From the NCBI GenBank assembly GCA_958295785.1, contig OY282377.1:1254394-1318393 (forward strand): a stretch of 64,000 nucleotides of DNA, written 5' to 3'. Below, in pieces: positions 1 to 64,000 of this stretch. The position numbers and the translations under genes are program-made. Positions within the stretch are counted from its first letter, which is position 1; each line of letters opens with the position of its first letter. The stretch is from an uncultured Latescibacterota bacterium (GTDB taxonomy: Bacteria > Latescibacterota > UBA2968). Below the pieces are notes generated by a model. The model did no database searches. It was not told the DNA's origin and saw nothing but the letters and a program-made list of their open reading frames with translations.

Positions 1-1
1 A

Positions 2-3070
<3,069 letters not shown>

Positions 3071-3086
3071 GCAGGAGCAGGCTCTC

Positions 3087-6026
3087 CTATATCCCCAGCC
3101 AGCGATTTAAGATGTCTAATAGCGGGGCGAAATCGCCGTTGTCGGCCATTGTCTCCTGTGCATCGGCGAGGGCTTTGGCGTCCAATCGCTCGTTGCCGCA
3201 TACGCGGTTGTAGGTGCAGTAATCGCATTCCCGATCTTTTTGAATGTGGAAAAAGCCGCCATTGCCCACCAGTTCGAACAAGGGCCGCAACACATCGGCG
3301 AGGATTTCGGGTGCGGGCGGCGCGTCTGAAAGCCGACGCCCGTGTTCTCTATCGCCGGGAAAAACATAGCCCGATGTTTGCACGCGACCGAGTTCGTTTT
3401 GTCGCTTTCGGACCGCATCCAAGGCATAGGCATACAAGGCCCATTGCAGATGCGTGCCGCGTTTGAGCAAATCCCGTTCGTCGTATTGCGCCATGGATCC
3501 CGTTTTGTAATCCCAAATCGCAAAGCCATTTTCCACGCGATCTACGCGGTCAATGTACCCTTGGAGGCGAAATTTCACGTCTTCTGACAGTTCGAGCGTG
3601 ACGGGTGCTGCGCTGTTCAGGCCGCCCGATTCGCCAAATCCAAAACTCACTTCAAAGCCGATGGGGTCGGCATCTTTTTGATCGGATTCGACGGCCAAAA
3701 ACACCTGCGCGGCTTGCGAGAGGCGTTTGATGTCGGCGCGATACGCGGCTTGATGTTCAACCGGGTGGCTTTTTTTGTAAGCCTCAATTTCCCGTTCGAG
3801 GAGGGTTTGAATCAATGCGCCGTGTTGTTCGCGGTCGGGCCGGTCGCCGCGTGCTTTCAGGGTTTGCATAAATTTGTGAAACAAGCGGTGCAGCAACGCG
3901 CCATAAGCCAGGGGATTGAGCCAGCGCGTAGGGTCGGCTTCGGGTTCTTCAATGGGCCGAATGCCGAGCACGTAAGTCAAAAAATACCGGTAGGGACACC
4001 GCGCCAGCGTCTCCAACCTCGAGGCTGAAAAAATGTCCTGTCGTGCTGTAATCGCCAGTTCGGGCGTGGGCTTGCCAAGCCAGCCATCGCACGTTGTCAA
4101 TCCGGCCCATTCGCGTGCCTGTCGCGCCTTTTGTCCAGAAACGAGATGGGGGAATGCGCGGTTGACAATGGCTGTATAATCGGCAAAGGGATAATGCGAC
4201 AGCAAAAGGTCTGTATCATCCAATGCCTGCGCCGAGTCTTCGGGAAAAGCCTGGGCAAGGGGGATGGGGTCAATCGCCATTTGTTCGGCTGCGTGCTGAA
4301 AAAGCGCGGCCGGATAACGCTCTCGCCCATCGGACAAACTGCGCCGACACGACAACAATGTCACTTTGCCGGGTGCCATGCCCGACATGCGAAACAGATG
4401 ATACACTTGCTCGGCGGGCCGCGTGCGGCGCAATTCCAATTCATTCGATACCCCCGAACGCTCGTTGTCTAACAAGAGCGGGTCTTCTGTTGCACCGCCG
4501 GGAAACGTGCCCTCGTCCATGCCCACCACGTAAATATGCGGTCGATAGGTATATCCGGCCCGCGAAAGTGGCGCGATGGCGAGATGCCCGGGTTTGGTTG
4601 CTTCGGCTCTGAAAGACAGATTGGCGGTGCATTCGGCCAAGCGATTCGCCAATCGGCGCACGGGCGCTTTGCGGCGCACGGATCGGGCCACATGGCGCAG
4701 GCGATCCGAAATCGCGGCGAGCACCTCATCGTCTTCGGCTTTTGCAAACTGCGCGAGAAATTGCAGCCCCGCATCCACCAACGCGCCGAGCGATACATTT
4801 GACCCGCGGGGGATCAAATCGAATAAGCGTTCCAGTTCTTCGGCAACGGCTTCGATTTCGCCGACCGTTACATGTGCAACGGCGTCCGCATCTTCTCGCG
4901 TCCGAATGTCGGCTTTCAGTTTGTTTAGGGCATTGGAGTAATTCGCGTACTCGCCGCCAATGCGTGCGCTTTGAATGACGGTCGCCATTGGATTTTCAGA
5001 CGCGATCAGCCCCGCGCGGCACATCGCGATCAGGTCATCCGCAGGGCGTCCCGCGCCCAGCCAGCGATAAAAGCTCACCAATGCCCGACCCGTTTGGGTT
5101 GTCGCAACCGGTATGCCTTCGGCGAATGTGGCGCGCAGCCCAACTCGTTGAACCGCATCGCACAACAGGCTCAAGTACGGCGTTTCCGAGGTATAGACGA
5201 TTTCGACAGCATCCAGCGGTATGGATTTTGACCGTATCTCGCGCAACACAGTCCGAATTTCCGTTTCTGTGCCCACGGCTTCGCACAACCGAATCTGAGC
5301 CGCGTCTGCGGGCTGCAATCTCGGTGTTCCCCCCGCGCCAATATCGCCTTTAACATTGGGGAGGGGTACTTCGGCAAAACGCATGGCTGCGCTGTGCGGC
5401 GGCGCACCTGCTCGCTTTCGCCCGATGCGCCAGATACGCCCCTGTGCTCGCTTTTGCACATACAAAAACGCCAACTTCGGCAAGGGCGTTTCGTCCAGGA
5501 TCGCGTGGTGGATATGTCGGGTCAATGGTTTGAGATGCGTCAATGCGTGCCGATACAACACCGCGTTGTCGTAGAGATGATCGCGTTCAAAAGCCGCGCA
5601 ATACGCCCGATACAGATGTTGCAACAATTGGTGCCGCCCGCCTTCTCCAGAAAGCGAATCGGGTTCCAAACCCGCCGCGCGCAATACGCGCAGGGTTCGC
5701 AAAAACGGTCGGGTGAGCGCGGCGGCCTGTTGCGAAAAGTAATCATCATCCACACCGCGCACGGCACGGGGAATCATTTCGTCCAGCCAGAACAAATCCG
5801 CATCTCGGGCAAGGGGAGAATATCCCTTTGCGACGAGCAACGCGCCCGCGTCCTTTTCGGCCAGACTGCGCGGCGTCTCGATTTGCAAGTTCATCCACGA
5901 ATGCCCCGCAGCCGCAAGCCCCATCGCCAGATTGTGCCCTATGCTCATCGCGGGGACGATCAAGACTTTGCCCTCAATCGGATGCGCGTCGCAAAACGCC
6001 TTCAGTTGTGCGAGGTGATAGTGCAT
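3087..6026 (-). CDS. AddB-like PD-(D/E)XK exonuclease with Fe-S cluster
   Basis: A 979-residue protein resembling AddB/RecB-family nucleases of double-strand-break repair. The C-terminal third has the iron-sulphur nuclease layout: a first Cys in RLETLARCPYRYFLTYVLG, the active-site segment GYIDRVD...WDYKTG, and a closing cluster CDYCTYNRVC. The N-terminal region has AddB-like character (VLIVPAMSIGHNLAMGLAAAG) but no obvious P-loop, so it is probably not a helicase itself. I start at the ATG at 6026 because AAAGGA lies about 8 bases upstream; an in-frame start 15 codons earlier has weaker support. It converges on the polymerase gene with a gap of about 16 bases. No addA partner is adjacent. 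Family assignment is good; function within an AddAB complex is inferred. Confidence 0.8.
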   Translation of the reverse strand: MHYHLAQLKAFCDAHPIEGKVLIVPAMSIGHNLAMGLAAAGHSWMNLQIETPRSLAEKDAGALLVAKGYSPLARDADLFWLDEMIPRAVRGVDDDYFSQQAAALTRPFLRTLRVLRAAGLEPDSLSGEGGRHQLLQHLYRAYCAAFERDHLYDNAVLYRHALTHLKPLTRHIHHAILDETPLPKLAFLYVQKRAQGRIWRIGRKRAGAPPHSAAMRFAEVPLPNVKGDIGAGGTPRLQPADAAQIRLCEAVGTETEIRTVLREIRSKSIPLDAVEIVYTSETPYLSLLCDAVQRVGLRATFAEGIPVATTQTGRALVSFYRWLGAGRPADDLIAMCRAGLIASENPMATVIQSARIGGEYANYSNALNKLKADIRTREDADAVAHVTVGEIEAVAEELERLFDLIPRGSNVSLGALVDAGLQFLAQFAKAEDDEVLAAISDRLRHVARSVRRKAPVRRLANRLAECTANLSFRAEATKPGHLAIAPLSRAGYTYRPHIYVVGMDEGTFPGGATEDPLLLDNERSGVSNELELRRTRPAEQVYHLFRMSGMAPGKVTLLSCRRSLSDGRERYPAALFQHAAEQMAIDPIPLAQAFPEDSAQALDDTDLLLSHYPFADYTAIVNRAFPHLVSGQKARQAREWAGLTTCDGWLGKPTPELAITARQDIFSASRLETLARCPYRYFLTYVLGIRPIEEPEADPTRWLNPLAYGALLHRLFHKFMQTLKARGDRPDREQHGALIQTLLEREIEAYKKSHPVEHQAAYRADIKRLSQAAQVFLAVESDQKDADPIGFEVSFGFGESGGLNSAAPVTLELSEDVKFRLQGYIDRVDRVENGFAIWDYKTGSMAQYDERDLLKRGTHLQWALYAYALDAVRKRQNELGRVQTSGYVFPGDREHGRRLSDAPPAPEILADVLRPLFELVGNGGFFHIQKDRECDYCTYNRVCGNERLDAKALADAQETMADNGDFAPLLDILNRWLGI

Positions 6027-6070
6027 GAAAAAAATCCTTTTGCTAACTGCTGACCCTGCTTTTCGTATCA

Positions 6071-6102
6071 TCGGGCGGGCACGGGGGCCACGCCCCTACA
6101 TG
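6071..6102. repeat. Dispersed GC-rich hairpin repeat
   Basis: A copy of the family whose core reads GGGCGAGCACGGGGGCATCG followed by CCCCTAC; the GGGGC and GCCCC arms can pair. Other copies lie near 30242, 31384, 31428, 32750, 36338, 43365-43472 (three in tandem), 44876, 44918, 47345, 49340, 49438, 51000, 52196 and 53570. All are intergenic, in both orientations. No transposase is associated with them. Confidence 0.7.
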
Positions 6103-6121
6103 ATCATCTGCGTCCATACTA

Positions 6122-8584
6122 TCATTCACACCGCAAGGTGACAACGGGATTTGTGCGGGCGGCTTTCCACGCCTGCGCGCTCACGGTCAACAGCGCGATT
6201 CCAAACGCCAGCAGGCCGCCCAGCACAAAGGCCGCGGCACTCAGTTCGATTCGATAGGCAAAATGCTGCAACCATCGCGCCATCGCCATGTAAATAACCG
6301 GCCAAGCGATCAGATTTGCCACCCCGACCAGAGTTACAAATTCCCACGACAACATCGCCACCACCTGCCAAACAGACGCGCCCATCACCTTGCGGATTCC
6401 GATCTCTTTTGTCCGCTGCTCTGCGGTAAATGCCGCCAACCCAAACAGCCCCAAACACGCCACAAAAATTGCGATGACAAATGCCGCGCTGAATATTTGC
6501 CCAACGCGCTGATCGTCCCGATACCAGCGTTCCAAGCGGTCGGTTGCAAACGCGATCTCGGGCGCGCGATTCGGAAGGAACTGCGCCCATGCGCGCTCTA
6601 AAAACGCCATGGTCTCGGCTTGCGGCTGAATCCGCATGGAAAGGTGACTCAGCCGATACCACGCCGCCGTGATGACCAGCGGCTCGATAGGCTCGTACAG
6701 ATGCCGAAAGTGAAAGTCCTTTACGATGCCGATTACGCGGCCTTTGCGAACGTGGGATGTCAGCACCTTTCCCACCGGGTCTGTCCAACCAAATACCGCC
6801 GCCGCCGTTTCGTTTAAGACGAACAACTCGCCCGGTTTGCCCCGTCTTTCCGATGCCCGTTCCGCGTACGCCCGGTCGTAATTTCGCCCGGCCAATAGGG
6901 GAATGTCATAGCAATCCAAAAACGCTTCGTCCGCGCCAAAGACCCGCACTTCAACGCCTCGGGCCGGATCGCCTTCCGGAAAAAACCACTCGCGGTGGGG
7001 CCAGCTATGTCCCGGCAAATCAGAGGTTGCCGACGCGGTTAAGACATTCGGATGTTGGGAAAAAGCCGCTCGCACCCGGAGATACTGCTTTTGCAACTGC
7101 CCGCCGTCGCGCAGGTGTCGATTGTGTTGGAATATCGACGCCACCACGACCTCATCTTTGTTGAACCCCAGGTCCTTTTCTCGAATCAAGCGCATCTGAT
7201 CGGAGACGATGATGGTGCCGATAACCAGCGCAATTGAAATCGCAAATTGCAACACCACCAGGCCTTTTCGCACGCGGGCCTGACCCGGCCCGGCTTTGAT
7301 AGCTCCGCCTTTCAAGACAGTTGCTGGCTGGAACGCAGAGAGATAGATGGCCGGATAGGTTCCCGATAACAGCCCGACAAACAGGGCGATTCCCGCGACC
7401 CAAACCGTCGCGCCGAGATCCAACGTCAGGTCTTCCCGCACAAAAGCACTGAACATGGGCAACGCGAGATACGCCACGCCGAGGGCCACAACTGCGGCGA
7501 GGAGGGATAACAGCAGGGATTCGCCCAAAAATCGCGCCATCAGATCCCCGCGATGCGCGCCGACCACTTTTCGCATTCCCACTTCTTTGGCTCGGTTGGC
7601 CGAGCGGGCCGTGGATAGGTTCATAAAGTTGATGCACGCGATGAGCAAGATGAAGGCCCCCACCAAGCCGAGCAGATAAATTTGTCGGATGTCTTTGTAT
7701 GGCCTCCCGGAATCGCCCACAAACCCCGGCATATCGGCTTTGGAATACAGGTGCATGCGCGTTATGGGATGCAAATAATAGCGCGCGGTCTCGGTTTCAT
7801 CTTCTGCGATTTCCGCGTATCGCTCGACCAATCCCGGCAGTTTTTGGGCGACGATTTCGGGATTTGCCCCGGGTTTGAGGCGCGAATACGTATTTGCCGG
7901 GCGCGAATACGAGGGCGGCAACCAATGATCCCACGACCTGCGCTGCCGAACGCCTTGTGGCATGGTGGCTGTGATAAAATCGTACTGAAAGCGCGAGTTG
8001 CGAGGGGCTTCCCGAATCACGCCTGCGATCTGATATTCGCCGCCAAACAGATTGTGGTCAACCGAGATCACGTTGCCCATCGGATCGTCATGCCCAAAAA
8101 ACTTTCGCGCAACAGGTGCTGTCACCACCACAGAGAACGGCTTTAGCAACGCGGTTTGGGGGTCGCCTGCCAACACCTCGATTCCGAAAAACGCAAACAC
8201 GTTGGGATCGGTCAGCCAAAACATCTGTGGCGATGCCATTTCCCGGTATTTCACCCAGCGCATACCGCTCCAAAACCGGACCGCGTCTTCCACCTCGGGA
8301 AATTCTTCGGGCAACACGGCGGCCAGTGGGCCCTGTTGTGTGGTATGCCACGCAAGCCGGCCGTTTGCGTGCCGGATTTGCTTCATGACCCGATAGGTGC
8401 GCGCCGCTTCTGGCCGAAACCGGTCATAGCTCAACTCGTGGCGGATATAAACCACGAGCAGAATCGCGCACGCCATGCCAAGCGCCAATCCCAAGAGGTT
8501 GATCGCGGAATAAATCGGATGCCGCAGCGCGTTTCGCCCGGTAATGGCGAGGTAATTTTTCCCGAGCACGGCTATTTGTTTCAT
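6122..8584 (-). CDS. FtsX/MacB-type ABC transporter permease
   Basis: An 820-residue inner-membrane permease with two FtsX modules. Eight hydrophobic segments are visible: one near the N-terminus (IYSAINLLGLALGMACAILL), a large periplasmic MacB_PCD-like region, three segments around RSANRAKEVGMRKVVGAHR, a second periplasmic region, and a final group around RTKEIGIRKVMGAS. This repeated E(V/I)G(M/I)RK signature is typical of the family. Such proteins export substrates or drive envelope processes together with a LolD/MacB-type ATPase, but no ATPase gene is next to it. I use the ATG at 8584; the reading frame runs 44 codons further upstream only because it passes into MITE copy A, which ends about 11 bases before this ATG. 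Substrate unknown. Confidence 0.85.
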   Translation of the reverse strand: MKQIAVLGKNYLAITGRNALRHPIYSAINLLGLALGMACAILLVVYIRHELSYDRFRPEAARTYRVMKQIRHANGRLAWHTTQQGPLAAVLPEEFPEVEDAVRFWSGMRWVKYREMASPQMFWLTDPNVFAFFGIEVLAGDPQTALLKPFSVVVTAPVARKFFGHDDPMGNVISVDHNLFGGEYQIAGVIREAPRNSRFQYDFITATMPQGVRQRRSWDHWLPPSYSRPANTYSRLKPGANPEIVAQKLPGLVERYAEIAEDETETARYYLHPITRMHLYSKADMPGFVGDSGRPYKDIRQIYLLGLVGAFILLIACINFMNLSTARSANRAKEVGMRKVVGAHRGDLMARFLGESLLLSLLAAVVALGVAYLALPMFSAFVREDLTLDLGATVWVAGIALFVGLLSGTYPAIYLSAFQPATVLKGGAIKAGPGQARVRKGLVVLQFAISIALVIGTIIVSDQMRLIREKDLGFNKDEVVVASIFQHNRHLRDGGQLQKQYLRVRAAFSQHPNVLTASATSDLPGHSWPHREWFFPEGDPARGVEVRVFGADEAFLDCYDIPLLAGRNYDRAYAERASERRGKPGELFVLNETAAAVFGWTDPVGKVLTSHVRKGRVIGIVKDFHFRHLYEPIEPLVITAAWYRLSHLSMRIQPQAETMAFLERAWAQFLPNRAPEIAFATDRLERWYRDDQRVGQIFSAAFVIAIFVACLGLFGLAAFTAEQRTKEIGIRKVMGASVWQVVAMLSWEFVTLVGVANLIAWPVIYMAMARWLQHFAYRIELSAAAFVLGGLLAFGIALLTVSAQAWKAARTNPVVTLRCE

Positions 8585-8595
8585 GAGATTCCCAT

Positions 8596-9064
8596 TAATA
8601 CTAAATTGATTTTCTGTTGACCTGATGCGATATGCTATGTTGCCAGCAAGCGATTCCTTTGACCTTCCGCAGTCATTCAGATAAACCATGGCAACCAGGC
8701 CATCCCAAAAGACCATCAGATCATGCCATCACGCACAGCGCGCAAGGCCGTCTCGCAACCCACCTCCCTCTTGAAACCCCCCTTGCAGGCCAGCGCATGT
8801 CGTAGTGCGACAAAAGCGCTTTGAGCTGTGCAAGCCTCTCGGCGCATGAGAGCGGCATTTTTTGCCTACTTTTTTTTGCTGTTGAAAAAAAGTCGGTCGC
8901 CGCACGCCGTAGGCACAGGCGTAGCCAACGCATCGAAGGCAACCCACGAAGAGTTAGGACCAAACGCTTGAGACAAGCAACGCATGAGTGCTACGGAACG
9001 TCTGTTCCTCATTCCTCCCTGATGGGAGGCAAGATACGGACAAATAAAAATCAAATTGGTATAA
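8596..9064 (-). mobile_element. MITE-like element, copy A (469 bp)
   Basis: One of three related dispersed elements (with 27744-28213 and about 32365-32695). The ends are imperfect inverted repeats: TTATACCAATTTGATTTTTA at one end and TAATACTAAATTGATTTTCT at the other, both read inward. The interior has a long hairpin, ACTTTTTTT and AAAAAAAGT arms around a six-base loop, and the palindromic GTAGGC...GCCTAC module. Open frames cross it but shift between copies, so coding is doubtful. No transposase is carried. It abuts the permease start and creates a false N-terminal extension there. Confidence 0.75.
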
Positions 9065-9377
9065 GCTGGCATTTCCATTTCTTTTATCATACTCAGGGTT
9101 TTCCATTTCTTCAAGGATTTTTTGATTTTCGCACCAATCCCAGATCGCCGTGCGGGTTTTGAGTTGCGACGCATTTGGGTTCGCTTTATTGTTTTGGCGT
9201 ACCCTGTCTCCCCAAGTGTGCGGTACAACTGGCAATAGCAGTTCATTGAAGCGCGTAGTGGTTTTGAGATGGTTGGACAGGGTTCGCTAGGAACGGGCCT
9301 GAAAAACGGCCAGTTGTACCCCTCCTCCGTTGATTCGTAGAATTGTTCACCGAGTTGAATTGAATGGGAGAATCGCT
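9065..9377. other. Intergenic region with repeat module
   Basis: No gene is supported here. It holds a copy of the GGGGTACAACTGGCC module (about 9293-9340, written on this strand as GGCCTGAAAAACGGCCAGTT followed by GTACCCC) and a degenerate partner near 9220. The ribosome binding site of the following gene, GGGAG, is at about 9366. Confidence 0.5.
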
Positions 9378-11840
9378 ATGGATGCGTCAATTAACGTCGG
9401 CTCTGAGGACCGGGTGGGGATGGACGAGCGGCATATTTATCCGCGCTACATGGGATTTCGGCCCGCAGATGGTCAGGTGTGCGAGGTGAATCCGCCCAGG
9501 TTTAGTTGGCCGTTTGATCCCAATATTATTCCCCAAGGCCCGCTGCCGGCAAACCGGAGGTTCAGGTTGATGATTGGGCGCACGCCCGATTTGAAAGATC
9601 CGGTCGTGGATGTGAAGCGGACGCCGTACAATTTTTACAACGCGCTTCCGGTCTTGAGGCCCGGGCGCGAGTGGTTCTGGCGCGTGATTTACGATGCGGG
9701 AACATCTCGAGAACACGCGAGCGCGGCGAGGCGTTTTGAACTTCTGTCCGATGCAGTCGCATGGGATCGCACGGCGATAGAACGCGCGGTGAGCGGGCAT
9801 CCGAGGGTCATTTTCACGCCTGAGAATCTGCACGCGCTGCGAGCACTTCAAGACAAAGATGTGGAATGTGCGGAGATTGCGAGGCAGGCGATCCGCCTTG
9901 CGGACGAGACCCTGAAGGCAGACTGGTTTGCGAATTTTCCGGCATCTGATGCAGAGGTCGGGCCGCTTGCATTGCCGCATATCTATCCCGAATACGCGCA
10001 GTTGCTTACGAATATGGCTTTTGCGTATATGCTCACGGGCGATGAAAAGTACCTGGGGATGAAAAGCCGATTGTTGACGATGGCGCGTTATCAACCCGGG
10101 GGATATTCCTCGCCCGAAGGCTTTGGGAAGGGCGGAAAATTCTGTACGAAAATCACGGAGTTTATGGGCATCTGCTTCGATTGGCTATACCCCGTTCTTT
10201 CCGGCGATGAGCGCGAGGCGATCATTCACGCGCTGGACTGGCGAATCGCGCATACCATGAATGACTATTCCTGGTTGCACAAAGGCGAAGTTCGCGCAAA
10301 GGGCATTGCCGTGGCGCCGACTTCTCATGCGTGGGAAAATATCACTTGGACGCTGTCCGGCGCGCTGGCCGTTGCCGAGCATTCGCACGCTGCGCGGCAA
10401 TTTTTGGAACTCGGCCTGCACTATATCACGGGCGTGGGCACTGGGTTTGGCCCGGACGAGGGATGGAACGAGGGCGTCTCTTACAGCACTTGGAAGTTCG
10501 GTTCTTTGGTCGCCACTTCGCTCTATGTCGCGATGACCATTCCCGACCTTCACTTGGAACGCAATCCGTTTTACCGGGGAATGGGGACGTTTCTCTTGAA
10601 TTTGGCACCCGTGGGCGTTGTGCGTCCCGCGTGGGGCGACATTGCGTTTCAGTATCGCTATCACGAGCGCGGGCAGCACGCCTACCGCAGAAAGTTGGCC
10701 TATTTGACCGGCGATGGGCGCGTGTTGGCGGCGTGGGAAGAGTGGAAACGGGTGTTGGCAACGGGCGAGGTGCAACCCCTGAACTTGGGAGAACCGAATA
10801 TCACCGAGATCGCGGATTACCCCCGCCCGTGGATCGAATACGCGCTGAAACACTTCTTTGCCGAGCCCAAGGCGGCATCCAAACATCCGCGCACGCATTT
10901 CTTGCCGGTTGCCGGCTGGGCGATGGGCCATTCAGAGCCGCCGGAGAAACTCGAGTCGTTCCGCCGGGGCGTGGGGTTCGCGTTCACTTGCCGACCGCGT
11001 GGGGGGTATAGCCACAGCCACAGGAGCAATGGCGGGTTCGAGTTGTTTGCTTATGGCAAGACCATTGCCACGGGCGGGGGCAAGCGGAGCAACCGGGATC
11101 GCGTGTCGCGGTCGAGCCAGTCGCACAATGTGGTGTTGATCAACGGCGAGGGGCAAAGCGAGGTGCCCGGTTCGGCCGGGTTGCCAAACGCGGGGCGCGT
11201 TGTGGGATGGAAAGAGGCGCGGGAAATGGTTTACGTGTGCGGCGATGTGCGAAATGCCTATCTCGAACAGGCCAATCTCGCGCGGTTTTACCGGCATTTC
11301 TTGTTCGCAAGAGACCGTTACTTTGTCGTGTTTGACGATCTCGCGCTTGCATCGGGGACCGCGGTGTTTTCATGGCTGTATCACATTCAACCCGATGTGC
11401 CGGTGGCGATAGCGGAATCCGGTTTCGCGTATGCCATCGAGGATGTGCAGGTGCAGGTGCATCACTTCGGAGAGACCGGGCCGCTGAAGGTGGAGAATAT
11501 GCGCGGCGAAAAAGCGTATCGCAATCCCATCACCGGAGCGGATTTGTACGGTGAAATTGAAGCCAAGGTGAAACATTCCAAAACAGAGGAAATTTGGAAT
11601 GGCACGCCGCAGGTCCACAACAATCTCTGGTTATCGACCAAGCCGCGCCGCGAAGCCAAATTTCTCGCGGTGATTGTGCCGCATCGGGAAGGCGAGGCCA
11701 CGCCGCGCGTGCGAAAGATTGCGCCAAATGTGATCGGCGTGTCTCTGCGAGAAGGGATGGAAGATGTGATCGCCTTTGGAAAATCGCGGGAAGGCGCGTT
11801 TGCGACCATTGATTACAAAGCCATGCGTGCGGCGGATTGA
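9378..11840 (+). CDS. Heparinase II/III-like polysaccharide lyase family protein
   Basis: An 820-residue protein. The N-terminal part (FSWPFDPNIIP, then RFRLMIGRTPDL) resembles the DUF4962 beta-sandwich seen before heparinase II/III modules. The middle is helical like an alpha/alpha toroid (HALRALQDKD, LLTNMAFAYMLTGDEKYL, ITEFMGICFDWLYPVLSGDE). The C-terminal beta region has the family pattern HSHRSNGGFELFAYGKTIATGGG...SQSHNVVLINGEG, containing His and Asn residues expected near the active site. The likely role is eliminative depolymerisation of a uronic-acid polysaccharide. No convincing signal peptide is seen. The start at 9378 is chosen because GGGAG lies 7 bases upstream. It stands alone, and its 3' end overlaps the converging HTH gene by 28 bases. 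Confidence 0.8.
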   Translation: MDASINVGSEDRVGMDERHIYPRYMGFRPADGQVCEVNPPRFSWPFDPNIIPQGPLPANRRFRLMIGRTPDLKDPVVDVKRTPYNFYNALPVLRPGREWFWRVIYDAGTSREHASAARRFELLSDAVAWDRTAIERAVSGHPRVIFTPENLHALRALQDKDVECAEIARQAIRLADETLKADWFANFPASDAEVGPLALPHIYPEYAQLLTNMAFAYMLTGDEKYLGMKSRLLTMARYQPGGYSSPEGFGKGGKFCTKITEFMGICFDWLYPVLSGDEREAIIHALDWRIAHTMNDYSWLHKGEVRAKGIAVAPTSHAWENITWTLSGALAVAEHSHAARQFLELGLHYITGVGTGFGPDEGWNEGVSYSTWKFGSLVATSLYVAMTIPDLHLERNPFYRGMGTFLLNLAPVGVVRPAWGDIAFQYRYHERGQHAYRRKLAYLTGDGRVLAAWEEWKRVLATGEVQPLNLGEPNITEIADYPRPWIEYALKHFFAEPKAASKHPRTHFLPVAGWAMGHSEPPEKLESFRRGVGFAFTCRPRGGYSHSHRSNGGFELFAYGKTIATGGGKRSNRDRVSRSSQSHNVVLINGEGQSEVPGSAGLPNAGRVVGWKEAREMVYVCGDVRNAYLEQANLARFYRHFLFARDRYFVVFDDLALASGTAVFSWLYHIQPDVPVAIAESGFAYAIEDVQVQVHHFGETGPLKVENMRGEKAYRNPITGADLYGEIEAKVKHSKTEEIWNGTPQVHNNLWLSTKPRREAKFLAVIVPHREGEATPRVRKIAPNVIGVSLREGMEDVIAFGKSREGAFATIDYKAMRAAD

Positions 11841-12652
11841 TCGCGATTGAGAATATCTGCAATGCTGTCGAGATAGGCTTTGAGGGACAATCCGTGGCTT
11901 TTTGCCAAAATTTCTAAAGTATGAACCCGCGTGCGTTCGCCCTTTTCAATCCTTCTCACCTGACGCTCTGAAAGCCCTGCAATATCGGTTTGTCTGAGGT
12001 TGTATTTTTTTCGCAATGCGGCAACTGCCTCCCCAAACCGGCTGTCATATACCAGTCTTTCTCGATCCTGTTTTTTTTGCCATGCAACATCCTTGGCGTA
12101 GCGAATAGCATCTAGATCAATATGCACATCCACCTCTGGCCAAGCGATATAACTGCCCTCACTGGAAATGCAAAATAAAGCGCGTTGCGCGATTGGAACG
12201 CGCTTAAGTGCGGGCAGTTCTTCAAAGTCAATTCTAAACAACGCATGGTCACAGGCCATGACAAGGAGCGCGTTATCAATAACCTGTGCAGTGGCAATCA
12301 GTTGGTCTGGACACCCCAGGCTCCAAGCCATTAACACGCGCTTTGGTACGTCTTTGTTAGAGTGTACGAGAATCTGGCGGCTCATTCTCAATTTTGCCTC
12401 ATGAAGTATCTGGGGTAGGAATTGGGCGTTGTCATTTTCGCGGACAAAAAGGGTTCGGAGGCGATGGTGCTGATTTGCAACACGTACAAATTTAGATACA
12501 GCGGGAAGGCCGGAAATTGAAGAGAGGACAAAAATATCTCGATATTTTATTTTTTTTAAATCCGGTTCCCGAAAAACGTCGAAGGAACTTGGAATGATGT
12601 CATCGCTATATGGGTCCTGCGCCCAAACAGTTATTTCCGCAGTCTTTGGCAT
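11813..12652 (-). CDS. DUF2442-type protein with C-terminal HTH
   Basis: A 279-residue protein. Residues about 115-185 contain a DUF2442-like stretch ending in SYIAWPEVDVHIDLDAIRYA. Residues about 205-265 are a clear XRE/Cro helix-turn-helix (FGEAVAALRKKYNLRQTDIA then SERQVRRIEKGERTRVHTLE). The first 110 residues are not recognised. The gene sits 2 bases after the stop of a DUF4160 gene, a pairing common in bacteria and often suspected to be a toxin-antitoxin-like or regulatory module. The HTH implies DNA binding, probably autoregulation. That function is inference. Confidence 0.7.
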   Translation of the reverse strand: MPKTAEITVWAQDPYSDDIIPSSFDVFREPDLKKIKYRDIFVLSSISGLPAVSKFVRVANQHHRLRTLFVRENDNAQFLPQILHEAKLRMSRQILVHSNKDVPKRVLMAWSLGCPDQLIATAQVIDNALLVMACDHALFRIDFEELPALKRVPIAQRALFCISSEGSYIAWPEVDVHIDLDAIRYAKDVAWQKKQDRERLVYDSRFGEAVAALRKKYNLRQTDIAGLSERQVRRIEKGERTRVHTLEILAKSHGLSLKAYLDSIADILNRDQSAARMAL

Positions 12653-12654
12653 GT

Positions 12655-13041
12655 TTAGCTCCTAGTCGTTACTTTGGTTTCCCACTCGACGTAAAGCGCG
12701 TCTCGGTGTTGAAGCACCCGATTTAAGATATCTCTCTGCTCTTTGCCCGAAGGCCCTCCTCCGCCACGGGGAAATTTCACCTTGAAGACCAATTCGCGTT
12801 CTGTACAGATACCGAAAAAAACGCGAATCTCCCATTTGTCGGGTTTGCGCGCATGAAAATGAGGCGGTTCGTGATCCGATGAATGGAACCACAGGTCTAT
12901 ACCCGCCAAGCGAAAGCAATCCAATTTCCCCAAAATATCGCTCCTATTGGTTTGAAGAAATGTATTCAAAACCAGCCAATAAATCAATACCGTAAATTCA
13001 AAAAATGTCCGATGTAGCGCGGGGTTGTGGCGAAATGTCAT
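12655..13041 (-). CDS. DUF4160 domain protein
   Basis: A 128-residue protein whose C-terminal 80 residues match the DUF4160 pattern: LWFHSSDHEPPHFHARKPDK, then the charged FKVKFPRGGGG stretch and a terminal helix. Usual family members are about 80-90 residues, so the N-terminal 45 residues (hydrophobic, FEFTVLIYWLVLNTF) may be extra or not translated; a later alternative start cannot be excluded. It is the first gene of a two-gene operon with the DUF2442-HTH gene. Molecular function is unknown. Confidence 0.65.
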   Translation of the reverse strand: MTFRHNPALHRTFFEFTVLIYWLVLNTFLQTNRSDILGKLDCFRLAGIDLWFHSSDHEPPHFHARKPDKWEIRVFFGICTERELVFKVKFPRGGGGPSGKEQRDILNRVLQHRDALYVEWETKVTTRS

Positions 13042-13484
13042 GACCCTGTTTTTTTTGGAACGGGTTACAACTGCGTCAACAGTTCATTGAGGTTCGCAGT
13101 GGTTGAGGGGTAGGTTGGGGACTGACCACTGATCACCCATGTGGTTGAAATATCTATTTTTTTAGTTTTCGATAAAATTTTGATTCACAATAAGTTATGA
13201 AAATTTTAGCGCGAATTTTAGCGCGGGTAAGGGCGGTGTGTTGAAACCTTTGAGTGCAAGGCGTGTATCTAAGACGTAACAAAGGAGGGCGTGGTGCTGA
13301 TCGCCCAGCCGTGAAACTTTGTAAATGCACAATGCGTTTAAGGGATGTATCCACTCATGACTAGCCCTGACTGATACCCCCTGCTTAAACCCGTAGAGCC
13401 TGCACTGGAACGCTTTAATCCACTGAGCAAGCTCTGTCAGGCGAGGCGTAACCCTTGTCAGTACCTGCTTTGGGAGGGAAGATC
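13042..13484 (+). promoter_or_regulatory. Structured leader region upstream of the sigma gene
   Basis: About 440 bases without a supported gene. One long-range hairpin is visible: GTTTAAG at 13336-13342 pairs with CTTAAAC at 13384-13390, with an inner GTATC (13347-13351) / GATAC (13373-13377) helix. Further downstream AGAGC and GCTCT can pair. A strong ribosome binding site, GGGAGGG, lies just before the ATG at 13485. The segment could be a 5' UTR with regulatory structure or a small RNA gene. I do not recognise a known riboswitch or 6S RNA. It begins with a fragment of the GGACTGACCACTGATC repeat filler near 13117. Confidence 0.3.
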
Positions 13485-14498
13485 ATGGTCGCAAAATTGG
13501 AAATGCCGATGACGACAACCCGCGCCGAGCCGGGCGAAGGTTTTCGCTGTGCTGCTGGGCATGACCGCACGCACGGAAAAAGAACCATGTCCTTGAATGA
13601 CGCTGGCCGGGAACGAAAAGAATGGGTGGGAGATACAATGGAAGATATGAAAACAGAAACGCGGGGCGCGGGCGATGCTTCGATTCAGAGCTATCTGAGG
13701 GAACTCCGCAAGTATCCGCCATTGAGCCGAGAAGAAGAAGAACAAACCCTGTGCAAAGCAAAAAAAGGCGACCGAGCGGCGACCGACAAGATCATCACGT
13801 CAAACTTGCGTTTTGTCGTTAGCGTTGCACTCGAGTATCAGGGCCGGGGCGTGCCCCTCGCCGATTTGATCGCCGAGGGCAATATCGGGCTGATGGAAGC
13901 CCTCAAGCGATTTGATGAAAAACGCGGGTTTAAGTTCATCAGCTATGCCGTTTGGTGGATTCGGCAGGGCATTCTCAACGCGCTCAAGCGCACATCAGCC
14001 GTGGCGATGCCCGCAAATCGCCAGGAAGATATGGATCGCATGGCGCGTCGCTGGGGGCAGATGAGCCAAGAGTTGGGCCGCGTGCCCACGCTGGACGAAG
14101 TCGCCAGCGATATGCAGATCAGCCTCAAGCGCGCAGAGCGGGCCTTGCGCTGTGTGCGCCCAGATCTGTCGCTCTCGATGCCCATAGACGCGGAAGGCGA
14201 GCAGTCGCTCATAAATTTGATCGAGGCCGAAGCAGAAGATCCCGATCAACTGGTTATGGCACGCGATCAGGCCGAACGGGTGTCTCGGTCTCTCGCCGCG
14301 CTTAAACAGCGCGAGGCCGATGTCATCCGCGCCTATTTTGGGCTCGATGGCGATGAGCGCAGGAACCTGAGCGAAATTGGTCGCTCTTTGGGCCTAACCC
14401 GAGAACGCATTCGCCAGATTCGCAACCGCGCGCTGTTCAAGCTCCAGCGATATTTTCGGCGCGAAGTGCCGGGGGGAAAAGTGGAGGATTTGGTCTGA
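13485..14498 (+). CDS. Sigma-70 family RNA polymerase sigma factor
   Basis: A primary-type or group 2 sigma factor without the long region 1.1. From the ATG at 13638 it would be 286 residues: region 1.2 (SIQSYLRELRKYPPLSREEE), region 2 (NLRFVVSVALEYQGRGVPLA then DLIAEGNIGLMEALKRFD and KFISYAVWWIRQGIL), region 3, and region 4 with SEIGRSLGLTRERIRQIRNR. Two starts have good ribosome binding sites: 13485 (GGGAGGG, 337 residues) and 13638 (GGGAG). The extra 51 residues look unconserved, so 13638 may be the real start. Regions 2.4 and 4.2 are intact, so it should recognise -10/-35 promoters. The gene's terminator lies inside the left direct repeat of the defence island. Confidence 0.9.
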   Translation: MVAKLEMPMTTTRAEPGEGFRCAAGHDRTHGKRTMSLNDAGRERKEWVGDTMEDMKTETRGAGDASIQSYLRELRKYPPLSREEEEQTLCKAKKGDRAATDKIITSNLRFVVSVALEYQGRGVPLADLIAEGNIGLMEALKRFDEKRGFKFISYAVWWIRQGILNALKRTSAVAMPANRQEDMDRMARRWGQMSQELGRVPTLDEVASDMQISLKRAERALRCVRPDLSLSMPIDAEGEQSLINLIEAEAEDPDQLVMARDQAERVSRSLAALKQREADVIRAYFGLDGDERRNLSEIGRSLGLTRERIRQIRNRALFKLQRYFRREVPGGKVEDLV

Positions 14499-14556
14499 TA
14501 GACACATAGATGGCCTCGCCCGGCTCAAAGAGAGAAGGGAGAAGGCCACCCAACAG

Positions 14557-14760
14557 CCCAACCCCTGCGCGTTTCGATGAACTGCTGAGGCAGTTGTACC
14601 CCGTTCCACTGATTCGTAGATGAACTGGCCTGAGAAGCGGCCAGTTGTATCCCGCTGCGTAGATTCTTAGAGGCGGTCATGGTTTTGCCCTGGCCGCCTT
14701 TACTGTTTCATCGCAGGCTTTGAAAAGGGTTGATTTATTTTTTTCGCATCGTAGATTTAA
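14557..14760 (+). repeat. Left 204-bp direct repeat flanking the defence island
   Basis: Identical to 22129-22332 at 198 of 204 positions with no gaps, giving a constant offset of 7,572 bases. It contains two copies of the GTACCCC/GGCCAGTTGTA module and a transcription terminator hairpin. The repeat ends at GATTTAA; beyond it both flanks diverge completely. Everything between the two repeats is restriction-modification-like. Confidence 0.9.
14671..14700 (+). terminator. Terminator after the sigma gene
   Basis: AGGCGGTCATGG pairs with CCCTGGCCGCCT around a TTTTG loop, followed by a short T-rich tract. There is one T-C mismatch in this copy; the right-hand copy has an A at the same place and pairs fully. 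Confidence 0.65.
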
Positions 14761-14763
14761 AAA

Positions 14764-14795
14764 GCTGTTTTAAGATTATCGGGACCCTACCCCCT
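14764..14795. repeat. Short repeat shared with 34893-34928
   Basis: The stretch GCTGTTTTAAGATTATCGGG continuing ACCCTACCCCCT recurs with a few mismatches at 34893-34928, near the IS110 element. Here it starts four bases after the left direct repeat ends, that is, at the outer edge of the island. Confidence 0.5.
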
Positions 14796-14836
14796 AACCA
14801 TCCTTCCTTCTTCAGCATATACTTGGAGGTGGTTGT

Positions 14837-15898
14837 ATGGACAAATTACACAATCAACCCAATGCACAAGTGTTCGATATGTTTTGTAGCATTGGCGGCT
14901 TGACCTACGGGTTGCAGCGGGCTGGCATCTCGGTCAACGCGGGGCTGGACATTGATGGTTCGTGCCGTTTCGCCTACGAAAAAAACTGCGAGGCGACTTT
15001 TGTTGAAGCGGATATTCGGGAAATCTCTTTTGCGGATGTTGCAACCTATTTTAGTGATGCGGAATATCGCGTACTGGTCGGCTGCGCGCCTTGTCAGCCG
15101 TTCTCCAGCCATACGAAATTGAGGTCTTATCAAGCGGATGCGAGATGGAATCTGATCGATGAATTTCTGCGAGTAATCCTCGAGGGTCGGCCGGAGATCG
15201 TTTCAATGGAAAATGTGCCCCAACTCATGGATAAACCCATTTACGATAAATTTAAGCGCGAGTTGACCGATGTGGGGTATCAAATTTCCGATGGCGTTCT
15301 ATCCTGTGCCCAGTTCGGCGTTCCGCAAAGTCGCTCCCGTTTGGTTATGCTGGCGTCTTTGTTGGGACAGATTGATATGCCGAACCCCACAACCCATAGC
15401 CACCCAACAGTAAGACAGGTAATCGGGCACTTAGAGCATCTCGAGCAGGGGCAATCAAGCGCGACCGATCCCCTGCATGTTTGCTCTCGATTAGCACCGA
15501 TCAACCTAAAACGCATCAGAGCGTCAAAGCCTGGGGGGAGTTGGCGCGATTGGCCGGCGGAATTATTGCCCAATTGCTACAAAAAGGCCAGCGGCTCGAC
15601 CTATGGAAGCGTCTATGGCCGTATGCAGTGGGACAAGCCCGCGCCGACGCTGACCACGCAGTTCTATCGCTATGGCACCGGACGTTATGGCCATCCCGAA
15701 CAAGACAGGGCCTTGAGCTTTCGGGAAGGCGCGATCCTCCAAACCTTTCCCGAAGAATATCAGTTTATCGCACCGGGCGAGAAAGCGTCCTTCTCGAAAA
15801 TTGGCCGTCAAATCGGCAACGCGGTTCCGCCATCTTTGGGGATTGCGATTGGCAAAACGATTATAGACCATCTGCGAAAGAGGGAAAAGAATGCCTAA
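14837..15898 (+). CDS. DNA (cytosine-5)-methyltransferase
   Basis: A 353-residue C5 methyltransferase that methylates cytosine in a specific DNA sequence. Motif I is FDMFCSIGGLTYGL (13-26), motif IV contains the catalytic Cys in GCAPCQPFSS (C86), motif VI is ENV (125-127), motif VIII is QSRSRLVML, and the C-terminal motifs IX/X are present (PAPTLTTQFYRYG, then GRQIGNAVPP). All catalytic residues are intact. Its last 8 bases overlap the next gene (ATG at 15891), implying translational coupling with the ATPase/nuclease. It probably protects host DNA from that partner. RBS GGAGG lies 7 bases before the ATG. Confidence 0.95.
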   Translation: MDKLHNQPNAQVFDMFCSIGGLTYGLQRAGISVNAGLDIDGSCRFAYEKNCEATFVEADIREISFADVATYFSDAEYRVLVGCAPCQPFSSHTKLRSYQADARWNLIDEFLRVILEGRPEIVSMENVPQLMDKPIYDKFKRELTDVGYQISDGVLSCAQFGVPQSRSRLVMLASLLGQIDMPNPTTHSHPTVRQVIGHLEHLEQGQSSATDPLHVCSRLAPINLKRIRASKPGGSWRDWPAELLPNCYKKASGSTYGSVYGRMQWDKPAPTLTTQFYRYGTGRYGHPEQDRALSFREGAILQTFPEEYQFIAPGEKASFSKIGRQIGNAVPPSLGIAIGKTIIDHLRKREKNA

Positions 15899-17873
15899 AG
15901 AATACACTTTGGACATTGACCTGAATGTGCTCAACCATTTGGGACTGAACCTGTATAGCAACGTCCCCGCTGTGTTGGCCGAACTGATCGCCAACGCTTG
16001 GGATGCCGATGCCGCTCGGGTGGATGTATCTGTAAAAGGACAGGATGAGGGTAAGCAGATCGTCATTCAGGACAATGGTTGCGGGATGAATGACGCCGAT
16101 TTGCGCGACAAATTTTTGGTCGTTGGGTATCAACGCAGAACAAAAGAAAGTGGGGATCTTACGCCGGGTAAGGGACGACCCGTTATGGGGCGAAAGGGCA
16201 TCGGCAAGTTGTCTGTCTTGTCTATTGCGAGAAAAGTCCAAGTCTTCACGAAAAAAGAAAATGCCGCCCCTCTTGCAATTGAGTTAGAGGTCGCAGAAAT
16301 CCAGAAAGCCATAGAAACAAAACAGAAATATCATCCTCCCGCCATCTCTGTGCCGGAGGCAATCGATCTTGGGCATTCTGGCACGGCAATCGTTCTGTCT
16401 GATCTCAAGAAACGGGTGAACGCATCGCTGGATCGATATTTGCGCCAGCGCGTGGCACGCCGCTTTTCGGTTATTGGCGATGGCTTTCAAGTGCTCGTCA
16501 ATGGCAGCGAGATAACGCTAATGGACAGGAATTATTTCGGAAAACTGGAATACGCATTGGTCTATGGCGACGTCGACAAGTCTAAATTTAAGCACGATAA
16601 GAAATATGTCGTTCCACGTCCGGAAAATACAATAGATGAGCAAAAGCGACATGCTGTGCGCGGCTGGATTGGCTTGGTCAAAAAATCGGGATCATTGCAA
16701 GAGGAAGAGGGCGCAGATAATCTGAACAAAATATCCATTCTCGCCCGAGGAAAGGTGGCATTGGAAGACATCTTGGATTCATACCGAGAGGGTGGGCTAT
16801 ATACAAAGTACATCATCGGCGAATTGGAGGCGGACTTCTTGGACTTAACCGAGCAAGAGGACATTGCCACGTCCAGCAGGCAGGATTTTATCCAGAGCGA
16901 CGAGCGATTTGTGCAACTGCGAAAATTTGTCGAACAGGAACTGAAATATTTGGCAAGAGAACGGAGAAAACTGAAGAATGAAGAAGGGGCGAAGAAAGCC
17001 TGTGAAATCCCCGCGATTGAGGAGTGGTACGAGTCGTTGAAGGGAGATACGAAAACCGCGGCCAAAGAATTATTCGGCAGAATTAACCAAATCGCAACCG
17101 ACGATGAACACAGAAAGACGCTGTATAAACACGGCGTATTGGCGTTTGAGCATTTGCATCACAAGGAAAAATTAAGCGAATTGGAACAACTTGAGATCAA
17201 CAATCTCGAGGCTGCCGTAAAGCTCTTTTCCGAGTTGGACGATATAGAAGCATCGTGGTATTACCAAATCACCGAAGGCCGCTTGGATGTCATTAAAAAG
17301 TTATCTGCTGATATTGACGAGGATGTGCTGGAAAAGATCATCCAACAGCATATTTACAACCATCTCTGGTTGCTGGACCCATCGTGGGATAGGGCGACGG
17401 AAACGCCCACCTTAGAGCGGTCTGTTACGACCAGCTTTGATAAAATTTCCGATAAATTGAGCAAGGAAGAAAAGCAGGGGCGTCTGGATATTCGATACAA
17501 GAAAACGTCGGGCAAGCATGTGATTATTGAACTGAAAAGAGGGTCCGTTAGAACTTCAGGCCCACGTCTCATGGAGCAAGTCGATAAGTATATACAGGCA
17601 TTGGATAAACAGTTAAGTGAAGCTAATGTGGATGAGCCTACTATTGAAGCGGTTTGTCTAGTAGGGAGAAAACTCAGTGATTGGGAAACGCCCAAAAGGC
17701 AACGAGAGTCAGAAAGATCTTTGAAAGAAAAACATATCCGCGTGATTACCTATCAGCAACTCATCCGCGATGCAGAAGCGAGCTACCAACAGTACCTCGA
17801 AAAGAGCAAAGACACAGGTCGCATCCGACAACTGATAAATGAGATTGAAACTTATGATGGCCCTCCATCCTAA
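15891..17873 (+). CDS. MORC/MutL-like GHKL ATPase with PD-(D/E)XK nuclease tail
   Basis: A 660-residue protein. The N-terminus is a GHKL (HSP90/MutL-type) ATPase: N-box ELIANAWDADA (31-41), DNGCGM (61-66) and the lid GRKGIGKLSVLSIA (100-113). The middle is helical and charged. Near the C-terminus, LDIRYKK...HVIIELKRG supplies a PD-(D/E)XK nuclease core (D533, E547, K549). MORC-like ATPases coupled to C5 methyltransferases are an established class of predicted restriction systems (Iyer, Abhiman and Aravind). It is likely the ATP-dependent restriction component of that pair, translationally coupled to the methyltransferase. Target and cleavage mode are unknown. Confidence 0.85.
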   Translation: MPKEYTLDIDLNVLNHLGLNLYSNVPAVLAELIANAWDADAARVDVSVKGQDEGKQIVIQDNGCGMNDADLRDKFLVVGYQRRTKESGDLTPGKGRPVMGRKGIGKLSVLSIARKVQVFTKKENAAPLAIELEVAEIQKAIETKQKYHPPAISVPEAIDLGHSGTAIVLSDLKKRVNASLDRYLRQRVARRFSVIGDGFQVLVNGSEITLMDRNYFGKLEYALVYGDVDKSKFKHDKKYVVPRPENTIDEQKRHAVRGWIGLVKKSGSLQEEEGADNLNKISILARGKVALEDILDSYREGGLYTKYIIGELEADFLDLTEQEDIATSSRQDFIQSDERFVQLRKFVEQELKYLARERRKLKNEEGAKKACEIPAIEEWYESLKGDTKTAAKELFGRINQIATDDEHRKTLYKHGVLAFEHLHHKEKLSELEQLEINNLEAAVKLFSELDDIEASWYYQITEGRLDVIKKLSADIDEDVLEKIIQQHIYNHLWLLDPSWDRATETPTLERSVTTSFDKISDKLSKEEKQGRLDIRYKKTSGKHVIIELKRGSVRTSGPRLMEQVDKYIQALDKQLSEANVDEPTIEAVCLVGRKLSDWETPKRQRESERSLKEKHIRVITYQQLIRDAEASYQQYLEKSKDTGRIRQLINEIETYDGPPS

Positions 17874-17931
17874 ATAAAAACACGCCCTGATTTCTCTATC
17901 CTTCCCTCCATCCACGCCAAAGGAGTTCCCC

Positions 17932-19551
17932 ATGCCGACCCTCGACTTCAAAGGCAAGCAACATATCTACGCCCACCATCTCACGGTGCCTTACCGCCCC
18001 ATTGAAGCGGACGCAAGCCGATCTTGCAACCCGTGCGACACTGACGATAACCTCGTCATCCACGGCGACAACCTCCACGCCCTCAAAGCACTGCTACCCC
18101 GCTACGCCAACCGCGTCAAGTGCATCTACATTGACCCGCCGTACAACACGGGCAACGAGAAATGGGTCTATAACGACAACGTGAACAGCCCGCTCATGCA
18201 ACAGTGGCTCGCGGAGAACGGCCCCGTTGACAACGAAGACTTGGAACGCCACGACAAGTGGCTCTGCATGATGTGGCCTCGCCTACACCTACTCAAAGAG
18301 TTGCTGGCAGACGACGGGGTTATCTTTGTGTCCATCGACGACAACGAACAGCACCATTTGCGGATGCTGATGGACGAGATTTTTGGAGAGGAGAACTTTT
18401 TTGCAAGTCTCACACGAAGAGCGATGCACACGGTTCGCAATTCTAGTAAAGACTTCAATCTGAATGCCGATTACGTCTTGGCCTACGCACGGAATAAGGC
18501 GTGGCACGGCAAAGACAAGAGCCGATATATTCGATACATTTCTGATAAGTCCTCAAATTATCCATACGACGCCCACGATGGGCGCGGTAAATACAAACTG
18601 GACCCGCTCCACGCAAGGAACTACTACAAACCATACACCTTTACATTTTCAAATGGCACTGAATGGTCGCCGCCGTCTGGCAGCTATCCCCGCTATTCGC
18701 AGGATAGGTTGCGTCAGATGGAGATTGATGGTCGCCTTGATTTTTCTGGCAATGAACCAAGAGCTAAGCGGTACTTGGCAGAGGTTCAAGAAGGGCAACC
18801 CCCAGATGCTGTCCTTTCGCCAGAGATAGTGGGATTCAATTTAGAAGGAACCCGCACGCTCAGCACGATCTTCGGACAGGGTGGAGTGTTCCCGCAACCT
18901 AAACCGGTAAAACTCGTCCAGTTCTTATTGGAAATACTACGCAACAAGGACGCCCTCGTCCTCGACTCCTTCGCTGGCTCCGGCACCACCGCCCACGCCG
19001 TGCTCGGCCTCAACAAAGAAGATGGCGGCAACCGCAAGTTCATCCTCGTCGAGTGCGAGGACTACACCGACACCATCACCGCCGAGCGCGTGCGCCGCGT
19101 TATCAACGGCGTCCCCGACGCGCGCGACGAATCGTTGCGCGAGGGCCTCGGTGGCTCGTTCACCTACTGCACCTTGGGCAAACCGATTGAGATAGAGGGG
19201 ATGCTCACCGGCGAGGCATTGCCGCCCTACGAATCGCTCGCCGCCCACTTGCTCTATACGACCTCCGGCGTCTCGGTCGGCGCCAGTGAATTAGAGCCGA
19301 AAAACGCTGATGGCCTCTTTCACAGCGACGACAAAACCAACTACTACATGCTCTATAAGCCCGACCTCGACTATCTATGCAGCAACGAGTCCATGCTGGA
19401 CTTGGAACGGGCAGAGCGCATCGACGCCCACAGTCGTCAAGGCGGCAAAAAGGCGATAGTCTATGCAGCGGGCAAATACATGCCCCAGCGCGTGCTCACC
19501 GAGATGGGCATCACATTTTGCCAACTCCCCAACGCCCTGTACGACCGATAG
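17932..19551 (+). CDS. Type III restriction-modification methyltransferase (Mod)
   Basis: A 539-residue N6-adenine methyltransferase of the beta class: the catalytic DPPY (68-71) precedes the AdoMet-binding FAGSG (347-351). Early sequence LVIHGDNLHALKAL and the stretch around IDPPYNTGNEKWVYND are typical of type III Mod subunits and of close type II relatives. The central region (about 150-300) would be the target-recognition domain. The gene begins 58 bases after the ATPase stop and ends 10 bases before the Res start, so Mod and Res form one translation unit. It provides host protection and sequence specificity for Res. Confidence 0.9.
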   Translation: MPTLDFKGKQHIYAHHLTVPYRPIEADASRSCNPCDTDDNLVIHGDNLHALKALLPRYANRVKCIYIDPPYNTGNEKWVYNDNVNSPLMQQWLAENGPVDNEDLERHDKWLCMMWPRLHLLKELLADDGVIFVSIDDNEQHHLRMLMDEIFGEENFFASLTRRAMHTVRNSSKDFNLNADYVLAYARNKAWHGKDKSRYIRYISDKSSNYPYDAHDGRGKYKLDPLHARNYYKPYTFTFSNGTEWSPPSGSYPRYSQDRLRQMEIDGRLDFSGNEPRAKRYLAEVQEGQPPDAVLSPEIVGFNLEGTRTLSTIFGQGGVFPQPKPVKLVQFLLEILRNKDALVLDSFAGSGTTAHAVLGLNKEDGGNRKFILVECEDYTDTITAERVRRVINGVPDARDESLREGLGGSFTYCTLGKPIEIEGMLTGEALPPYESLAAHLLYTTSGVSVGASELEPKNADGLFHSDDKTNYYMLYKPDLDYLCSNESMLDLERAERIDAHSRQGGKKAIVYAAGKYMPQRVLTEMGITFCQLPNALYDR

Positions 19552-19561
19552 GGAGGTCAAC

Positions 19562-22102
19562 ATGCTCGAATTGAAAATGTATCAACTCAACGTCCTCGAT
19601 CATTTTAGCCGCTATTTGGACGCCCTCAAAGAAGCGCGAAATGCGTCGGAGACCGCGCTGGAGGCGTTGAAACAGGCAGGCGTTGATAGTCCCGATGAGA
19701 TTCGCAACTACCCGCAAAAGGCGTGGCAAAAGCTGAAGGACAGCGGCTATGTCGCGGAAGAATACGTCAGCCGCACGGACGATGCGAACCGGCCGATTCC
19801 GCACCTCTGCTTCAAAGTGCCCACGGGCGGCGGCAAAACCTTTCTCGCCACCGCCGCTTTGGAACGCCTCCACCGGCAGACCGGGCTGACCTTGTGGATC
19901 GTGCCGAGCAAGGCCATCTACGCCCAAACCAAAGCCGCCTTGTGGAATCGGGAACATCCCTATCGCCAAATGCTGGAGCGGGCGAGCGGTGGTCGCGTCA
20001 AAATGCTGGAAAAGGACGACCCGTTCAACCGCGACGACATCGCCAACTACCTGTGCGTGATGCTTCTGATGCTACCGGCGGCAAACCGGCGAAAGAGCCG
20101 AGAGTTTCTGCGTATGTTTCGGGATTCAGGGCGTTATCCGAGCTTTTTCCCCGACGATGACGATGTCTTCGGCGACGCCTGCATGATGCACGCCTATCCC
20201 GATCTCGAATGCCATTCTCAAGGCGGCGCGATCAAACACAGCCTATTCAACGTGTTCAAAATCCTGCGTCCGGTGGTCGTTCTCGACGAAGCGCACAAGG
20301 CTTACGGCGCGAAAAAGCGGGAGGCCAGCGAGGAATTTGCCCGCTCCATCAGCCGCCTCAACCCGCGCCTCGTCATCGAACTCTCGGCGACTCCGAACCG
20401 AGGCATCAGCAACCTGCTCGTGGATATCGAAGGCCCGGACCTCAAAAAAGAGGAAATGATCAAGTTGCCCGTGCAGGTGACATCATTTCCCAATGCCGAG
20501 TGGCAATTGACCCTGAGCCAAGCGGTCGATGAACTCGAGCGTCTCCAAACAGAGGCCGCCGCACTCGAACACAGCACGAGTCGCTATATCCGCCCCATCG
20601 CCGTTGTGCGCGTCGAGAGAACGGGCAAAAACCAGCGCGATGGCGAGCGCGTTCACGCCGAGGATGTGCGGGAATATCTCGCGCAAAACCTCGGCGTGCC
20701 CGCAGACGCGATTCGCGTCAAATCCGCTGAAAACGACGAACTCGGCCGCGAAAACCTGCTCTCCGAATTGTCGCAAGTCCGGTGGATCATCACCAAATCG
20801 GCCCTGATGGAGGGGTGGGATTGCCCGTTTGCCTATCTATTGGTGATGTTGGACAACACGCAGGCGCAGCGGGCCATTACCCAACTCGTGGGCCGGGTGA
20901 TGCGGCAGCCACACGCGCAACGCACCGACCGAGAAGCCCTGAATCAGTGCTATGTCTATTGCAACAACACCGACGTCGGCACTGTGGTCGAGCAGGTCAA
21001 AAATGGCTTGGAAGCCGAAGGACTGACCGGCTTGGGCGACGAAGTGATGGGCGCATCGCAAGCCCGGCAACCGGGCGAAGTGCAACGGCAAACCGTGCAA
21101 CGCCGTGCGCCCTTTCGCAATCGGGATATCTTTTTGCCGCTGGTGCTCCACAAGAACGGCAACCGTTGGGTTCAACTCAATTACCAAGCGCACATCCTGC
21201 CGCATATCAACTGGTCGGCCATTGAACCGCCCGACCCGCGAGCATCTGCCCCGGATGGCGTTATACGGCAATCGGCAGTGGTCGATGTCGGTCGCACACC
21301 GCCCATTTACCGCGCCGACAAAGAGCTGTACATCGACAAAGCGTTTCATGTAACCGACTTTGCCCGCCGCCTATCCGATATTGCCCCGAATCAGTGGCAC
21401 GCCGCCCGCATTGCCCGCCGCCTGAGCGAACGGCTCAAAGCAGGCGGCGAAACCGACGCGGATATCTATGACCGCCGCTCGTATCTGGCCCACCTCTTGC
21501 GGGAGCATGTCAAAAAGGAAGTGGAAAAGCAGGCCGAGCAACTCTTTCGCCAAAAACTGCACAACCGAGAAATCCGCTTTGATTTGGAGACGGATCAACC
21601 CAATTTTCGCATGTTGGAACACTGCGAAATACAGGTGCGATCCGACGATAGACCGCTCCTAAAAAGGTATGGCGAGCCTTTGCAGTTGAGCCTGTTTGAA
21701 CCGCTGTACGAGCGGTATTTCGACTCTGAATTGGAAAAGAAATTTGCCTATTACCTCGACGAGCAAAAGGCACTGCACTGGTGGCATCGGGTGGCGGTGC
21801 GTCAACAGGGCGAGTACTATGTGCAGGGCTGGAAACAGGAGCGCATTTATCCCGACTTTGTCGCCATGGCCGGCGAGATTGCCGGAGTGCCGCAACTGCT
21901 GATCTTCGAGACCAAGGGCGAACACCTGTGCGGCAACCCGGACACCGAGTACAAGGAGAAAGTATTGCAAACGCTCGAAGGCGCGTTCAACACCGCCGGC
22001 GCGATGAAGGTGTGCGAGGGGTCGGCCCAAAGCATCTTTCAGTTGGTATTCAGCGAACGCGAATTTGCGGAAATATCGGCGCGGCTGAACGGTCAATATT
22101 AG
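19562..22102 (+). CDS. Type III restriction enzyme Res subunit (helicase-nuclease)
   Basis: An 846-residue SF2 helicase-nuclease. Walker A is PTGGGKT (87-93), Walker B is DEAH (242-245), motif III is SAT (275-277), and a motif VI-like QLVGRVMRQ follows. The C-terminal endonuclease core is YPDFV...LIFETKG (D765, E783, K785). All catalytic motifs appear intact. I use the ATG at 19562 with GGGAGG just upstream, rather than an in-frame start inside mod. Together with Mod it should cleave DNA lacking methylation at paired sites in an ATP-dependent way. It ends 26 bases before the right 204-bp repeat. Confidence 0.92.
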   Translation: MLELKMYQLNVLDHFSRYLDALKEARNASETALEALKQAGVDSPDEIRNYPQKAWQKLKDSGYVAEEYVSRTDDANRPIPHLCFKVPTGGGKTFLATAALERLHRQTGLTLWIVPSKAIYAQTKAALWNREHPYRQMLERASGGRVKMLEKDDPFNRDDIANYLCVMLLMLPAANRRKSREFLRMFRDSGRYPSFFPDDDDVFGDACMMHAYPDLECHSQGGAIKHSLFNVFKILRPVVVLDEAHKAYGAKKREASEEFARSISRLNPRLVIELSATPNRGISNLLVDIEGPDLKKEEMIKLPVQVTSFPNAEWQLTLSQAVDELERLQTEAAALEHSTSRYIRPIAVVRVERTGKNQRDGERVHAEDVREYLAQNLGVPADAIRVKSAENDELGRENLLSELSQVRWIITKSALMEGWDCPFAYLLVMLDNTQAQRAITQLVGRVMRQPHAQRTDREALNQCYVYCNNTDVGTVVEQVKNGLEAEGLTGLGDEVMGASQARQPGEVQRQTVQRRAPFRNRDIFLPLVLHKNGNRWVQLNYQAHILPHINWSAIEPPDPRASAPDGVIRQSAVVDVGRTPPIYRADKELYIDKAFHVTDFARRLSDIAPNQWHAARIARRLSERLKAGGETDADIYDRRSYLAHLLREHVKKEVEKQAEQLFRQKLHNREIRFDLETDQPNFRMLEHCEIQVRSDDRPLLKRYGEPLQLSLFEPLYERYFDSELEKKFAYYLDEQKALHWWHRVAVRQQGEYYVQGWKQERIYPDFVAMAGEIAGVPQLLIFETKGEHLCGNPDTEYKEKVLQTLEGAFNTAGAMKVCEGSAQSIFQLVFSEREFAEISARLNGQY

Positions 22103-22128
22103 AAGCAGTGGTCAGTGGTCAGTCCCCG

Positions 22129-22332
22129 CCCAACCCCTGCGCGTTTCGATGAACTGCTGAGGCAGTTGTACCCCGTTCCACTGATTCGCAGATGAATTGG
22201 CCTGAAAAGCGGCCAGTTGTATCCCGCTCCGTAGATTCTTAGAGGCGGTCATGGTTTTGCCATGGCCGCCTTTACTGTTTCATCGCAGGCTTTGAAAAGG
22301 GTTGATTTATTTTTTTTGCATCGTAGATTTAA
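22129..22332 (+). repeat. Right 204-bp direct repeat flanking the defence island
   Basis: Second copy of 14557-14760, six mismatches, no gaps. It lies between the end of res and the start of mlaE. Because both copies carry the terminator that logically belongs to the sigma gene, the ancestral order was probably sigma, one repeat unit, then mlaE. Confidence 0.9.
22242..22272 (+). terminator. Terminator after res
   Basis: AGGCGGTCATGG and CCATGGCCGCCT pair fully, counting one G-T pair, around TTTTG. This is the intact version of the hairpin in the left repeat. Confidence 0.65.
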
Positions 22333-22392
22333 GCGATTTCGAGATGTATTCTATTTTTACTGTTATGCTGTTACGCTATCAATGGCCCGACC

Positions 22393-23166
22393 ATGACCCG
22401 ATTACTCGCATTACTCGGCGGGCAACTCGCCGCGTTCTTCATCCAGATTTTCCAGATGTTCCGCTATTTCATCCAGTGCATGGCTGAAATGTGGCGCGTC
22501 TATCTGTATCGACACCAAATTATCGCACAATGTTATGCCATTGGCGTTGGGTCGTTGCCCCTGGTCTGTCTGATTTCGGCTTTTAGTGGCATGGCGGTCG
22601 CCATTCAGACCGCGTACCAGATGGAAGCTTATGTGCCCGACTATATGGTTGGCGCGCTGATCGTGCGTTCTGTGATCCTCGTGCTATCGCCCATTTTGAT
22701 GGGGCTCGTGCTCGCGGGCCGGGTGGGCGCGGGCATCGCATCGGAGCTCGGCACCATGAAAGTTTCAGAGCAAGTCGATGCGCTCACGTCTCTGGCGGTT
22801 GACCCCGTGGGTTATCTCATGTTGCCTCGGGTGATCGCGGGCTTGATCATGATTCCGATTCTCGTGATTTATTCTTTTCTCGTCTCTATCGCGTGCGGGT
22901 TTGTCATGTCAATCATCAAAATGAACATTACGCCCACGGATTTGATCAAAGGCATGAAACTCTATTTTGAGAACTACGATGTTTTTGTCGGGTTGGTCAA
23001 ATCGGCTGTTTACGGCGGTCTGCTGACGTTTATGGGGGCCTATATGGGCCTTTGCACGCAAGGGGGCGCGCAGGGCGTTGGGCGATCTGCCACCGCAGCG
23101 GTCGTGGTCTCTTCCGCGCTCGTTCTCATTCTCGACTATTTTCTCACCCACGCGCTGTTGTACTGA
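22393..23166 (+). CDS. mlaE: MlaE-type lipid transport permease
   Basis: A 257-residue inner-membrane permease of the MlaE/YrbE family, which moves phospholipids between inner and outer membranes. About five to six hydrophobic segments are visible, with the family signature LAGRVGAGIASELGTMKVSE near residue 115 and the following EQVDALTSLAVDPVGYLMLP. It heads a three-gene Mla core operon: mlaF starts 2 bases after its stop. Its promoter must lie in or just after the right 204-bp repeat. The start at 22393 has no strong ribosome binding site. Confidence 0.9.
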   Translation: MTRLLALLGGQLAAFFIQIFQMFRYFIQCMAEMWRVYLYRHQIIAQCYAIGVGSLPLVCLISAFSGMAVAIQTAYQMEAYVPDYMVGALIVRSVILVLSPILMGLVLAGRVGAGIASELGTMKVSEQVDALTSLAVDPVGYLMLPRVIAGLIMIPILVIYSFLVSIACGFVMSIIKMNITPTDLIKGMKLYFENYDVFVGLVKSAVYGGLLTFMGAYMGLCTQGGAQGVGRSATAAVVVSSALVLILDYFLTHALLY

Positions 23167-23168
23167 TT

Positions 23169-23912
23169 ATGAAAACAAAAACGGCCATCGAGTTTGTCGG
23201 GGTGTTTAAGTCTTTTGAAGCACAACCCGTGCTGAAGGGGTTGAACCTCCAAATACCCTGGTCTGGGATCACGACCATTCTGGGGCCGAGTGGATGCGGC
23301 AAAAGCGTGACCTTGAAGCATGTGATCGGCATTGAACAGGCCGATAGGGGCAAAGTCGTTGTGGATGGGTGGGACATGGCGCGCATTCGCCGCGGCGAAT
23401 TGATCGCATTGCGTAAGCGCATCGGGGTTCTCTTTCAATCATCGGCCCTTTTTGATTCCATGACGGTCATGGAAAATGTGGCTTTTGGATTGCGAATGCA
23501 CACCAAGATGACCGAAGAGGAAATCGCAGAGCGCGTGCATGTCTGCCTCGACGCGGTGCGATTGGCGGGCACTGAGGCCAAGATGCCCGTCGAGTTGTCC
23601 GGCGGGATGCGAAAACGCGCGGCACTCGCGCGGGCCATTGCGATGCAACCCGATTTTATTCTGTACGATGAACCCACAACGGGGCTGGATCCCAATACAT
23701 CTAGTGTTGTGGGCGACTATATCCTCAAATTGCAATCGGAACTCAACGTGACCTCTGTGGTCGTCACACACGATATGCCCCTTGCCCGGCGCGTTTCAGA
23801 CCGAGTGGCCCTGCTCTACGATGGCGAGGCGGTCGTACAGGGGCCTGTCGACGAGGTCGAGGCTTCCAAAAACGAAATTTTTGAACTTTTTATCGAAGGC
23901 AGGTTGGGCTAG
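23169..23912 (+). CDS. mlaF: MlaF-type ABC transporter ATPase
   Basis: A 247-residue ATPase energising MlaE. Walker A is GPSGCGKS, the signature is LSGGMRKRAALARA, Walker B/D-loop is ILYDEPTTGLDP, and the switch His is in VVTHDM. The ATG at 23169 follows the mlaE stop by 2 bases; a longer open frame from 23052 lies wholly within mlaE and is rejected. The mlaD ATG follows its stop by one base. Confidence 0.93.
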   Translation: MKTKTAIEFVGVFKSFEAQPVLKGLNLQIPWSGITTILGPSGCGKSVTLKHVIGIEQADRGKVVVDGWDMARIRRGELIALRKRIGVLFQSSALFDSMTVMENVAFGLRMHTKMTEEEIAERVHVCLDAVRLAGTEAKMPVELSGGMRKRAALARAIAMQPDFILYDEPTTGLDPNTSSVVGDYILKLQSELNVTSVVVTHDMPLARRVSDRVALLYDGEAVVQGPVDEVEASKNEIFELFIEGRLG

Positions 23913-23913
23913 C

Positions 23914-24816
23914 ATGAGAAATCGCGAGCAGGAAATCCTTCTGGGCGCAGTTGTATTTTTCGCCGCCGTTATTTTGGTGATTGGCACGGTGTGGCTTTCC
24001 GAGCGGTATGCCGGTGCCGCAGGCGGCTATCGCATCCATGTCAAGTTCGACAGTGTGCCGGGCCTTCAAGTGGGCAATCCCGTGACGTTTCGCGGGGTGC
24101 GGGTGGGCAAGGTGCTGTCTATTTTTTTAGATGAAGGCAGACCCATTGTCGCGCTCGGGTTTGCCGATGTGGCCGATTTGCCCGTCGATTCGCGTTTTCT
24201 GCTCAAATCCGATGGCTTGCTTGGCGGGCAGATGATCGAGGTGCAGTTGGGGCAGTCGGATCGGCATCTCGCAGATGGCGCGGTTGTACACGGCATTTCC
24301 GATGCGGGCATCGATGCGATGATGGCCCAAGGCGAGCAGACGATTGAAACATTGCGCGGGGCAATTGACAGCATGGCCAGCGCGGACAATCTCGCGCATC
24401 TAAAAAGCATTCTCGCGCGTGTGGATACCACCACCCGGCATTTGAACCAACTGTTGGGCGACCCGCAATTCGACGCGATGATCGACAGCTTGGCATTGGC
24501 GACGGGCGATGCGCGTGGCCTGATGCGAGACAATCGCAAAAATTTGACCCTTGCCGTGACCGAGTTGACCGAGACCTTGGCGCGCATCGCGCGGATTTCG
24601 GCGCAGATGGAAACGACATCGGTTGCCATGCAACATACATTTGCCAATCTCGATACCATTTCCGCGCAAATACGCGATGGACGCGGCACGGTTGGGCGGT
24701 TGGTTCACGACGATGCGGTGTACGAGCATCTGGATCGCACGCTGACGTCTGTGGATAGCCTGGTGTCAGACATTAGGCGGAATCCCAAACGCTATTTCAG
24801 TTTTAGTGTTTTTTGA
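23914..24816 (+). CDS. mlaD: MlaD-type MCE domain protein
   Basis: A 300-residue membrane-anchored lipid-binding protein. It has one N-terminal transmembrane helix (EILLGAVVFFAAVILVIGTV) followed by an MCE domain (HVKFDSVPGLQVGNPVTFRG, then VRVGKVLSI). The C-terminal 150 residues are a long helical region (LAHLKSILARVDTTTRHLNQ, then LTEL...ARIARIS) as in MCE proteins that form periplasmic hexamers or tunnels. It is the substrate-binding partner of MlaE and MlaF. No mlaB or mlaC homologue is seen nearby. Confidence 0.9.
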   Translation: MRNREQEILLGAVVFFAAVILVIGTVWLSERYAGAAGGYRIHVKFDSVPGLQVGNPVTFRGVRVGKVLSIFLDEGRPIVALGFADVADLPVDSRFLLKSDGLLGGQMIEVQLGQSDRHLADGAVVHGISDAGIDAMMAQGEQTIETLRGAIDSMASADNLAHLKSILARVDTTTRHLNQLLGDPQFDAMIDSLALATGDARGLMRDNRKNLTLAVTELTETLARIARISAQMETTSVAMQHTFANLDTISAQIRDGRGTVGRLVHDDAVYEHLDRTLTSVDSLVSDIRRNPKRYFSFSVF

Positions 24817-24827
24817 GGAGTTCACCG

Positions 24828-25709
24828 ATGATGAGATGGATTTTGCTTTTGTTCGTCGCCATGACAGTGACAGTCTCGGCGACTGATCTGGCGTGGTTGC
24901 ATTGGCAAAACAACGACGCGATTCCCTTTGGCGGGTTTGTTGCCGAGATGCGGGCGGTCAAAGCCATTGCGGGGAAAGACGGTGCGAAACCGCGCCTCGT
25001 TTACGGTGACCGGCAAGGCGTGATTCACATGTTGGAATTGCAAGAGGGACGCTTTCGGGAAGTGTGGATCAGTCCCGCGCTGAGGTCGGCGATAGCAGAG
25101 GTGTTTGTTTTGGATATCGATGTGGATGACGAACTCGAGATCGTAGCCTATACCGAGTCCGGGGATATCGCGTTTTACCGCGTCAGCGACTTTCGGCAGA
25201 TATGGCGAAGCACTGACGATGAATTTGCCTCTGTTTCGGCTATGGTCATTGAAAACATCGACGACGATCCCCAACTCGAGTTGGTGTTTTGCGGCGAGGA
25301 TGTGGCAGACACGCGGAATTATCGGCCGCCGGGCGGGTCGCGCGATAACCCCGATCAGGAGCGCGCATCGCAAGTCGGTCGCCTGTTTGTGTTCGATTGC
25401 AAAAATCTGTTTTTGGAATGGCGCAGCGAGCAAGGGCTGTGGGGCGGGAGTATGGCTGTGGGCGATCTCGACGACGATGGCGAGCTCGAAATCGCGCTCA
25501 ATACGGGTTTTGTCATCGACGCCACCTATCAGCGCGTCGAGTGGGAATACCGCGGTGGCTTTGGCGAAAAGGTCGGGTACGCGGACCTCGATGGCGATGG
25601 CATCCCCGAATTGATCGGCGAATATCACAACGCGACGAGGCCGCATCGATTCATTCGCATTTTTGATGTGGATCTGCAATCCGAAAGTTTTCTCAGTTCT
25701 GGAAGATAA
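24828..25709 (+). CDS. Secreted beta-propeller (FG-GAP/VCBS-like) protein
   Basis: A 293-residue protein with a cleavable-looking signal peptide (ILLLFVAMTVTVSATDLAW). It then has repeated Asp-rich blades: VLDIDVDDELEIVAY, IENIDDDPQLELVFCGE, VGDLDDDGELEIALNTG and YADLDGDGIPELIGEY. These are the calcium-binding DxDxDG-type loops of FG-GAP or VCBS propellers. GAGGAG lies 7 bases before the ATG at 24828, and the gene begins 11 bases after the mlaD stop, so it is the fourth operon member. A role in lipid trafficking is suggested only by position. Confidence 0.75.
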   Translation: MMRWILLLFVAMTVTVSATDLAWLHWQNNDAIPFGGFVAEMRAVKAIAGKDGAKPRLVYGDRQGVIHMLELQEGRFREVWISPALRSAIAEVFVLDIDVDDELEIVAYTESGDIAFYRVSDFRQIWRSTDDEFASVSAMVIENIDDDPQLELVFCGEDVADTRNYRPPGGSRDNPDQERASQVGRLFVFDCKNLFLEWRSEQGLWGGSMAVGDLDDDGELEIALNTGFVIDATYQRVEWEYRGGFGEKVGYADLDGDGIPELIGEYHNATRPHRFIRIFDVDLQSESFLSSGR

Positions 25710-25767
25710 GAGTTGACGCCCTTTGGCAAAATGGGTAAATTGGCTTTCCAACGGAAAGCACTGCGGT

Positions 25768-25844
25768 CGGAGCGTAGCGCAGCTCGGTAGCGCACCATCT
25801 TGGGGTGATGGGGGTCGCTGGTTCAAATCCAGTCGCTCCGACCA
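25768..25844 (+). tRNA. tRNA-Pro (GGG)
   Basis: Full cloverleaf: acceptor CGGAGCG/CGCTCCG, D-arm GCGC...GCGC, anticodon stem CCATC/GATGG with loop TTGGGGT (anticodon GGG), and TpsiC arm GCTGG TTCAAAT CCAGT (the 3' arm makes a G-T pair). CCA is encoded (25842-25844). Confidence 0.95.
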
Positions 25845-25846
25845 TA

Positions 25847-25893
25847 AAACAAAGGGGGTTATGCGATGAGGCATAACCCCCTTGTTTTGTACT
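25847..25893 (+). terminator. Terminator after tRNA-Pro
   Basis: ACAAAGGGGGTTATGC pairs with GCATAACCCCCTTGT around a short loop, followed by TTTTGT. It is a strong intrinsic terminator, and its A-rich 5' side could make it work in both directions. Confidence 0.85.
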
Positions 25894-25975
25894 TGCCAAA
25901 ACGGGGATCATCTCTTAGATAAATGTACAGTGTAATCGCGATCTATTCCCCAATCCTCAAAAGGAGATTTGTGCC

Positions 25976-27688
25976 ATGTTAGATACGTTTTCAAGCGACA
26001 TAACCGCTACGACTCAATTGCGGTTCGCGGCTATCTTCACGTTTATGGATATCGACTATATCCAGACAGTGGTCAAACGCGCGGTTCTGTCACACAAGAA
26101 GGCGTCGAAAGAAGCGCGGGGGTTGTTCGAGTCCGCAGTGAACAAACCAGGGCTGGTGAAAGTGTCCCGGTTTCCCAATCAGCCCGCGAAGGCACCGCCG
26201 CCTTTTCTCGTAGAACCCGTTTTGAGGGCCGTGATTCGGTCGGACAAGTTGGCGGGTGCGGTTCTAAAAATCTGGGCCGAGTCCCACGAAGCACTCGGCG
26301 AAGTGGTCGTGAAGCATTTGGGCAACTTGGCCATGCCGGCCGAGTATCCCGATTTTTTGGAGAATCGATTCCGAAGTTCGTGGTTTAGCGATGCATGGAC
26401 GCGCGAGCGGGATAAAATTCTCGAACAACACAGTGCGTTTAAGAAAGATGATGTCGCCCTGATGCTGTGCTATGTGTCGGGTAAAATCCCCGGGCCTCGG
26501 GAAAGCGCGAAAAACGAAGTGCTGTCGCGTTGCCTCAAATATATGCGGGCATTGCCGGCCAATGCGCCGGAATGGGAACGGGGGATTCCAGATTTTGTCG
26601 CAGAGCTCAACGCCATCAGAGAGGTGAAATCAACGCAGCGCAATCAAGCGGCTGATATTGACGCCGCGATAGCCGAGATCAAGGATGCGTTTTCAGTGGC
26701 GTTGGCATTTTTTCAGCGGGATGCTACGTCTTGGTCCGTGGCGCATCTCGATCCCGACGCCGACCTGGTAGAGGTGCTTCAAGAGATAACGGATTTGCAG
26801 TCGTTGCTGGCTGAGTATCAACCGATTTCCGGCATGGCTTCTGTTTTGAGCGAAGAGCGGGTGAGAAGGCAGAAGCGGGAGGGGTTGGAGAATCGCATCT
26901 TGCCGATTATGGATCGCATAGACCAACTGATGTGCGGCGATCCCGAATCAGGTGAGGACCCACTGCTGGCAGAATTGCGGGGAAAGAAAGAACAACCGCC
27001 GGAGGATGAAAAGCGAGCAGATCAGCCCGGTGACGCCCAAGTTGCCGAACAGACGGATGAAAGTCGTGCGTTTTCCGATGAGGATTACGAAGCGCTGCAA
27101 TCGGAAAACCAACACCTCGAACGCGAGATCAAATCGCTACGAGACAAGTTGCGCGAGATTCAAAATGAGATGGAGAGCTGGCGCGTGGCCTATATTGAGG
27201 CGGCGAGCAAGGCGAAGGCAAGCGCGGAAGAAGATGAAAATTTGTCCATTGAGAACGTGCATGACGTTGTGGAACTCGCCAAAGAAAAGTACGACGACAG
27301 GCTTTTATTTCAACTCAATGCGAAGTCGCAGGTCGAAGACAATCCCTTCAGGCATCCCAAAGCCGTGTGGGACGCGCTGACATGGCTGGCGACCACGTAT
27401 TACGAGTACCGCAAGGGCGAGCGCGAGTTGCCGAACATCGATCAGTCGGTGCGCGAAGCCTGTAAGTGGTGGTACAGAGGCCACCAGAGCAATATGACGA
27501 TGAACAAGTACAAAGACTGGTACACCACCAAAGTCAATGGGCAGGTTTGCTGGCTGCATACGCATATCGGCACGGGGCGCAATAAAAATGCGCGTTTCAC
27601 CATTCGGATCGGCTTTGACTGGGACAAGAACAGCGACCGCGTGATCGTCGGTTTCATCGGTCAACACCAACAGACGGATGCGACGTGA
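25976..27688 (+). CDS. Uncharacterised coiled-coil protein next to tRNA-Pro
   Basis: A 570-residue protein that I do not recognise. Residues 1-330 are mostly helical with no familiar motif. About 340-425 is acidic then strongly coiled-coil (QSENQHLEREIKSLRDKLRE). The C-terminal 130 residues form a distinct domain with conserved-looking Trp and aromatic residues (ACKWWYRGHQSN, WYTTKVNGQVCWLHTHIGTG) ending in a beta-rich ARFTIRIGFDWDKN and VIVGFIGQHQ. RBS AAGGAG lies upstream. It lies alone between a tRNA and MITE copy B, a typical accessory-gene setting, so a defence-related or mobile origin is plausible but unproven. No transmembrane segment or signal peptide is seen. Confidence 0.6.
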   Translation: MLDTFSSDITATTQLRFAAIFTFMDIDYIQTVVKRAVLSHKKASKEARGLFESAVNKPGLVKVSRFPNQPAKAPPPFLVEPVLRAVIRSDKLAGAVLKIWAESHEALGEVVVKHLGNLAMPAEYPDFLENRFRSSWFSDAWTRERDKILEQHSAFKKDDVALMLCYVSGKIPGPRESAKNEVLSRCLKYMRALPANAPEWERGIPDFVAELNAIREVKSTQRNQAADIDAAIAEIKDAFSVALAFFQRDATSWSVAHLDPDADLVEVLQEITDLQSLLAEYQPISGMASVLSEERVRRQKREGLENRILPIMDRIDQLMCGDPESGEDPLLAELRGKKEQPPEDEKRADQPGDAQVAEQTDESRAFSDEDYEALQSENQHLEREIKSLRDKLREIQNEMESWRVAYIEAASKAKASAEEDENLSIENVHDVVELAKEKYDDRLLFQLNAKSQVEDNPFRHPKAVWDALTWLATTYYEYRKGERELPNIDQSVREACKWWYRGHQSNMTMNKYKDWYTTKVNGQVCWLHTHIGTGRNKNARFTIRIGFDWDKNSDRVIVGFIGQHQQTDAT

Positions 27689-27743
27689 GGCAGTGGAGGG
27701 TGATCAGTCCCCCTCCACCCCCGGAAAGGCGAAGAGCGAGAGG

Positions 27744-28213
27744 TAATACCAATTTGCTCTCAAGTTGTCCGTATCCTGCCTCCCCATCAGGGATGAATGA
27801 GGCACAGGCGTTCCGTAGAGATCATGGGTTGCTCGTCTCAAGCGTTTGGCCCTATAGCATCGTTTGTTGCCTTTGATGCGTTGGCTACGCCTGTGCCTAC
27901 GGCGTGCGGCGACCGACTTTTTTTCAACAGCAAAAAAAAGTAGGCAAAAAATGCCGCTCTCATGCGCCGAGGGGCTTGCACAGCGCAAATCGCTTTTGTA
28001 ACAGAACGACATGCGTTGGCCTGCAAAGAGAGTTGCAAGAGGGAGGTTGGTTGCGAGACAGCCTTGCGCGCTGTGCGCGATGGTTTTGTCTGATGGCCTT
28101 TTGGGATGGCATTTTTGCAATGGCTTCTTTGAATGACTGCGTAAGGTCAAGGAGATCGCTTGCTGGCAACATGTCGCATTACATCAGGGCAACAGAAAAT
28201 CAATTGAATATAA
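27744..28213 (+). mobile_element. MITE-like element, copy B (470 bp)
   Basis: Plus-oriented copy of the element at 8596-9064. It starts TAATACCAATTTG and ends CAATTGAATATAA. It has the hairpin ACTTTTTTT/AAAAAAAGT near 27917-27940 and the palindrome GGCTACGCCTGTGCCTAC near 27882. Similarity to copy A extends over essentially the full length. No target-site duplication longer than TA is evident. Confidence 0.75.
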
Positions 28214-28269
28214 CAGGTAAAAACATAAGGACATGGCCCTACATCTCATCTGCGGGTCTCACTTCTCTC

Positions 28270-29313
28270 TCACACCTTGAACAAAAAGTGAATCACATCG
28301 CCGTCCCTCACTTCTGCGTCTTTTCCCTTGACCATCAATTTGCCTGCGGCTTTCACCTTTTGCTCATCGCCCAATGCGATCAAATCTTCGTAGCGCGTCA
28401 CTTCTGCCCGAATAAATCCCCGCTCGATATCCCCGTGAATCGCGCCGCCCGCCTGCGGTGCTAATGTCCTTTTGCGAATCGTCCAAGCGCGCACCTCGTC
28501 TTTGCCCACAGTAAAAAACGAAATCAACCCCAGCGTCTCGTAACACAACAAAGTCAGCCGATCCAGCGCGGGTTGTTCAATGCCGAGATCAGCGAGAAAC
28601 GCCGTGCGTGCCTCATCGTCGAGCAGTGAAATTTCTTCCTCAATTTGGGCAGAAATCGCAATCCATTCAAATCCACAATCGGCAAAATCACCCGCAAAAT
28701 CATCCACAATCCCATCATCGCCGATCTGATCTTCGCCCGCGTTCAGCACCACAATCACCGCCTTGGTCGTCAAAAAGGGATAACTCGAAGTCAATTTCAC
28801 TTCTTCTGCCGTGCGTTCAAACTGGCGCAGGGGTTTTGCCGCCTCCAAATGCGCCTGCATCCGCGTCATCAAATCCGTCTCTCGCGCCGCGCGCTGTCTG
28901 TCTTTTGCACGCTGTTCTTTTGCCAACCGCTCCAATCGCTTTTCCACAAAAATCAGATCGGCCAACAACAACTCGTCCCAAAACGCCTGCACATCGCGTT
29001 TGGCATTTACATTGCCCGCAATGTGAAAAACCGTATCGTCTTCAAACACGCGCGCGAGCAGGCAAATCACATCCACCCGCTCCAGACCTTGAAAAACCGG
29101 GATATTGCGATCCGCCTGTATGTCCAAATCGGGCAACAACACAAAGTCCATCTGCGCGGGCACTGCGCGGTCAGGGCCATACATTTCCACCAACCGGTCA
29201 AATCGCGCATCGCGTACCTTTGCCCGCCCCATTTCGCTTGCGGCCTGCCCGGTCAACAACCGAAACAGCGTCTTTTTTCCCCCTTGGGGCAACCCCACAA
29301 GACCCAATTTCAT
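28270..29313 (-). CDS. YchF/OLA1-like protein with degenerate G motifs
   Basis: A 347-residue homologue of the YchF GTPase/ATPase along its whole length. The C-terminal TGS-like region is well kept (KDEVRAWTIRKRTLAPQAGG, then ERGFIRAEVTRYEDL and the terminal DGDVIHFLFKV). The nucleotide-binding half is altered: the P-loop reads GLPQGGKKT (7-15), with Lys where GK(S/T) is expected. The switch I NFPF segment is missing, and the DIAGLV motif is replaced by LLPDLDI. It may therefore bind nucleotide weakly or not at all. The ATG at 29313 has AGGAG upstream. A paralogue of the canonical ychF is more likely than the housekeeping copy. Confidence 0.8.
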   Translation of the reverse strand: MKLGLVGLPQGGKKTLFRLLTGQAASEMGRAKVRDARFDRLVEMYGPDRAVPAQMDFVLLPDLDIQADRNIPVFQGLERVDVICLLARVFEDDTVFHIAGNVNAKRDVQAFWDELLLADLIFVEKRLERLAKEQRAKDRQRAARETDLMTRMQAHLEAAKPLRQFERTAEEVKLTSSYPFLTTKAVIVVLNAGEDQIGDDGIVDDFAGDFADCGFEWIAISAQIEEEISLLDDEARTAFLADLGIEQPALDRLTLLCYETLGLISFFTVGKDEVRAWTIRKRTLAPQAGGAIHGDIERGFIRAEVTRYEDLIALGDEQKVKAAGKLMVKGKDAEVRDGDVIHFLFKV

Positions 29314-29424
29314 CGCGGCAACACTCCTTTTTTTAACCACAAAATTCATTGACGAATGCAAAATAAGGCTCTAATATACACGAGACACCGCGGAGAAACC
29401 CGACATCCTCATCAGGAGATCACC

Positions 29425-30189
29425 ATGAAAACCGTCGAACTCGGCAGCACCGGCATCGCAGTCTCTCAACTCAGTTTTGGCACCGGCACCAACGGCTGGG
29501 GCGGGCGTTCCAACCAGACGCACTTGGGCAGGCGCGAACTGGTTGACCTGCTCATCTATGGCTTTGAACGGGGCATCACATTTTGGGACAGCGCGGATCA
29601 ATACGGCAGCCATCCCCATATCGCAGACGCACTGGAATACATCGACCGCGATCAGCTCGTCATCACATCCAAAATCCGCGCCACAACCGCCAGCGAAGCC
29701 GCGCGCGATATGGAGCGCGTTTTGCGCGAACTGAACACCGATTATATCGACATCGTTCTCATGCACTGCATGACCGATGTGGACTGGCCCACTTCATATC
29801 GGGGGGTCATGGACGTTCTCGCGCACAAAAAGCAACAAGGCATCATTCGCGCACACGGTGTTTCCTGCCACGATATCGATGCCTTCCAACAAGCCGCCCT
29901 CACCCCATGGGTCGATGTTGTTTTGGCGCGCATCAACTACGCTGGCAAAAACATGGACGGCCCTCCCGAACAGGTCATCCCCATCCTCGAAGAAATGGAC
30001 GCCAACGACATCGGGGTTTACGGCATGAAAGTGGTGGGCCACGGCGACCTGCCCGCACGCGACGCCATCCACTACGTCCTCGACATCCCGGCCATTGACG
30101 CCATCACCATTGGCATGATGAACCGCCGCGAAATCGACGACAACATCGGCTATGTCGAAGCGCACAGCACCGTGTTACAACCCGCTTAG
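29425..30189 (+). CDS. Aldo/keto reductase
   Basis: A 254-residue NADPH-dependent aldo/keto reductase with a TIM-barrel fold. The catalytic tetrad is visible: D55 and Y60 (FWDSADQYGS), K83 (TSKI) and H114 (VLMHC). It is shorter than the usual 300-330 residues, as in compact members of the family. AGGAG lies 7 bases before the ATG at 29425. It is divergent from the YchF-like gene. Substrate unknown. Confidence 0.88.
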   Translation: MKTVELGSTGIAVSQLSFGTGTNGWGGRSNQTHLGRRELVDLLIYGFERGITFWDSADQYGSHPHIADALEYIDRDQLVITSKIRATTASEAARDMERVLRELNTDYIDIVLMHCMTDVDWPTSYRGVMDVLAHKKQQGIIRAHGVSCHDIDAFQQAALTPWVDVVLARINYAGKNMDGPPEQVIPILEEMDANDIGVYGMKVVGHGDLPARDAIHYVLDIPAIDAITIGMMNRREIDDNIGYVEAHSTVLQPA

Positions 30190-30401
30190 TGCAACGGTCA
30201 GTGGTTAGCCCCAGCCCATCCGCCCTTCAAATTGAGAATGTAGGGGCGTGGCCCCTGTGCCCGAAGAGAACAGCGAGAAGGTAGTCCCAAGCCCCTAACC
30301 TCTAAATGGAAAAACGGGTTGCAAAAGTGCGGGGGATTTTATATATTGACTTCCGCTTTTGGTCGTTTACAACATTCATTCATGAAAGGGGTGATCCAGG
30401 C

Positions 30402-30599
30402 ATGCCTGGTGTCCTCGTACGCGATGACGAGCCGTTTGAAAGAGCACTCAAGCGGTTCAAAAAAGCCTGCGAAAAAGCCGGTGTTATTTCCGACATGAAG
30501 AAAAACCAGCACTTTGAAAAACCGAGTGAACGTCGGAAACGCAAAATTGCCGCTGCAAAACGCAAGCGGATCAAATTGGACCAACAATACACCCGCTAA
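30402..30599 (+). CDS. rpsU: Ribosomal protein bS21
   Basis: A 65-residue basic protein matching bS21: PGVLVRDDEPFERALKRFKK, then a Lys/Arg-rich tail (PSERRKRKIAAAKRKRIK). It binds the small subunit and helps translation initiation. The ATG at 30402 is preferred over an upstream in-frame start because family members begin here. A terminator follows immediately, before cvpA. Confidence 0.93.
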   Translation: MPGVLVRDDEPFERALKRFKKACEKAGVISDMKKNQHFEKPSERRKRKIAAAKRKRIKLDQQYTR

Positions 30600-30621
30600 G
30601 TCCTTCGCAATTTTCAGATTG

Positions 30622-30658
30622 AGCGATAATCACCTAGGGCGGTTATCGCTTTTTTTTC
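30622..30658 (+). terminator. Terminator after rpsU
   Basis: AGCGATAA (30622-30629) pairs with TTATCGCT (30643-30650), then a run of Ts. The T-run ends 2 bases before the cvpA ATG, so cvpA transcription depends on read-through or its own signals. Confidence 0.8.
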
Positions 30659-30659
30659 T

Positions 30660-31277
30660 ATGACTATCATCGATCCCATTCTCGCACTCGGCCTCTTTTA
30701 TCTGGCTCGAAAAGGCTGGCAAACCGGGCTGGTGCAAAGTCTGATCGGGCTGATCAGCGTGGTTTTGGCCTACGGATGCGCCCTCGCTTATGGCGAAGCT
30801 TTAGCGCGTGCCCTGTTCGATTCGACAGGCGACCTCGGCGAGGGGGCCGCGCTGATCGGGTTTCTCGCGGTGGGTTTGGCTGTCTTGATAGCCTGCTATC
30901 TGATTGGTCAGGCCATCCACGGCGTCTTACAGGCATCTCCCTTGGGCGCGATAGACGCCATTGGCGGCGGTGTTTTGGGCCTGGCACAAGGGATATTGAT
31001 CATCGGCTTGCTCACCTTGTTTTTGCGCGCAAACCCCTTCCATAGCCGCGTGCCCGAACTGATTGACGAATCCGCCTTGGGGCCGCCGTTGCAAAAAGCG
31101 GCCCGGGTCATTGCCGATGGCGTGCAGGCCATGTATCCCAATGTAAAAACCATGCTCGAAAAACTGGGCATTCAGACCGCTTCACAAGCACCGCCATTGA
31201 TTGAAAAGCTGAACAAAGAAGCCCGCGACACGCGGGTCAAGATCAACGAACTGCTCGATGAATCCGGTGGTCAGTAG
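30660..31277 (+). CDS. CvpA family membrane protein
   Basis: A 205-residue inner-membrane protein with four hydrophobic segments in the first 125 residues (LIGLISVVLAYGCALAYG, ALIGFLAVGLAVLIACYLIG, DAIGGGVLGLAQGILIIGLL). The glycine pattern is typical of CvpA. The tail is soluble and amphipathic. CvpA proteins are linked to colicin V production and envelope stress, but the mechanism is unclear. The ATG lies right after the rpsU terminator. Confidence 0.8.
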   Translation: MTIIDPILALGLFYLARKGWQTGLVQSLIGLISVVLAYGCALAYGEALARALFDSTGDLGEGAALIGFLAVGLAVLIACYLIGQAIHGVLQASPLGAIDAIGGGVLGLAQGILIIGLLTLFLRANPFHSRVPELIDESALGPPLQKAARVIADGVQAMYPNVKTMLEKLGIQTASQAPPLIEKLNKEARDTRVKINELLDESGGQ

Positions 31278-31484
31278 TCAACCCCCGCCCCGCCCACAGC
31301 CCCAAGCGATCAGCAATCAGCAGTCAGCAAAACAAGTCGCCTTCAGCGCGGGGCGGGCGGCCCTCTTATCTCTTGTATCTCCGCACAGGGGCCACGCTCC
31401 TACGCTCGCCTTGTATCTTGCCTTTTCGGGCGGGCACCGCTCCTACGCTCGCCTTTCATCTGCGCTTGCTTTCCCGCTGTTTTC

Positions 31485-32303
31485 TCAAATCGTCAGCGTC
31501 ACATAATCCTTTTTTACTATCTCTTTTTCGTAGGTATAGGACTGCGTCTCGAGAAGTTCTCGCGTCTCGGGCGAAAGTCGCGCCAGCACAGAATCGGGAA
31601 ATTCGTGGAGTTGGCGATGATACTGCGGGCGGTACCGCAAAATCAAAAATCGCCGATCCCGATCTTTGGGTTGCCACGCCAGTGCCCCGTGCGTCATCAA
31701 CTCGGTCATCACGACAATATCGCCCGCCTTTGCCGTCACATTCGTCACGCCCAGGGGCACATCTCTTTCAAGCCAGCCATCGTTGAACACATCTGAAGGC
31801 CGCTTAAAATCGCTCTTGTGCGACCCCGGTAGCAACAGCAACCCGCCATCTCCGGGCAATACGTCTGTCAGATAAACAAACACCACCAGATCATCGCAAT
31901 AAATTTTCCCGTCATCACAGCTATACCGGCAACTATACGGCCCAAAATTCTCGCGCGAACAATGCAAGCGATGCGCCGGGTCTTTGACCGTGTTGATCCG
32001 CACATCGCCGCTGTTGAGGCGCGGGCGTCGCCCCGATACCTCCAACACAATGGGCCAAAATGAACGGTGAAAGGTCAACGCCTCCAATGCCTTGTCAAAC
32101 GCAAAGGCGTATTTGTAGTGCGACCGATTTTTGTCAAAGTGCGACATCGAACGCCCAAATGCTTCGGACAATTCGTCTTGCGCGGCGTTCACATACCGAT
32201 CCACGGCCTCTTGCGCGGCTTTCAACTCTGCGCGACTCAGTGCTTGTTCCAGGTGCAAATACCCCATCACATCGAACAAATATCGTTGTGCATCTGTCAT
32301 CAT
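31485..32303 (-). CDS. Phytanoyl-CoA dioxygenase (PhyH) family protein
   Basis: A 272-residue Fe(II)/2-oxoglutarate oxygenase fold. The double-stranded beta-helix core is visible as LVVFVYLTDVLPGDGGLLLL, then PGSHKSDF, and the distal His in VMTELMTHGALAW, followed by an Arg-containing FLILRYRPQY for 2-oxoglutarate. The proximal metal site reads LHCSREN instead of the usual HxD, so the carboxylate ligand is not obvious. GGAGG precedes two tandem ATGs (32303, 32300). It is a single-gene unit. Substrate unknown. Confidence 0.8.
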   Translation of the reverse strand: MMTDAQRYLFDVMGYLHLEQALSRAELKAAQEAVDRYVNAAQDELSEAFGRSMSHFDKNRSHYKYAFAFDKALEALTFHRSFWPIVLEVSGRRPRLNSGDVRINTVKDPAHRLHCSRENFGPYSCRYSCDDGKIYCDDLVVFVYLTDVLPGDGGLLLLPGSHKSDFKRPSDVFNDGWLERDVPLGVTNVTAKAGDIVVMTELMTHGALAWQPKDRDRRFLILRYRPQYHRQLHEFPDSVLARLSPETRELLETQSYTYEKEIVKKDYVTLTI

Positions 32304-32364
32304 AGTGCCTCCAAAGAAGTAAGAAGTAAGGCATGTGCTGAAGCGGTGTTATTCAGTCGATGCC

Positions 32365-32695
32365 TTCGGCGACCTACTTTTTTTCACCAGCAAAAAAAAG
32401 TAGGCGAGCGGGGTACAACTGCCCCAGCAGTTCAAAAATGCCGCTCTCATGCGCCGAGGGGCTGGCACAGCGCAAACCGCTTCGTTGCACACACGACATG
32501 CGTTGGCCTGCGAAGGAGGTTGCAAGAGGGAGGTTGGTTGCGAGACGGCCTTGCACGCTGTGCGTGATGGCTTTATCGGAGGGTCTTTTGGGATGGCCTG
32601 GTTGCAATGGCTTCTCTGAATGCCTGGGCAACGTCAAGGGAATCATTTGCAGGTAGCATATCGCATCAGGTCAACAGAAAATCAATTTAGTATTA
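32365..32695 (+). mobile_element. MITE-like element, copy C (5'-truncated)
   Basis: Matches copies A and B from the CTACTTTTTTT hairpin to the end (ATCAATTTAGTATTA), but the first 160 bases are missing. About 29 bases containing GGGGTACAACTG have been inserted just after the hairpin, so another repeat family is nested in this copy. The rest of the 32304-32795 gap holds GC-rich hairpin repeats (32740-32775) and no gene. Confidence 0.65.
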
Positions 32696-32795
32696 TTCAG
32701 TAGATAAAAGGCCGCCCAACCCCTCCCCCGTCTTGTATCTTGCCTTTTCGGGCGGGCACGGGGGCACCGCCCCTACGTTTCTATCCTCGCGCCGT

Positions 32796-34829
32796 TCATC
32801 CCCGTTCATCCCCGTTTATCTGTGGTTGCTTTCGCCGCCAAATTGCCAAAATCGGCAAGCTGTCCTGTATTTTGATGCGTGCATTGCAAGGTGCTGTTTC
32901 GGCTTCTCCCGTGCCGATGTGATAGACGCGAACCGCATTGCTGCCGGGTGATAGTTCAAGGGTACTGAGATCGAGCGTGTCTTTGTCTGGCAGCACAAGC
33001 GCGAGGGTGCGATGGGCATTGTTGAGGGATAGGATGCGGTTGTTTTCCCGAATGTGTTCTGCGGGATCTGTAAAGATCGCGGGGTGAACCGGACTCATGA
33101 GAAGCGTGTTTAGGCAGCGCAAGGTGTGAAAAGGGGCGCGTGGATTGCAAAGCGAGTTGAGCAACCCGTGTGCGGCATCCATTGTGCGGTCAAAGTCGAT
33201 GAGTGGCTCGACAAAAAGGCGCGAGCCCGACAGTTGGGCGATGGCAAATACGGCTTCGGCAATTCGGCGGGCATTGGCGCAATCGCTCTGCGCGTCCAAC
33301 ACAAGCGACAGATCGATGTGACCGATATTCGAGTATGCGCGCAGGGCTTGGACGCATGTCCACGGCGATGCGTTGGCGGGCATGCGGCAGAGCACGCGCT
33401 GAAGGTGAACATCGGCACTTTGAAGGGTCGCATTGAGACCTTCGAGTTCGTCGAGGTGATAACCCATTCGGGTTCGCAAGTGTTGTTTGCCATCCACGCG
33501 CTCGTCTGCGATGATGGGACAAAGCGAGAGTTCCGCGCGTCCCGCACAGGCGTTGAGCACCGCGCAAATATCGCCTGATGGCAAGACACGCCCCGGAAGT
33601 TGGATTTCCCAGTGTTGCACCAACTCGCGGTTGGCTTTGATGAGGTCGGGCAATGACGCGATGTGCGGTTCGAGAAATGTGGCAATGGGCACGACCCCTT
33701 CGGCGCGCAGCATTTCCAAGCGCGCACGCTGCAAGGGATCGCATACGTCGCGCCAGGGAAAACGCACGAAGTTGACGCCGAGTTCTGTGCAGGCCAAGAA
33801 ATGCAGGTCATTACGCACTTTTTGACGCACAGCCGAGGGATAGGCGATGGGAATTTCTACAATGGGCGCGATGGGATGGTGAAGCGTGAGTCCTATCCGA
33901 GAACACAGGCTGGCCGATGTGCAGGTGATGAGGCGTTCGCGGGCGGGGCGTTCTGTCTCGCCCCGCGTGCGGACAAAGTGGACATCGGCGCGGTCCGAGA
34001 ATACGCGAAGGAGGTAAAACCCCAACTTGCCCGCGTCATCTCGCCCCTGTTCGGGCGGCGGCGCGCTCGCGTATAAATGACCGAATCCCGGGCGCGTGAA
34101 CGACACAGAAGGCGCGATAAAATAGCGCGTGTTGCCGATCTGATCGTAAAAAGGATGGTGAACATGCGCCGCAAAGAGCAGTTCGACATTGTATTTTTCA
34201 ATCGATGCGATCAGGCGGTCTCGCGCAGGCGGGTTGATTGTATCGTAGTGTCCCAACCCCGGCTCATTTTTGTCCCACAAATAGAGGGGCAAATGAAAAA
34301 AGAGAAACAAACGCTGGTGTTTATGCCGCGCCAACTCGGATTCAAACCACCGCCATTGCTCGTCCGCTTCGGCCATTTTTGAATTGAAAATCTGCGAATT
34401 GAGCACGATAAAATGGCAATCGCCCCGATCAAAACCATACCATGCCGGTCCGAAAAATTCATTGAAAAGCGCGTGCGATTCTACGATTGCTTTGCGGGTG
34501 GGCATCGTGGGATCCGGCTTGTCGCCCACATCGTGATTGCCGGCAACATGGTGCGGATCAATCTCGTAGGCGTGCAACTGATCGCGTGCCTCTGCCATCG
34601 CGCGGTTGAAATCCGGCGTTTCGGGATATTCTTGGACGAGGTCGCCCATGTGAATGACAAAATCGGCCCGAACAGCCGCGACCTGTTGCAACGCGACAGC
34701 GATGCGCCGAGTCTGCTTGCGGCGGGATTCAAACTCGAGCGTGCGTTCACCAACGTCAAGCATGTAGTGCGTATCCGCGATCACAACGCATTCAAATCGC
34801 GCTGGCGGAAGGTGGGTTTTGTCGAGCAT
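32796..34829 (-). CDS. Calcineurin-like metallophosphoesterase, two-domain
   Basis: A 677-residue protein. The N-terminal 260 residues are a metallophosphoesterase with all metal motifs: ADTHY, HMGDLVQEY, AGNHDVG, FFHLPLY and AAHVHHPF. About 300-600 is a second domain, possibly TIM-barrel-like (CTELGVNFVRFPWRDV; LRAEGVVPIATFLEPHIASL). The end is a beta-rich segment. The ATG at 34829 is chosen because the family N-terminus fits; the frame continues 62 codons upstream into low-quality sequence. Probable phosphodiesterase; substrate unknown. It is downstream of IS110 and transcribed in the same direction. Confidence 0.8.
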   Translation of the reverse strand: MLDKTHLPPARFECVVIADTHYMLDVGERTLEFESRRKQTRRIAVALQQVAAVRADFVIHMGDLVQEYPETPDFNRAMAEARDQLHAYEIDPHHVAGNHDVGDKPDPTMPTRKAIVESHALFNEFFGPAWYGFDRGDCHFIVLNSQIFNSKMAEADEQWRWFESELARHKHQRLFLFFHLPLYLWDKNEPGLGHYDTINPPARDRLIASIEKYNVELLFAAHVHHPFYDQIGNTRYFIAPSVSFTRPGFGHLYASAPPPEQGRDDAGKLGFYLLRVFSDRADVHFVRTRGETERPARERLITCTSASLCSRIGLTLHHPIAPIVEIPIAYPSAVRQKVRNDLHFLACTELGVNFVRFPWRDVCDPLQRARLEMLRAEGVVPIATFLEPHIASLPDLIKANRELVQHWEIQLPGRVLPSGDICAVLNACAGRAELSLCPIIADERVDGKQHLRTRMGYHLDELEGLNATLQSADVHLQRVLCRMPANASPWTCVQALRAYSNIGHIDLSLVLDAQSDCANARRIAEAVFAIAQLSGSRLFVEPLIDFDRTMDAAHGLLNSLCNPRAPFHTLRCLNTLLMSPVHPAIFTDPAEHIRENNRILSLNNAHRTLALVLPDKDTLDLSTLELSPGSNAVRVYHIGTGEAETAPCNARIKIQDSLPILAIWRRKQPQINGDERG

Positions 34830-34892
34830 GAGACAGAAGTTGGGGGAACGAAAAATCAGCGGGTATAAGGACAAGCACGGGGGACGGTCCTT

Positions 34893-34970
34893 AAAGGCTG
34901 TCTTAAAATTATCGGGCCCTACCCCCCTCTCCGCTCGTTGTAGGCTGCGCCTGTGCCTACGAGGAAGGGG
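34893..34970. repeat. Short repeats between IS110 and the phosphoesterase
   Basis: Contains GGCTGTCTTAAAATTATCGG (compare 14764) followed by a palindromic GTAGGC...GCCTAC module (34940-34962) like that inside the MITE-like elements and near 51070. Confidence 0.5.
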
Positions 34971-35011
34971 GAATCGAGACCTTCCCACAAGAAAAGATAC
35001 TCTCTTAAAGG

Positions 35012-36019
35012 TCAAGGGGTTTGAGAGGTGATGCGATAGAATTTTTCGCCCTCAAAATCTTGGTCGTGCCGCAACATCCCCCAGATCGAATGGAGCAACT
35101 TTCGCATCACGGCAACGATGGCTTGTAAGGGCTTTTTGCCTCTGGCAATGAGTTTGTCATAGAAGGCTTTGACATGGACTTCATGCCTGCAGGCCACCCA
35201 CGCAGGCATATAGAGGGCATGTCGGAGGTACTTATTCCCGGTTTTTGAGATGCGTCTGGGCGGATTTGCTGTGCCCGATTGTTTCGGTTTCGGGTCAAGC
35301 CCTGCGTGTGCGACCCATTGGGACGGTTTCATATCTTGTGGCAGGAGTGCCAGTTCGGCCAAGATCCGCAAGGCACTGGTTTGTGCGATACCCCGGACAG
35401 AGCAGAGGCGTTGATAAGCGCGCTTGAGGGTCAAGTCCTGCTCGACCAAGTCAAGGGCTTGGGCTTGCAGGTACTGGATTCGGCGTTTGAGGTGTCGAAT
35501 ATGCACCTGAATATCGCGTGCGATGAGGTGTGTGCTGCGGATGTGGTAGCCCTGTGCGTGGGCTCGGTTGCGCTCGCGGATGATCGCTTGTTTGAGTTGC
35601 TCCATCCGGCGTGTCAGGGCTTGCAGTTGCAGGACATGCTCGCTCGGGGGTTGCCAAGCCACAAAGGGCATGCGCTGGGCATAATCGAGGATCAACAACG
35701 CATCCATCGCGTCTGTCTTCGCCCGTTGCATGCGGGCTTGCGCGTAATTGTGCATCGCTTTGGGATTGACGACCATGACGTGCGTGCGGCGATGATGATG
35801 CAAGGCCAAAGCCACCTCCAGGCTGTAAAGCCCGGTGGCTTCAAGGCAGACACAGACCGTCCGTCCGCCCTTGGTGAGCCACTTCAGCAAACGCTTGTGT
35901 GCCTCGGGATCGTTGTCAAAGGTCGCTTGCTTGACGGCTTGCCCAGCGCTTGACAGGGCAACGCGCAACGCACGGGCACTGACATCAATGCCTGCAAAAG
36001 AGGGGTGGGATTTCGACAT
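35012..36019 (-). mobile_element. IS110-family transposase (DEDD)
   Basis: A 335-residue DEDD recombinase of the IS110 family. The N-terminal RuvC-like domain has D12 (GIDVS), E60 (CLEATG), D103 and D106 (KTDAMDAL). The C-terminal transposase_20 domain has HAGLDPKPKQSG with a candidate catalytic Ser and RRISKTGNKYLRHALY. The open frame is intact, so the element may be active. IS110 elements lack inverted repeats and use a structured non-coding RNA from the element end, so the exact ends cannot be set by eye. The probable non-coding end is 36020 to about 36250. Confidence 0.93.
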
Positions 36020-36250
36020 CGCGGCCTCCTGTGATGAGGGGGTTCTAAGGGATACGGGCTTCGCTCGAGTCCCGACCTTTTCACGCCAAGCCTACCGACC
36101 TTGTCTATGCAGCCTCAATGGACTTAGATACTCTTCGGTATCGACCCGGCGGTCGGGGGGCCTATCTTTTCTACAAGGTCATCGCCTTCAAGGAGGATCG
36201 GCCTTCCCCGAGCCGGGCATTAAGATGCCTTGTCTCGATACGACGGTGCA
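36020..36250 (-). ncRNA. Candidate IS110 bridge RNA region
   Basis: About 230 bases upstream of the transposase with no open frame on the minus strand but several local helices: GATAC/GTATC around CGAAGA (about 36128-36143), CGACC/GGTCG around GCCG just beyond it, and a CCCGGC...GGGG stem near 36215. In IS621 and relatives the equivalent region encodes the bridge RNA that pairs with donor and target. The assignment rests on position and local pairing only. The rest of the gap to 36376 holds a GC-rich hairpin repeat. Confidence 0.4.
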
Positions 36251-36376
36251 ACACCTAATTAACCCTTTCTCGCAAGATACAAGGGAGGGGCCGGGGGAGG
36301 GGTCATATTTGGGGACGGGTTGGTTTTCACTGACGGGGCACAGGGGCCGCGCCCCTCCATTCCCTTCCCACGCATC

Positions 36377-36802
36377 TCAATCCCGATCCGCCTTCCACTC
36401 CGCGATTTTTTCCTCGGTTTTGCGGCGCAATTCCCTGCCCTTGTCCGGGGTAGGGTCTTTGACCACGCCGTAAATCTGGCGGCCTTCGTGATCTTCGGGC
36501 AAATATTCCGTAATGGGCATGCCTTCGGGGGTGACAAAGAGCAAGCAGTGGCAGTATTTGAAAATTTTCATTTCGTCACAGGCGCAAACCCATTCGCGGC
36601 TGCGCTCGAGCTCGGCCTTTTTGTCCGGATAAAAATTGCAGGGACAAAGCGGGCGGCCCACTTCATCGATGTGCTGTGCAAGCCCATTGATGACCGTGTC
36701 GGCGATCTCTCGGGTCGGATGCGGCGATGTCCCGGTTTTTTCCCAGTACTTTTCCGTATAAATCTGCATCCTCTTGAGGCTTTTTTCTGTGGGTTCTGAC
36801 AT
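36377..36802 (-). CDS. Ferredoxin-thioredoxin reductase catalytic-domain protein
   Basis: A 141-residue protein with the six-cysteine FTR catalytic signature CPC-X17-CAC-X8-CHC (C53, C55, C73, C75, C84, C86). In FTR, four of these hold a 4Fe-4S cluster and two form the redox-active disulphide. No ferredoxin or thioredoxin gene is adjacent. GGAGG lies 5 bases before the ATG at 36802; an in-frame extension to 37039 is rejected. It probably reduces a disulphide partner using low-potential electrons. The C-terminal 50 residues are charged and helical. Confidence 0.85.
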   Translation of the reverse strand: MSEPTEKSLKRMQIYTEKYWEKTGTSPHPTREIADTVINGLAQHIDEVGRPLCPCNFYPDKKAELERSREWVCACDEMKIFKYCHCLLFVTPEGMPITEYLPEDHEGRQIYGVVKDPTPDKGRELRRKTEEKIAEWKADRD

Positions 36803-37029
36803 GGATTCCTCCAGTAGTAAGTTGTTAAAAGCGAAAATACGCGAAAAACACAGACGCAACCGCTGAAAGCCGAACTCCTGCCAAGTGGCCGCGCTGTCCC
36901 CGTTGAAGCCCACCTTCCGCACAGGATCCTGGCTACTGGTGCCGAAAGCCCACGGGTCGGATGCGGCGGATGTCCCGTCGATGTCCACATTCCAGTCGGC
37001 ATAGATGCTAGAGCATCTCTCTGCGATGT

Positions 37030-37464
37030 TCAGACCCATTTTTCGCCGTCGTAAATCAACGTGCCCTTTTCGTAAATCGCCCCTGTTTTTTCGTCCAACT
37101 CGTATTTCATCAACTGCCCCATGGACAGGTGGTTAAACACCTCTTTGGGGTCGCCGTATTTTTCCAACAATTTTTCAATTGGGCCTTCAAACTGATAGGT
37201 TCGGCGTTTGGGCCGTTCGCGCGCCCTGCGCTCGGTTTCTTCCTTGCTCAAAATGGGCAACCGCTCGGCCGCAGGGCCCAAGCGACTGGCGTATTCCTGT
37301 TGCCTGCGGTACTTATCGTGCCGTTTTTCGACCTCGTCTTTGGCTTCCTCCTGCTCTTTGACATTGAGCAGGTCTTCTGCCCGTTCCGCCCACTTTTCCC
37401 GTTCGCGCTCGCGCACGTCATCGCGGCCCACTTTCCGCATAATATCGCGCAGTGAATCACTCAT
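37030..37464 (-). CDS. Hypothetical charged protein
   Basis: A 144-residue, highly charged helical protein: DDVREREREKWAERAEDLLN, then KRHDKYRRQQEYASRLGPAA. The C-terminal half is better ordered (FEGPIEKLLEKYGDPKEVFN and a final IYDGEKWV). I do not recognise the family. A good GGAGG precedes the ATG. It lies upstream of the FTR-like gene with a gap of about 230 bases, so co-transcription is uncertain. Confidence 0.6.
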   Translation of the reverse strand: MSDSLRDIMRKVGRDDVREREREKWAERAEDLLNVKEQEEAKDEVEKRHDKYRRQQEYASRLGPAAERLPILSKEETERRARERPKRRTYQFEGPIEKLLEKYGDPKEVFNHLSMGQLMKYELDEKTGAIYEKGTLIYDGEKWV

Positions 37465-37639
37465 CTTTCAAATCCTCCAAGGCCAGAAAAATTTGAGTTG
37501 TAAGACCAAGAGGGTAAAAAAATAACGCGCCCGATGCTGTTTGTCAAAAGGTAATTCCCTTTTGACAGAGTTGACGCAGGCCGTTTTTCCAATTACTTTA
37601 AGCCCTATCAATATGCCCACCCCATGCGAAAGGAAATAT

Positions 37640-38425
37640 ATGTCCAATTTTGAACGGCTCGTCGATCTCATGGCGCGTTTGAGATCGCCATCGGGTTGCC
37701 CGTGGGACAAAGAACAAACGCCGCAAAGCCTAAAACCCTATTTGGTCGAAGAAGTGTATGAAGTCCTCGAAGCCATTGACCGCAATGACGATAGCGAAAT
37801 CGTAGAGGAACTGGGCGACGTGTTGTTGCAAATCGTCTTTCACGCGCAAATTGCTCGCGAAGAAAACCGATTTACCATAGACGACGTGGCCGCCGCGATT
37901 GCCGACAAACTCGTTCGCCGCCATCCCCATGTGTTTGGCGATGCAAAAGCCGATACACCCGACGAAGTACTCAAAAACTGGGAAACCATCAAAGCCGGGG
38001 AAAAACCCGACAAAAGGGCGTCTTTGCTCGACGGCGTGCCGCGCCATCTGCCCGCGCTGTTGCGGGCGCGCAATCTTCAGGAGAGAGTTGCGCGGGTGGG
38101 ATTTGAGTGGGACCACATTTCGGATGTGGTTCAAAAAGTGCGGGAAGAAACAGAAGAGTTGATGCAAGCGCGAGAACTGGGCACGCAGGAACAGATTTTG
38201 GAAGAATTTGGGGACTTGCTATTTGCCTTGGCGAATCTCGCGCGATTTCTCCAAATATGCCCGGAAGATGCCCTCACGCAGACGAACAGAAAATTTCAAA
38301 CGCGCTTTCGGTACATCGAAACCGAACTGGGCAAACAGGGCAAAACGCCGGACGGAGCCACCCTCGAGGAAATGGACATTCTGTGGGAAGCGGCAAAACA
38401 GGCAGATCAGCCGCAAAAATCGTAG
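37640..38425 (+). CDS. mazG: Nucleoside triphosphate pyrophosphohydrolase MazG
   Basis: A 261-residue enzyme with two MazG modules that hydrolyses (d)NTPs to monophosphate and pyrophosphate. The first has the EExxE and ExxD metal motifs (VEEVYEVLEAIDRND, VEELGDVLLQIVFHA) and the usual start RLRSPSGCPWDKEQT. The second has VREETEELMQA and LEEFGDLLFALANL. AAAGGA precedes the ATG at 37640. It overlaps the converging gene by 19 bases. Confidence 0.95.
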   Translation: MSNFERLVDLMARLRSPSGCPWDKEQTPQSLKPYLVEEVYEVLEAIDRNDDSEIVEELGDVLLQIVFHAQIAREENRFTIDDVAAAIADKLVRRHPHVFGDAKADTPDEVLKNWETIKAGEKPDKRASLLDGVPRHLPALLRARNLQERVARVGFEWDHISDVVQKVREETEELMQARELGTQEQILEEFGDLLFALANLARFLQICPEDALTQTNRKFQTRFRYIETELGKQGKTPDGATLEEMDILWEAAKQADQPQKS

Positions 38426-38919
38426 TGTGCAGACAGGGCCAAAACCGGGATGGGCGAGGCTTCCCAATCGTCAACCCAACAAATAATGCTGTCGCAGGTC
38501 GTGCAATCGAATTTTTCGCGCTCGAAATCGCTGCTTCGCAACACGGCGTGCGCTCGGATGGGAAGTTCATCGCGCGACAGGACATAGTGGGGAAATGCCT
38601 CTTGGGATTTGAGCACCTCAAATCCCAACTTTTCGTAAATCCGGATGAACAACTCCCGGACATTGGTGACATTTCGCACAGCCGGATAGGTCAAAAGCGG
38701 CTCCGGATTGCTATTGCCCAATTGTTTGCCAATGACGTCGAGCGCGCTTTGGGGAATCGCAATCGCTTTTGCATTTTCGCGTTCCATTTCTGATTCGATC
38801 CGCTTCAGGGCCAATTCCGCGGCCTCTTTGGAATCGCTGATGGATTTGCGAACGCGCTTGCCATCTTTATCGTAATAACCGATCCACCATTTTTTTCCTC
38901 GCTGATAAAGCCAGGCCAT
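38407..38919 (-). CDS. Integrase-arm-like domain fused to a nuclease-like domain
   Basis: A 170-residue protein. The first 55 residues resemble the AP2-like arm-binding domain of tyrosine recombinases (MAWLYQRGKKWWIGYYDKDG, then ISDSKEAAELALKRIESEME). No recombinase catalytic domain follows. Instead residues about 95-165 have a pattern like small PD-(D/E)XK-type predicted nucleases: AHAVLRSSDFER, CDSIICWVDDW, PIPVLALS. GGAG lies before the ATG at 38919, so I reject a GTG six codons earlier. Function is unknown; DNA binding is likely. Confidence 0.5.
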   Translation of the reverse strand: MAWLYQRGKKWWIGYYDKDGKRVRKSISDSKEAAELALKRIESEMERENAKAIAIPQSALDVIGKQLGNSNPEPLLTYPAVRNVTNVRELFIRIYEKLGFEVLKSQEAFPHYVLSRDELPIRAHAVLRSSDFEREKFDCTTCDSIICWVDDWEASPIPVLALSAHYDFCG

Positions 38920-39014
38920 GGATGACGCTCCTGCCACAAAACCCGATGTGTCTTACAGTGACTGCATGAGCCACAAATTGTCCTTCAAATAATAATCTGA
39001 GCCACACTTTTAGG

Positions 39015-39048
39015 CAATAAAAAAGGCGGGCGCGAGAGCCTGCCTTTT
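39015..39048 (-). terminator. Terminator of the 41292-39149 operon
   Basis: AAAAGGCGGGC and GCCTGCCTTTT pair around GCGAGA. On the minus strand the stem is followed by TTTTTTATT. Confidence 0.75.
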
Positions 39049-39148
39049 GGTTTTGCAAATGAACGTGCCATTCATTGTTGCGGAGAGGGGCCGGGGGAGG
39101 GGTCATATTTTCGTCTTAAAACAACTTCTGATGATTCGCCAATTCGCT

Positions 39149-40099
39149 TCACCGAAGTTTTCCCCACGCGGTTGCTGCTGCGTGGATATCTTGAATTGCC
39201 AGGCCACTGAAATACGCGATGCCCCCCTGCCCGCGCAGGTGTTCCAACTGTCCCAATGCCGCGTGCCCGATAGTCGAGATCTGACCCGCTGAATTTTTTG
39301 CCCAACGGGGCGTCTCATCCATATCGCGCAATGCGAGAAATTCGCCCGACAAGCGCACTTGCTCTGCGTGATCTGCCACCACAAAGCGCCGCTTTAACAA
39401 TTCCGGTTGCAATTGTGTTGAGCGTCTATCGCCTCCTATCACGGAGATATGCACATGGTCTTCTGCATTGTTCAAGATGGGTTCGGGCGTTGGCACGCAG
39501 GTAAAAATGGCGTCTGCCCCATCAATACAGGTTGCGATGTCTTCAACCATATCCAAGCCGCACTGAATATCCGGCGCGACCGATGTTGCAAATGCAGCGC
39601 GTTTTTCGGGCGTTCTGCTCGTCGCGCGCATGCGTTTTGGCCCGAGTGCCACGTCAATGCACCGGGCCAATGCCTGTGCAACGCGCCCGGTGCCCAAAAT
39701 CGCCGCGGTGTGTATCGGCGTTTTTGCCAGATATTTCGCGCCCAACGCGCCCGCTGCGCCCGTTCGCATGTCGGTGATGTGTTCGGCATCTAAGACGATG
39801 CGATCGCGCCCGCGCACATCGGTCAACTCGATCACAGCTATTCTCTCGCCCAACCGTCCGGTATTGACATCCGAGAGCTCTTCAATAACCTTTTGCCCCT
39901 GAAAATTCCATTTCCACCAGCCCGGCATCACCAGACGAAAAACGTCCCGATTTCCCTCGCGCCCCATTTCCTCATTGCGCGGCGGATTGACCATTTTCCC
40001 CAGGCCGTAAAGCCGAAACGCCTCGTCGCAACTGTCCACAAAATCCCGTGCGGTCATCACCGAAGCGATTTCTTCACCTGAAATATGACGGGTGTCCAT
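39149..40099 (-). CDS. Ornithine cyclodeaminase/mu-crystallin family protein
   Basis: A 316-residue NAD(P)-dependent enzyme of the OCD family. The nucleotide-binding glycine motif is AILGTGRVAQALARC, and the family segment TGAAGALGAKYLAKT lies just before it. The N-terminal substrate region is GKMVNPPRNE...RLVMPGWW. Members include ornithine cyclodeaminase, alanine dehydrogenase and imine reductases; the specificity cannot be read here. Its ATG overlaps the stop of the beta-helix gene (ATGA), so the two are translationally coupled. Confidence 0.85.
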   Translation of the reverse strand: MDTRHISGEEIASVMTARDFVDSCDEAFRLYGLGKMVNPPRNEEMGREGNRDVFRLVMPGWWKWNFQGQKVIEELSDVNTGRLGERIAVIELTDVRGRDRIVLDAEHITDMRTGAAGALGAKYLAKTPIHTAAILGTGRVAQALARCIDVALGPKRMRATSRTPEKRAAFATSVAPDIQCGLDMVEDIATCIDGADAIFTCVPTPEPILNNAEDHVHISVIGGDRRSTQLQPELLKRRFVVADHAEQVRLSGEFLALRDMDETPRWAKNSAGQISTIGHAALGQLEHLRGQGGIAYFSGLAIQDIHAAATAWGKLR

Positions 40100-41292
40100 C
40101 ACACCAAATTCCCTTCTGCGCGGCTGTGCCTGCCCACAATGGCAATGGCCTGCTCCATGCCCACGCACAGATTGCCGCTGATCAAATTGTAATCGCTCGC
40201 GCCGCTTTCTTCGATGCCCTTCCATTGCGTCTGCGTTTCCCCATCGTCTGCACACCGGTTGCCTTGGATGATCGAATGGGTCAAATCGTGTACGCGGATG
40301 CCGGGGTATTTTCCCGCCTCTGCCCGAGAATTGCCCAGCAACAGATTGCCCGTCATCACCTGCTCCTCCCCTCTGTTTGCATCGATGCCACACATCCCAT
40401 TGTACGAACACACATTGTTGGACGCGATGTTGTGGTGATCTCCGCCATTGGCGACGCCGCCAATCCCGTGTTGCCCGTTTTCGGAAAACACGCTGTCGCT
40501 ACACACCGAATGATGCACCCGCGCACAGAAGTAATACCCATCGCCTCCATTGCCCTTCCCGATGTTGTGCGACCACACGCTGCGCGCCAATCCGGTGCCG
40601 GGATGAAACCCGTGCCCGCGACACCCGTGCGCTTGGCAGTGCGCCACTTGTGCATCGCAACCGCGCTGAATCCCAAACCCATCGCTCGGCCATCCAAATA
40701 CCGAACAATTCAGAATACGCACGCGCTCACACGCGACAATGTGCATCGCCGAATACGTAAAATCCCACCACGCGCCTTCGTAGCTTTCCGGCCCTTTGAG
40801 GGTCAAATCTCGGATTTCGATATCCGTTTCACCCTCTGCCCAGATGCCGGGAAACAGATTCACCAGCCGCGCGTTGCGACTCGCCGACAAGTCCCGATTA
40901 AATGGCGTGTTCATCCACACGCACTCGCCCTCAACGCGCTCGACCTCGCCGTGCGTCCCCCACCATCCCCTGTGGTCGTCGTCACACACGCCAATCCCTT
41001 CGCCCACGCGAAAAGGCGGTTCGGTCTTGCAGGTCAATACCCGCTCGCCTTTGCGAATATCGCACGCCAAAGGGGCGACTTGCAAGGGCCGAATCGTCAG
41101 CACTGTCGCCGGCCCATCGCCGATCAGGCTCACCCGGCTAGGTACGTACAGCGTCTTACGCAACAGATAGGTGCCCGCTGGAATGCGAACCCTGCCACCG
41201 CTTTTGGGCAAGGATGCTATCGCATCTTCCAACCCACAGGTCATGGATTCTGCATTGAAAAATTCCGTTGCATTCACCTCATTTGTCGGCAT
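40099..41292 (-). CDS. Right-handed parallel beta-helix protein
   Basis: A 397-residue pectate-lyase-like beta-helix. The N-terminal cap GLEDAIASLPKSGGRVRIPA and GTYLLRKTLYVPSRVSLIGD is characteristic. Repeating coils follow, such as RILNCSVFGWPSDGFGIQRG, SDSVFSENGQHGIGGV and HNIASNNVCSYNGMCGIDAN. No signal peptide is seen. Likely activities are polysaccharide lysis, epimerisation or hydrolysis. The next gene is translationally coupled to it, which is unusual for an OCD enzyme. Confidence 0.8.
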   Translation of the reverse strand: MPTNEVNATEFFNAESMTCGLEDAIASLPKSGGRVRIPAGTYLLRKTLYVPSRVSLIGDGPATVLTIRPLQVAPLACDIRKGERVLTCKTEPPFRVGEGIGVCDDDHRGWWGTHGEVERVEGECVWMNTPFNRDLSASRNARLVNLFPGIWAEGETDIEIRDLTLKGPESYEGAWWDFTYSAMHIVACERVRILNCSVFGWPSDGFGIQRGCDAQVAHCQAHGCRGHGFHPGTGLARSVWSHNIGKGNGGDGYYFCARVHHSVCSDSVFSENGQHGIGGVANGGDHHNIASNNVCSYNGMCGIDANRGEEQVMTGNLLLGNSRAEAGKYPGIRVHDLTHSIIQGNRCADDGETQTQWKGIEESGASDYNLISGNLCVGMEQAIAIVGRHSRAEGNLV

Positions 41293-41314
41293 GTTCGTTC
41301 CTCAACAGATCGGT

Positions 41315-41557
41315 TTACGACTCGCCGCGAACCGAATCCAGGTACAAGGTGTCGGGACATATATCTCGTCCACGCGGCCAAACAACGGTTCCATCCACGG
41401 CTTTTGCTTTCTCGAAGTATCTTTTGTTTCGCAGTTCTTGAAACACACCGAAATTCAATAAGTTAGAACAGTCGTAGCGTCTATGCTCTCCGTTGTCAAA
41501 AAGCAATCTCAGCTTATATCCCTCTATTGCCGTGACGCTCGATATTCTCGGATTCAT
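41315..41557 (-). CDS. DUF2442 domain protein
   Basis: An 80-residue protein matching DUF2442: SSVTAIEGYKLRLLFDNGEH at the N-terminus, a short central helix, and VVWPRGRDICPDTLYLDS at the end. It is complete and of normal family length. No DUF4160 partner is adjacent, unlike 11813-13041. It sits 38 bases downstream of the next hypothetical gene. Function unknown; possibly the antitoxin-like half of such pairs. Confidence 0.75.
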   Translation of the reverse strand: MNPRISSVTAIEGYKLRLLFDNGEHRRYDCSNLLNFGVFQELRNKRYFEKAKAVDGTVVWPRGRDICPDTLYLDSVRGES

Positions 41558-41595
41558 CGCTTCACCTCAAAGGATCAATTTTGTCAACGTAATCC

Positions 41596-42375
41596 TCAAA
41601 ATGCATGAGTGGTATTTTTTTCTAAAAATCGGATAAACGCTCGCCCCAACTCCGTTACTTCTAGATACTGAAATAAACTAGGATCTCCGCGGCTGACCCG
41701 ATCAGTATAAAGGAGGGCCTTTGAAATTAAATCTTGAACGAGAAAAAGATAGTCTTCAGTTGGGAGATCATAGTGACTCGGCTGGCGATGCTTGGCGTTG
41801 GAACGCTCGTCGATTCCGGCCCGAAAATGTTCGCTTAAAATGCGTACTTGGACATCTGACAGTGACAACAACAGATCCAAAAAGCGATCATCGAAAGGTG
41901 TGCTTTTGGCATGTTGCAAGCGACCTGCTACGACTGCGGCTAATTTTTTTCGCTTCTCCTCTGCTCTGGTCTTGACGGCGCGTATCAGAACATCCTCCAA
42001 GAAATCGACAAATTCTTCGCTTCGAATATACGCCATGTCGATCTTGTTACATTCAACGACTTGGAGTGTGTCCGCCAAAGTTTTCACAAAATTTTCGAGA
42101 CGCTCCTGTTTGAGACGGGCACGCAGGTCAAAAACAGCTTCGTTTAGGAATGTTCCAATGGATGGGATTGCACCGAAGATGCTGCGAATCACCGATTCAG
42201 TTGATTTTGCGACATGGGTTTTTGTGGGCAAGGCGATAGTCGTTACTCCGCGACTGCGATCTCGTACTTCAGCGGCTTGCAGGCGATCTAGAAATTGATC
42301 GAGATCGCCATTGCACTCTTCCCAGATTTTTTGCCTCGTCTGACGAATCTCTTCAACAATCGGATCGCGGTTCAT
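41596..42375 (-). CDS. Hypothetical protein
   Basis: A 259-residue protein of unknown family. The N-terminus (DPIVEEIRQTRQKIWEECNG, then DLDQFLDRLQ) resembles short antitoxin-like proteins. The central part is helical (ARLKQERLENFVKTLADTLQ; DVLIRAVKTRAEEKRKKLAA). The C-terminal 70 residues look like a winged helix (LVQDLISKALLYT, LFQYLEVTELGRAFIRFLE). It is shortly upstream of the DUF2442 gene and probably co-transcribed. CCGGGAG lies upstream of the ATG. Function unknown. Confidence 0.55.
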   Translation of the reverse strand: MNRDPIVEEIRQTRQKIWEECNGDLDQFLDRLQAAEVRDRSRGVTTIALPTKTHVAKSTESVIRSIFGAIPSIGTFLNEAVFDLRARLKQERLENFVKTLADTLQVVECNKIDMAYIRSEEFVDFLEDVLIRAVKTRAEEKRKKLAAVVAGRLQHAKSTPFDDRFLDLLLSLSDVQVRILSEHFRAGIDERSNAKHRQPSHYDLPTEDYLFLVQDLISKALLYTDRVSRGDPSLFQYLEVTELGRAFIRFLEKNTTHAF

Positions 42376-42611
42376 ATTAACCCTCCGGGAGATTCCAAGA
42401 GTTCTGCGGGTGTAACAATGATAGGCGTATGGCGATATAACTCCGATTACGGCACGACCTCGAAAGCGAGTTCGCGTCGAAAATTGGCCTCGGGACGAAG
42501 ACGCAAAAGACGAAGGGTGCCCGCTCGTAGGCCAAGTTTCACGAGCTTTGCGACTGGCCTGTTACCGTCCGGTGCGAGACACCCCAAATGGCCCAATACG
42601 ATCACTGCCTT

Positions 42612-43331
42612 TCATGCATTTTCCAAAAAAACTGTGACGCCCATATCGGCGTATTTCTCGCGCGTGTCGGGCGTGCGGTTGCGGTGGCATACGGCGACGC
42701 CCGTGCCTTGCAGAGACTTGCACAAATACGCGATGGTATCATCTACGGATTTCAACCAGTGTTGCGGATGCGCCTCGATGTTCACGGACAAGTCTGTCGG
42801 GCCTATCGACAGACAATCCACGCCCGGTTTTGCGAGCAGGTGCCCGCGCGTGGCCGCCTCGACCGATTCGATCTGCAACCACAAAACCCCAAAGCTGTTC
42901 CACCAATCCGCGTATTCCTCGGTGCTCTTGTCTTCTGCGCCGCGCCGATGCGCCCCGCCAAAACTGCGCCCACCCGCAGGGGGATAATAAAAATAGTGCA
43001 AGGCGTCATCGACCGTGTCTTCGGTCTCGGTCTGCGGGATCTCGATCCCACACGGCCCCAAATCGAGATAATTGCCGATCAAATAGGCGTTGCGCGTGTG
43101 TTTGATCCGAAACTGCACGAACACATCGCGCTCTGCGGCCATATCGCAAAACGCGGCGACGCGCTCTTCGCTCAACGGCGTGTGCTGGCTGTCGATAGAC
43201 ACGAAGTCGTAATCGTCTCGATCCATAATCTCGTCAAACCGATCCGCAGGGGTGTTCGGCGCCATGGACACGCCGATGATGCGTTCCCCATTGCGGTATT
43301 TTTGCTTCAAGCCAATTGCTCGTTCAAACAT
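42612..43331 (-). CDS. HpcH/HpaI aldolase family protein
   Basis: A 239-residue TIM-barrel class II aldolase/citrate-lyase-beta-like protein. Family residues are the base His region (FVSIDSQHTPLSEE), the pyruvate-binding Arg in VQFRIKH, the metal ligand Glu in LWLQIES, and the closing SIGPTDLSVN. It is expected to use pyruvate or a 2-oxo acid with a divalent metal. CAGGAG lies 7 bases before the ATG at 43331. Between 80 and 120 it carries an aromatic/Gly insertion (FYYPPAGGRSFGGAHR) typical of a subgroup. Confidence 0.85.
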   Translation of the reverse strand: MFERAIGLKQKYRNGERIIGVSMAPNTPADRFDEIMDRDDYDFVSIDSQHTPLSEERVAAFCDMAAERDVFVQFRIKHTRNAYLIGNYLDLGPCGIEIPQTETEDTVDDALHYFYYPPAGGRSFGGAHRRGAEDKSTEEYADWWNSFGVLWLQIESVEAATRGHLLAKPGVDCLSIGPTDLSVNIEAHPQHWLKSVDDTIAYLCKSLQGTGVAVCHRNRTPDTREKYADMGVTVFLENA

Positions 43332-43364
43332 GAAAATCTCCTGTAAAAAAAGATGGCAGGATAA

Positions 43365-43472
43365 GGGCGAGCACGGGGGCATCGCCCCTACGATTCATCT
43401 ATTCGGGCGAGCACAGAGGCATCGCCCCTACGATTCGTCTATTCAGGCGAGCACGGGGGCACCGCCCCTACC
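43365..43472. repeat. Tandem array of three 40-bp hairpin repeats
   Basis: Three near-identical units at 43365, 43405 and 43445, each carrying the GGGCGAGCACGGGGGCATCG hairpin core and an ATTC(A/G)TCTATTC spacer. Units are contiguous, so this is a tandem repeat and not a CRISPR array. Confidence 0.8.
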
Positions 43473-43552
43473 TCCGCGTCATCCGTTTAATCCGCGATCT
43501 GCCTTTGGGGTGGCAGGACAGGGGCTGACCATTAACCACTAACCACTTGTTT

Positions 43553-44785
43553 TTACTCGCCGCGGAGTTGATCTGCATTTTCGCGAACCTTGACAAATGC
43601 GCGTGTCATATCTCGCATTTGGGTCTCGGATGCCATCAAGGCAGTCTGGCTGATCGACAGTCGTTCTTTGCAGTATTGCTCGGCTTTTGGCAGGTGCAAT
43701 GTGCGATAATCCTGTGTGTCTGTCCACGCAAAGGGCGTGTAATCGCCGGCGTTCCAATCCGCTTGAAAAACCGAATGTTTGTACACGGGCTCGCCGTATC
43801 CCGTGCTTATTGGCACGCCCTCGGCGCGCATCGCTTTGACAAACGCATCGCGGGGAACGCCCTCAAAGGCTTCGGCGATATATCGCGCGCCATATACATG
43901 CCAGTTGACGCGGGTCGCGTCTTCTGACCGGCGAATCGGCTCAATGCCCTCGATGTCCGACAAGGTGCGCGTCAACATCGCCCCATTTTGTTCTCTGATT
44001 TCCGTGTGCTCGGGAATGCGTTTCAACTGGCACGACAAGACCGCAGCGACAAACTCCGTCATTCGGTGATTGCCGCCCCATTGCCGAGACGCATCCATAA
44101 GGCCATACCGCGGCCGCCCGACATTGACCGCGCAGGATATCGCATCGGCCAGGGCCTCGTCATTGGTCAGCGCAATGCCGCCATCGCCCCCGGTCATGTT
44201 TTTGCTCTGCTGAAATGAAAACCCCGACGCCAAGCCCCAACTGCCCAGGCCGCGATCCCGATAGGTCGATCCCCACCCGTGCGCCGCGTCTTCCAAAATG
44301 GCGAGATCGTGCTGGTCGGCAATGTCCAACAACCGCTGGAGATCGCACGCCAACCCCCCATAATGCACGGGCATTATCGCCTTTGTGCGATCCGTAATCA
44401 GGTTCTCGACTTGCGCCACGTCGAGATTGTTGGTGTCGGGGTCTATATCGCAAAAAACAACCGTGGCCCCCGCTTTGAGAATCCCCGTACACGTCCCGAT
44501 AAACGTGTAGGCACTCGTAATGACCTCATCGCCGATGCCAATGCCCGCAGCGCGGCAAATCATTTCCAGCGCCACAGTGCCCCCCGTACACGCGATCCCG
44601 TATTTCGCGTCTTGAAATGCGGCGAACGTCTCTTCAAATTCCCGACACTTCGCGGCATTGTTCCAAGACCGACTCTCCAGCACCTCGACGAGTGCATCTT
44701 TTTCGGTTGCATCGTACATGGGCCAGGGGATATTCACGTTTTCCTTCACCTCGGGTTCGCCACCCAAAAGTGCCAATGTCGCCAT
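43553..44785 (-). CDS. DegT/DnrJ/EryC1/StrS aminotransferase
   Basis: A 410-residue PLP-dependent enzyme. The PLP lysine is in FSFQQSKNMTGGDGG, the ring-stacking region is ACTGGTVALEM, and the Asp that pairs with pyridine N is in AILEDAAHGWGS. It starts with the family-like LALLGGEPE. Members make amino sugars from keto sugars, or act on related cyclitols. No nucleotide-sugar genes are adjacent, so the pathway cannot be named. The start is preceded by AGGAGG. Confidence 0.9.
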   Translation of the reverse strand: MATLALLGGEPEVKENVNIPWPMYDATEKDALVEVLESRSWNNAAKCREFEETFAAFQDAKYGIACTGGTVALEMICRAAGIGIGDEVITSAYTFIGTCTGILKAGATVVFCDIDPDTNNLDVAQVENLITDRTKAIMPVHYGGLACDLQRLLDIADQHDLAILEDAAHGWGSTYRDRGLGSWGLASGFSFQQSKNMTGGDGGIALTNDEALADAISCAVNVGRPRYGLMDASRQWGGNHRMTEFVAAVLSCQLKRIPEHTEIREQNGAMLTRTLSDIEGIEPIRRSEDATRVNWHVYGARYIAEAFEGVPRDAFVKAMRAEGVPISTGYGEPVYKHSVFQADWNAGDYTPFAWTDTQDYRTLHLPKAEQYCKERLSISQTALMASETQMRDMTRAFVKVRENADQLRGE

Positions 44786-45005
44786 CTCGTCCTCCTTGGA
44801 TCGCGTCTGTTGAAAATATTTGCATAGCAGATATACGAATCTACGCAGCGGGGTACAACTGATCTAATCTATTCGGGCGGGCATGGGAACACCACCCCTA
44901 CGTTTCATTTTTTGAACACGGGGCCCGCTCCTCTGCGATTGCCTTTCATCCTGAAAATCCCGATTCGATTTTTGGGCGGTGGGGTGGACTGACCACTGAT
45001 TCTTT

Positions 45006-45494
45006 TTACGCCTGTTGCAAACATTCAGACAACAGCTCGAGTGCCGCACGGGCGAAGGCTTCCATGTTGTCGCCCCGGTTCTCGTTGCCGGTCGCTATCG
45101 CAATGGCCCGCTCTGTGTTTGGCCCTGCAACGCCGATGCACGTATGGCCGGGCGGGTCGCCATACCGATTGCCCGTTGGACCTGCGGCACCGGTTTCGCC
45201 AATGCCCCAATCTGCCCCCAAACGCTTGCGCGTAGCGCGTGCGAGATGCAGGGCATGGGGCTTGGTGGCAGAACGCGCCTCTTGCATGGCCGTATCCGAA
45301 ACCCCCATCAAAATTTGTTTGGCATCGCCCGTATAACACGCGCCGCCGCCCTTGAAATACGCCGAAGCCCCCGGCACGGCCAAGAGTGCCGCCGAAAGCA
45401 GTCCGCCAGACGAGGACTCTGCCACCGCCACGGTCTGCCCTTTTTCTTTGAGCAACGCCCCTACCTCTGTTGCCATCGTCTTAAAATCCGCCAT
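45006..45494 (-). CDS. CinA C-terminal domain amidase (PncC-type)
   Basis: A 162-residue protein corresponding to the stand-alone CinA C-terminal domain. Key segments are AVAESSSGGLLSAALLAVPG, FKGGGACYTGDAKQILMGV and GIGETGAAGPTGNRYGDPPG. This family deamidates nicotinamide mononucleotide to nicotinate mononucleotide in NAD recycling. The ATG at 45494 is preferred over one 8 codons upstream. It lies directly downstream of the first permease copy. Confidence 0.88.
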   Translation of the reverse strand: MADFKTMATEVGALLKEKGQTVAVAESSSGGLLSAALLAVPGASAYFKGGGACYTGDAKQILMGVSDTAMQEARSATKPHALHLARATRKRLGADWGIGETGAAGPTGNRYGDPPGHTCIGVAGPNTERAIAIATGNENRGDNMEAFARAALELLSECLQQA

Positions 45495-45504
45495 ATCGCA
45501 CCTC

Positions 45505-47459
45505 TTTGTTTGGGTCATTGAAATTCATGCTTTTGCTTTTCTCTCGCGCATCGGGGCCTCGATTTGCAATGCGACAATATCCGCGTCGTGATATTGCTGG
45601 TGGCGCACAGACAAGGCGAAGTGCCGCAGCAATCGTAGCGAGATTTCGTGCTCGAGCGGTGCATCGGTGGTCTGTTCCGTGAGGAGAGTCATGCGATCCT
45701 CGATATTCCCGTCGCCAGTTGCCGCGATAAATTCCAGAAATGCGGTGCGCTCATCGCTGCGCGCGATCAACAGCAGGCGTTTTGCCACTCGTTCGCCCTC
45801 ATCTTGCTGGATGAGGAGCAAGATGGTCTCTTCGGCAGCGAGGCACAGCCGATCCGCCATTTCCGCATTCCAACCCCTGCGGGCGACAAATTTTTCCAAG
45901 AATACCCTGATCCGGGGCAACGCATCCACCGTTAGTTCGGTCTCGATGCGCTGTGGCCGCGGCCCCATCAGTTCCATGAACAGGGTCAGCAGAATCGCCG
46001 TAAGCCCCCCGGCCGTCATGCCATTGCCGAGCAAAGCGTTCCACCATTCGCTTATGTAGTCCGCGAAAATGACCTGATTTTGGAAGCCCACGCCAACCCA
46101 GAACGCGATCCCGGCCACGGTCGCTTTGCGGTAATCCACGCCATCTTGAACCACGATTCGCATGCCCAGCACAAAGAGCAGGGCAAACAGCACAGTCAAA
46201 TAGGCCGCGGCCACAGGATTGGGAATTGCCAAGATCAGGGCGGCCACTTTGGGCAAAAAGGCCGTCGCCACAAAGACCGCGCCGATGCACACACCCACGC
46301 CGCGCGTAGCAACGCCGGTGAGTTCTGTGATGGCAACGCCGGACGAGTAGGTGGTGTTGGGCACAGTGCCCACGAGGCCACACAGCAGGTTGCCCAGGCC
46401 ATCTGCGGTGACCGCGCCTTGCACAGCGCGAAAGTCCAGCGCACGGTTTGCGCGCCAAGAGACCCTTTGAATGGCGATGGCATCGCCGATTGTTTCGATA
46501 GCCCCGACCATTGTCACAAAAATGAAGGCGGGCAGGAGCGACCAGAAAACAGGGCCAAAGCCGAGGTCAAAGCCCGGCCAACCGCCGCCTTTGGGAATGC
46601 CAATCCACGACGCGTCAATAACGCTCTGGACGTCGTACAGGCCAAAGAACGAAGCCGCAATGCACCCCGCGACAAGCCCGATGAGGAGCACCCAAAGACG
46701 CCACACGCCCGAAACCCGAAGCACGAGCACCACGATGACGAACAGGGTTGTACTGGCAATAGCAAGCGCGGCAACAGGCGGCGTGCCTTCGGGCACATCG
46801 GTCAACATGTCAAAAACAATGGGCATAACGGTCACGGAGATCAGCATGATCACGGTGCCGGCCACGGTGGGCGTGATGATCCGTCGCAGCAGGGAAAGGC
46901 GCGCCGAAAACGCGAATTGGAACAGGGACGAGATGACGACGAGGGTTGCCAGCATCGCCGGCCCCCCATCGGCAAGCGCGGTGACGCAGACCGCGATGAA
47001 CGCGGGCGACGTGCCCATCAGGAGGATATAGCCCGCGCCGATACGCCACACGCGCCCGACTTGTATCACCGTGGTCAGGCCACAGACGACCAGTGCCCCA
47101 AAGACCGCCCAAGACAAATATATCTCGCTCTCGCCTGCGGCCCGCACCACGATGACGGGTATGAGCACAACGGGCGCGATGGTGAGCATCGCGGCCTGAA
47201 ACCCGAGTGCAAAGGTGATGGTGTGCGGCAGTCGTTCGTCGAGTTCGTAGAGGATGGGTTGCTCGAGGCGGCTGGATTCGGATGGCATGGCGGAAATCCT
47301 TTCTACGAATCTACGGAATGGGGTACAACGGGCCGTTTTTATTGAGGGCGAGCACAGGGGCATCGCCCCTACATCCGCGTCATCCGCGTCATCCGTTTAA
47401 TCCGTGATCTGCCTTTGGAGTGGCTGGGCGGGGACTGACCACCGACCACCGATTTTGGG
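45505..47459 (-). repeat. Tandem duplication, unit 1
   Basis: First unit of a tandem duplication of 1,955 bp; the second unit is 47460 to about 49422. Each has one complete permease gene plus its downstream TTTGTTTGGGTCATTGAAAT and upstream repeat-rich spacer. The upstream spacers differ by about 40 bp, one hairpin-repeat unit. Confidence 0.9.
45525..47288 (-). CDS. NCS2-type xanthine/uracil permease with ATPase-like tail, copy 1
   Basis: A 587-residue inner-membrane protein. Residues about 1-430 are a nucleobase-cation symporter 2 core with many transmembrane segments (FALGFQAAMLTIAPVVLIPV, the NCS2-like GLLCGLVGTVPNTTYSS-type segment and IGAVFVATAFLPKVAALILA). The last 140 residues are cytosolic and resemble a serine-kinase-type HATPase (anti-sigma/RsbW fold): RIRVFLEKFVARRGWNAEMA, LCLAAEETILLLIQ. 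The usual Asn of the N-box and the DxGxG box are not clear, so ATP binding is doubtful. The ATG at 47288 has AAAGGA upstream. Substrate is probably a purine, pyrimidine or related compound. Confidence 0.82.
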   Translation of the reverse strand: MPSESSRLEQPILYELDERLPHTITFALGFQAAMLTIAPVVLIPVIVVRAAGESEIYLSWAVFGALVVCGLTTVIQVGRVWRIGAGYILLMGTSPAFIAVCVTALADGGPAMLATLVVISSLFQFAFSARLSLLRRIITPTVAGTVIMLISVTVMPIVFDMLTDVPEGTPPVAALAIASTTLFVIVVLVLRVSGVWRLWVLLIGLVAGCIAASFFGLYDVQSVIDASWIGIPKGGGWPGFDLGFGPVFWSLLPAFIFVTMVGAIETIGDAIAIQRVSWRANRALDFRAVQGAVTADGLGNLLCGLVGTVPNTTYSSGVAITELTGVATRGVGVCIGAVFVATAFLPKVAALILAIPNPVAAAYLTVLFALLFVLGMRIVVQDGVDYRKATVAGIAFWVGVGFQNQVIFADYISEWWNALLGNGMTAGGLTAILLTLFMELMGPRPQRIETELTVDALPRIRVFLEKFVARRGWNAEMADRLCLAAEETILLLIQQDEGERVAKRLLLIARSDERTAFLEFIAATGDGNIEDRMTLLTEQTTDAPLEHEISLRLLRHFALSVRHQQYHDADIVALQIEAPMRERKAKA

Positions 47460-49422
47460 TTTGTTTGGGTCATTGAAATTCATGCTTTTGCTTTTCTCTC
47501 GCGCATCGGGGCCTCGATTTGCAACGCGACAATATCCGCGTCGTGATATTGCTGGTGACGCACAGACGAGGCGAAGTGCCGCAGCAATCGCAGCGAGATT
47601 TCGTGCTCGAGCGGTGCATCGGTGGTCTGTTCCGTGAGGAGAGTCATGCGATCTTCGATATTCCCGTCGCCAGTTGCCGCGATAAATTCCAGAGATGCGG
47701 TGCGCTCATCGCTGCGCGCGATCAACAGCAGGCGTTTTGCCACTCGTTCGCCCTCATCTTGCTGGATGAGGAGCAAGATGGTCTCTTCGGCAGCGAGGCA
47801 CAGCCGATCCGCCATTTCCGCATTCCAACCCCTGCGGGCGGCAAATTTTTCCAAGAATACCCTGATCCGGGGCAACGCATTCACCGTTAGTTCGGTCTCG
47901 ATGCGCTGTGGCCGCGGCCCCATCAGTTCCATGAACAGGGTCAGCAGAATCGCCGTAAGCCCCCCGGCCGTCATGCCATTGCCGAGCAAAGCGTTCCACC
48001 ATTCGCTCATGTAGTCCGCGAAAATGACCTGATTTTGGAAGCCCACGCCAACCCAGAACGCGATCCCGGCCACGGTCGCTTTGCGATAATCCACGCCATC
48101 TTGAACCACGATTCGCATGCCCAGCACAAAGAGCAGGGCCAATAGCACAGTCAAATAGGCCGCAGCCACGGGATTGGGAATTGCCAAGATCAGGGCGGCC
48201 ACTTTGGGCAAAAAGGCCGCGGCCACAAAGACCGCGCCGATGCACACACCCACGCCGCGCGCCGCAACGCCGGTGAGTTCCGTAATGGCAACGCTGGACG
48301 AGTAGGTGGTGTTGGGCACAGTGCCCACGAGGCCAGACAGCAGGTTGCCCAGGCCATCTGCGGTGATCGCGCCTTGCACAGCGCGAAAGTCCAGCGCCCG
48401 GTCTGCGCGCCAAGAGACCCTTTGAATGGCGATAGCATCGCCGACTGTTTCGATAGCCCCGACCATTGTCACAAAAATGAAAGCGGGCAAGAGCGACCAG
48501 AAAACAGGGCCAAAGCCGAGGTCAAAGCCCGGCCAACCGTTGCCTTTGGGAATGCCAATCCACGACGCTTCGATAACGCGCTCGATATCGTACAAGCCAA
48601 AGAACGAAGCCGCAATGCACCCCGCGACGATCCCGATGAAGGGCACCCAAAGACGCCACACGCCCGAAACCCGAAGCACGAGCACCACGATGACGAACAG
48701 GGTTGTAATGGCACTGGCAGGCGCGGCAACAGGCGGCATGCCTTCGGGCACGTCTGTCAACATGTCAAAAACAATGGGCATAACGGTCACGGAGATCAGC
48801 ATGATCACGGTGCCGGCCACGGTGGGCGTGATGATCCGTCGCAACAGGGAGAGGCGCGCCGAAAGCGCGAATTGGAACAGGGACGAGATGGCGACGAGGG
48901 TTGCCAGCATCGCCGGCCCCCCATCGGCAAGCGCGGTGACGCAGACCGCGATGAACGTGCCCGACGTACCCATCAGGAGGATGTAGCCGGCGCCGATACG
49001 CCACACGCGCACGGCTTGTATCACCGTGGTCAGGCCGCTGACGACCAGCACCCCAAAGACCGCCCAAGACAAATATATCTCGCTCGCGCCTGCGGCCCGC
49101 ACCACGATGACGGGTATGAGCACAACGGGCGCGATGGTGAGCATCGCAGCCTGAAACCCGAGTGCAAAGGTGATGCTGTGCGGCGGTCGTTCGTCGGGTT
49201 CGTAGAGGATGGGTTGCTCGCGGCGGCTGGATTCAGATGGCATGGCGGAAATCCTTTCTGCGAATCTACGGAATGGGGTACAACGAGCCGTTTTTGTGGT
49301 TTTGGGGGTTGGGTGGGGACTGAGCACCGACCCCTGATTCGGGCGAGCACGGGGGCATCGCCCCTACATCCGCGTCATCCGCGTCATTCGTTTAATCCGT
49401 GATCTGCCTTTGGAGTGGCTGG
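47460..49422 (-). repeat. Tandem duplication, unit 2
   Basis: Second unit of the duplication. The two coding regions have the same length and line up without gaps at an offset of 1,955. High identity implies recent duplication or ongoing gene conversion. Confidence 0.9.
47480..49243 (-). CDS. NCS2-type permease with ATPase-like tail, copy 2
   Basis: A 587-residue near-duplicate of the 45525-47288 gene, same direction. Differences are scattered single residues, for example PSESSRREQ against PSESSRLEQ near the start, ASAITTLF against AIASTTLF in the centre, and KFAARRGW against KFVARRGW in the tail. Both frames are intact, so both products can be made. The family and tail description is as for copy 1. 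Whether the copies differ in substrate cannot be seen. The ATG at 49243 has the same AAAGGA site. Confidence 0.82.
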   Translation of the reverse strand: MPSESSRREQPILYEPDERPPHSITFALGFQAAMLTIAPVVLIPVIVVRAAGASEIYLSWAVFGVLVVSGLTTVIQAVRVWRIGAGYILLMGTSGTFIAVCVTALADGGPAMLATLVAISSLFQFALSARLSLLRRIITPTVAGTVIMLISVTVMPIVFDMLTDVPEGMPPVAAPASAITTLFVIVVLVLRVSGVWRLWVPFIGIVAGCIAASFFGLYDIERVIEASWIGIPKGNGWPGFDLGFGPVFWSLLPAFIFVTMVGAIETVGDAIAIQRVSWRADRALDFRAVQGAITADGLGNLLSGLVGTVPNTTYSSSVAITELTGVAARGVGVCIGAVFVAAAFLPKVAALILAIPNPVAAAYLTVLLALLFVLGMRIVVQDGVDYRKATVAGIAFWVGVGFQNQVIFADYMSEWWNALLGNGMTAGGLTAILLTLFMELMGPRPQRIETELTVNALPRIRVFLEKFAARRGWNAEMADRLCLAAEETILLLIQQDEGERVAKRLLLIARSDERTASLEFIAATGDGNIEDRMTLLTEQTTDAPLEHEISLRLLRHFASSVRHQQYHDADIVALQIEAPMRERKAKA

Positions 49423-49533
49423 ACTGACCCCTGATTCGGGCGAGCACGGGGGCATCGCCCCTACAATGTGTTAGGCGGGCTCGTCTATTCGCCGTGTATT
49501 CTAAAAATTACAAAAAGAAAGTCAAGCTCGGCA

Positions 49534-50700
49534 TCAGGGCACCTCGGTGCCTTCGCTGAGGATGGCGAGATACTGGTCATAGACGAACAAGCGATCTCGG
49601 CGTTTGCCCGTGATCTCACGCGCAACGCCGCGTTCGACGAGCCATTCCATCGCCGAAGATGCGGCGGGAAAGGAGAGTGCCGTGCGCTTGCGTATCTCAG
49701 CCAGGGACAAAATCGGCTGCGCCTTCAGTGCTTCGTGGACGCGCAAGATCGAACCGACGCGACGGCCATTTTGTCGCTCAATACCTGCGCGGTCAGACGC
49801 GAACATGGCCGACAGGCGATGGGATGTGGCGACGGCCCCCTCTGCTGTCACCCGCACGCCTTCAAAAAAGAAAGCGAGCCATGCCTCCCAATCGCCGGTG
49901 CGGCGCACATGCGTCAGCAGGTCGTAGTAAGTGCTCCTGTTTTGCTTGAAATAAAGGCTCAGATACAGAAGCGGTTCTCGCAACATGTTAGTCTGACACA
50001 ACTGGAACGCGATGAGCAACCTTCCCACACGTCCATTGCCGTCGAGAAAGGGGTGGATGGTCTCAAATTGCACATGGGCAAGCCCCGCTCGAATGAGGGC
50101 GGGCAACCCGTCGTCGCGGGCGTGGAGAAAGCGTTCAAATGCAGCCATGCAACTGGGCACCGCGGCGTGTGGCGGCGGCACGAAGACGGCATTGCCGGGC
50201 CGAGAACCTCCGATCCAGTTTTGCAAGCGGCGGAACTCGCCGGGCATTTTGCCGTTGCCCCGGCCGCTGGACAACAGCACATTGTGAATTTCGCGGATCA
50301 GCCGATTGCACAAGGGGAAGCCATCTGTTAGACGTTGCAGGCCATGCGCCAGTGCCGCCACATAGTTGGAGACTTCGACGACATCATCGAGCGGAACCCC
50401 GGGCACTTCCTTCAACTCGTAGAGCAAGAGATCAGCCAACGACGACTGCGCGCCCTCGATCTGAGAGGAAAGCACGGCCTCCTTGCGTATGCATGTGGAG
50501 AGAAAAAGCGTTTGGTCTGACAGAAGCACCGAGACGCTGTCGAGCCGACCAAGCGCGAGTGCCGCCGATTCGAACGCCTGCTGAAGCGTGCCATCTAAAA
50601 CGAGGGGCGGATCTGGCGGTAGCGGTGCCGGCACAAAGGCGCGAACCCGCTCGCCACTCGTGCTCGAGATCTCGTATCTGCCGATTTCTCCGCGCTGCAT
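49534..50700 (-). CDS. Fic family protein with C-terminal winged helix
   Basis: A 388-residue predicted AMP-transferase. The Fic motif HPFLDGNGRVGR (216-227) is complete. An inhibitory helix motif SSQIEGAQSS lies before it (78-87), as in class II Fic proteins that hold themselves inactive. The C-terminal 80 residues form a winged helix (VGSILRVHEALKAQPILSLA, then SSAMEWLVERGVAREITGKR), suggesting DNA binding. The ATG at 50700 is set by AGGAG 9 bases upstream; this ribosome binding site abuts an inverted repeat that may be its own operator. No antitoxin gene is adjacent. Confidence 0.9.
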   Translation of the reverse strand: MQRGEIGRYEISSTSGERVRAFVPAPLPPDPPLVLDGTLQQAFESAALALGRLDSVSVLLSDQTLFLSTCIRKEAVLSSQIEGAQSSLADLLLYELKEVPGVPLDDVVEVSNYVAALAHGLQRLTDGFPLCNRLIREIHNVLLSSGRGNGKMPGEFRRLQNWIGGSRPGNAVFVPPPHAAVPSCMAAFERFLHARDDGLPALIRAGLAHVQFETIHPFLDGNGRVGRLLIAFQLCQTNMLREPLLYLSLYFKQNRSTYYDLLTHVRRTGDWEAWLAFFFEGVRVTAEGAVATSHRLSAMFASDRAGIERQNGRRVGSILRVHEALKAQPILSLAEIRKRTALSFPAASSAMEWLVERGVAREITGKRRDRLFVYDQYLAILSEGTEVP

Positions 50701-50712
50701 ACCAAACAACTC

Positions 50713-50750
50713 CTATTAAAGTTTTTTTAATAGCGGATTTTGCTATTAAA
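50713..50750 (-). promoter_or_regulatory. Inverted-repeat operator candidate upstream of fic
   Basis: Half-sites CTATTAAA (50713-50720), TTTAATAG (50726-50733) and CTATTAAA (50743-50750). The first two form a palindrome that touches the fic ribosome binding site. Binding there would block expression. The rest of the gap to 51084 holds a GGGGTACAACCGGCC module (about 50913-50945) and a GC-rich hairpin repeat, no gene. Confidence 0.5.
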
Positions 50751-50892
50751 AGTTCACAACTGAAAATTTAATAACTCATGCCTTGTCATGCAAACATTGA
50801 GGGGAGGCCAAACGCAAGCTATTCTCAGTGCGGGTAAAGTTGATCCCACAGCCTATATACGTAGGACACCGCAGTGCATCGGCAAATCGACG

Positions 50893-50950
50893 AATCAACG
50901 AACCTACAGAACGGGGTACAACCGGCCGTTTTTCAGGCCCGTTCATCTGC
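50893..50950. repeat. GGGGTACAACTGGCC repeat module (representative)
   Basis: Reads CTACAGAACGGGGTACAACC then GGCCGTTTTTCAGGCC, with GGCC arms that can pair. Related copies lie near 9293, 14584-14668, 22156-22240, 32411, 44840, 47305, 49258, 53620 and 60060. It often sits next to gene ends, as REP-type elements do. Confidence 0.6.
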
Positions 50951-51084
50951 GAAGGGCGTCGGGTTGTGGGGTTGTTGGGTGGGGACTGACCACTGCTTCG
51001 GGCGAGCACGGGGGCATCGCCCCTACAATGTGTTAGGTGGGGCGGGCGTCGATTCGTCTATTACTCGCTATGCTGCGTTGTAGG

Positions 51085-52152
51085 CTACGCCTGTGCGCGT
51101 TTTTTTATCCGCGCTTGCCAACTCGAGACGATTTCGCCAATGGTATCGTCGAGCGATTTGGTAATGGTCCAGTGGGGATAGTGCGCTTTCATTTTGCGGA
51201 GGTCGCTGTAATAGCAGATGTGATCGCCTTCGCGGTGCTGGTCGGAATAGGTGTGGCGCATTTTTTTTCCGGAATACCGAGCGGCAATGTCAAACGCTTC
51301 CAGAATGGAACAACTGTTGTCTTTTCCGCCGCCCAAGTTATAGACTTCGCCGCATCGGGGGAATTGGACAAACGCCCACATGAAACGGGCCACATCGCAG
51401 GCGTGAATATTGTCGCGCACTTGCTTGCCTTTGTACCCAAACACCGTGTACGTGCGACCCTCCAGATTGCATTTGACCAGATAGCTCAAAAAGCCGTGCA
51501 ACGCCACGCCGCTGTGATGAGGGCCGGTGAGGCATCCGCCGCGCAAGCAACAGGTGGGCATGCCAAAATAGCGGCCGTATTCCTGCACCACAATATCGGC
51601 TGCCACTTTGGACGCGCCAAAAAGCGAGTGCTTGGACTGATCGATGGTAAGGGTTTCCGGGATGCCGCGTTCGTACGCGGGGTCGTCGTAATCGTAACGG
51701 GTGTCCAATTCCCTCAGGGCAATGCGGTTGGGCGCGTCGCCATAGACCTTGTTGGTGGACATGTGGATGAAGGGCGATTCGGGGCAGGCTTGACGCGCGG
51801 CTTCGAGCAGGTTGAGCGTGCCGACGGCGTTGATGTCAAAATCGTCAAAGGGAATGCGAGCGGCGAGGTCGTGGGAGGGTTGTGCGGCGGTGTGGATGAT
51901 CGCGGTGGGGCGAATTTGAAACAGGAGATCGCAAATGCCCTGGCGGTCGCGGATGTCGATTTCGTGGTGGTGGAAGGAGGATAAGACCGCACTCAGGCGT
52001 TTCTGATTCCAGCGCGTGTCCCCACTGGGGCCAAAAAAAACAGCGCGTTGATTGTTGTCAATACCGTGTACGACATAGCCCTGTTCGGCAAAATAGATGC
52101 AGACTTCTGACCCAATGAGGCCCGATGAACCGGTAACGAGGAGGGTTTTCAT
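51085..52152 (-). CDS. NAD-dependent sugar epimerase/dehydratase (CDP-paratose epimerase-like)
   Basis: A 355-residue extended SDR. The Rossmann motif is [11 protein letters not shown] (7-17), then an acidic NAD-ribose site (HGIDNNQR). The active-site stretch reads [11 protein letters not shown], so the usual YxxxK tyrosine is a Phe; Lys is kept. The substrate-binding part has [14 protein letters not shown] and [20 protein letters not shown], typical of CDP-tyvelose/paratose 2-epimerase-like proteins. The ATG at 52152 fits the family; an upstream extension reads through the mdh end. It follows mdh by about 95 bases. Confidence 0.82.
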
Positions 52153-52246
52153 GAGGTAAGATGTAAGTTTAGCCACAAAAAGGCGAGCGGTGTGTAGGGG
52201 CGATGCCCCCGTGCTCGCCCAAAGGCAATGTATGTACTGACCGCTT

Positions 52247-53173
52247 TCACAACTTGAGTTTTGCAATATTTTCGCGTATGTCAGCGGCTGATTTTTGTAG
52301 GGCGGCGATCTCTTCTGTGGTGAGGCCAATTTCGATGATGCTCTCAACGCCCGCGGCGCCGAGTTTGACGGGCACGCCGACAAAAAGATCGCGGATGCCG
52401 TATTGCCCGGTGAGGTACGCGGCGCAGGGCAAGATGCGTTTTTTGTCGCGGGCAATGGCTACGACCATTTCGGCAACCGCCGATGCCGGGGCGTAGTAGG
52501 CACTGCCCGTTTTGAGGTGCGAGACGATTTCCGCGCCGCCATCTCGCGTCCTCTGTACAATGGCGTCGATGGTGGCACTGTCGAGCAATTCGGCGAGGGG
52601 AATGCCCGCAACAGAAGAATAGCGCGGCAGTGGCACCATTGAATCGCCGTGTCCGCCGAGCACAAAGGCGGTGACGTCTTCGACTGAAACCTCGAGTGCC
52701 TCGGCGATGAAAAAGCGAAACCGCGCCGAATCGAGAATACCGGCCATGCCGACCACGCGATGGGGCGGAAAGCCGGTGTTTTTGAATGCCACATAGGTCA
52801 TGACATCGAGCGGATTGGAGACGACAATGACGATGGCATTGGGGGCTACGCGCCGAACATCACGAGAGATCGCGCCGACGATATCCGCATTAGTGGCCTG
52901 CAAATCATCGCGGCTCATGCCGGGTTTGCGCGCCAGGCCAGCGGTGATCACCACGAGGTCGCATCCCGAAAGGGCACTGGGATCGTTGCTGCCGATCAAG
53001 CGGGTGTCAAAGCGTTCGACAGGCGCGGATTCTGCCATATCCAGGCCCTTGCCCTGCGGCATGCCCTCGGCCACATCGAGGAGCACGACCTCGCGGGCCA
53101 ATTCTCTTTCGGCAATGCGCTGTGCAGAAGTCGCGCCCACATTGCCCGCGCCGACGATCCCAATTTTGTTCAT
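52247..53173 (-). CDS. mdh: Malate dehydrogenase
   Basis: A 308-residue NAD-dependent malate dehydrogenase of the LDH-like type, acting in the TCA cycle. The Rossmann motif is GAGNVGAT, the substrate-specificity loop is [11 protein letters not shown] (Arg and Arg for malate), the second Arg/Asn site is [12 protein letters not shown], and the catalytic His is in GGHGDSMVP. All catalytic residues are present. It lies 9 bases after rpmA, probably in the same transcript. Confidence 0.95.
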
Positions 53174-53182
53174 AGATGATTC

Positions 53183-53440
53183 TCAACTATTCGCGTAAAC
53201 GCTGACCTTTTTGCGCTTTTTGTCGAGGTGCTCAAATTGGACGCGGCCATCGATGAGCGAATACAATGTGTCGTCCCGACCCATGCCGACATTGTTGCCG
53301 GGGTGAATTTTTGTGCCGCGTTGCCGCATGATGATTGTGCCGGCAGAGATGATTTGACCGCCGTAGGCTTTTACGCCCAGGCGTTTTCCCTGACTGTCTC
53401 TGCCGTTTCTCGAACTGCCAACCCCTTTTTTGTGTGCCAT
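53183..53440 (-). CDS. rpmA: Ribosomal protein bL27
   Basis: An 85-residue large-subunit protein: [20 protein letters not shown] at the N-terminus, [18 protein letters not shown] in the centre. It has no N-terminal extension needing cleavage. GGAG precedes the ATG. It is normally next to rplU, but here sbcD and sbcC separate them by about 4.6 kb. It needs its own promoter or read-through from sbcC; the 213-base gap holds only repeat fragments. Confidence 0.95.
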
Positions 53441-53653
53441 GGTAAAGTCTCCTTAATTATGGCGATTAACTATCAGCCCTCGCTCATCTATGCAGGACGC
53501 GAAGGACACGAAGAAGATGAGAGGCGGGAAGCAAGACGACCACACTTATCCTGTCTTGTCTCTTTGGGTGGGCACAGGCCCCGCATAACAACCCCAGAAC
53601 CCGACGCACTTCGACGAATTGCTACGCAGTTGTACATCGTTATCTGATTGGTA

Positions 53654-56593
53654 TTAGACGATCTTTAATATGCTGTTGCCTGCTGTTTGTTTTATAACCA
53701 TAACCTGTGTTGCGATACGCTGCTTTAGAAGTTCAACATGTGAGATCACCCCCACGCTTTTGTTGTCCTGACGCAATCCTTCAAGGGATCCAATAGCGAT
53801 ATCAAGCACTTCTGAATCCAGACTGCCAAAACCTTCATCAATAAAAAGCGATTCAATACGGACATTTCTGCTTGCCAATTCAGAAAGGCCAAGGGCAAGT
53901 GCGAGACTGGCAAGAAAGCTTTCGCCGCCAGAAAGGCTGGCCATGGGGCGTGTGACTCCCCCTTGGTGCAAATCTTCAATTTCAAGTCGGAGTTCTTGTT
54001 CCGTACGCCTTTCTCTTTGAATGCGGTAACGGTCATTCAACCGAATCAGATGTCGGTTGGCATGACGAATGAGGATGTCCAGAGAAATACTTTGTACATA
54101 TTTGCGAAACTTTGCGCCATCGTGCGATCCGATCATCAAACGCAAACGTTCCCATAAGTCGGATTCTTTTTGTATTTTTTCCAATGATTTTTGTTTTGCG
54201 ATGCGTTTTCTACGGTTCTTGTTGTCCGCATCAAGTTGATTCTGCCAAGTTGTAAGATCTTTGATGAGTGTGTCCCGAAGATCTTGTAATTCTTTATGTT
54301 TTGACTTGAACGTTTCTGCTTCATTCCTTTCGGGCGTTTTAGCTACTCGAAGTTTTTTGATCTGATCTTTGGCAATCCGTAGGCGGGTAGTTAGATCGCT
54401 TTCTCTTTTTTTTACCTCTGTTTCGATTGATTCAATGTGGTCGGCTTTTGCTTGCTCTAATTTCGCAACGCGCAGATCATCTATATCTTGAAAATCGGAT
54501 GCGTCCAAGGCCGATACGAGGCGTTCTTGAATTTTTTTTAGTGATTTTTGGGCATCTTTTGTGTCCTGTAGTCGGGTTTTAAGTACATTTTCACAGATTT
54601 CTAATGAATGCTTTTTTGATTCCCAATCCTGCTCTGCTTCTTCTATACTGAGACATTTAGACACATCATCCTTTATGTCAACATTTTCTGTTTCATAATT
54701 TTTGAGTTGTCCAAAAGCAAGAGTCAGTTTCTCAAGCAAGGTATGTGCGTTGTTTTCATCTTCTCGCGCTTTTTCAATCTCTTGCGTTGCTTTGTCGCAG
54801 TTATCCCGATGTGTTTTATACGCCTTTTCTCGGTCTTGAAAAGATTTTAGCGTTTCTTCCTCTTTCCCGTCCTTTAACCATCTGTGAGGTTCCAAAACAT
54901 GAAAGCTGTCAAGAAGCTCTGCTTTGAATTGCATCCAATCTCGATATTCTTTTTTGGTAATATATTGTTGAGATGTGAATTTCTCGCGAGCATCATAGAG
55001 AACTGAAACACGCTTGTTTGTGCTGTTGCACGTTTCCTCTGCTTTGGCTACTGCCGCTTTAAGGTCTTCAAATGGGAAACTCGGCTCTTGCCCTCCTGCA
55101 CAAGGATGTTCAGTTGCACCACAAAGCGGACATGGTTCACCTTTTACAAGAGAAGCGCGATGTGTGGCGAAGTTCTCAATCAAAAGGGCTTTTTGTAAAT
55201 GATCTTTACGAAGATGGAGATCTTTCTTGGCACGAGTGTGTTCAGCTTTAGCCATTTTATGTTCTTCTGAAAGTTTTTCTGCAATTGTATTGAGGTTTGT
55301 TTTTAGATATTCTTCTGTTGTGTTTTCAAGTGGCAACAGCTCTATCGCGCCGGATACCAATACTGATGTTATGTCACATATCTGTTTCCATTCCCGCTTG
55401 AGCATTACACGTTTGGCTTTTAAGTCCGTAAGATTAGTTGCTAGGTCTGCGATGTGATCTGAAAGGAGAGCATCTCTGTGATGAATTTCCAGCCAGTCTT
55501 TTTCCTTTTGAAGTGTTTCGTCGGATTTATACGCACGGGCTTTGGCCTCTTGGATTGTCGATTTTTGTTTGTCGATTTCATTTTTTAAGGTTCGATAATA
55601 GTTCAATTCTGCCTGCTGGAATTGTTCATACACTTTCTTTTTTTTGATTTGTTCTTCTTGTTTTTTTTCTTCACTGCTTCTTGCTGTTTCTTCTGCATTT
55701 TGAAGGAGAATAAGATCCTGCCAAAAAGGTGCCGTCTCTCGGTGTCTTTTGAGAAGTTGCAATTGGAGTTCGGCGGTTTTGCGGTCTTTTTTTAAAACTG
55801 CTAAATCATCCGTTATTTTGTGTTTTTCTTTTAGTGCCGATTCGAGTTCATCAATTTTTCCAGCAATTTTTGATTTTCTTTTTAGTTCTTTTTCAAGGAC
55901 ATGTTTTTCTTTTTGCGTCTTGGTGATTTGATTTTCTATTTCTTCGCGCTTTGAATCTGTAAGGATTTCAATTTGTTCAAGTGCTTGCTGTAGAAGTATC
56001 AACTTCTGCTTACGCTCGTTCGCTTCTATGTGGGCAAGTTTGCTCAGGTCTGCATAGATGGCTGTTCCAGTGAGGCATTCTAAAAGCTCTGCACGTTTAT
56101 TTGCGTCAGCTTTTAAGAACTGGGCAAACTCCCCTTGTGGGAGCATAACACTTCTTATGAAACGGTCATAATCAAGTCCTATTAGATTGACAATCAACTT
56201 ATCAGACTGACCCAAAGTCTGTGTGAGCGGCTTATCATCCATATCATATACATAGCGTTTTGGAGACTGAATCTTGCCATTTGCTTTGCCCCTTGCGCGT
56301 CTCAGTTGCCAAACGGCTCTATACTTGCCCTTGGGAACTTCAAATTCGACTTCGGCATAGCATTCACCACAGCGGCGGCTCATCATGTCTACAGGATTTT
56401 TCTTGGTGCCATAACGAGCAGCACGACCATAAAGGGCGAGGGTAATGGCATCAAGCAAAGTTGACTTGCCAGCACCTGTTTGTCCAGTAATCGCAAACAG
56501 GCCAGCGGTTGACAAGGGTTCAACGGTCAGGTCAATGACGTGTTTGCCGCGTAAAGAGTTCAGGTTATCGAGAATGATGCGTTGGATTTTCAT
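53654..56593 (-). CDS. sbcC: Nuclease subunit SbcC (Rad50-like)
   Basis: A 979-residue SMC-like ATPase of the SbcCD nuclease, which opens DNA hairpins and processes ends. Walker A is GQTGAGKST (37-45). Two long coiled coils flank the zinc hook CPLCGATEHPC. The C-terminal ABC signature is SLSGGESFLASLALALG, with Walker B/D-loop FIDEGFGSLD. Its codon use and base composition are strikingly AT-rich compared with neighbours. Its ATG overlaps the sbcD stop (ATGA). Confidence 0.95.
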   Translation of the reverse strand: MKIQRIILDNLNSLRGKHVIDLTVEPLSTAGLFAITGQTGAGKSTLLDAITLALYGRAARYGTKKNPVDMMSRRCGECYAEVEFEVPKGKYRAVWQLRRARGKANGKIQSPKRYVYDMDDKPLTQTLGQSDKLIVNLIGLDYDRFIRSVMLPQGEFAQFLKADANKRAELLECLTGTAIYADLSKLAHIEANERKQKLILLQQALEQIEILTDSKREEIENQITKTQKEKHVLEKELKRKSKIAGKIDELESALKEKHKITDDLAVLKKDRKTAELQLQLLKRHRETAPFWQDLILLQNAEETARSSEEKKQEEQIKKKKVYEQFQQAELNYYRTLKNEIDKQKSTIQEAKARAYKSDETLQKEKDWLEIHHRDALLSDHIADLATNLTDLKAKRVMLKREWKQICDITSVLVSGAIELLPLENTTEEYLKTNLNTIAEKLSEEHKMAKAEHTRAKKDLHLRKDHLQKALLIENFATHRASLVKGEPCPLCGATEHPCAGGQEPSFPFEDLKAAVAKAEETCNSTNKRVSVLYDAREKFTSQQYITKKEYRDWMQFKAELLDSFHVLEPHRWLKDGKEEETLKSFQDREKAYKTHRDNCDKATQEIEKAREDENNAHTLLEKLTLAFGQLKNYETENVDIKDDVSKCLSIEEAEQDWESKKHSLEICENVLKTRLQDTKDAQKSLKKIQERLVSALDASDFQDIDDLRVAKLEQAKADHIESIETEVKKRESDLTTRLRIAKDQIKKLRVAKTPERNEAETFKSKHKELQDLRDTLIKDLTTWQNQLDADNKNRRKRIAKQKSLEKIQKESDLWERLRLMIGSHDGAKFRKYVQSISLDILIRHANRHLIRLNDRYRIQRERRTEQELRLEIEDLHQGGVTRPMASLSGGESFLASLALALGLSELASRNVRIESLFIDEGFGSLDSEVLDIAIGSLEGLRQDNKSVGVISHVELLKQRIATQVMVIKQTAGNSILKIV

Positions 56594-57843
56594 GTGTTCA
56601 CTCCTTCTATCTCATAGCGTTCAAGCAACTGTGCAAAAGCAATTTTAAGGGACTGTTTATCTTTTGCATTCAAGCCGGTTTCTTCTTTTAGCCGGTGTTC
56701 AAATATTTGTGTGGGATTGTCGAGAAGTGCTTCGATGGGTTCGTCACCTGAGATTTCCTCATCGCCCAGGTCTGATGGCGCACTTTCCCGTAGCACTTTT
56801 AACACTTTAAAATCTCGCTCAACTACTAAACTCTGCACTGCTTCATTGATATCTTGACCAAAGCCCGCATCTTTGACAACAACCTCAACCCATGTTTCAA
56901 GTGTGCCAGTGTCCGGATTAAAACTGCTGATGGCTTCTAGCAAATCGTGAAAGGATGTGCGAATTTGGGCCAATCTGCGAAATACGGGCACAGGGATCAA
57001 TCTGCACGCTTTTAAGGTACTACCTGCAAAATCAAGCATTTGAATGGCTTTGTTGTCATTTGCTTCGCTAAAGCTCAGTGCGATAGGAGAGCCGGAATAA
57101 CATACGCGGTTAGATGGTCTTTGTGGCCGGTGCAGATGTCCCAGGGCAACATAAGAAAATATATTGGGAAATATGTCTGCACCAACTGCCCCAAGGCCAC
57201 CAATATGGATATCTCTTTCACTGTCCGATTTTGAGGTCCCTATGACAGTAAGGTGTCCTGTTGCCAATATCGGTACACCTTTTTGATACCATTCGGCTGC
57301 TGCTTCAGCAGTCTCTTCATAACGCTGTTTGATGCCAGCAATGAGTGCATGGCGGATATCTTTTGCATCCTGACCCGCGTAGCCTTTTCTCAGATCTCCA
57401 TCTCTCAAAAAGGGAATGGTCGCGATGACGAGGCGTGAATTTTCAGATGAAGGCAGAACAACAAGGCGAGATTCTGGATCGGTAGGTAAGAAACCTACAA
57501 CATGAGCGCCAAGTGTCTGCAATACTTGGCGCGGTGCTTCTAATTGTAATGGAGAATCGTGGTTACCGGCAGTGATGATGAGCGAACAACGACAGTTTTT
57601 GTAAAGCAGAGAAACGAAATCGTAATATCGAGACTGTGCAGATTGTGGGGGATTGGCAGAGTCGAAAACATCGCCTGCAATGACCAGTACATCAACCGCA
57701 TGTTCGCCAATGATTTTGAGTAGCCAGTTGAGGAACAACTCGTGTTCTTCATCTCGCGATTGATCATTTAAGGTTTTCCCCAAATGCCAATCGGCAGTGT
57801 GCAAGACGCGAAAGGTATTATCAGGTTTTTTGGAATCCGTCAT
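56590..57843 (-). CDS. sbcD: Nuclease subunit SbcD (Mre11-like)
   Basis: A 417-residue metallophosphoesterase nuclease partnering SbcC. Metal motifs are HTADWHLGK (D18, H20), AGDVFDSANPP, TAGNHDSP, ATGHLTV and ALGHLHRP. The C-terminal region contains the capping domain and a helix expected to bind SbcC. It is translationally coupled to sbcC and equally AT-rich. The 210 bases between it and rplU are also AT-rich and contain no gene. Confidence 0.95.
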   Translation of the reverse strand: MTDSKKPDNTFRVLHTADWHLGKTLNDQSRDEEHELFLNWLLKIIGEHAVDVLVIAGDVFDSANPPQSAQSRYYDFVSLLYKNCRCSLIITAGNHDSPLQLEAPRQVLQTLGAHVVGFLPTDPESRLVVLPSSENSRLVIATIPFLRDGDLRKGYAGQDAKDIRHALIAGIKQRYEETAEAAAEWYQKGVPILATGHLTVIGTSKSDSERDIHIGGLGAVGADIFPNIFSYVALGHLHRPQRPSNRVCYSGSPIALSFSEANDNKAIQMLDFAGSTLKACRLIPVPVFRRLAQIRTSFHDLLEAISSFNPDTGTLETWVEVVVKDAGFGQDINEAVQSLVVERDFKVLKVLRESAPSDLGDEEISGDEPIEALLDNPTQIFEHRLKEETGLNAKDKQSLKIAFAQLLERYEIEGVNT

Positions 57844-58053
57844 GGTTTTCCCTTTTTTTTGGCAATTCTTGAATTAACTGAGGGGTGTGCATAATTCGGG
57901 TGTTGTGCCACAATGAGTTACACAACGCATTGATTTTCCAAAGAGAATATTGAGAAATATATCAACCATCCTCAATGTCGCAAATTTTGATCACTTTCAT
58001 AACGTATTGATTGAACTTTTGTTGTGGGAAATTGTATTTATGCACCCCCTCAC

Positions 58054-58392
58054 CTATATAGCAGGTTCTTCCGTCTCTCCTGCCTTTACAATTTTTTCGA
58101 TCTGAAGCTCGGTATAGGGTTGCCGATGCCCTTTTTTTCGCCGGTAATTTTTGCGGCGTTTCATCTTAAAAACGATGATTTTGTCTGCGCGCCCATGTCC
58201 TTTGACGCGGGCTTCGACGGCGACCCCTTCAACTTGGGGCGTGCCCACTTGGATTTCATCGCCGCCACCCACGAGCAAGACATCGGACAAGGTGAGGGAC
58301 GATCCTTCTTCGGCATCGAGCCGCGCCACGCGGATATTCTCGCCCTCTCGCACCTTGTATTGGCTGCCGGCGATATCGACCACTGCATACAT
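58054..58392 (-). CDS. rplU: Ribosomal protein bL21
   Basis: A 112-residue large-subunit protein: MYAVVDIAGSQYKVREGENI, then VLLVGGGDEIQVGTPQVEG and the basic KMKRRKNYRRKKGHRQPYTE signature. The start at 58392 is used because bL21 begins MYAVV; a longer frame exists upstream. The gene follows rng and precedes sbcD, so the normal rplU-rpmA pair is split. Confidence 0.95.
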   Translation of the reverse strand: MYAVVDIAGSQYKVREGENIRVARLDAEEGSSLTLSDVLLVGGGDEIQVGTPQVEGVAVEARVKGHGRADKIIVFKMKRRKNYRRKKGHRQPYTELQIEKIVKAGETEEPAI

Positions 58393-58429
58393 ATAAAACC
58401 TCCAAAACAATTTTTGTTTTGACAAACAG

Positions 58430-58457
58430 ACTTCCCGACCCGGCTGTGGATCGGGAA
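58430..58457 (-). promoter_or_regulatory. Hairpin between rng and rplU
   Basis: CTTCCCGA and TCGGGAAG pair around a 12-base loop in the rplU 5' UTR. It has no T-run after it, so it is more likely a leader structure or processing site than a terminator. Confidence 0.45.
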
Positions 58458-58496
58458 GCCAAAGCGTGCCAAATCTATCTGAAGCATCGCTTTATG

Positions 58497-60038
58497 TCAA
58501 GTTTGAACTTCGTTTGTCACATCGATTTTCCGCTTTCTGGAAAAGATGCGATAATCTTCTTCGCGCAAATCCTCAGCCGATTCGACATCGAGCCACACGC
58601 GGGTGGATTTGCGGATGGCTTTGAGGCGTTCGCGGCGATTTTCCAGCAAATAAAAACCGAGCGTGGGATGAACTCGAACCGTGAGCCTGCGTTCGAGCGA
58701 TGCTGCACGCGAGCGTTTGAGCCAGCGTTCAATGCACGCGAGCACGGTTTCCCGGCTGGGGATATGCCCGGTGCCGCGGCATTGCGGGCAGGGTTCGGAA
58801 TAGGTGGACATCAAACTGGGGCGCACCCGTTGCCGGGTCATTTCCATCAGGCCAAACTCGGTGATGCGCGAATGCCGAATTTTGGATCGGTCGCGGCGAA
58901 TGGCTTGGCGCATTTCCTCTTCCACGAGTTTGCGATCCCGCGCCGTGTTCATGTCGATAAAATCCACGACCACGAGGCCGCCCATATCGCGCAACCGAAG
59001 TTGGCGGGCGACTTCTCGGGCCGCTTCCAGATTGGTTTTGAGCACGGTTTCATCCTGTTTGGCACCCCGCTTGCCCACGCTGCGCCCGCTGTTGACATCG
59101 ATGGCGACCAAGGCTTCGGTCGGGTCGATGACCAGAGATCCCCCGCCTTTGAACCACACCTTGCGCTCGGCGAGTTTTTCAATTTCGGCCTCAATGCCAA
59201 ACGCGTCGAAAATCGGGCGCGTGTCGCCGTAGTATTCAACGGTCTTTCGCAATTCGGGCGAGACCCCTTTGAGGTAGGCGTGGACGCGCTTGTATTCGCG
59301 TTTTGAATCCACGACCAAGCGGTGGACGTCTTCGGTGAACAAATCGCGAATAAGGCTGGAGGTCATGCCCATTTCTTTGTAGAGCAATTTGGGGCCGCGG
59401 CTTTTTTTGCTCTGTTTTTGAAGGCGTTTCCAAGTGGTCAAAAGTTGCTTGAGGTCGCGCCTGAGTTCTCGGTCGCCTTTGCCGCCGGCTTCGGTACGCA
59501 CAATCAGGCCAAAGCCCTCGGATTTGAGATTGTGACCGAGGTCCCTAAGCCGCCGCCTTTCATTTCGGTTGGTAATTTTGCGCGACACGCCCACTTGCCC
59601 GCCATTGGGCACGAGCACCATAAACCGCCCGGCCAGAGATGGCTCGGCAGAAATGCGCGGGCCTTTGGTGCTGATGGATTCTTTTTTCATCTGCACGATG
59701 AGTTCTTGGCCTTTTTTTAACACCTCGTCAATGGATGCGAAGGGTTTGCCATTGGCCTGAAATTTTCTCTCTCCGCGCATTTCCGAATCCGGTTCGACCA
59801 TTGAGCCGAGGGATCCTGGCATGTCTGAAATGTGCAAAAAGCCCGCTTTTTCTTGCCCAATATCGACAAAGGCGGCCTGCATGCTGGGCAGAACAGCGGT
59901 GACGATCCCCTGATAGATATCGCCGACCATGCGTTCTTTTTCAGCGCGTTCAACGAGAATTTCAGCGAGCCGACCATCTTCGAGGATGGCGATTCTCGAT
60001 TCGTGTGAAGCGACATTGATGATGATTTCGGTTTTCAA
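58497..60038 (-). CDS. rng: Ribonuclease G/E family protein
   Basis: A 513-residue RNase E/G-type endoribonuclease in rRNA and mRNA processing. An S1-like domain lies near the N-terminus (GDIYQGIVTAVLPSMQAAFV). The catalytic metal ligands are D314 (AIDVNSGR) and D359 (VVVDFIDM), matching D303 and D346 of E. coli RNase E. The zinc-link Cys are C417 and C420 (CPQCRGTG). It ends shortly after, without the long C-terminal scaffold of RNase E, so it is RNase G-like. It is first in the rng, rplU block. Confidence 0.95.
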   Translation of the reverse strand: MKTEIIINVASHESRIAILEDGRLAEILVERAEKERMVGDIYQGIVTAVLPSMQAAFVDIGQEKAGFLHISDMPGSLGSMVEPDSEMRGERKFQANGKPFASIDEVLKKGQELIVQMKKESISTKGPRISAEPSLAGRFMVLVPNGGQVGVSRKITNRNERRRLRDLGHNLKSEGFGLIVRTEAGGKGDRELRRDLKQLLTTWKRLQKQSKKSRGPKLLYKEMGMTSSLIRDLFTEDVHRLVVDSKREYKRVHAYLKGVSPELRKTVEYYGDTRPIFDAFGIEAEIEKLAERKVWFKGGGSLVIDPTEALVAIDVNSGRSVGKRGAKQDETVLKTNLEAAREVARQLRLRDMGGLVVVDFIDMNTARDRKLVEEEMRQAIRRDRSKIRHSRITEFGLMEMTRQRVRPSLMSTYSEPCPQCRGTGHIPSRETVLACIERWLKRSRAASLERRLTVRVHPTLGFYLLENRRERLKAIRKSTRVWLDVESAEDLREEDYRIFSRKRKIDVTNEVQT

Positions 60039-60110
60039 TTTTACATCCTTTGGACGAATAGACGAATAAACGGAACGGGGTACACGTTCATCTACCCTGC
60101 ACGTTGCACT

Positions 60111-60830
60111 TCATTTTGAAATCACGCGGCGGGGGAAGATCGTGATTTCTTCGACAATGACGCGGTCTGGCATTTGCGCGACCATGACGGCGGCGGCGGC
60201 AATGTCTTCGGGCAAAAGGGCCGCGGCGCGTTTGGCATCCGAGACCGGGTTGGGGCGATGCGCCAAGATGGGGGTATCGACTTCGCCGGGATAAATGCAG
60301 CAAGCGCGAATGCCCTGGTCGCGGAACTCGGCATTGATGGATTGGGTGAGGGCGGCCATGCCAAATTTGGACGCGCTATACGCCGCGCCGCTGATCATCC
60401 CCGCTCTTTTGCCAGCCATAGACGAAATGTTGATGACCAAGCCGTCGCGTTGCGTTTTCATCTGCGGCAACACAGCGCGAAAAGCGTGAAACGCGCCCGT
60501 GAGATTGATCGCCAAGACGCGCTCCCAGTCTCGGTCCGATATGTCGCTCAGGTGGCGTTTTTTCGTGTTGATGCCCGCGTTGTTCACCAGAATGTCGATG
60601 CGACCAAACGCATCTACCGCTTGCTTGGCGAGCGATTGCACGGCCTGAGGGTCCGCGACATCGGTGGCGCGAATTTCGACTCGGGCATCGCCGCATTGTC
60701 CCGCGATTTCTTCGAGGGGTTCAACGCGCCGACCCGCCAAGGCGAGGTTGTAGCCCGCTTTGGCATACGCAAGGGCAATGCTCGCGCCAATGCCGGTGCC
60801 CGCGCCGGTAATTATGGCGGTTTTGGACAT
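60111..60830 (-). CDS. Short-chain dehydrogenase/reductase
   Basis: A 239-residue classical SDR. The cofactor motif is TGAGTGIGASIA, then NNAG (LVNNAGI), catalytic Ser in INISSMAG, and YxxxK in YSASKFG, followed by PGEVDTPI. An Arg after the second strand (LAGRR) suggests NADPH. GAGGAG lies 7 bases before the ATG at 60830. It is divergent from moeA, with about 160 bases between them that must hold both promoters. Confidence 0.9.
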   Translation of the reverse strand: MSKTAIITGAGTGIGASIALAYAKAGYNLALAGRRVEPLEEIAGQCGDARVEIRATDVADPQAVQSLAKQAVDAFGRIDILVNNAGINTKKRHLSDISDRDWERVLAINLTGAFHAFRAVLPQMKTQRDGLVINISSMAGKRAGMISGAAYSASKFGMAALTQSINAEFRDQGIRACCIYPGEVDTPILAHRPNPVSDAKRAAALLPEDIAAAAVMVAQMPDRVIVEEITIFPRRVISK

Positions 60831-60991
60831 ATAATTGCTCCTCGTTCTCAAAAAATATTGTCGTTTTTGGCATAGTGGGGCCAATAAATATCGACATATT
60901 ATGCCAAAAAAACCAGAAAAAAAGTCTCAGATGCTTCGAGCTATTTGCGTATATTATGCGCGTTGGACGATCAAAACAAGGAGTGAGAGCG

Positions 60992-62215
60992 ATGATTGAA
61001 ATGGACGATGCCATTCGCATTGTGTTGGAAAACACGCAGACCATTGACAAAACCCGCGTTGGGTTGGGCGATGTGTTGGGGCGCGTGCTGTCTGAAGATG
61101 TGCGTTCAGATATCGACATGCCGCCCTTTGACAAGGCCCTGATGGATGGGTACGCGCTTCGGGGCGCGGCTATCGCATCGGCGTCTCAAGAGGCACCGGT
61201 CGCGCTCGATGTGATCGAGGAGATTCCCGCGGGCAATGTGCCGCAAAAGCGCGTAGAGGGTGGGCAGGCATCTCGGATAATGACGGGTGCTCCCGTGCCA
61301 GAGGGCGCGGATACGGTGGCGATGGTGGAGGATACCGAAGCGGATGCAGATCCCGAGAAGGTGCGGGTGCTTGCCGCCACGGAAACCGGGAGGAATATCG
61401 CCCGGCTCGGCGAAGATGTGCGGGTCGATCAGGTGGTCTTGCAGGCCAACGCGGTTATACGCCCGCCCGAAGTGGGCATTCTCGCCGCTGTGGGCCATGT
61501 CGATATCGCGGTCTATCGCCAACCCGTGGTGGGCGTTGTGGCGACGGGCAGCGAAGTGGTTGAACCGCAGCACAAACCCAAACCCGGGCAAATTCGGAAC
61601 AGCAATGGGTATTCGATGGTGGCGCAGGTCTTGCGGGCAGGGGCGCAAGCGCGTTATTTGGGCATTGTGGAAGACGATGTCGATGCGCTGATTCACACTA
61701 TCGGCGAGGGGTTGGAGACCTGCGATGTGGTCGCGCTGTCGGGCGGTGTTTCCGCAGGCGATTGCGATCTGGTGCAAGATGGCATGCGGGATTTGGGCGT
61801 CGAGGTGTTGTTTGACCGCATTCGCATGAAGCCCGGCAAACCCCTGACATTTGGCGTTAAAGGTGCCAAGCAGGTTTTTGGTTTGCCCGGCAATCCGGTG
61901 TCTTCTGTGGTGGGCTTGGAATTGCTCATGCGCCCCGCGATTAGAAAAATGCAGGGAATGACGGACGTGCATCTCCCCATAGTCCGCACCGCGCTCAGTG
62001 CCGATTTTCGGCAAACGCCCGGGCGAAAACAATTCGTGCCCGCGCACAGCGTTCAGGGCAAAAACGGCGCGTGGGAAAGCACATGGGTGGGGCACCACGG
62101 GTCAGCCGATCTGTTTTCAATGGCCCGCGCAAACAGCTTGTTTGTGGTCAATGCCGAATTGGCCCATGTAAAAGCTGGCGAGGAATTGGATCTCATTTTG
62201 TTGGAGCGGTGGTAA
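60992..62215 (+). CDS. moeA: Molybdopterin molybdenumtransferase MoeA
   Basis: A 407-residue enzyme inserting molybdenum into adenylated molybdopterin. Family motifs are PPFDKALMDGYALR, GAPVPEGADTVAMVE, VATGSEVVEP, IRNSNGYSM, LSGGVSAGDCD, KPGKPLTFG and GLPGNPVSS. The C-terminal domain IV is present. AAGGAG lies 8 bases before the ATG at 60992, so I reject an upstream in-frame start at 60875. No other molybdenum cofactor gene is in the window. Confidence 0.95.
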   Translation: MIEMDDAIRIVLENTQTIDKTRVGLGDVLGRVLSEDVRSDIDMPPFDKALMDGYALRGAAIASASQEAPVALDVIEEIPAGNVPQKRVEGGQASRIMTGAPVPEGADTVAMVEDTEADADPEKVRVLAATETGRNIARLGEDVRVDQVVLQANAVIRPPEVGILAAVGHVDIAVYRQPVVGVVATGSEVVEPQHKPKPGQIRNSNGYSMVAQVLRAGAQARYLGIVEDDVDALIHTIGEGLETCDVVALSGGVSAGDCDLVQDGMRDLGVEVLFDRIRMKPGKPLTFGVKGAKQVFGLPGNPVSSVVGLELLMRPAIRKMQGMTDVHLPIVRTALSADFRQTPGRKQFVPAHSVQGKNGAWESTWVGHHGSADLFSMARANSLFVVNAELAHVKAGEELDLILLERW

Positions 62216-62344
62216 AAGGCAGGTGCAAACCCGCGTGTCTGACCGAGGATATGTTGAATTTGCTTGACACTGAATAGACACCTTGTTAAATTCTCAGCAC
62301 TTCGGGAAGATGAACGTCTCGAATTGTTTTGCAAATGAAAATTT

Positions 62345-62422
62345 GGGGTAGTAGCTCAGTTTGGTTAGAGTACTGGCCTGTCACGCCAGTGGTCGCGGGT
62401 TCGAGTCCCGTCTGCCCCGCCA
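62345..62422 (+). tRNA. tRNA-Asp (GTC)
   Basis: Acceptor GGGGTAG/CTGCCCC, D-arm AGCTC...GAGT, anticodon stem CTGGC/GCCAG with loop CTGTCAC (anticodon GTC), and TpsiC arm GCGGG TTCGAGT CCCGT. CCA is encoded at the end. Confidence 0.95.
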
Positions 62423-62431
62423 ATTGACCGG

Positions 62432-62466
62432 AAAGCTCGACGCAATTACACGTGTCGAGCTTTTTG
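62432..62466 (+). terminator. Terminator after tRNA-Asp
   Basis: AAAGCTCGAC and GTCGAGCTTTTT form an intrinsic terminator with a 12-base loop. Confidence 0.85.
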
Positions 62467-62626
62467 GCGTGTACTGCTAAAATTTTGCAACCATCACACA
62501 GGCGTAGCGCGTACGAACGCGGATAAAAGGCGAGCGGCCAAGTGGCGAGACATCTGCCAGGGACGCGCCTCAAGTAATTGCGCTGTCTGTCGGTGGTTGC
62601 TTTTGATCGTTGAGGCCAAAGGAGTT

Positions 62627-64000
62627 ATGTCCGTTGAGAGATTGTACAATCGCATGAAAAATTCGCCGCCATTTAAGGACTTGGCGCGAAAATTAGCATC
62701 CGGGGATCAAGAGGTGGCAATGCGCGGAGGCGCGGGGTCCCTGTCGGCATTTGCCATCGCGGGAATTGAAGAGGCCGTGCCCGGCCCGGTGGTGGTCGTG
62801 TGCGCGGATGAAGAGCGCGCCGAGGCGTTGCGAAATGATTTGGAGCGACTGGTCGAAGATGTGGGGTATTTCCCGAGCTGGGATGTGGCGCATTGGGATG
62901 GGCGTTCGCCGCATTTGGACGGGGTGGGATTGCGGATGGAAGCATTGGATCAGTTGCACCGAGGGGCAGGTGGCATCGTGGTCGCACCGATTGAAGCCCT
63001 GATGGGACACACCTTGTCCCCGGACTTGTTTGACTTGAGCGTGAAGACGATTCGTTTGGATCGGGAAATCTCGCCTTTGGCCTTGGCGGATCATCTGGTG
63101 GAAATCGGATATGAGCGCGTGACCACTGTGGAAGGGGTGGGGCAATTTGGAATGCGCGGTGGCATTTTGGATTTCTGTTCGTTTGGCAGCGCGCATCCGG
63201 TGCGACTGGAGTTTTGGGGTGACGAGGTGTCGGCGATCCGCGCGTTTGATTTGAGTACCCAACGGTCTGTGGCGCGGTTGGAGGAAACGCGGATTTTGCC
63301 TTGCCGAGAAAGTGTGCTCCCGCTGACAATGTCGGATATCTATTTGGAAAATTTAGAAAATGCAGAGCGCGATTTGGGCATTGCATTGCCCACCGTGCGG
63401 GAGATGCTGGAACGCGAAGGGGTTTTTGAGGGGCAAGAGCACTACCTCAGCGTGTTGTATGGCGCGCGCACGGGGTTGTTGGATTACGTGCCCGAAGGGT
63501 GCTGGATCGTCTTAGATGACCCCGATGGCATTGCCGCAGCAGCGGATGATGCCTGGGCCGCGTGCGAGCAAATCGCACAGCGAAAAAAGAAGCGACGAGG
63601 GGAAACAGAACCCTTGCCAACGCGGTGTGTGCTCCGAGAACCAAAGGATGTGCTTCACCGCTTGGAACAAATGCCTCGGGTGTTGAATCGCGCCTTGGGC
63701 GGCGTGTCTGAAGATGCGGTGGATTTGGGTGGGCAAAGCGGGCAGCACTACGAGGGCCATGTGCCCGTGTTGAAGGAGGATGTGCGAAAGTATTGGATGG
63801 ATGGGTATGAGGTTGTCATTCTGTGTGAAAGCGTTGGACAGCAGGCGCGTTTGGAAGAAATTTTGGAAGACAGCGCCGATGTGGTCTCGATTTACGTAGG
63901 CGTGCTACAATCCGGATTTGCGTACCGCCCCGGCAAGGTCTTTTTGGTCAATGACCATGAAATTTACAGCCGCGTGCGTCGGCGCCGGCGGTATCGCCGC
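62627..64000 (+). CDS. mfd: Transcription-repair coupling factor Mfd (3' truncated by window)
   Basis: The first 458 codons of Mfd, which removes stalled RNA polymerase at lesions and recruits UvrA. Visible is the N-terminal UvrB-like module: FPSWDVAHWDGRSPHLDGVG, then the hallmark ERVTTVEGVGQFGMRGGILD and VRLEFWGDEVSAIRAFD. The polymerase-interacting and RecG-like translocase domains lie beyond the window. The ATG at 62627 sits only a few bases after AAAGGAG; a second ATG at 62654 is an alternative start. Confidence 0.92.
   Translation, partial: MSVERLYNRMKNSPPFKDLARKLASGDQEVAMRGGAGSLSAFAIAGIEEAVPGPVVVVCADEERAEALRNDLERLVEDVGYFPSWDVAHWDGRSPHLDGVGLRMEALDQLHRGAGGIVVAPIEALMGHTLSPDLFDLSVKTIRLDREISPLALADHLVEIGYERVTTVEGVGQFGMRGGILDFCSFGSAHPVRLEFWGDEVSAIRAFDLSTQRSVARLEETRILPCRESVLPLTMSDIYLENLENAERDLGIALPTVREMLEREGVFEGQEHYLSVLYGARTGLLDYVPEGCWIVLDDPDGIAAAADDAWAACEQIAQRKKKRRGETEPLPTRCVLREPKDVLHRLEQMPRVLNRALGGVSEDAVDLGGQSGQHYEGHVPVLKEDVRKYWMDGYEVVILCESVGQQARLEEILEDSADVVSIYVGVLQSGFAYRPGKVFLVNDHEIYSRVRRRRRYRR

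What the first reader, a model, noticed from the sequence alone, without database searches (positions are those of the whole stretch)
25976..27688. Unrecognised coiled-coil protein in a tRNA-adjacent accessory slot
A 570-residue protein with a separate aromatic-rich C-terminal domain sits alone between tRNA-Pro plus terminator and a MITE-like element. tRNA 3' flanks are common integration sites, and the acidic hinge plus coiled coil suggests a modular sensor or effector. I cannot match the C-terminal domain to a named family.
Basis: inference. Interest (0 to 1): 0.5.

Follow-up and report, generated by a model that had tools for sequence, protein, structure and literature searches.

The report
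Lone two-module bacterial defence protein candidate
A single gene behind a tRNA gene in an uncultured bacterium fuses a helical domain and a coiled coil to an unnamed tail domain that recurs at the end of several suspected anti-virus proteins, and the tail weakly resembles small RNA-cutting toxins, so the gene may be a one-piece virus defence with its own toxin.

Summary
The 570-aa ORF is real, single copy and alone behind tRNA-Pro(GGG). Its last ~145 residues are a module shared with the PADLOC candidate family HEC-07 (E 3.6e-16), two DrmE_C-bearing proteins and short plasmid proteins; no Pfam model covers it. Its first ~315 residues match, outside the genus, the N-terminus of a 1925-aa AAA NTPase of another phylum, encoded in a cluster with DSR2 and a type IIG restriction enzyme. 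Relatives of that NTPase are encoded directly before both DrmE_C proteins that carry the tail, so both halves point to one kind of defence cassette. Among 11 genomes of the genus the gene is intact behind the same tRNA-Pro in 5, interrupted in 1, a 40-aa scar in 2 and absent from the site in 3; it evolves faster than its neighbour. The tail's modelled fold is closest to RelE/HigB toxins, but weakly (Z 4.0; profile probability 3-17%); H530, R544 and H564 are kept in 24-25 of 26 sequences. Best reading: a single-gene defence protein whose helical part senses infection and restrains a RelE-like RNase tail. Defence association is fairly well supported; RNase fold and activity are inferred. New variant of a known kind.

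The parts
25768..25844 (+). tRNA-Pro (GGG), fixed left border of the slot
   Evidence: ARAGORN; the same tRNA starts all 11 slots of the genus
25854..25888 (+). intrinsic terminator-like hairpin (GGGGGTTATGC/GCATAACCCCC, then T-rich) after the tRNA
   Evidence: read directly; similar hairpin visible in the 11 slots printed
25961..25966 (+). ribosome-binding site AAGGAG
   Evidence: sequence
25976..27688 (+). 570-aa two-module protein (the finding)
   Evidence: dN/dS 0.20-0.32; one match in its own genome
26045..26920 (+). N-terminal helical domain (residues ~24-315), shared with the N-terminus of a 1925-aa AAA_22 NTPase (L110)
   Evidence: profile E 5.5e-21; BLASTP 26% over 306 columns, E 2e-17
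26930..27073 (+). acidic hinge, residues 319-366
   Evidence: 29% D/E, net -8; variable length in congeners
27074..27211 (+). coiled coil, residues 367-412
   Evidence: heptad pattern; weak coiled-coil type Pfam matches below their cut-offs
27251..27685 (+). C-terminal module, residues 426-570, shared with HEC-07 and others; H530, R544, H564 kept in 25, 24 and 25 of 26
   Evidence: model mff4186e68643
   Evidence: at least 40 places in the genome, most at 82-90% identity
14837..22102 (+). nearby restriction island: cytosine methylase, GHKL-type REase_II, type III Mod and Res; 3.9 kb away, separated by the mla-like operon
   Evidence: ORFs; PADLOC REase_II E 1.2e-90 for 15891-17870; the other three named by eye from sequence

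Best explanation
A single-gene anti-phage (or anti-mobile-element) protein. The N-terminal helical domain, hinge and coiled coil sense infection, oligomerise and hold the tail inactive; the C-terminal module is the effector, most likely a RelE/HigB-like (BECR-fold) RNase that stops translation when released. Shown: the two modules, their conservation, their links to defence genes, the accessory pattern. Inferred: RelE-like fold (about 0.55), RNase activity (about 0.4), sensing by the N-terminal part (about 0.4).
For: Tail matches HEC-07 (PDLC04161 E 3.6e-16; three further HEC-07 models) and NsnC (1.3e-7) of PADLOC; without the coiled coil it still hits a plasmid protein at 7e-9. The same module ends two DrmE_C-bearing proteins, one of them (L067) followed by DrmA, and an HEC-07-like protein (L081, likeness by eye) beside a type II methylase and restriction enzyme. 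N-domain fused to an NTPase in a cluster with DSR2 (PADLOC E 2e-168) and a type IIG enzyme; relatives of that NTPase directly precede both DrmE_C-module genes. Presence, interruption, scars and absence; dS 0.65 against 0.19 for the adjacent gene in one pair. Enzyme-like H530, R544, H564 kept in 25, 24, 25 of 26 sequences. Fold: of 12 VIA rows the 8 best are toxins (4 named RelE, 1 HigB2, 2 Helicobacter toxin entries and PfiT, which I recall as RelE/ParE superfamily), Z 4.0-2.8, next row 2.6; against 28 RelE/ParE plus 30 HigB-like sequences joined in one profile, 0 of 100 column shuffles scored as high, and the relaxed alignment is collinear over the whole domain.
Against: Fold evidence is weak: mean pLDDT 64, residues 77-114 of the model under 50; Foldseek's best PDB match has E 3.9; VIA Z 4.0 is below the level (8) under which the tool warns of mere common arrangements. 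hhalign probabilities are 7.8 (RelE) and 4.6 (HigB) with all 26 tails, 7.1, 2.7 and 16.8 (joined) with the degenerate L113 row dropped, and 1.5, 0.0 and 11.9 in global mode; against HigB alone 1 of 100 shuffles scored higher, and the best shuffle of the joined set came close (21.7 against 22.9). Default alignments cover only 18-34 columns. No Pfam RelE-clan match. H530 lies in an insertion relative to RelE. No convincing antitoxin neighbour, so autoinhibition must be assumed. The window's own restriction genes are 3.9 kb away, behind a conserved operon. The N-domain was seen on an NTPase in one genome only among 386 searched (a second hit, G135, is a short coiled-coil match).
Confidence: 0.45

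Rival explanations
1. The tail is a non-enzymatic adaptor (nucleic-acid or protein binding) that docks different defence proteins onto a common partner such as the NTPase; the window protein is a sensor or scaffold.
For: The module ends proteins with unrelated N-termini including DrmE_C proteins encoded directly after the NTPase, as a docking tail would; fold match weak.
Against: H, R and H kept in 24-25 of 26 look more like an active site; no partner gene is evident next to the gene in the window, and in the congeners the ORFs that follow it differ.
Confidence: 0.27
2. Orphan remnant of a larger NTPase cassette: the gene is a split-off piece that needs a trans partner elsewhere in the genome or is decaying.
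For: N-domain otherwise found on an NTPase, scars in G004 and G010, interrupted copy in G003, frameshifted second copy in G010.
Against: dN/dS 0.20-0.32 over six copies and an intact frame in the window argue against decay in these genomes.
Confidence: 0.16
3. Lineage-specific gene with a cellular role unrelated to defence, held in a syntenic slot of the genus.
For: 5 of 11 genomes keep it intact behind the same tRNA next to a conserved operon.
Against: Broken or absent in 6 of 11 slots, defence neighbours of both modules' relatives, dS excess over the neighbour gene among congeners.
Confidence: 0.12

Closest known systems
HEC-07 (Hma-embedded candidate 07, PADLOC-DB PDLC04158-04161)
   Same: Coiled coil plus C-terminal module, similar length (profiles of 526-557 positions)
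   Different: HEC-07's N-terminal ~340 residues are not matched; the window protein has another N-domain (match covers profile positions 344-553)
RelE/ParE-HigB (BECR-fold) toxins
   Same: Best, weak structural neighbours and collinear weak profile alignment; R544 on the Arg of the YRI strand and H564 on the basic residue after the last strand
   Different: Fused to a 425-aa N-terminal part, no convincing antitoxin gene, ~20-residue insertion with conserved H530, no Pfam match
PtuZ of ptuXYZ (Gerdes 2025, PMC11980606; outline, passages, sections 20 and 26 seen)
   [quoted passage not shown] no sequence of PtuZ was compared here
DISARM DrmE
   Same: Two DrmE_C-bearing proteins carry the same tail (L064, L067)
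   Different: The window protein has no DrmE_C match; no drm gene was recognised beside it by eye

Membership tests
HEC-07 | full-length match to the family profile | tested here: not met
   best stretch is residues 355-570 on positions 344-553 of 553; the G046 protein L052 matches 7-552
HEC-07 | C-terminal module | tested here: met
NsnC (PADLOC) | full-length match to the family profile | tested here: inconclusive
   289-567 matches 62-312 of 316, E 1.3e-7, but the stretch includes the coiled coil; no paper on NsnC among those listed
RelE/ParE superfamily (BECR fold) | match to a Pfam family of the clan | tested here: not met
   none among the 25 of 27 families shown for the whole protein nor for the tail at E up to 10, nor for 12 tails at E up to 1
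RelE/ParE superfamily (BECR fold) | BECR fold | tested here: inconclusive
   VIA Z 4.0, rmsd 3.5 over 80 residues to RelE 4fxh_B; Foldseek best E 3.9; model pLDDT 64
RelE/ParE superfamily (BECR fold) | RNase or gyrase-poisoning activity | not testable with these tools
   needs expression
type II toxin-antitoxin module | adjacent antitoxin gene | tested here: inconclusive
   only 131 bases separate tRNA and gene; after it a 63-aa GTG frame (27685-27876) overlaps the stop codon but runs into the dispersed repeat and looks non-coding
tRNA-integrated mobile island | repeat of the tRNA 3' end at the far border | tested here: not met
   no exact repeat of 11-25 bases in 11 slots over 454-4957 bases each; a distant border would be missed
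DISARM DrmE | DrmE_C domain (PF24957) | tested here: not met
   not among the 25 of 27 Pfam families shown at E up to 10

The most novel reading that the evidence does not exclude
The tail is an unrecognised BECR-fold RNase family that several defence systems (HEC-07, a DrmE/DISARM variant, NTPase cassettes and this one-gene form) share as an interchangeable C-terminal effector; the window protein is a fusion of the cassette's sensor and effector halves that works alone.
Probability: 0.3. Interest if true: 0.75.

Novelty: new variant of a known kind. Interest (0 to 1): 0.5.

Why it matters
It ties an orphan protein of an uncultured phylum to a candidate defence family and gives that family a testable effector hypothesis with three residues to mutate. 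If right, one toxin-like tail would explain how HEC-07, some DrmE proteins and NTPase cassettes act.

Tried and rejected
Pfam, NCBIfam and PHROGs: weak matches, most of them in the coiled coil, none accepted. Lamassu LmuB and PbeC hits in PADLOC: weak and within the helical or coiled-coil part, rejected. PDB by sequence: nothing convincing. Phage records: no match. N-domain against plasmids: no match. Fold search of the full-length model (pLDDT 49): helical transporters and microtubule proteins, rejected as common helical arrangement; so the N-domain fold stays unknown. Viral structure library: best E 0.68. Viral contigs: of 7 scans, searches gave no relative, 46 and 47 the same contig, pattern scan 65 gave 9 stretches of which 5 carry the module (L091, L092, L094, L096, L099; L092 is the contig of L081) and 4 are chance by translation; one search gave the same five. 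tRNA-attachment repeat: none. G135 hit of the N-domain (E 1.8e-4) is in a 237-aa coiled-coil protein, not counted. The HigB-only profile comparison did not beat all shuffles. My first reading that the G003 copy is merely split by contig ends was dropped: both pieces run into 502 and 201 bases of other sequence, so it is interrupted. Papers: in the PADLOC papers PMC8565338 and PMC9252829 the term HEC does not occur (passages seen); PMC12988326 (passages) states that several Hma-embedded candidates, including HEC-06, were active; YprA (PMC12458937), CoCoNuT (PMC11090510) and PMC11411939 passages only; the Payne 2024 preprint itself was not read. Full-text searches for HEC-07, NsnC (10, 29) and BECR with DrmE (138) listed no description of this module.

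Full report
Observation. It has one match in its own closed 5.66-Mb genome. The only relative that the named genome collection gave is a Candidatus Latescibacterota MAG (L017), identical to the G002 stretch L042.

Distribution in the genus (11 genomes). Behind the same tRNA-Pro: intact in G000, G002, G005, G006, G008 (5); interrupted in G003, where residues 1-438 and 433-570 lie near two contig ends and run into 502 and 201 bases of unrelated sequence (1); only the last 40 residues left in G004 and G010 (2); no match at the site in G001, G007, G009 (3). G001 has an N-terminally shorter copy elsewhere, near a contig end; G010 a frameshifted copy elsewhere; G004 a further fragment. In the 53 other phylum members searched with the HEC-07 model, only G046 has a relative, a full-length HEC-07. 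Between G008 and G009 about 1.9 kb is present or absent between the same borders. The gene's dS exceeds that of the gene just upstream of the tRNA in three congener pairs (0.654 against 0.194, 0.719 against 0.217, 0.461 against 0.223), though hardly in comparisons with the window genome (1.19-1.43 against 0.98-1.20), and its dN/dS is 0.20-0.32 (15 pairs) against 0.08-0.12 (6 pairs). This is what exchange or old alleles at an accessory locus would give.

C-terminal module. PADLOC models of HEC-07 match residues 355-570. The tail without the coiled coil finds a plasmid protein (residues 438-570, E 7e-9) and G046 (449-567, E 1.9e-6). Together with viral-contig, plasmid and unnamed-genome relatives this gave 26 tails, 7 of them from the window's genus. 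L468, L471, H530, R544 and H564 are kept in 24, 25, 25, 24 and 25 of 26; L113 lacks all three polar ones and L090 lacks R544. In the 19 proteins from outside the genus the module ends at or within two residues of the C-terminus (these are rows the profile was built from). Architectures: HEC-07 (L052 and, partly, L113 by PADLOC; L081, L091, L094, L096, L112 alike by length and by eye, not scanned), proteins of about 350-400 aa on Delftia, Variovorax, Acidovorax, Hydrogenophaga and Cupriavidus plasmids, longer unclassified ones (L086-L090), and two ~940-aa proteins with Pfam DrmE_C above its cut-off (L064, L067). L067 is followed by DrmA; L064's downstream genes were not scanned. No Pfam family covers the module.

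N-terminal domain. A profile of six genomes of the genus finds, among 386 genomes, nine of the genus and two others: G296 (E 5.5e-21) and a weak coiled-coil hit, G135. In G296 it is the N-terminus of a 1925-aa protein with an AAA_22 domain, in a cluster with DSR2 (E 2.1e-168) and a type IIG enzyme; two ORFs, one deformylase-like by eye, lie between DSR2 and the NTPase. BLASTP of the two gives 26% identity over 306 columns, E 2e-17. That NTPase has relatives on 27 of 72,556 plasmid records; the NTPase ORFs of L064 (E 3e-76) and L067 (E 2e-64) overlap the start of the DrmE_C-module ORFs by four bases. Four other relatives inspected show neither the N-domain nor the module in the stretches fetched, and the N-domain is absent from L064 and L067 too. 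So both halves of the window protein are tied, each by independent similarity, to the same kind of cassette. This is a two-step inference, not a shown interaction.

Fold and mechanism. AlphaFold2 with six sequences gave a partly usable tail (mean pLDDT 64, pTM 0.68) and a poor full-length model. VIA-align ranks RelE first (4fxh_B, Z 4.0, rmsd 3.5 over 80), and all eight rows at Z 2.8 or more are small toxins (four named RelE, one HigB2, PfiT, two Helicobacter entries), but Z is low and Foldseek's own best E-value is 3.9. hhalign against 28 RelE/ParE and 30 HigB-like sequences found in relatives gave probability 7.8 and 4.6 with all 26 tails (30 shuffles each reached at most 2.5 and 1.1; N-domain control 0.1). 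With the degenerate L113 dropped it gave 7.1 (RelE), 2.7 (HigB) and 16.8 (both joined, tried after the first result), with 0, 1 and 0 of 100 column shuffles scoring as high and reversed profiles at 0.4-0.8; global mode gave 1.5, 0.0 and 11.9. Default alignments span 18-34 columns; the relaxed one is collinear from the first strand to the end and puts R544 on the Arg of the YRI strand and H564 on the basic residue after the last strand. I recall, without a call, that Arg61 and Arg81 of E. coli RelE are catalytic. With no convincing antitoxin gene beside it, an RNase tail would have to be held off by the rest of the protein; the helical domain, acidic hinge and coiled coil are the obvious candidates. 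That step is inference.

Against. The RelE reading rests on weak, partly linked evidence (model and profile use overlapping sequences). The window's restriction island at 14837-22102 is near but separated by a conserved operon, so it counts little. The defence neighbourhoods were met in a handful of loci, not surveyed against controls. I saw no paper that shows a function for HEC-07; PMC12988326 says only that several HECs, including HEC-06, were active (passage).

Verdict. Observation confirmed; 'modular accessory protein' supported; 'unmatched tail' and 'tRNA integration' not supported. A new architecture built from two defence-linked modules; interest moderate, since the effector hypothesis is cheap to test. 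The mended G003 count leaves the odds as they were, since one interrupted copy bears equally on the accessory reading and the decay rival.

Noticed in passing
27743-28205; also 8598-9062 and 32367-32693: Dispersed ~465-bp repeat with at least 40 scored places (317 first-look candidates, 40 scored) mostly at 82-90% identity in the own genome; a MITE-like or similar element in high copy number.
   Followed up: partly
14837-22102: Restriction island: cytosine methylase, GHKL-type REase_II (PADLOC E 1.2e-90) and type III Mod/Res (three named by eye), upstream of the mla-like operon where the congeners' ORF pattern differs.
   Followed up: partly
L064:14-6405 and L067:56-6435: DrmE_C proteins carrying the HEC-07-type tail directly after an NTPase related to the one in the G296 DSR2 cluster; the NTPase has no PADLOC match. 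A possible undescribed DISARM variant.
   Followed up: partly
L110:32-15856: Cluster of type IIG enzyme, DSR2 (SIR2), giant AAA_22 NTPase with the window's N-domain, and a 432-aa ORF, in a genome of another phylum.
   Followed up: partly
45525-49327: Two adjacent 612/615-aa transporter-like ORFs with nearly the same start, an apparent tandem duplication.
   Followed up: no
G045:C69:60972-61247: HigB-like Pfam match inside an 858-aa open frame, another possible multidomain toxin.
   Followed up: no
L043:6542-7044 and L044:11349-11548: The G003 copy of the gene is interrupted at about residue 435 by unrelated sequence at two contig ends, probably an inserted element.
   Followed up: partly
genus of the window: Many HigB-like and RelE/ParE toxin genes: up to 9 HigB-like matches per genome.
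   Followed up: no
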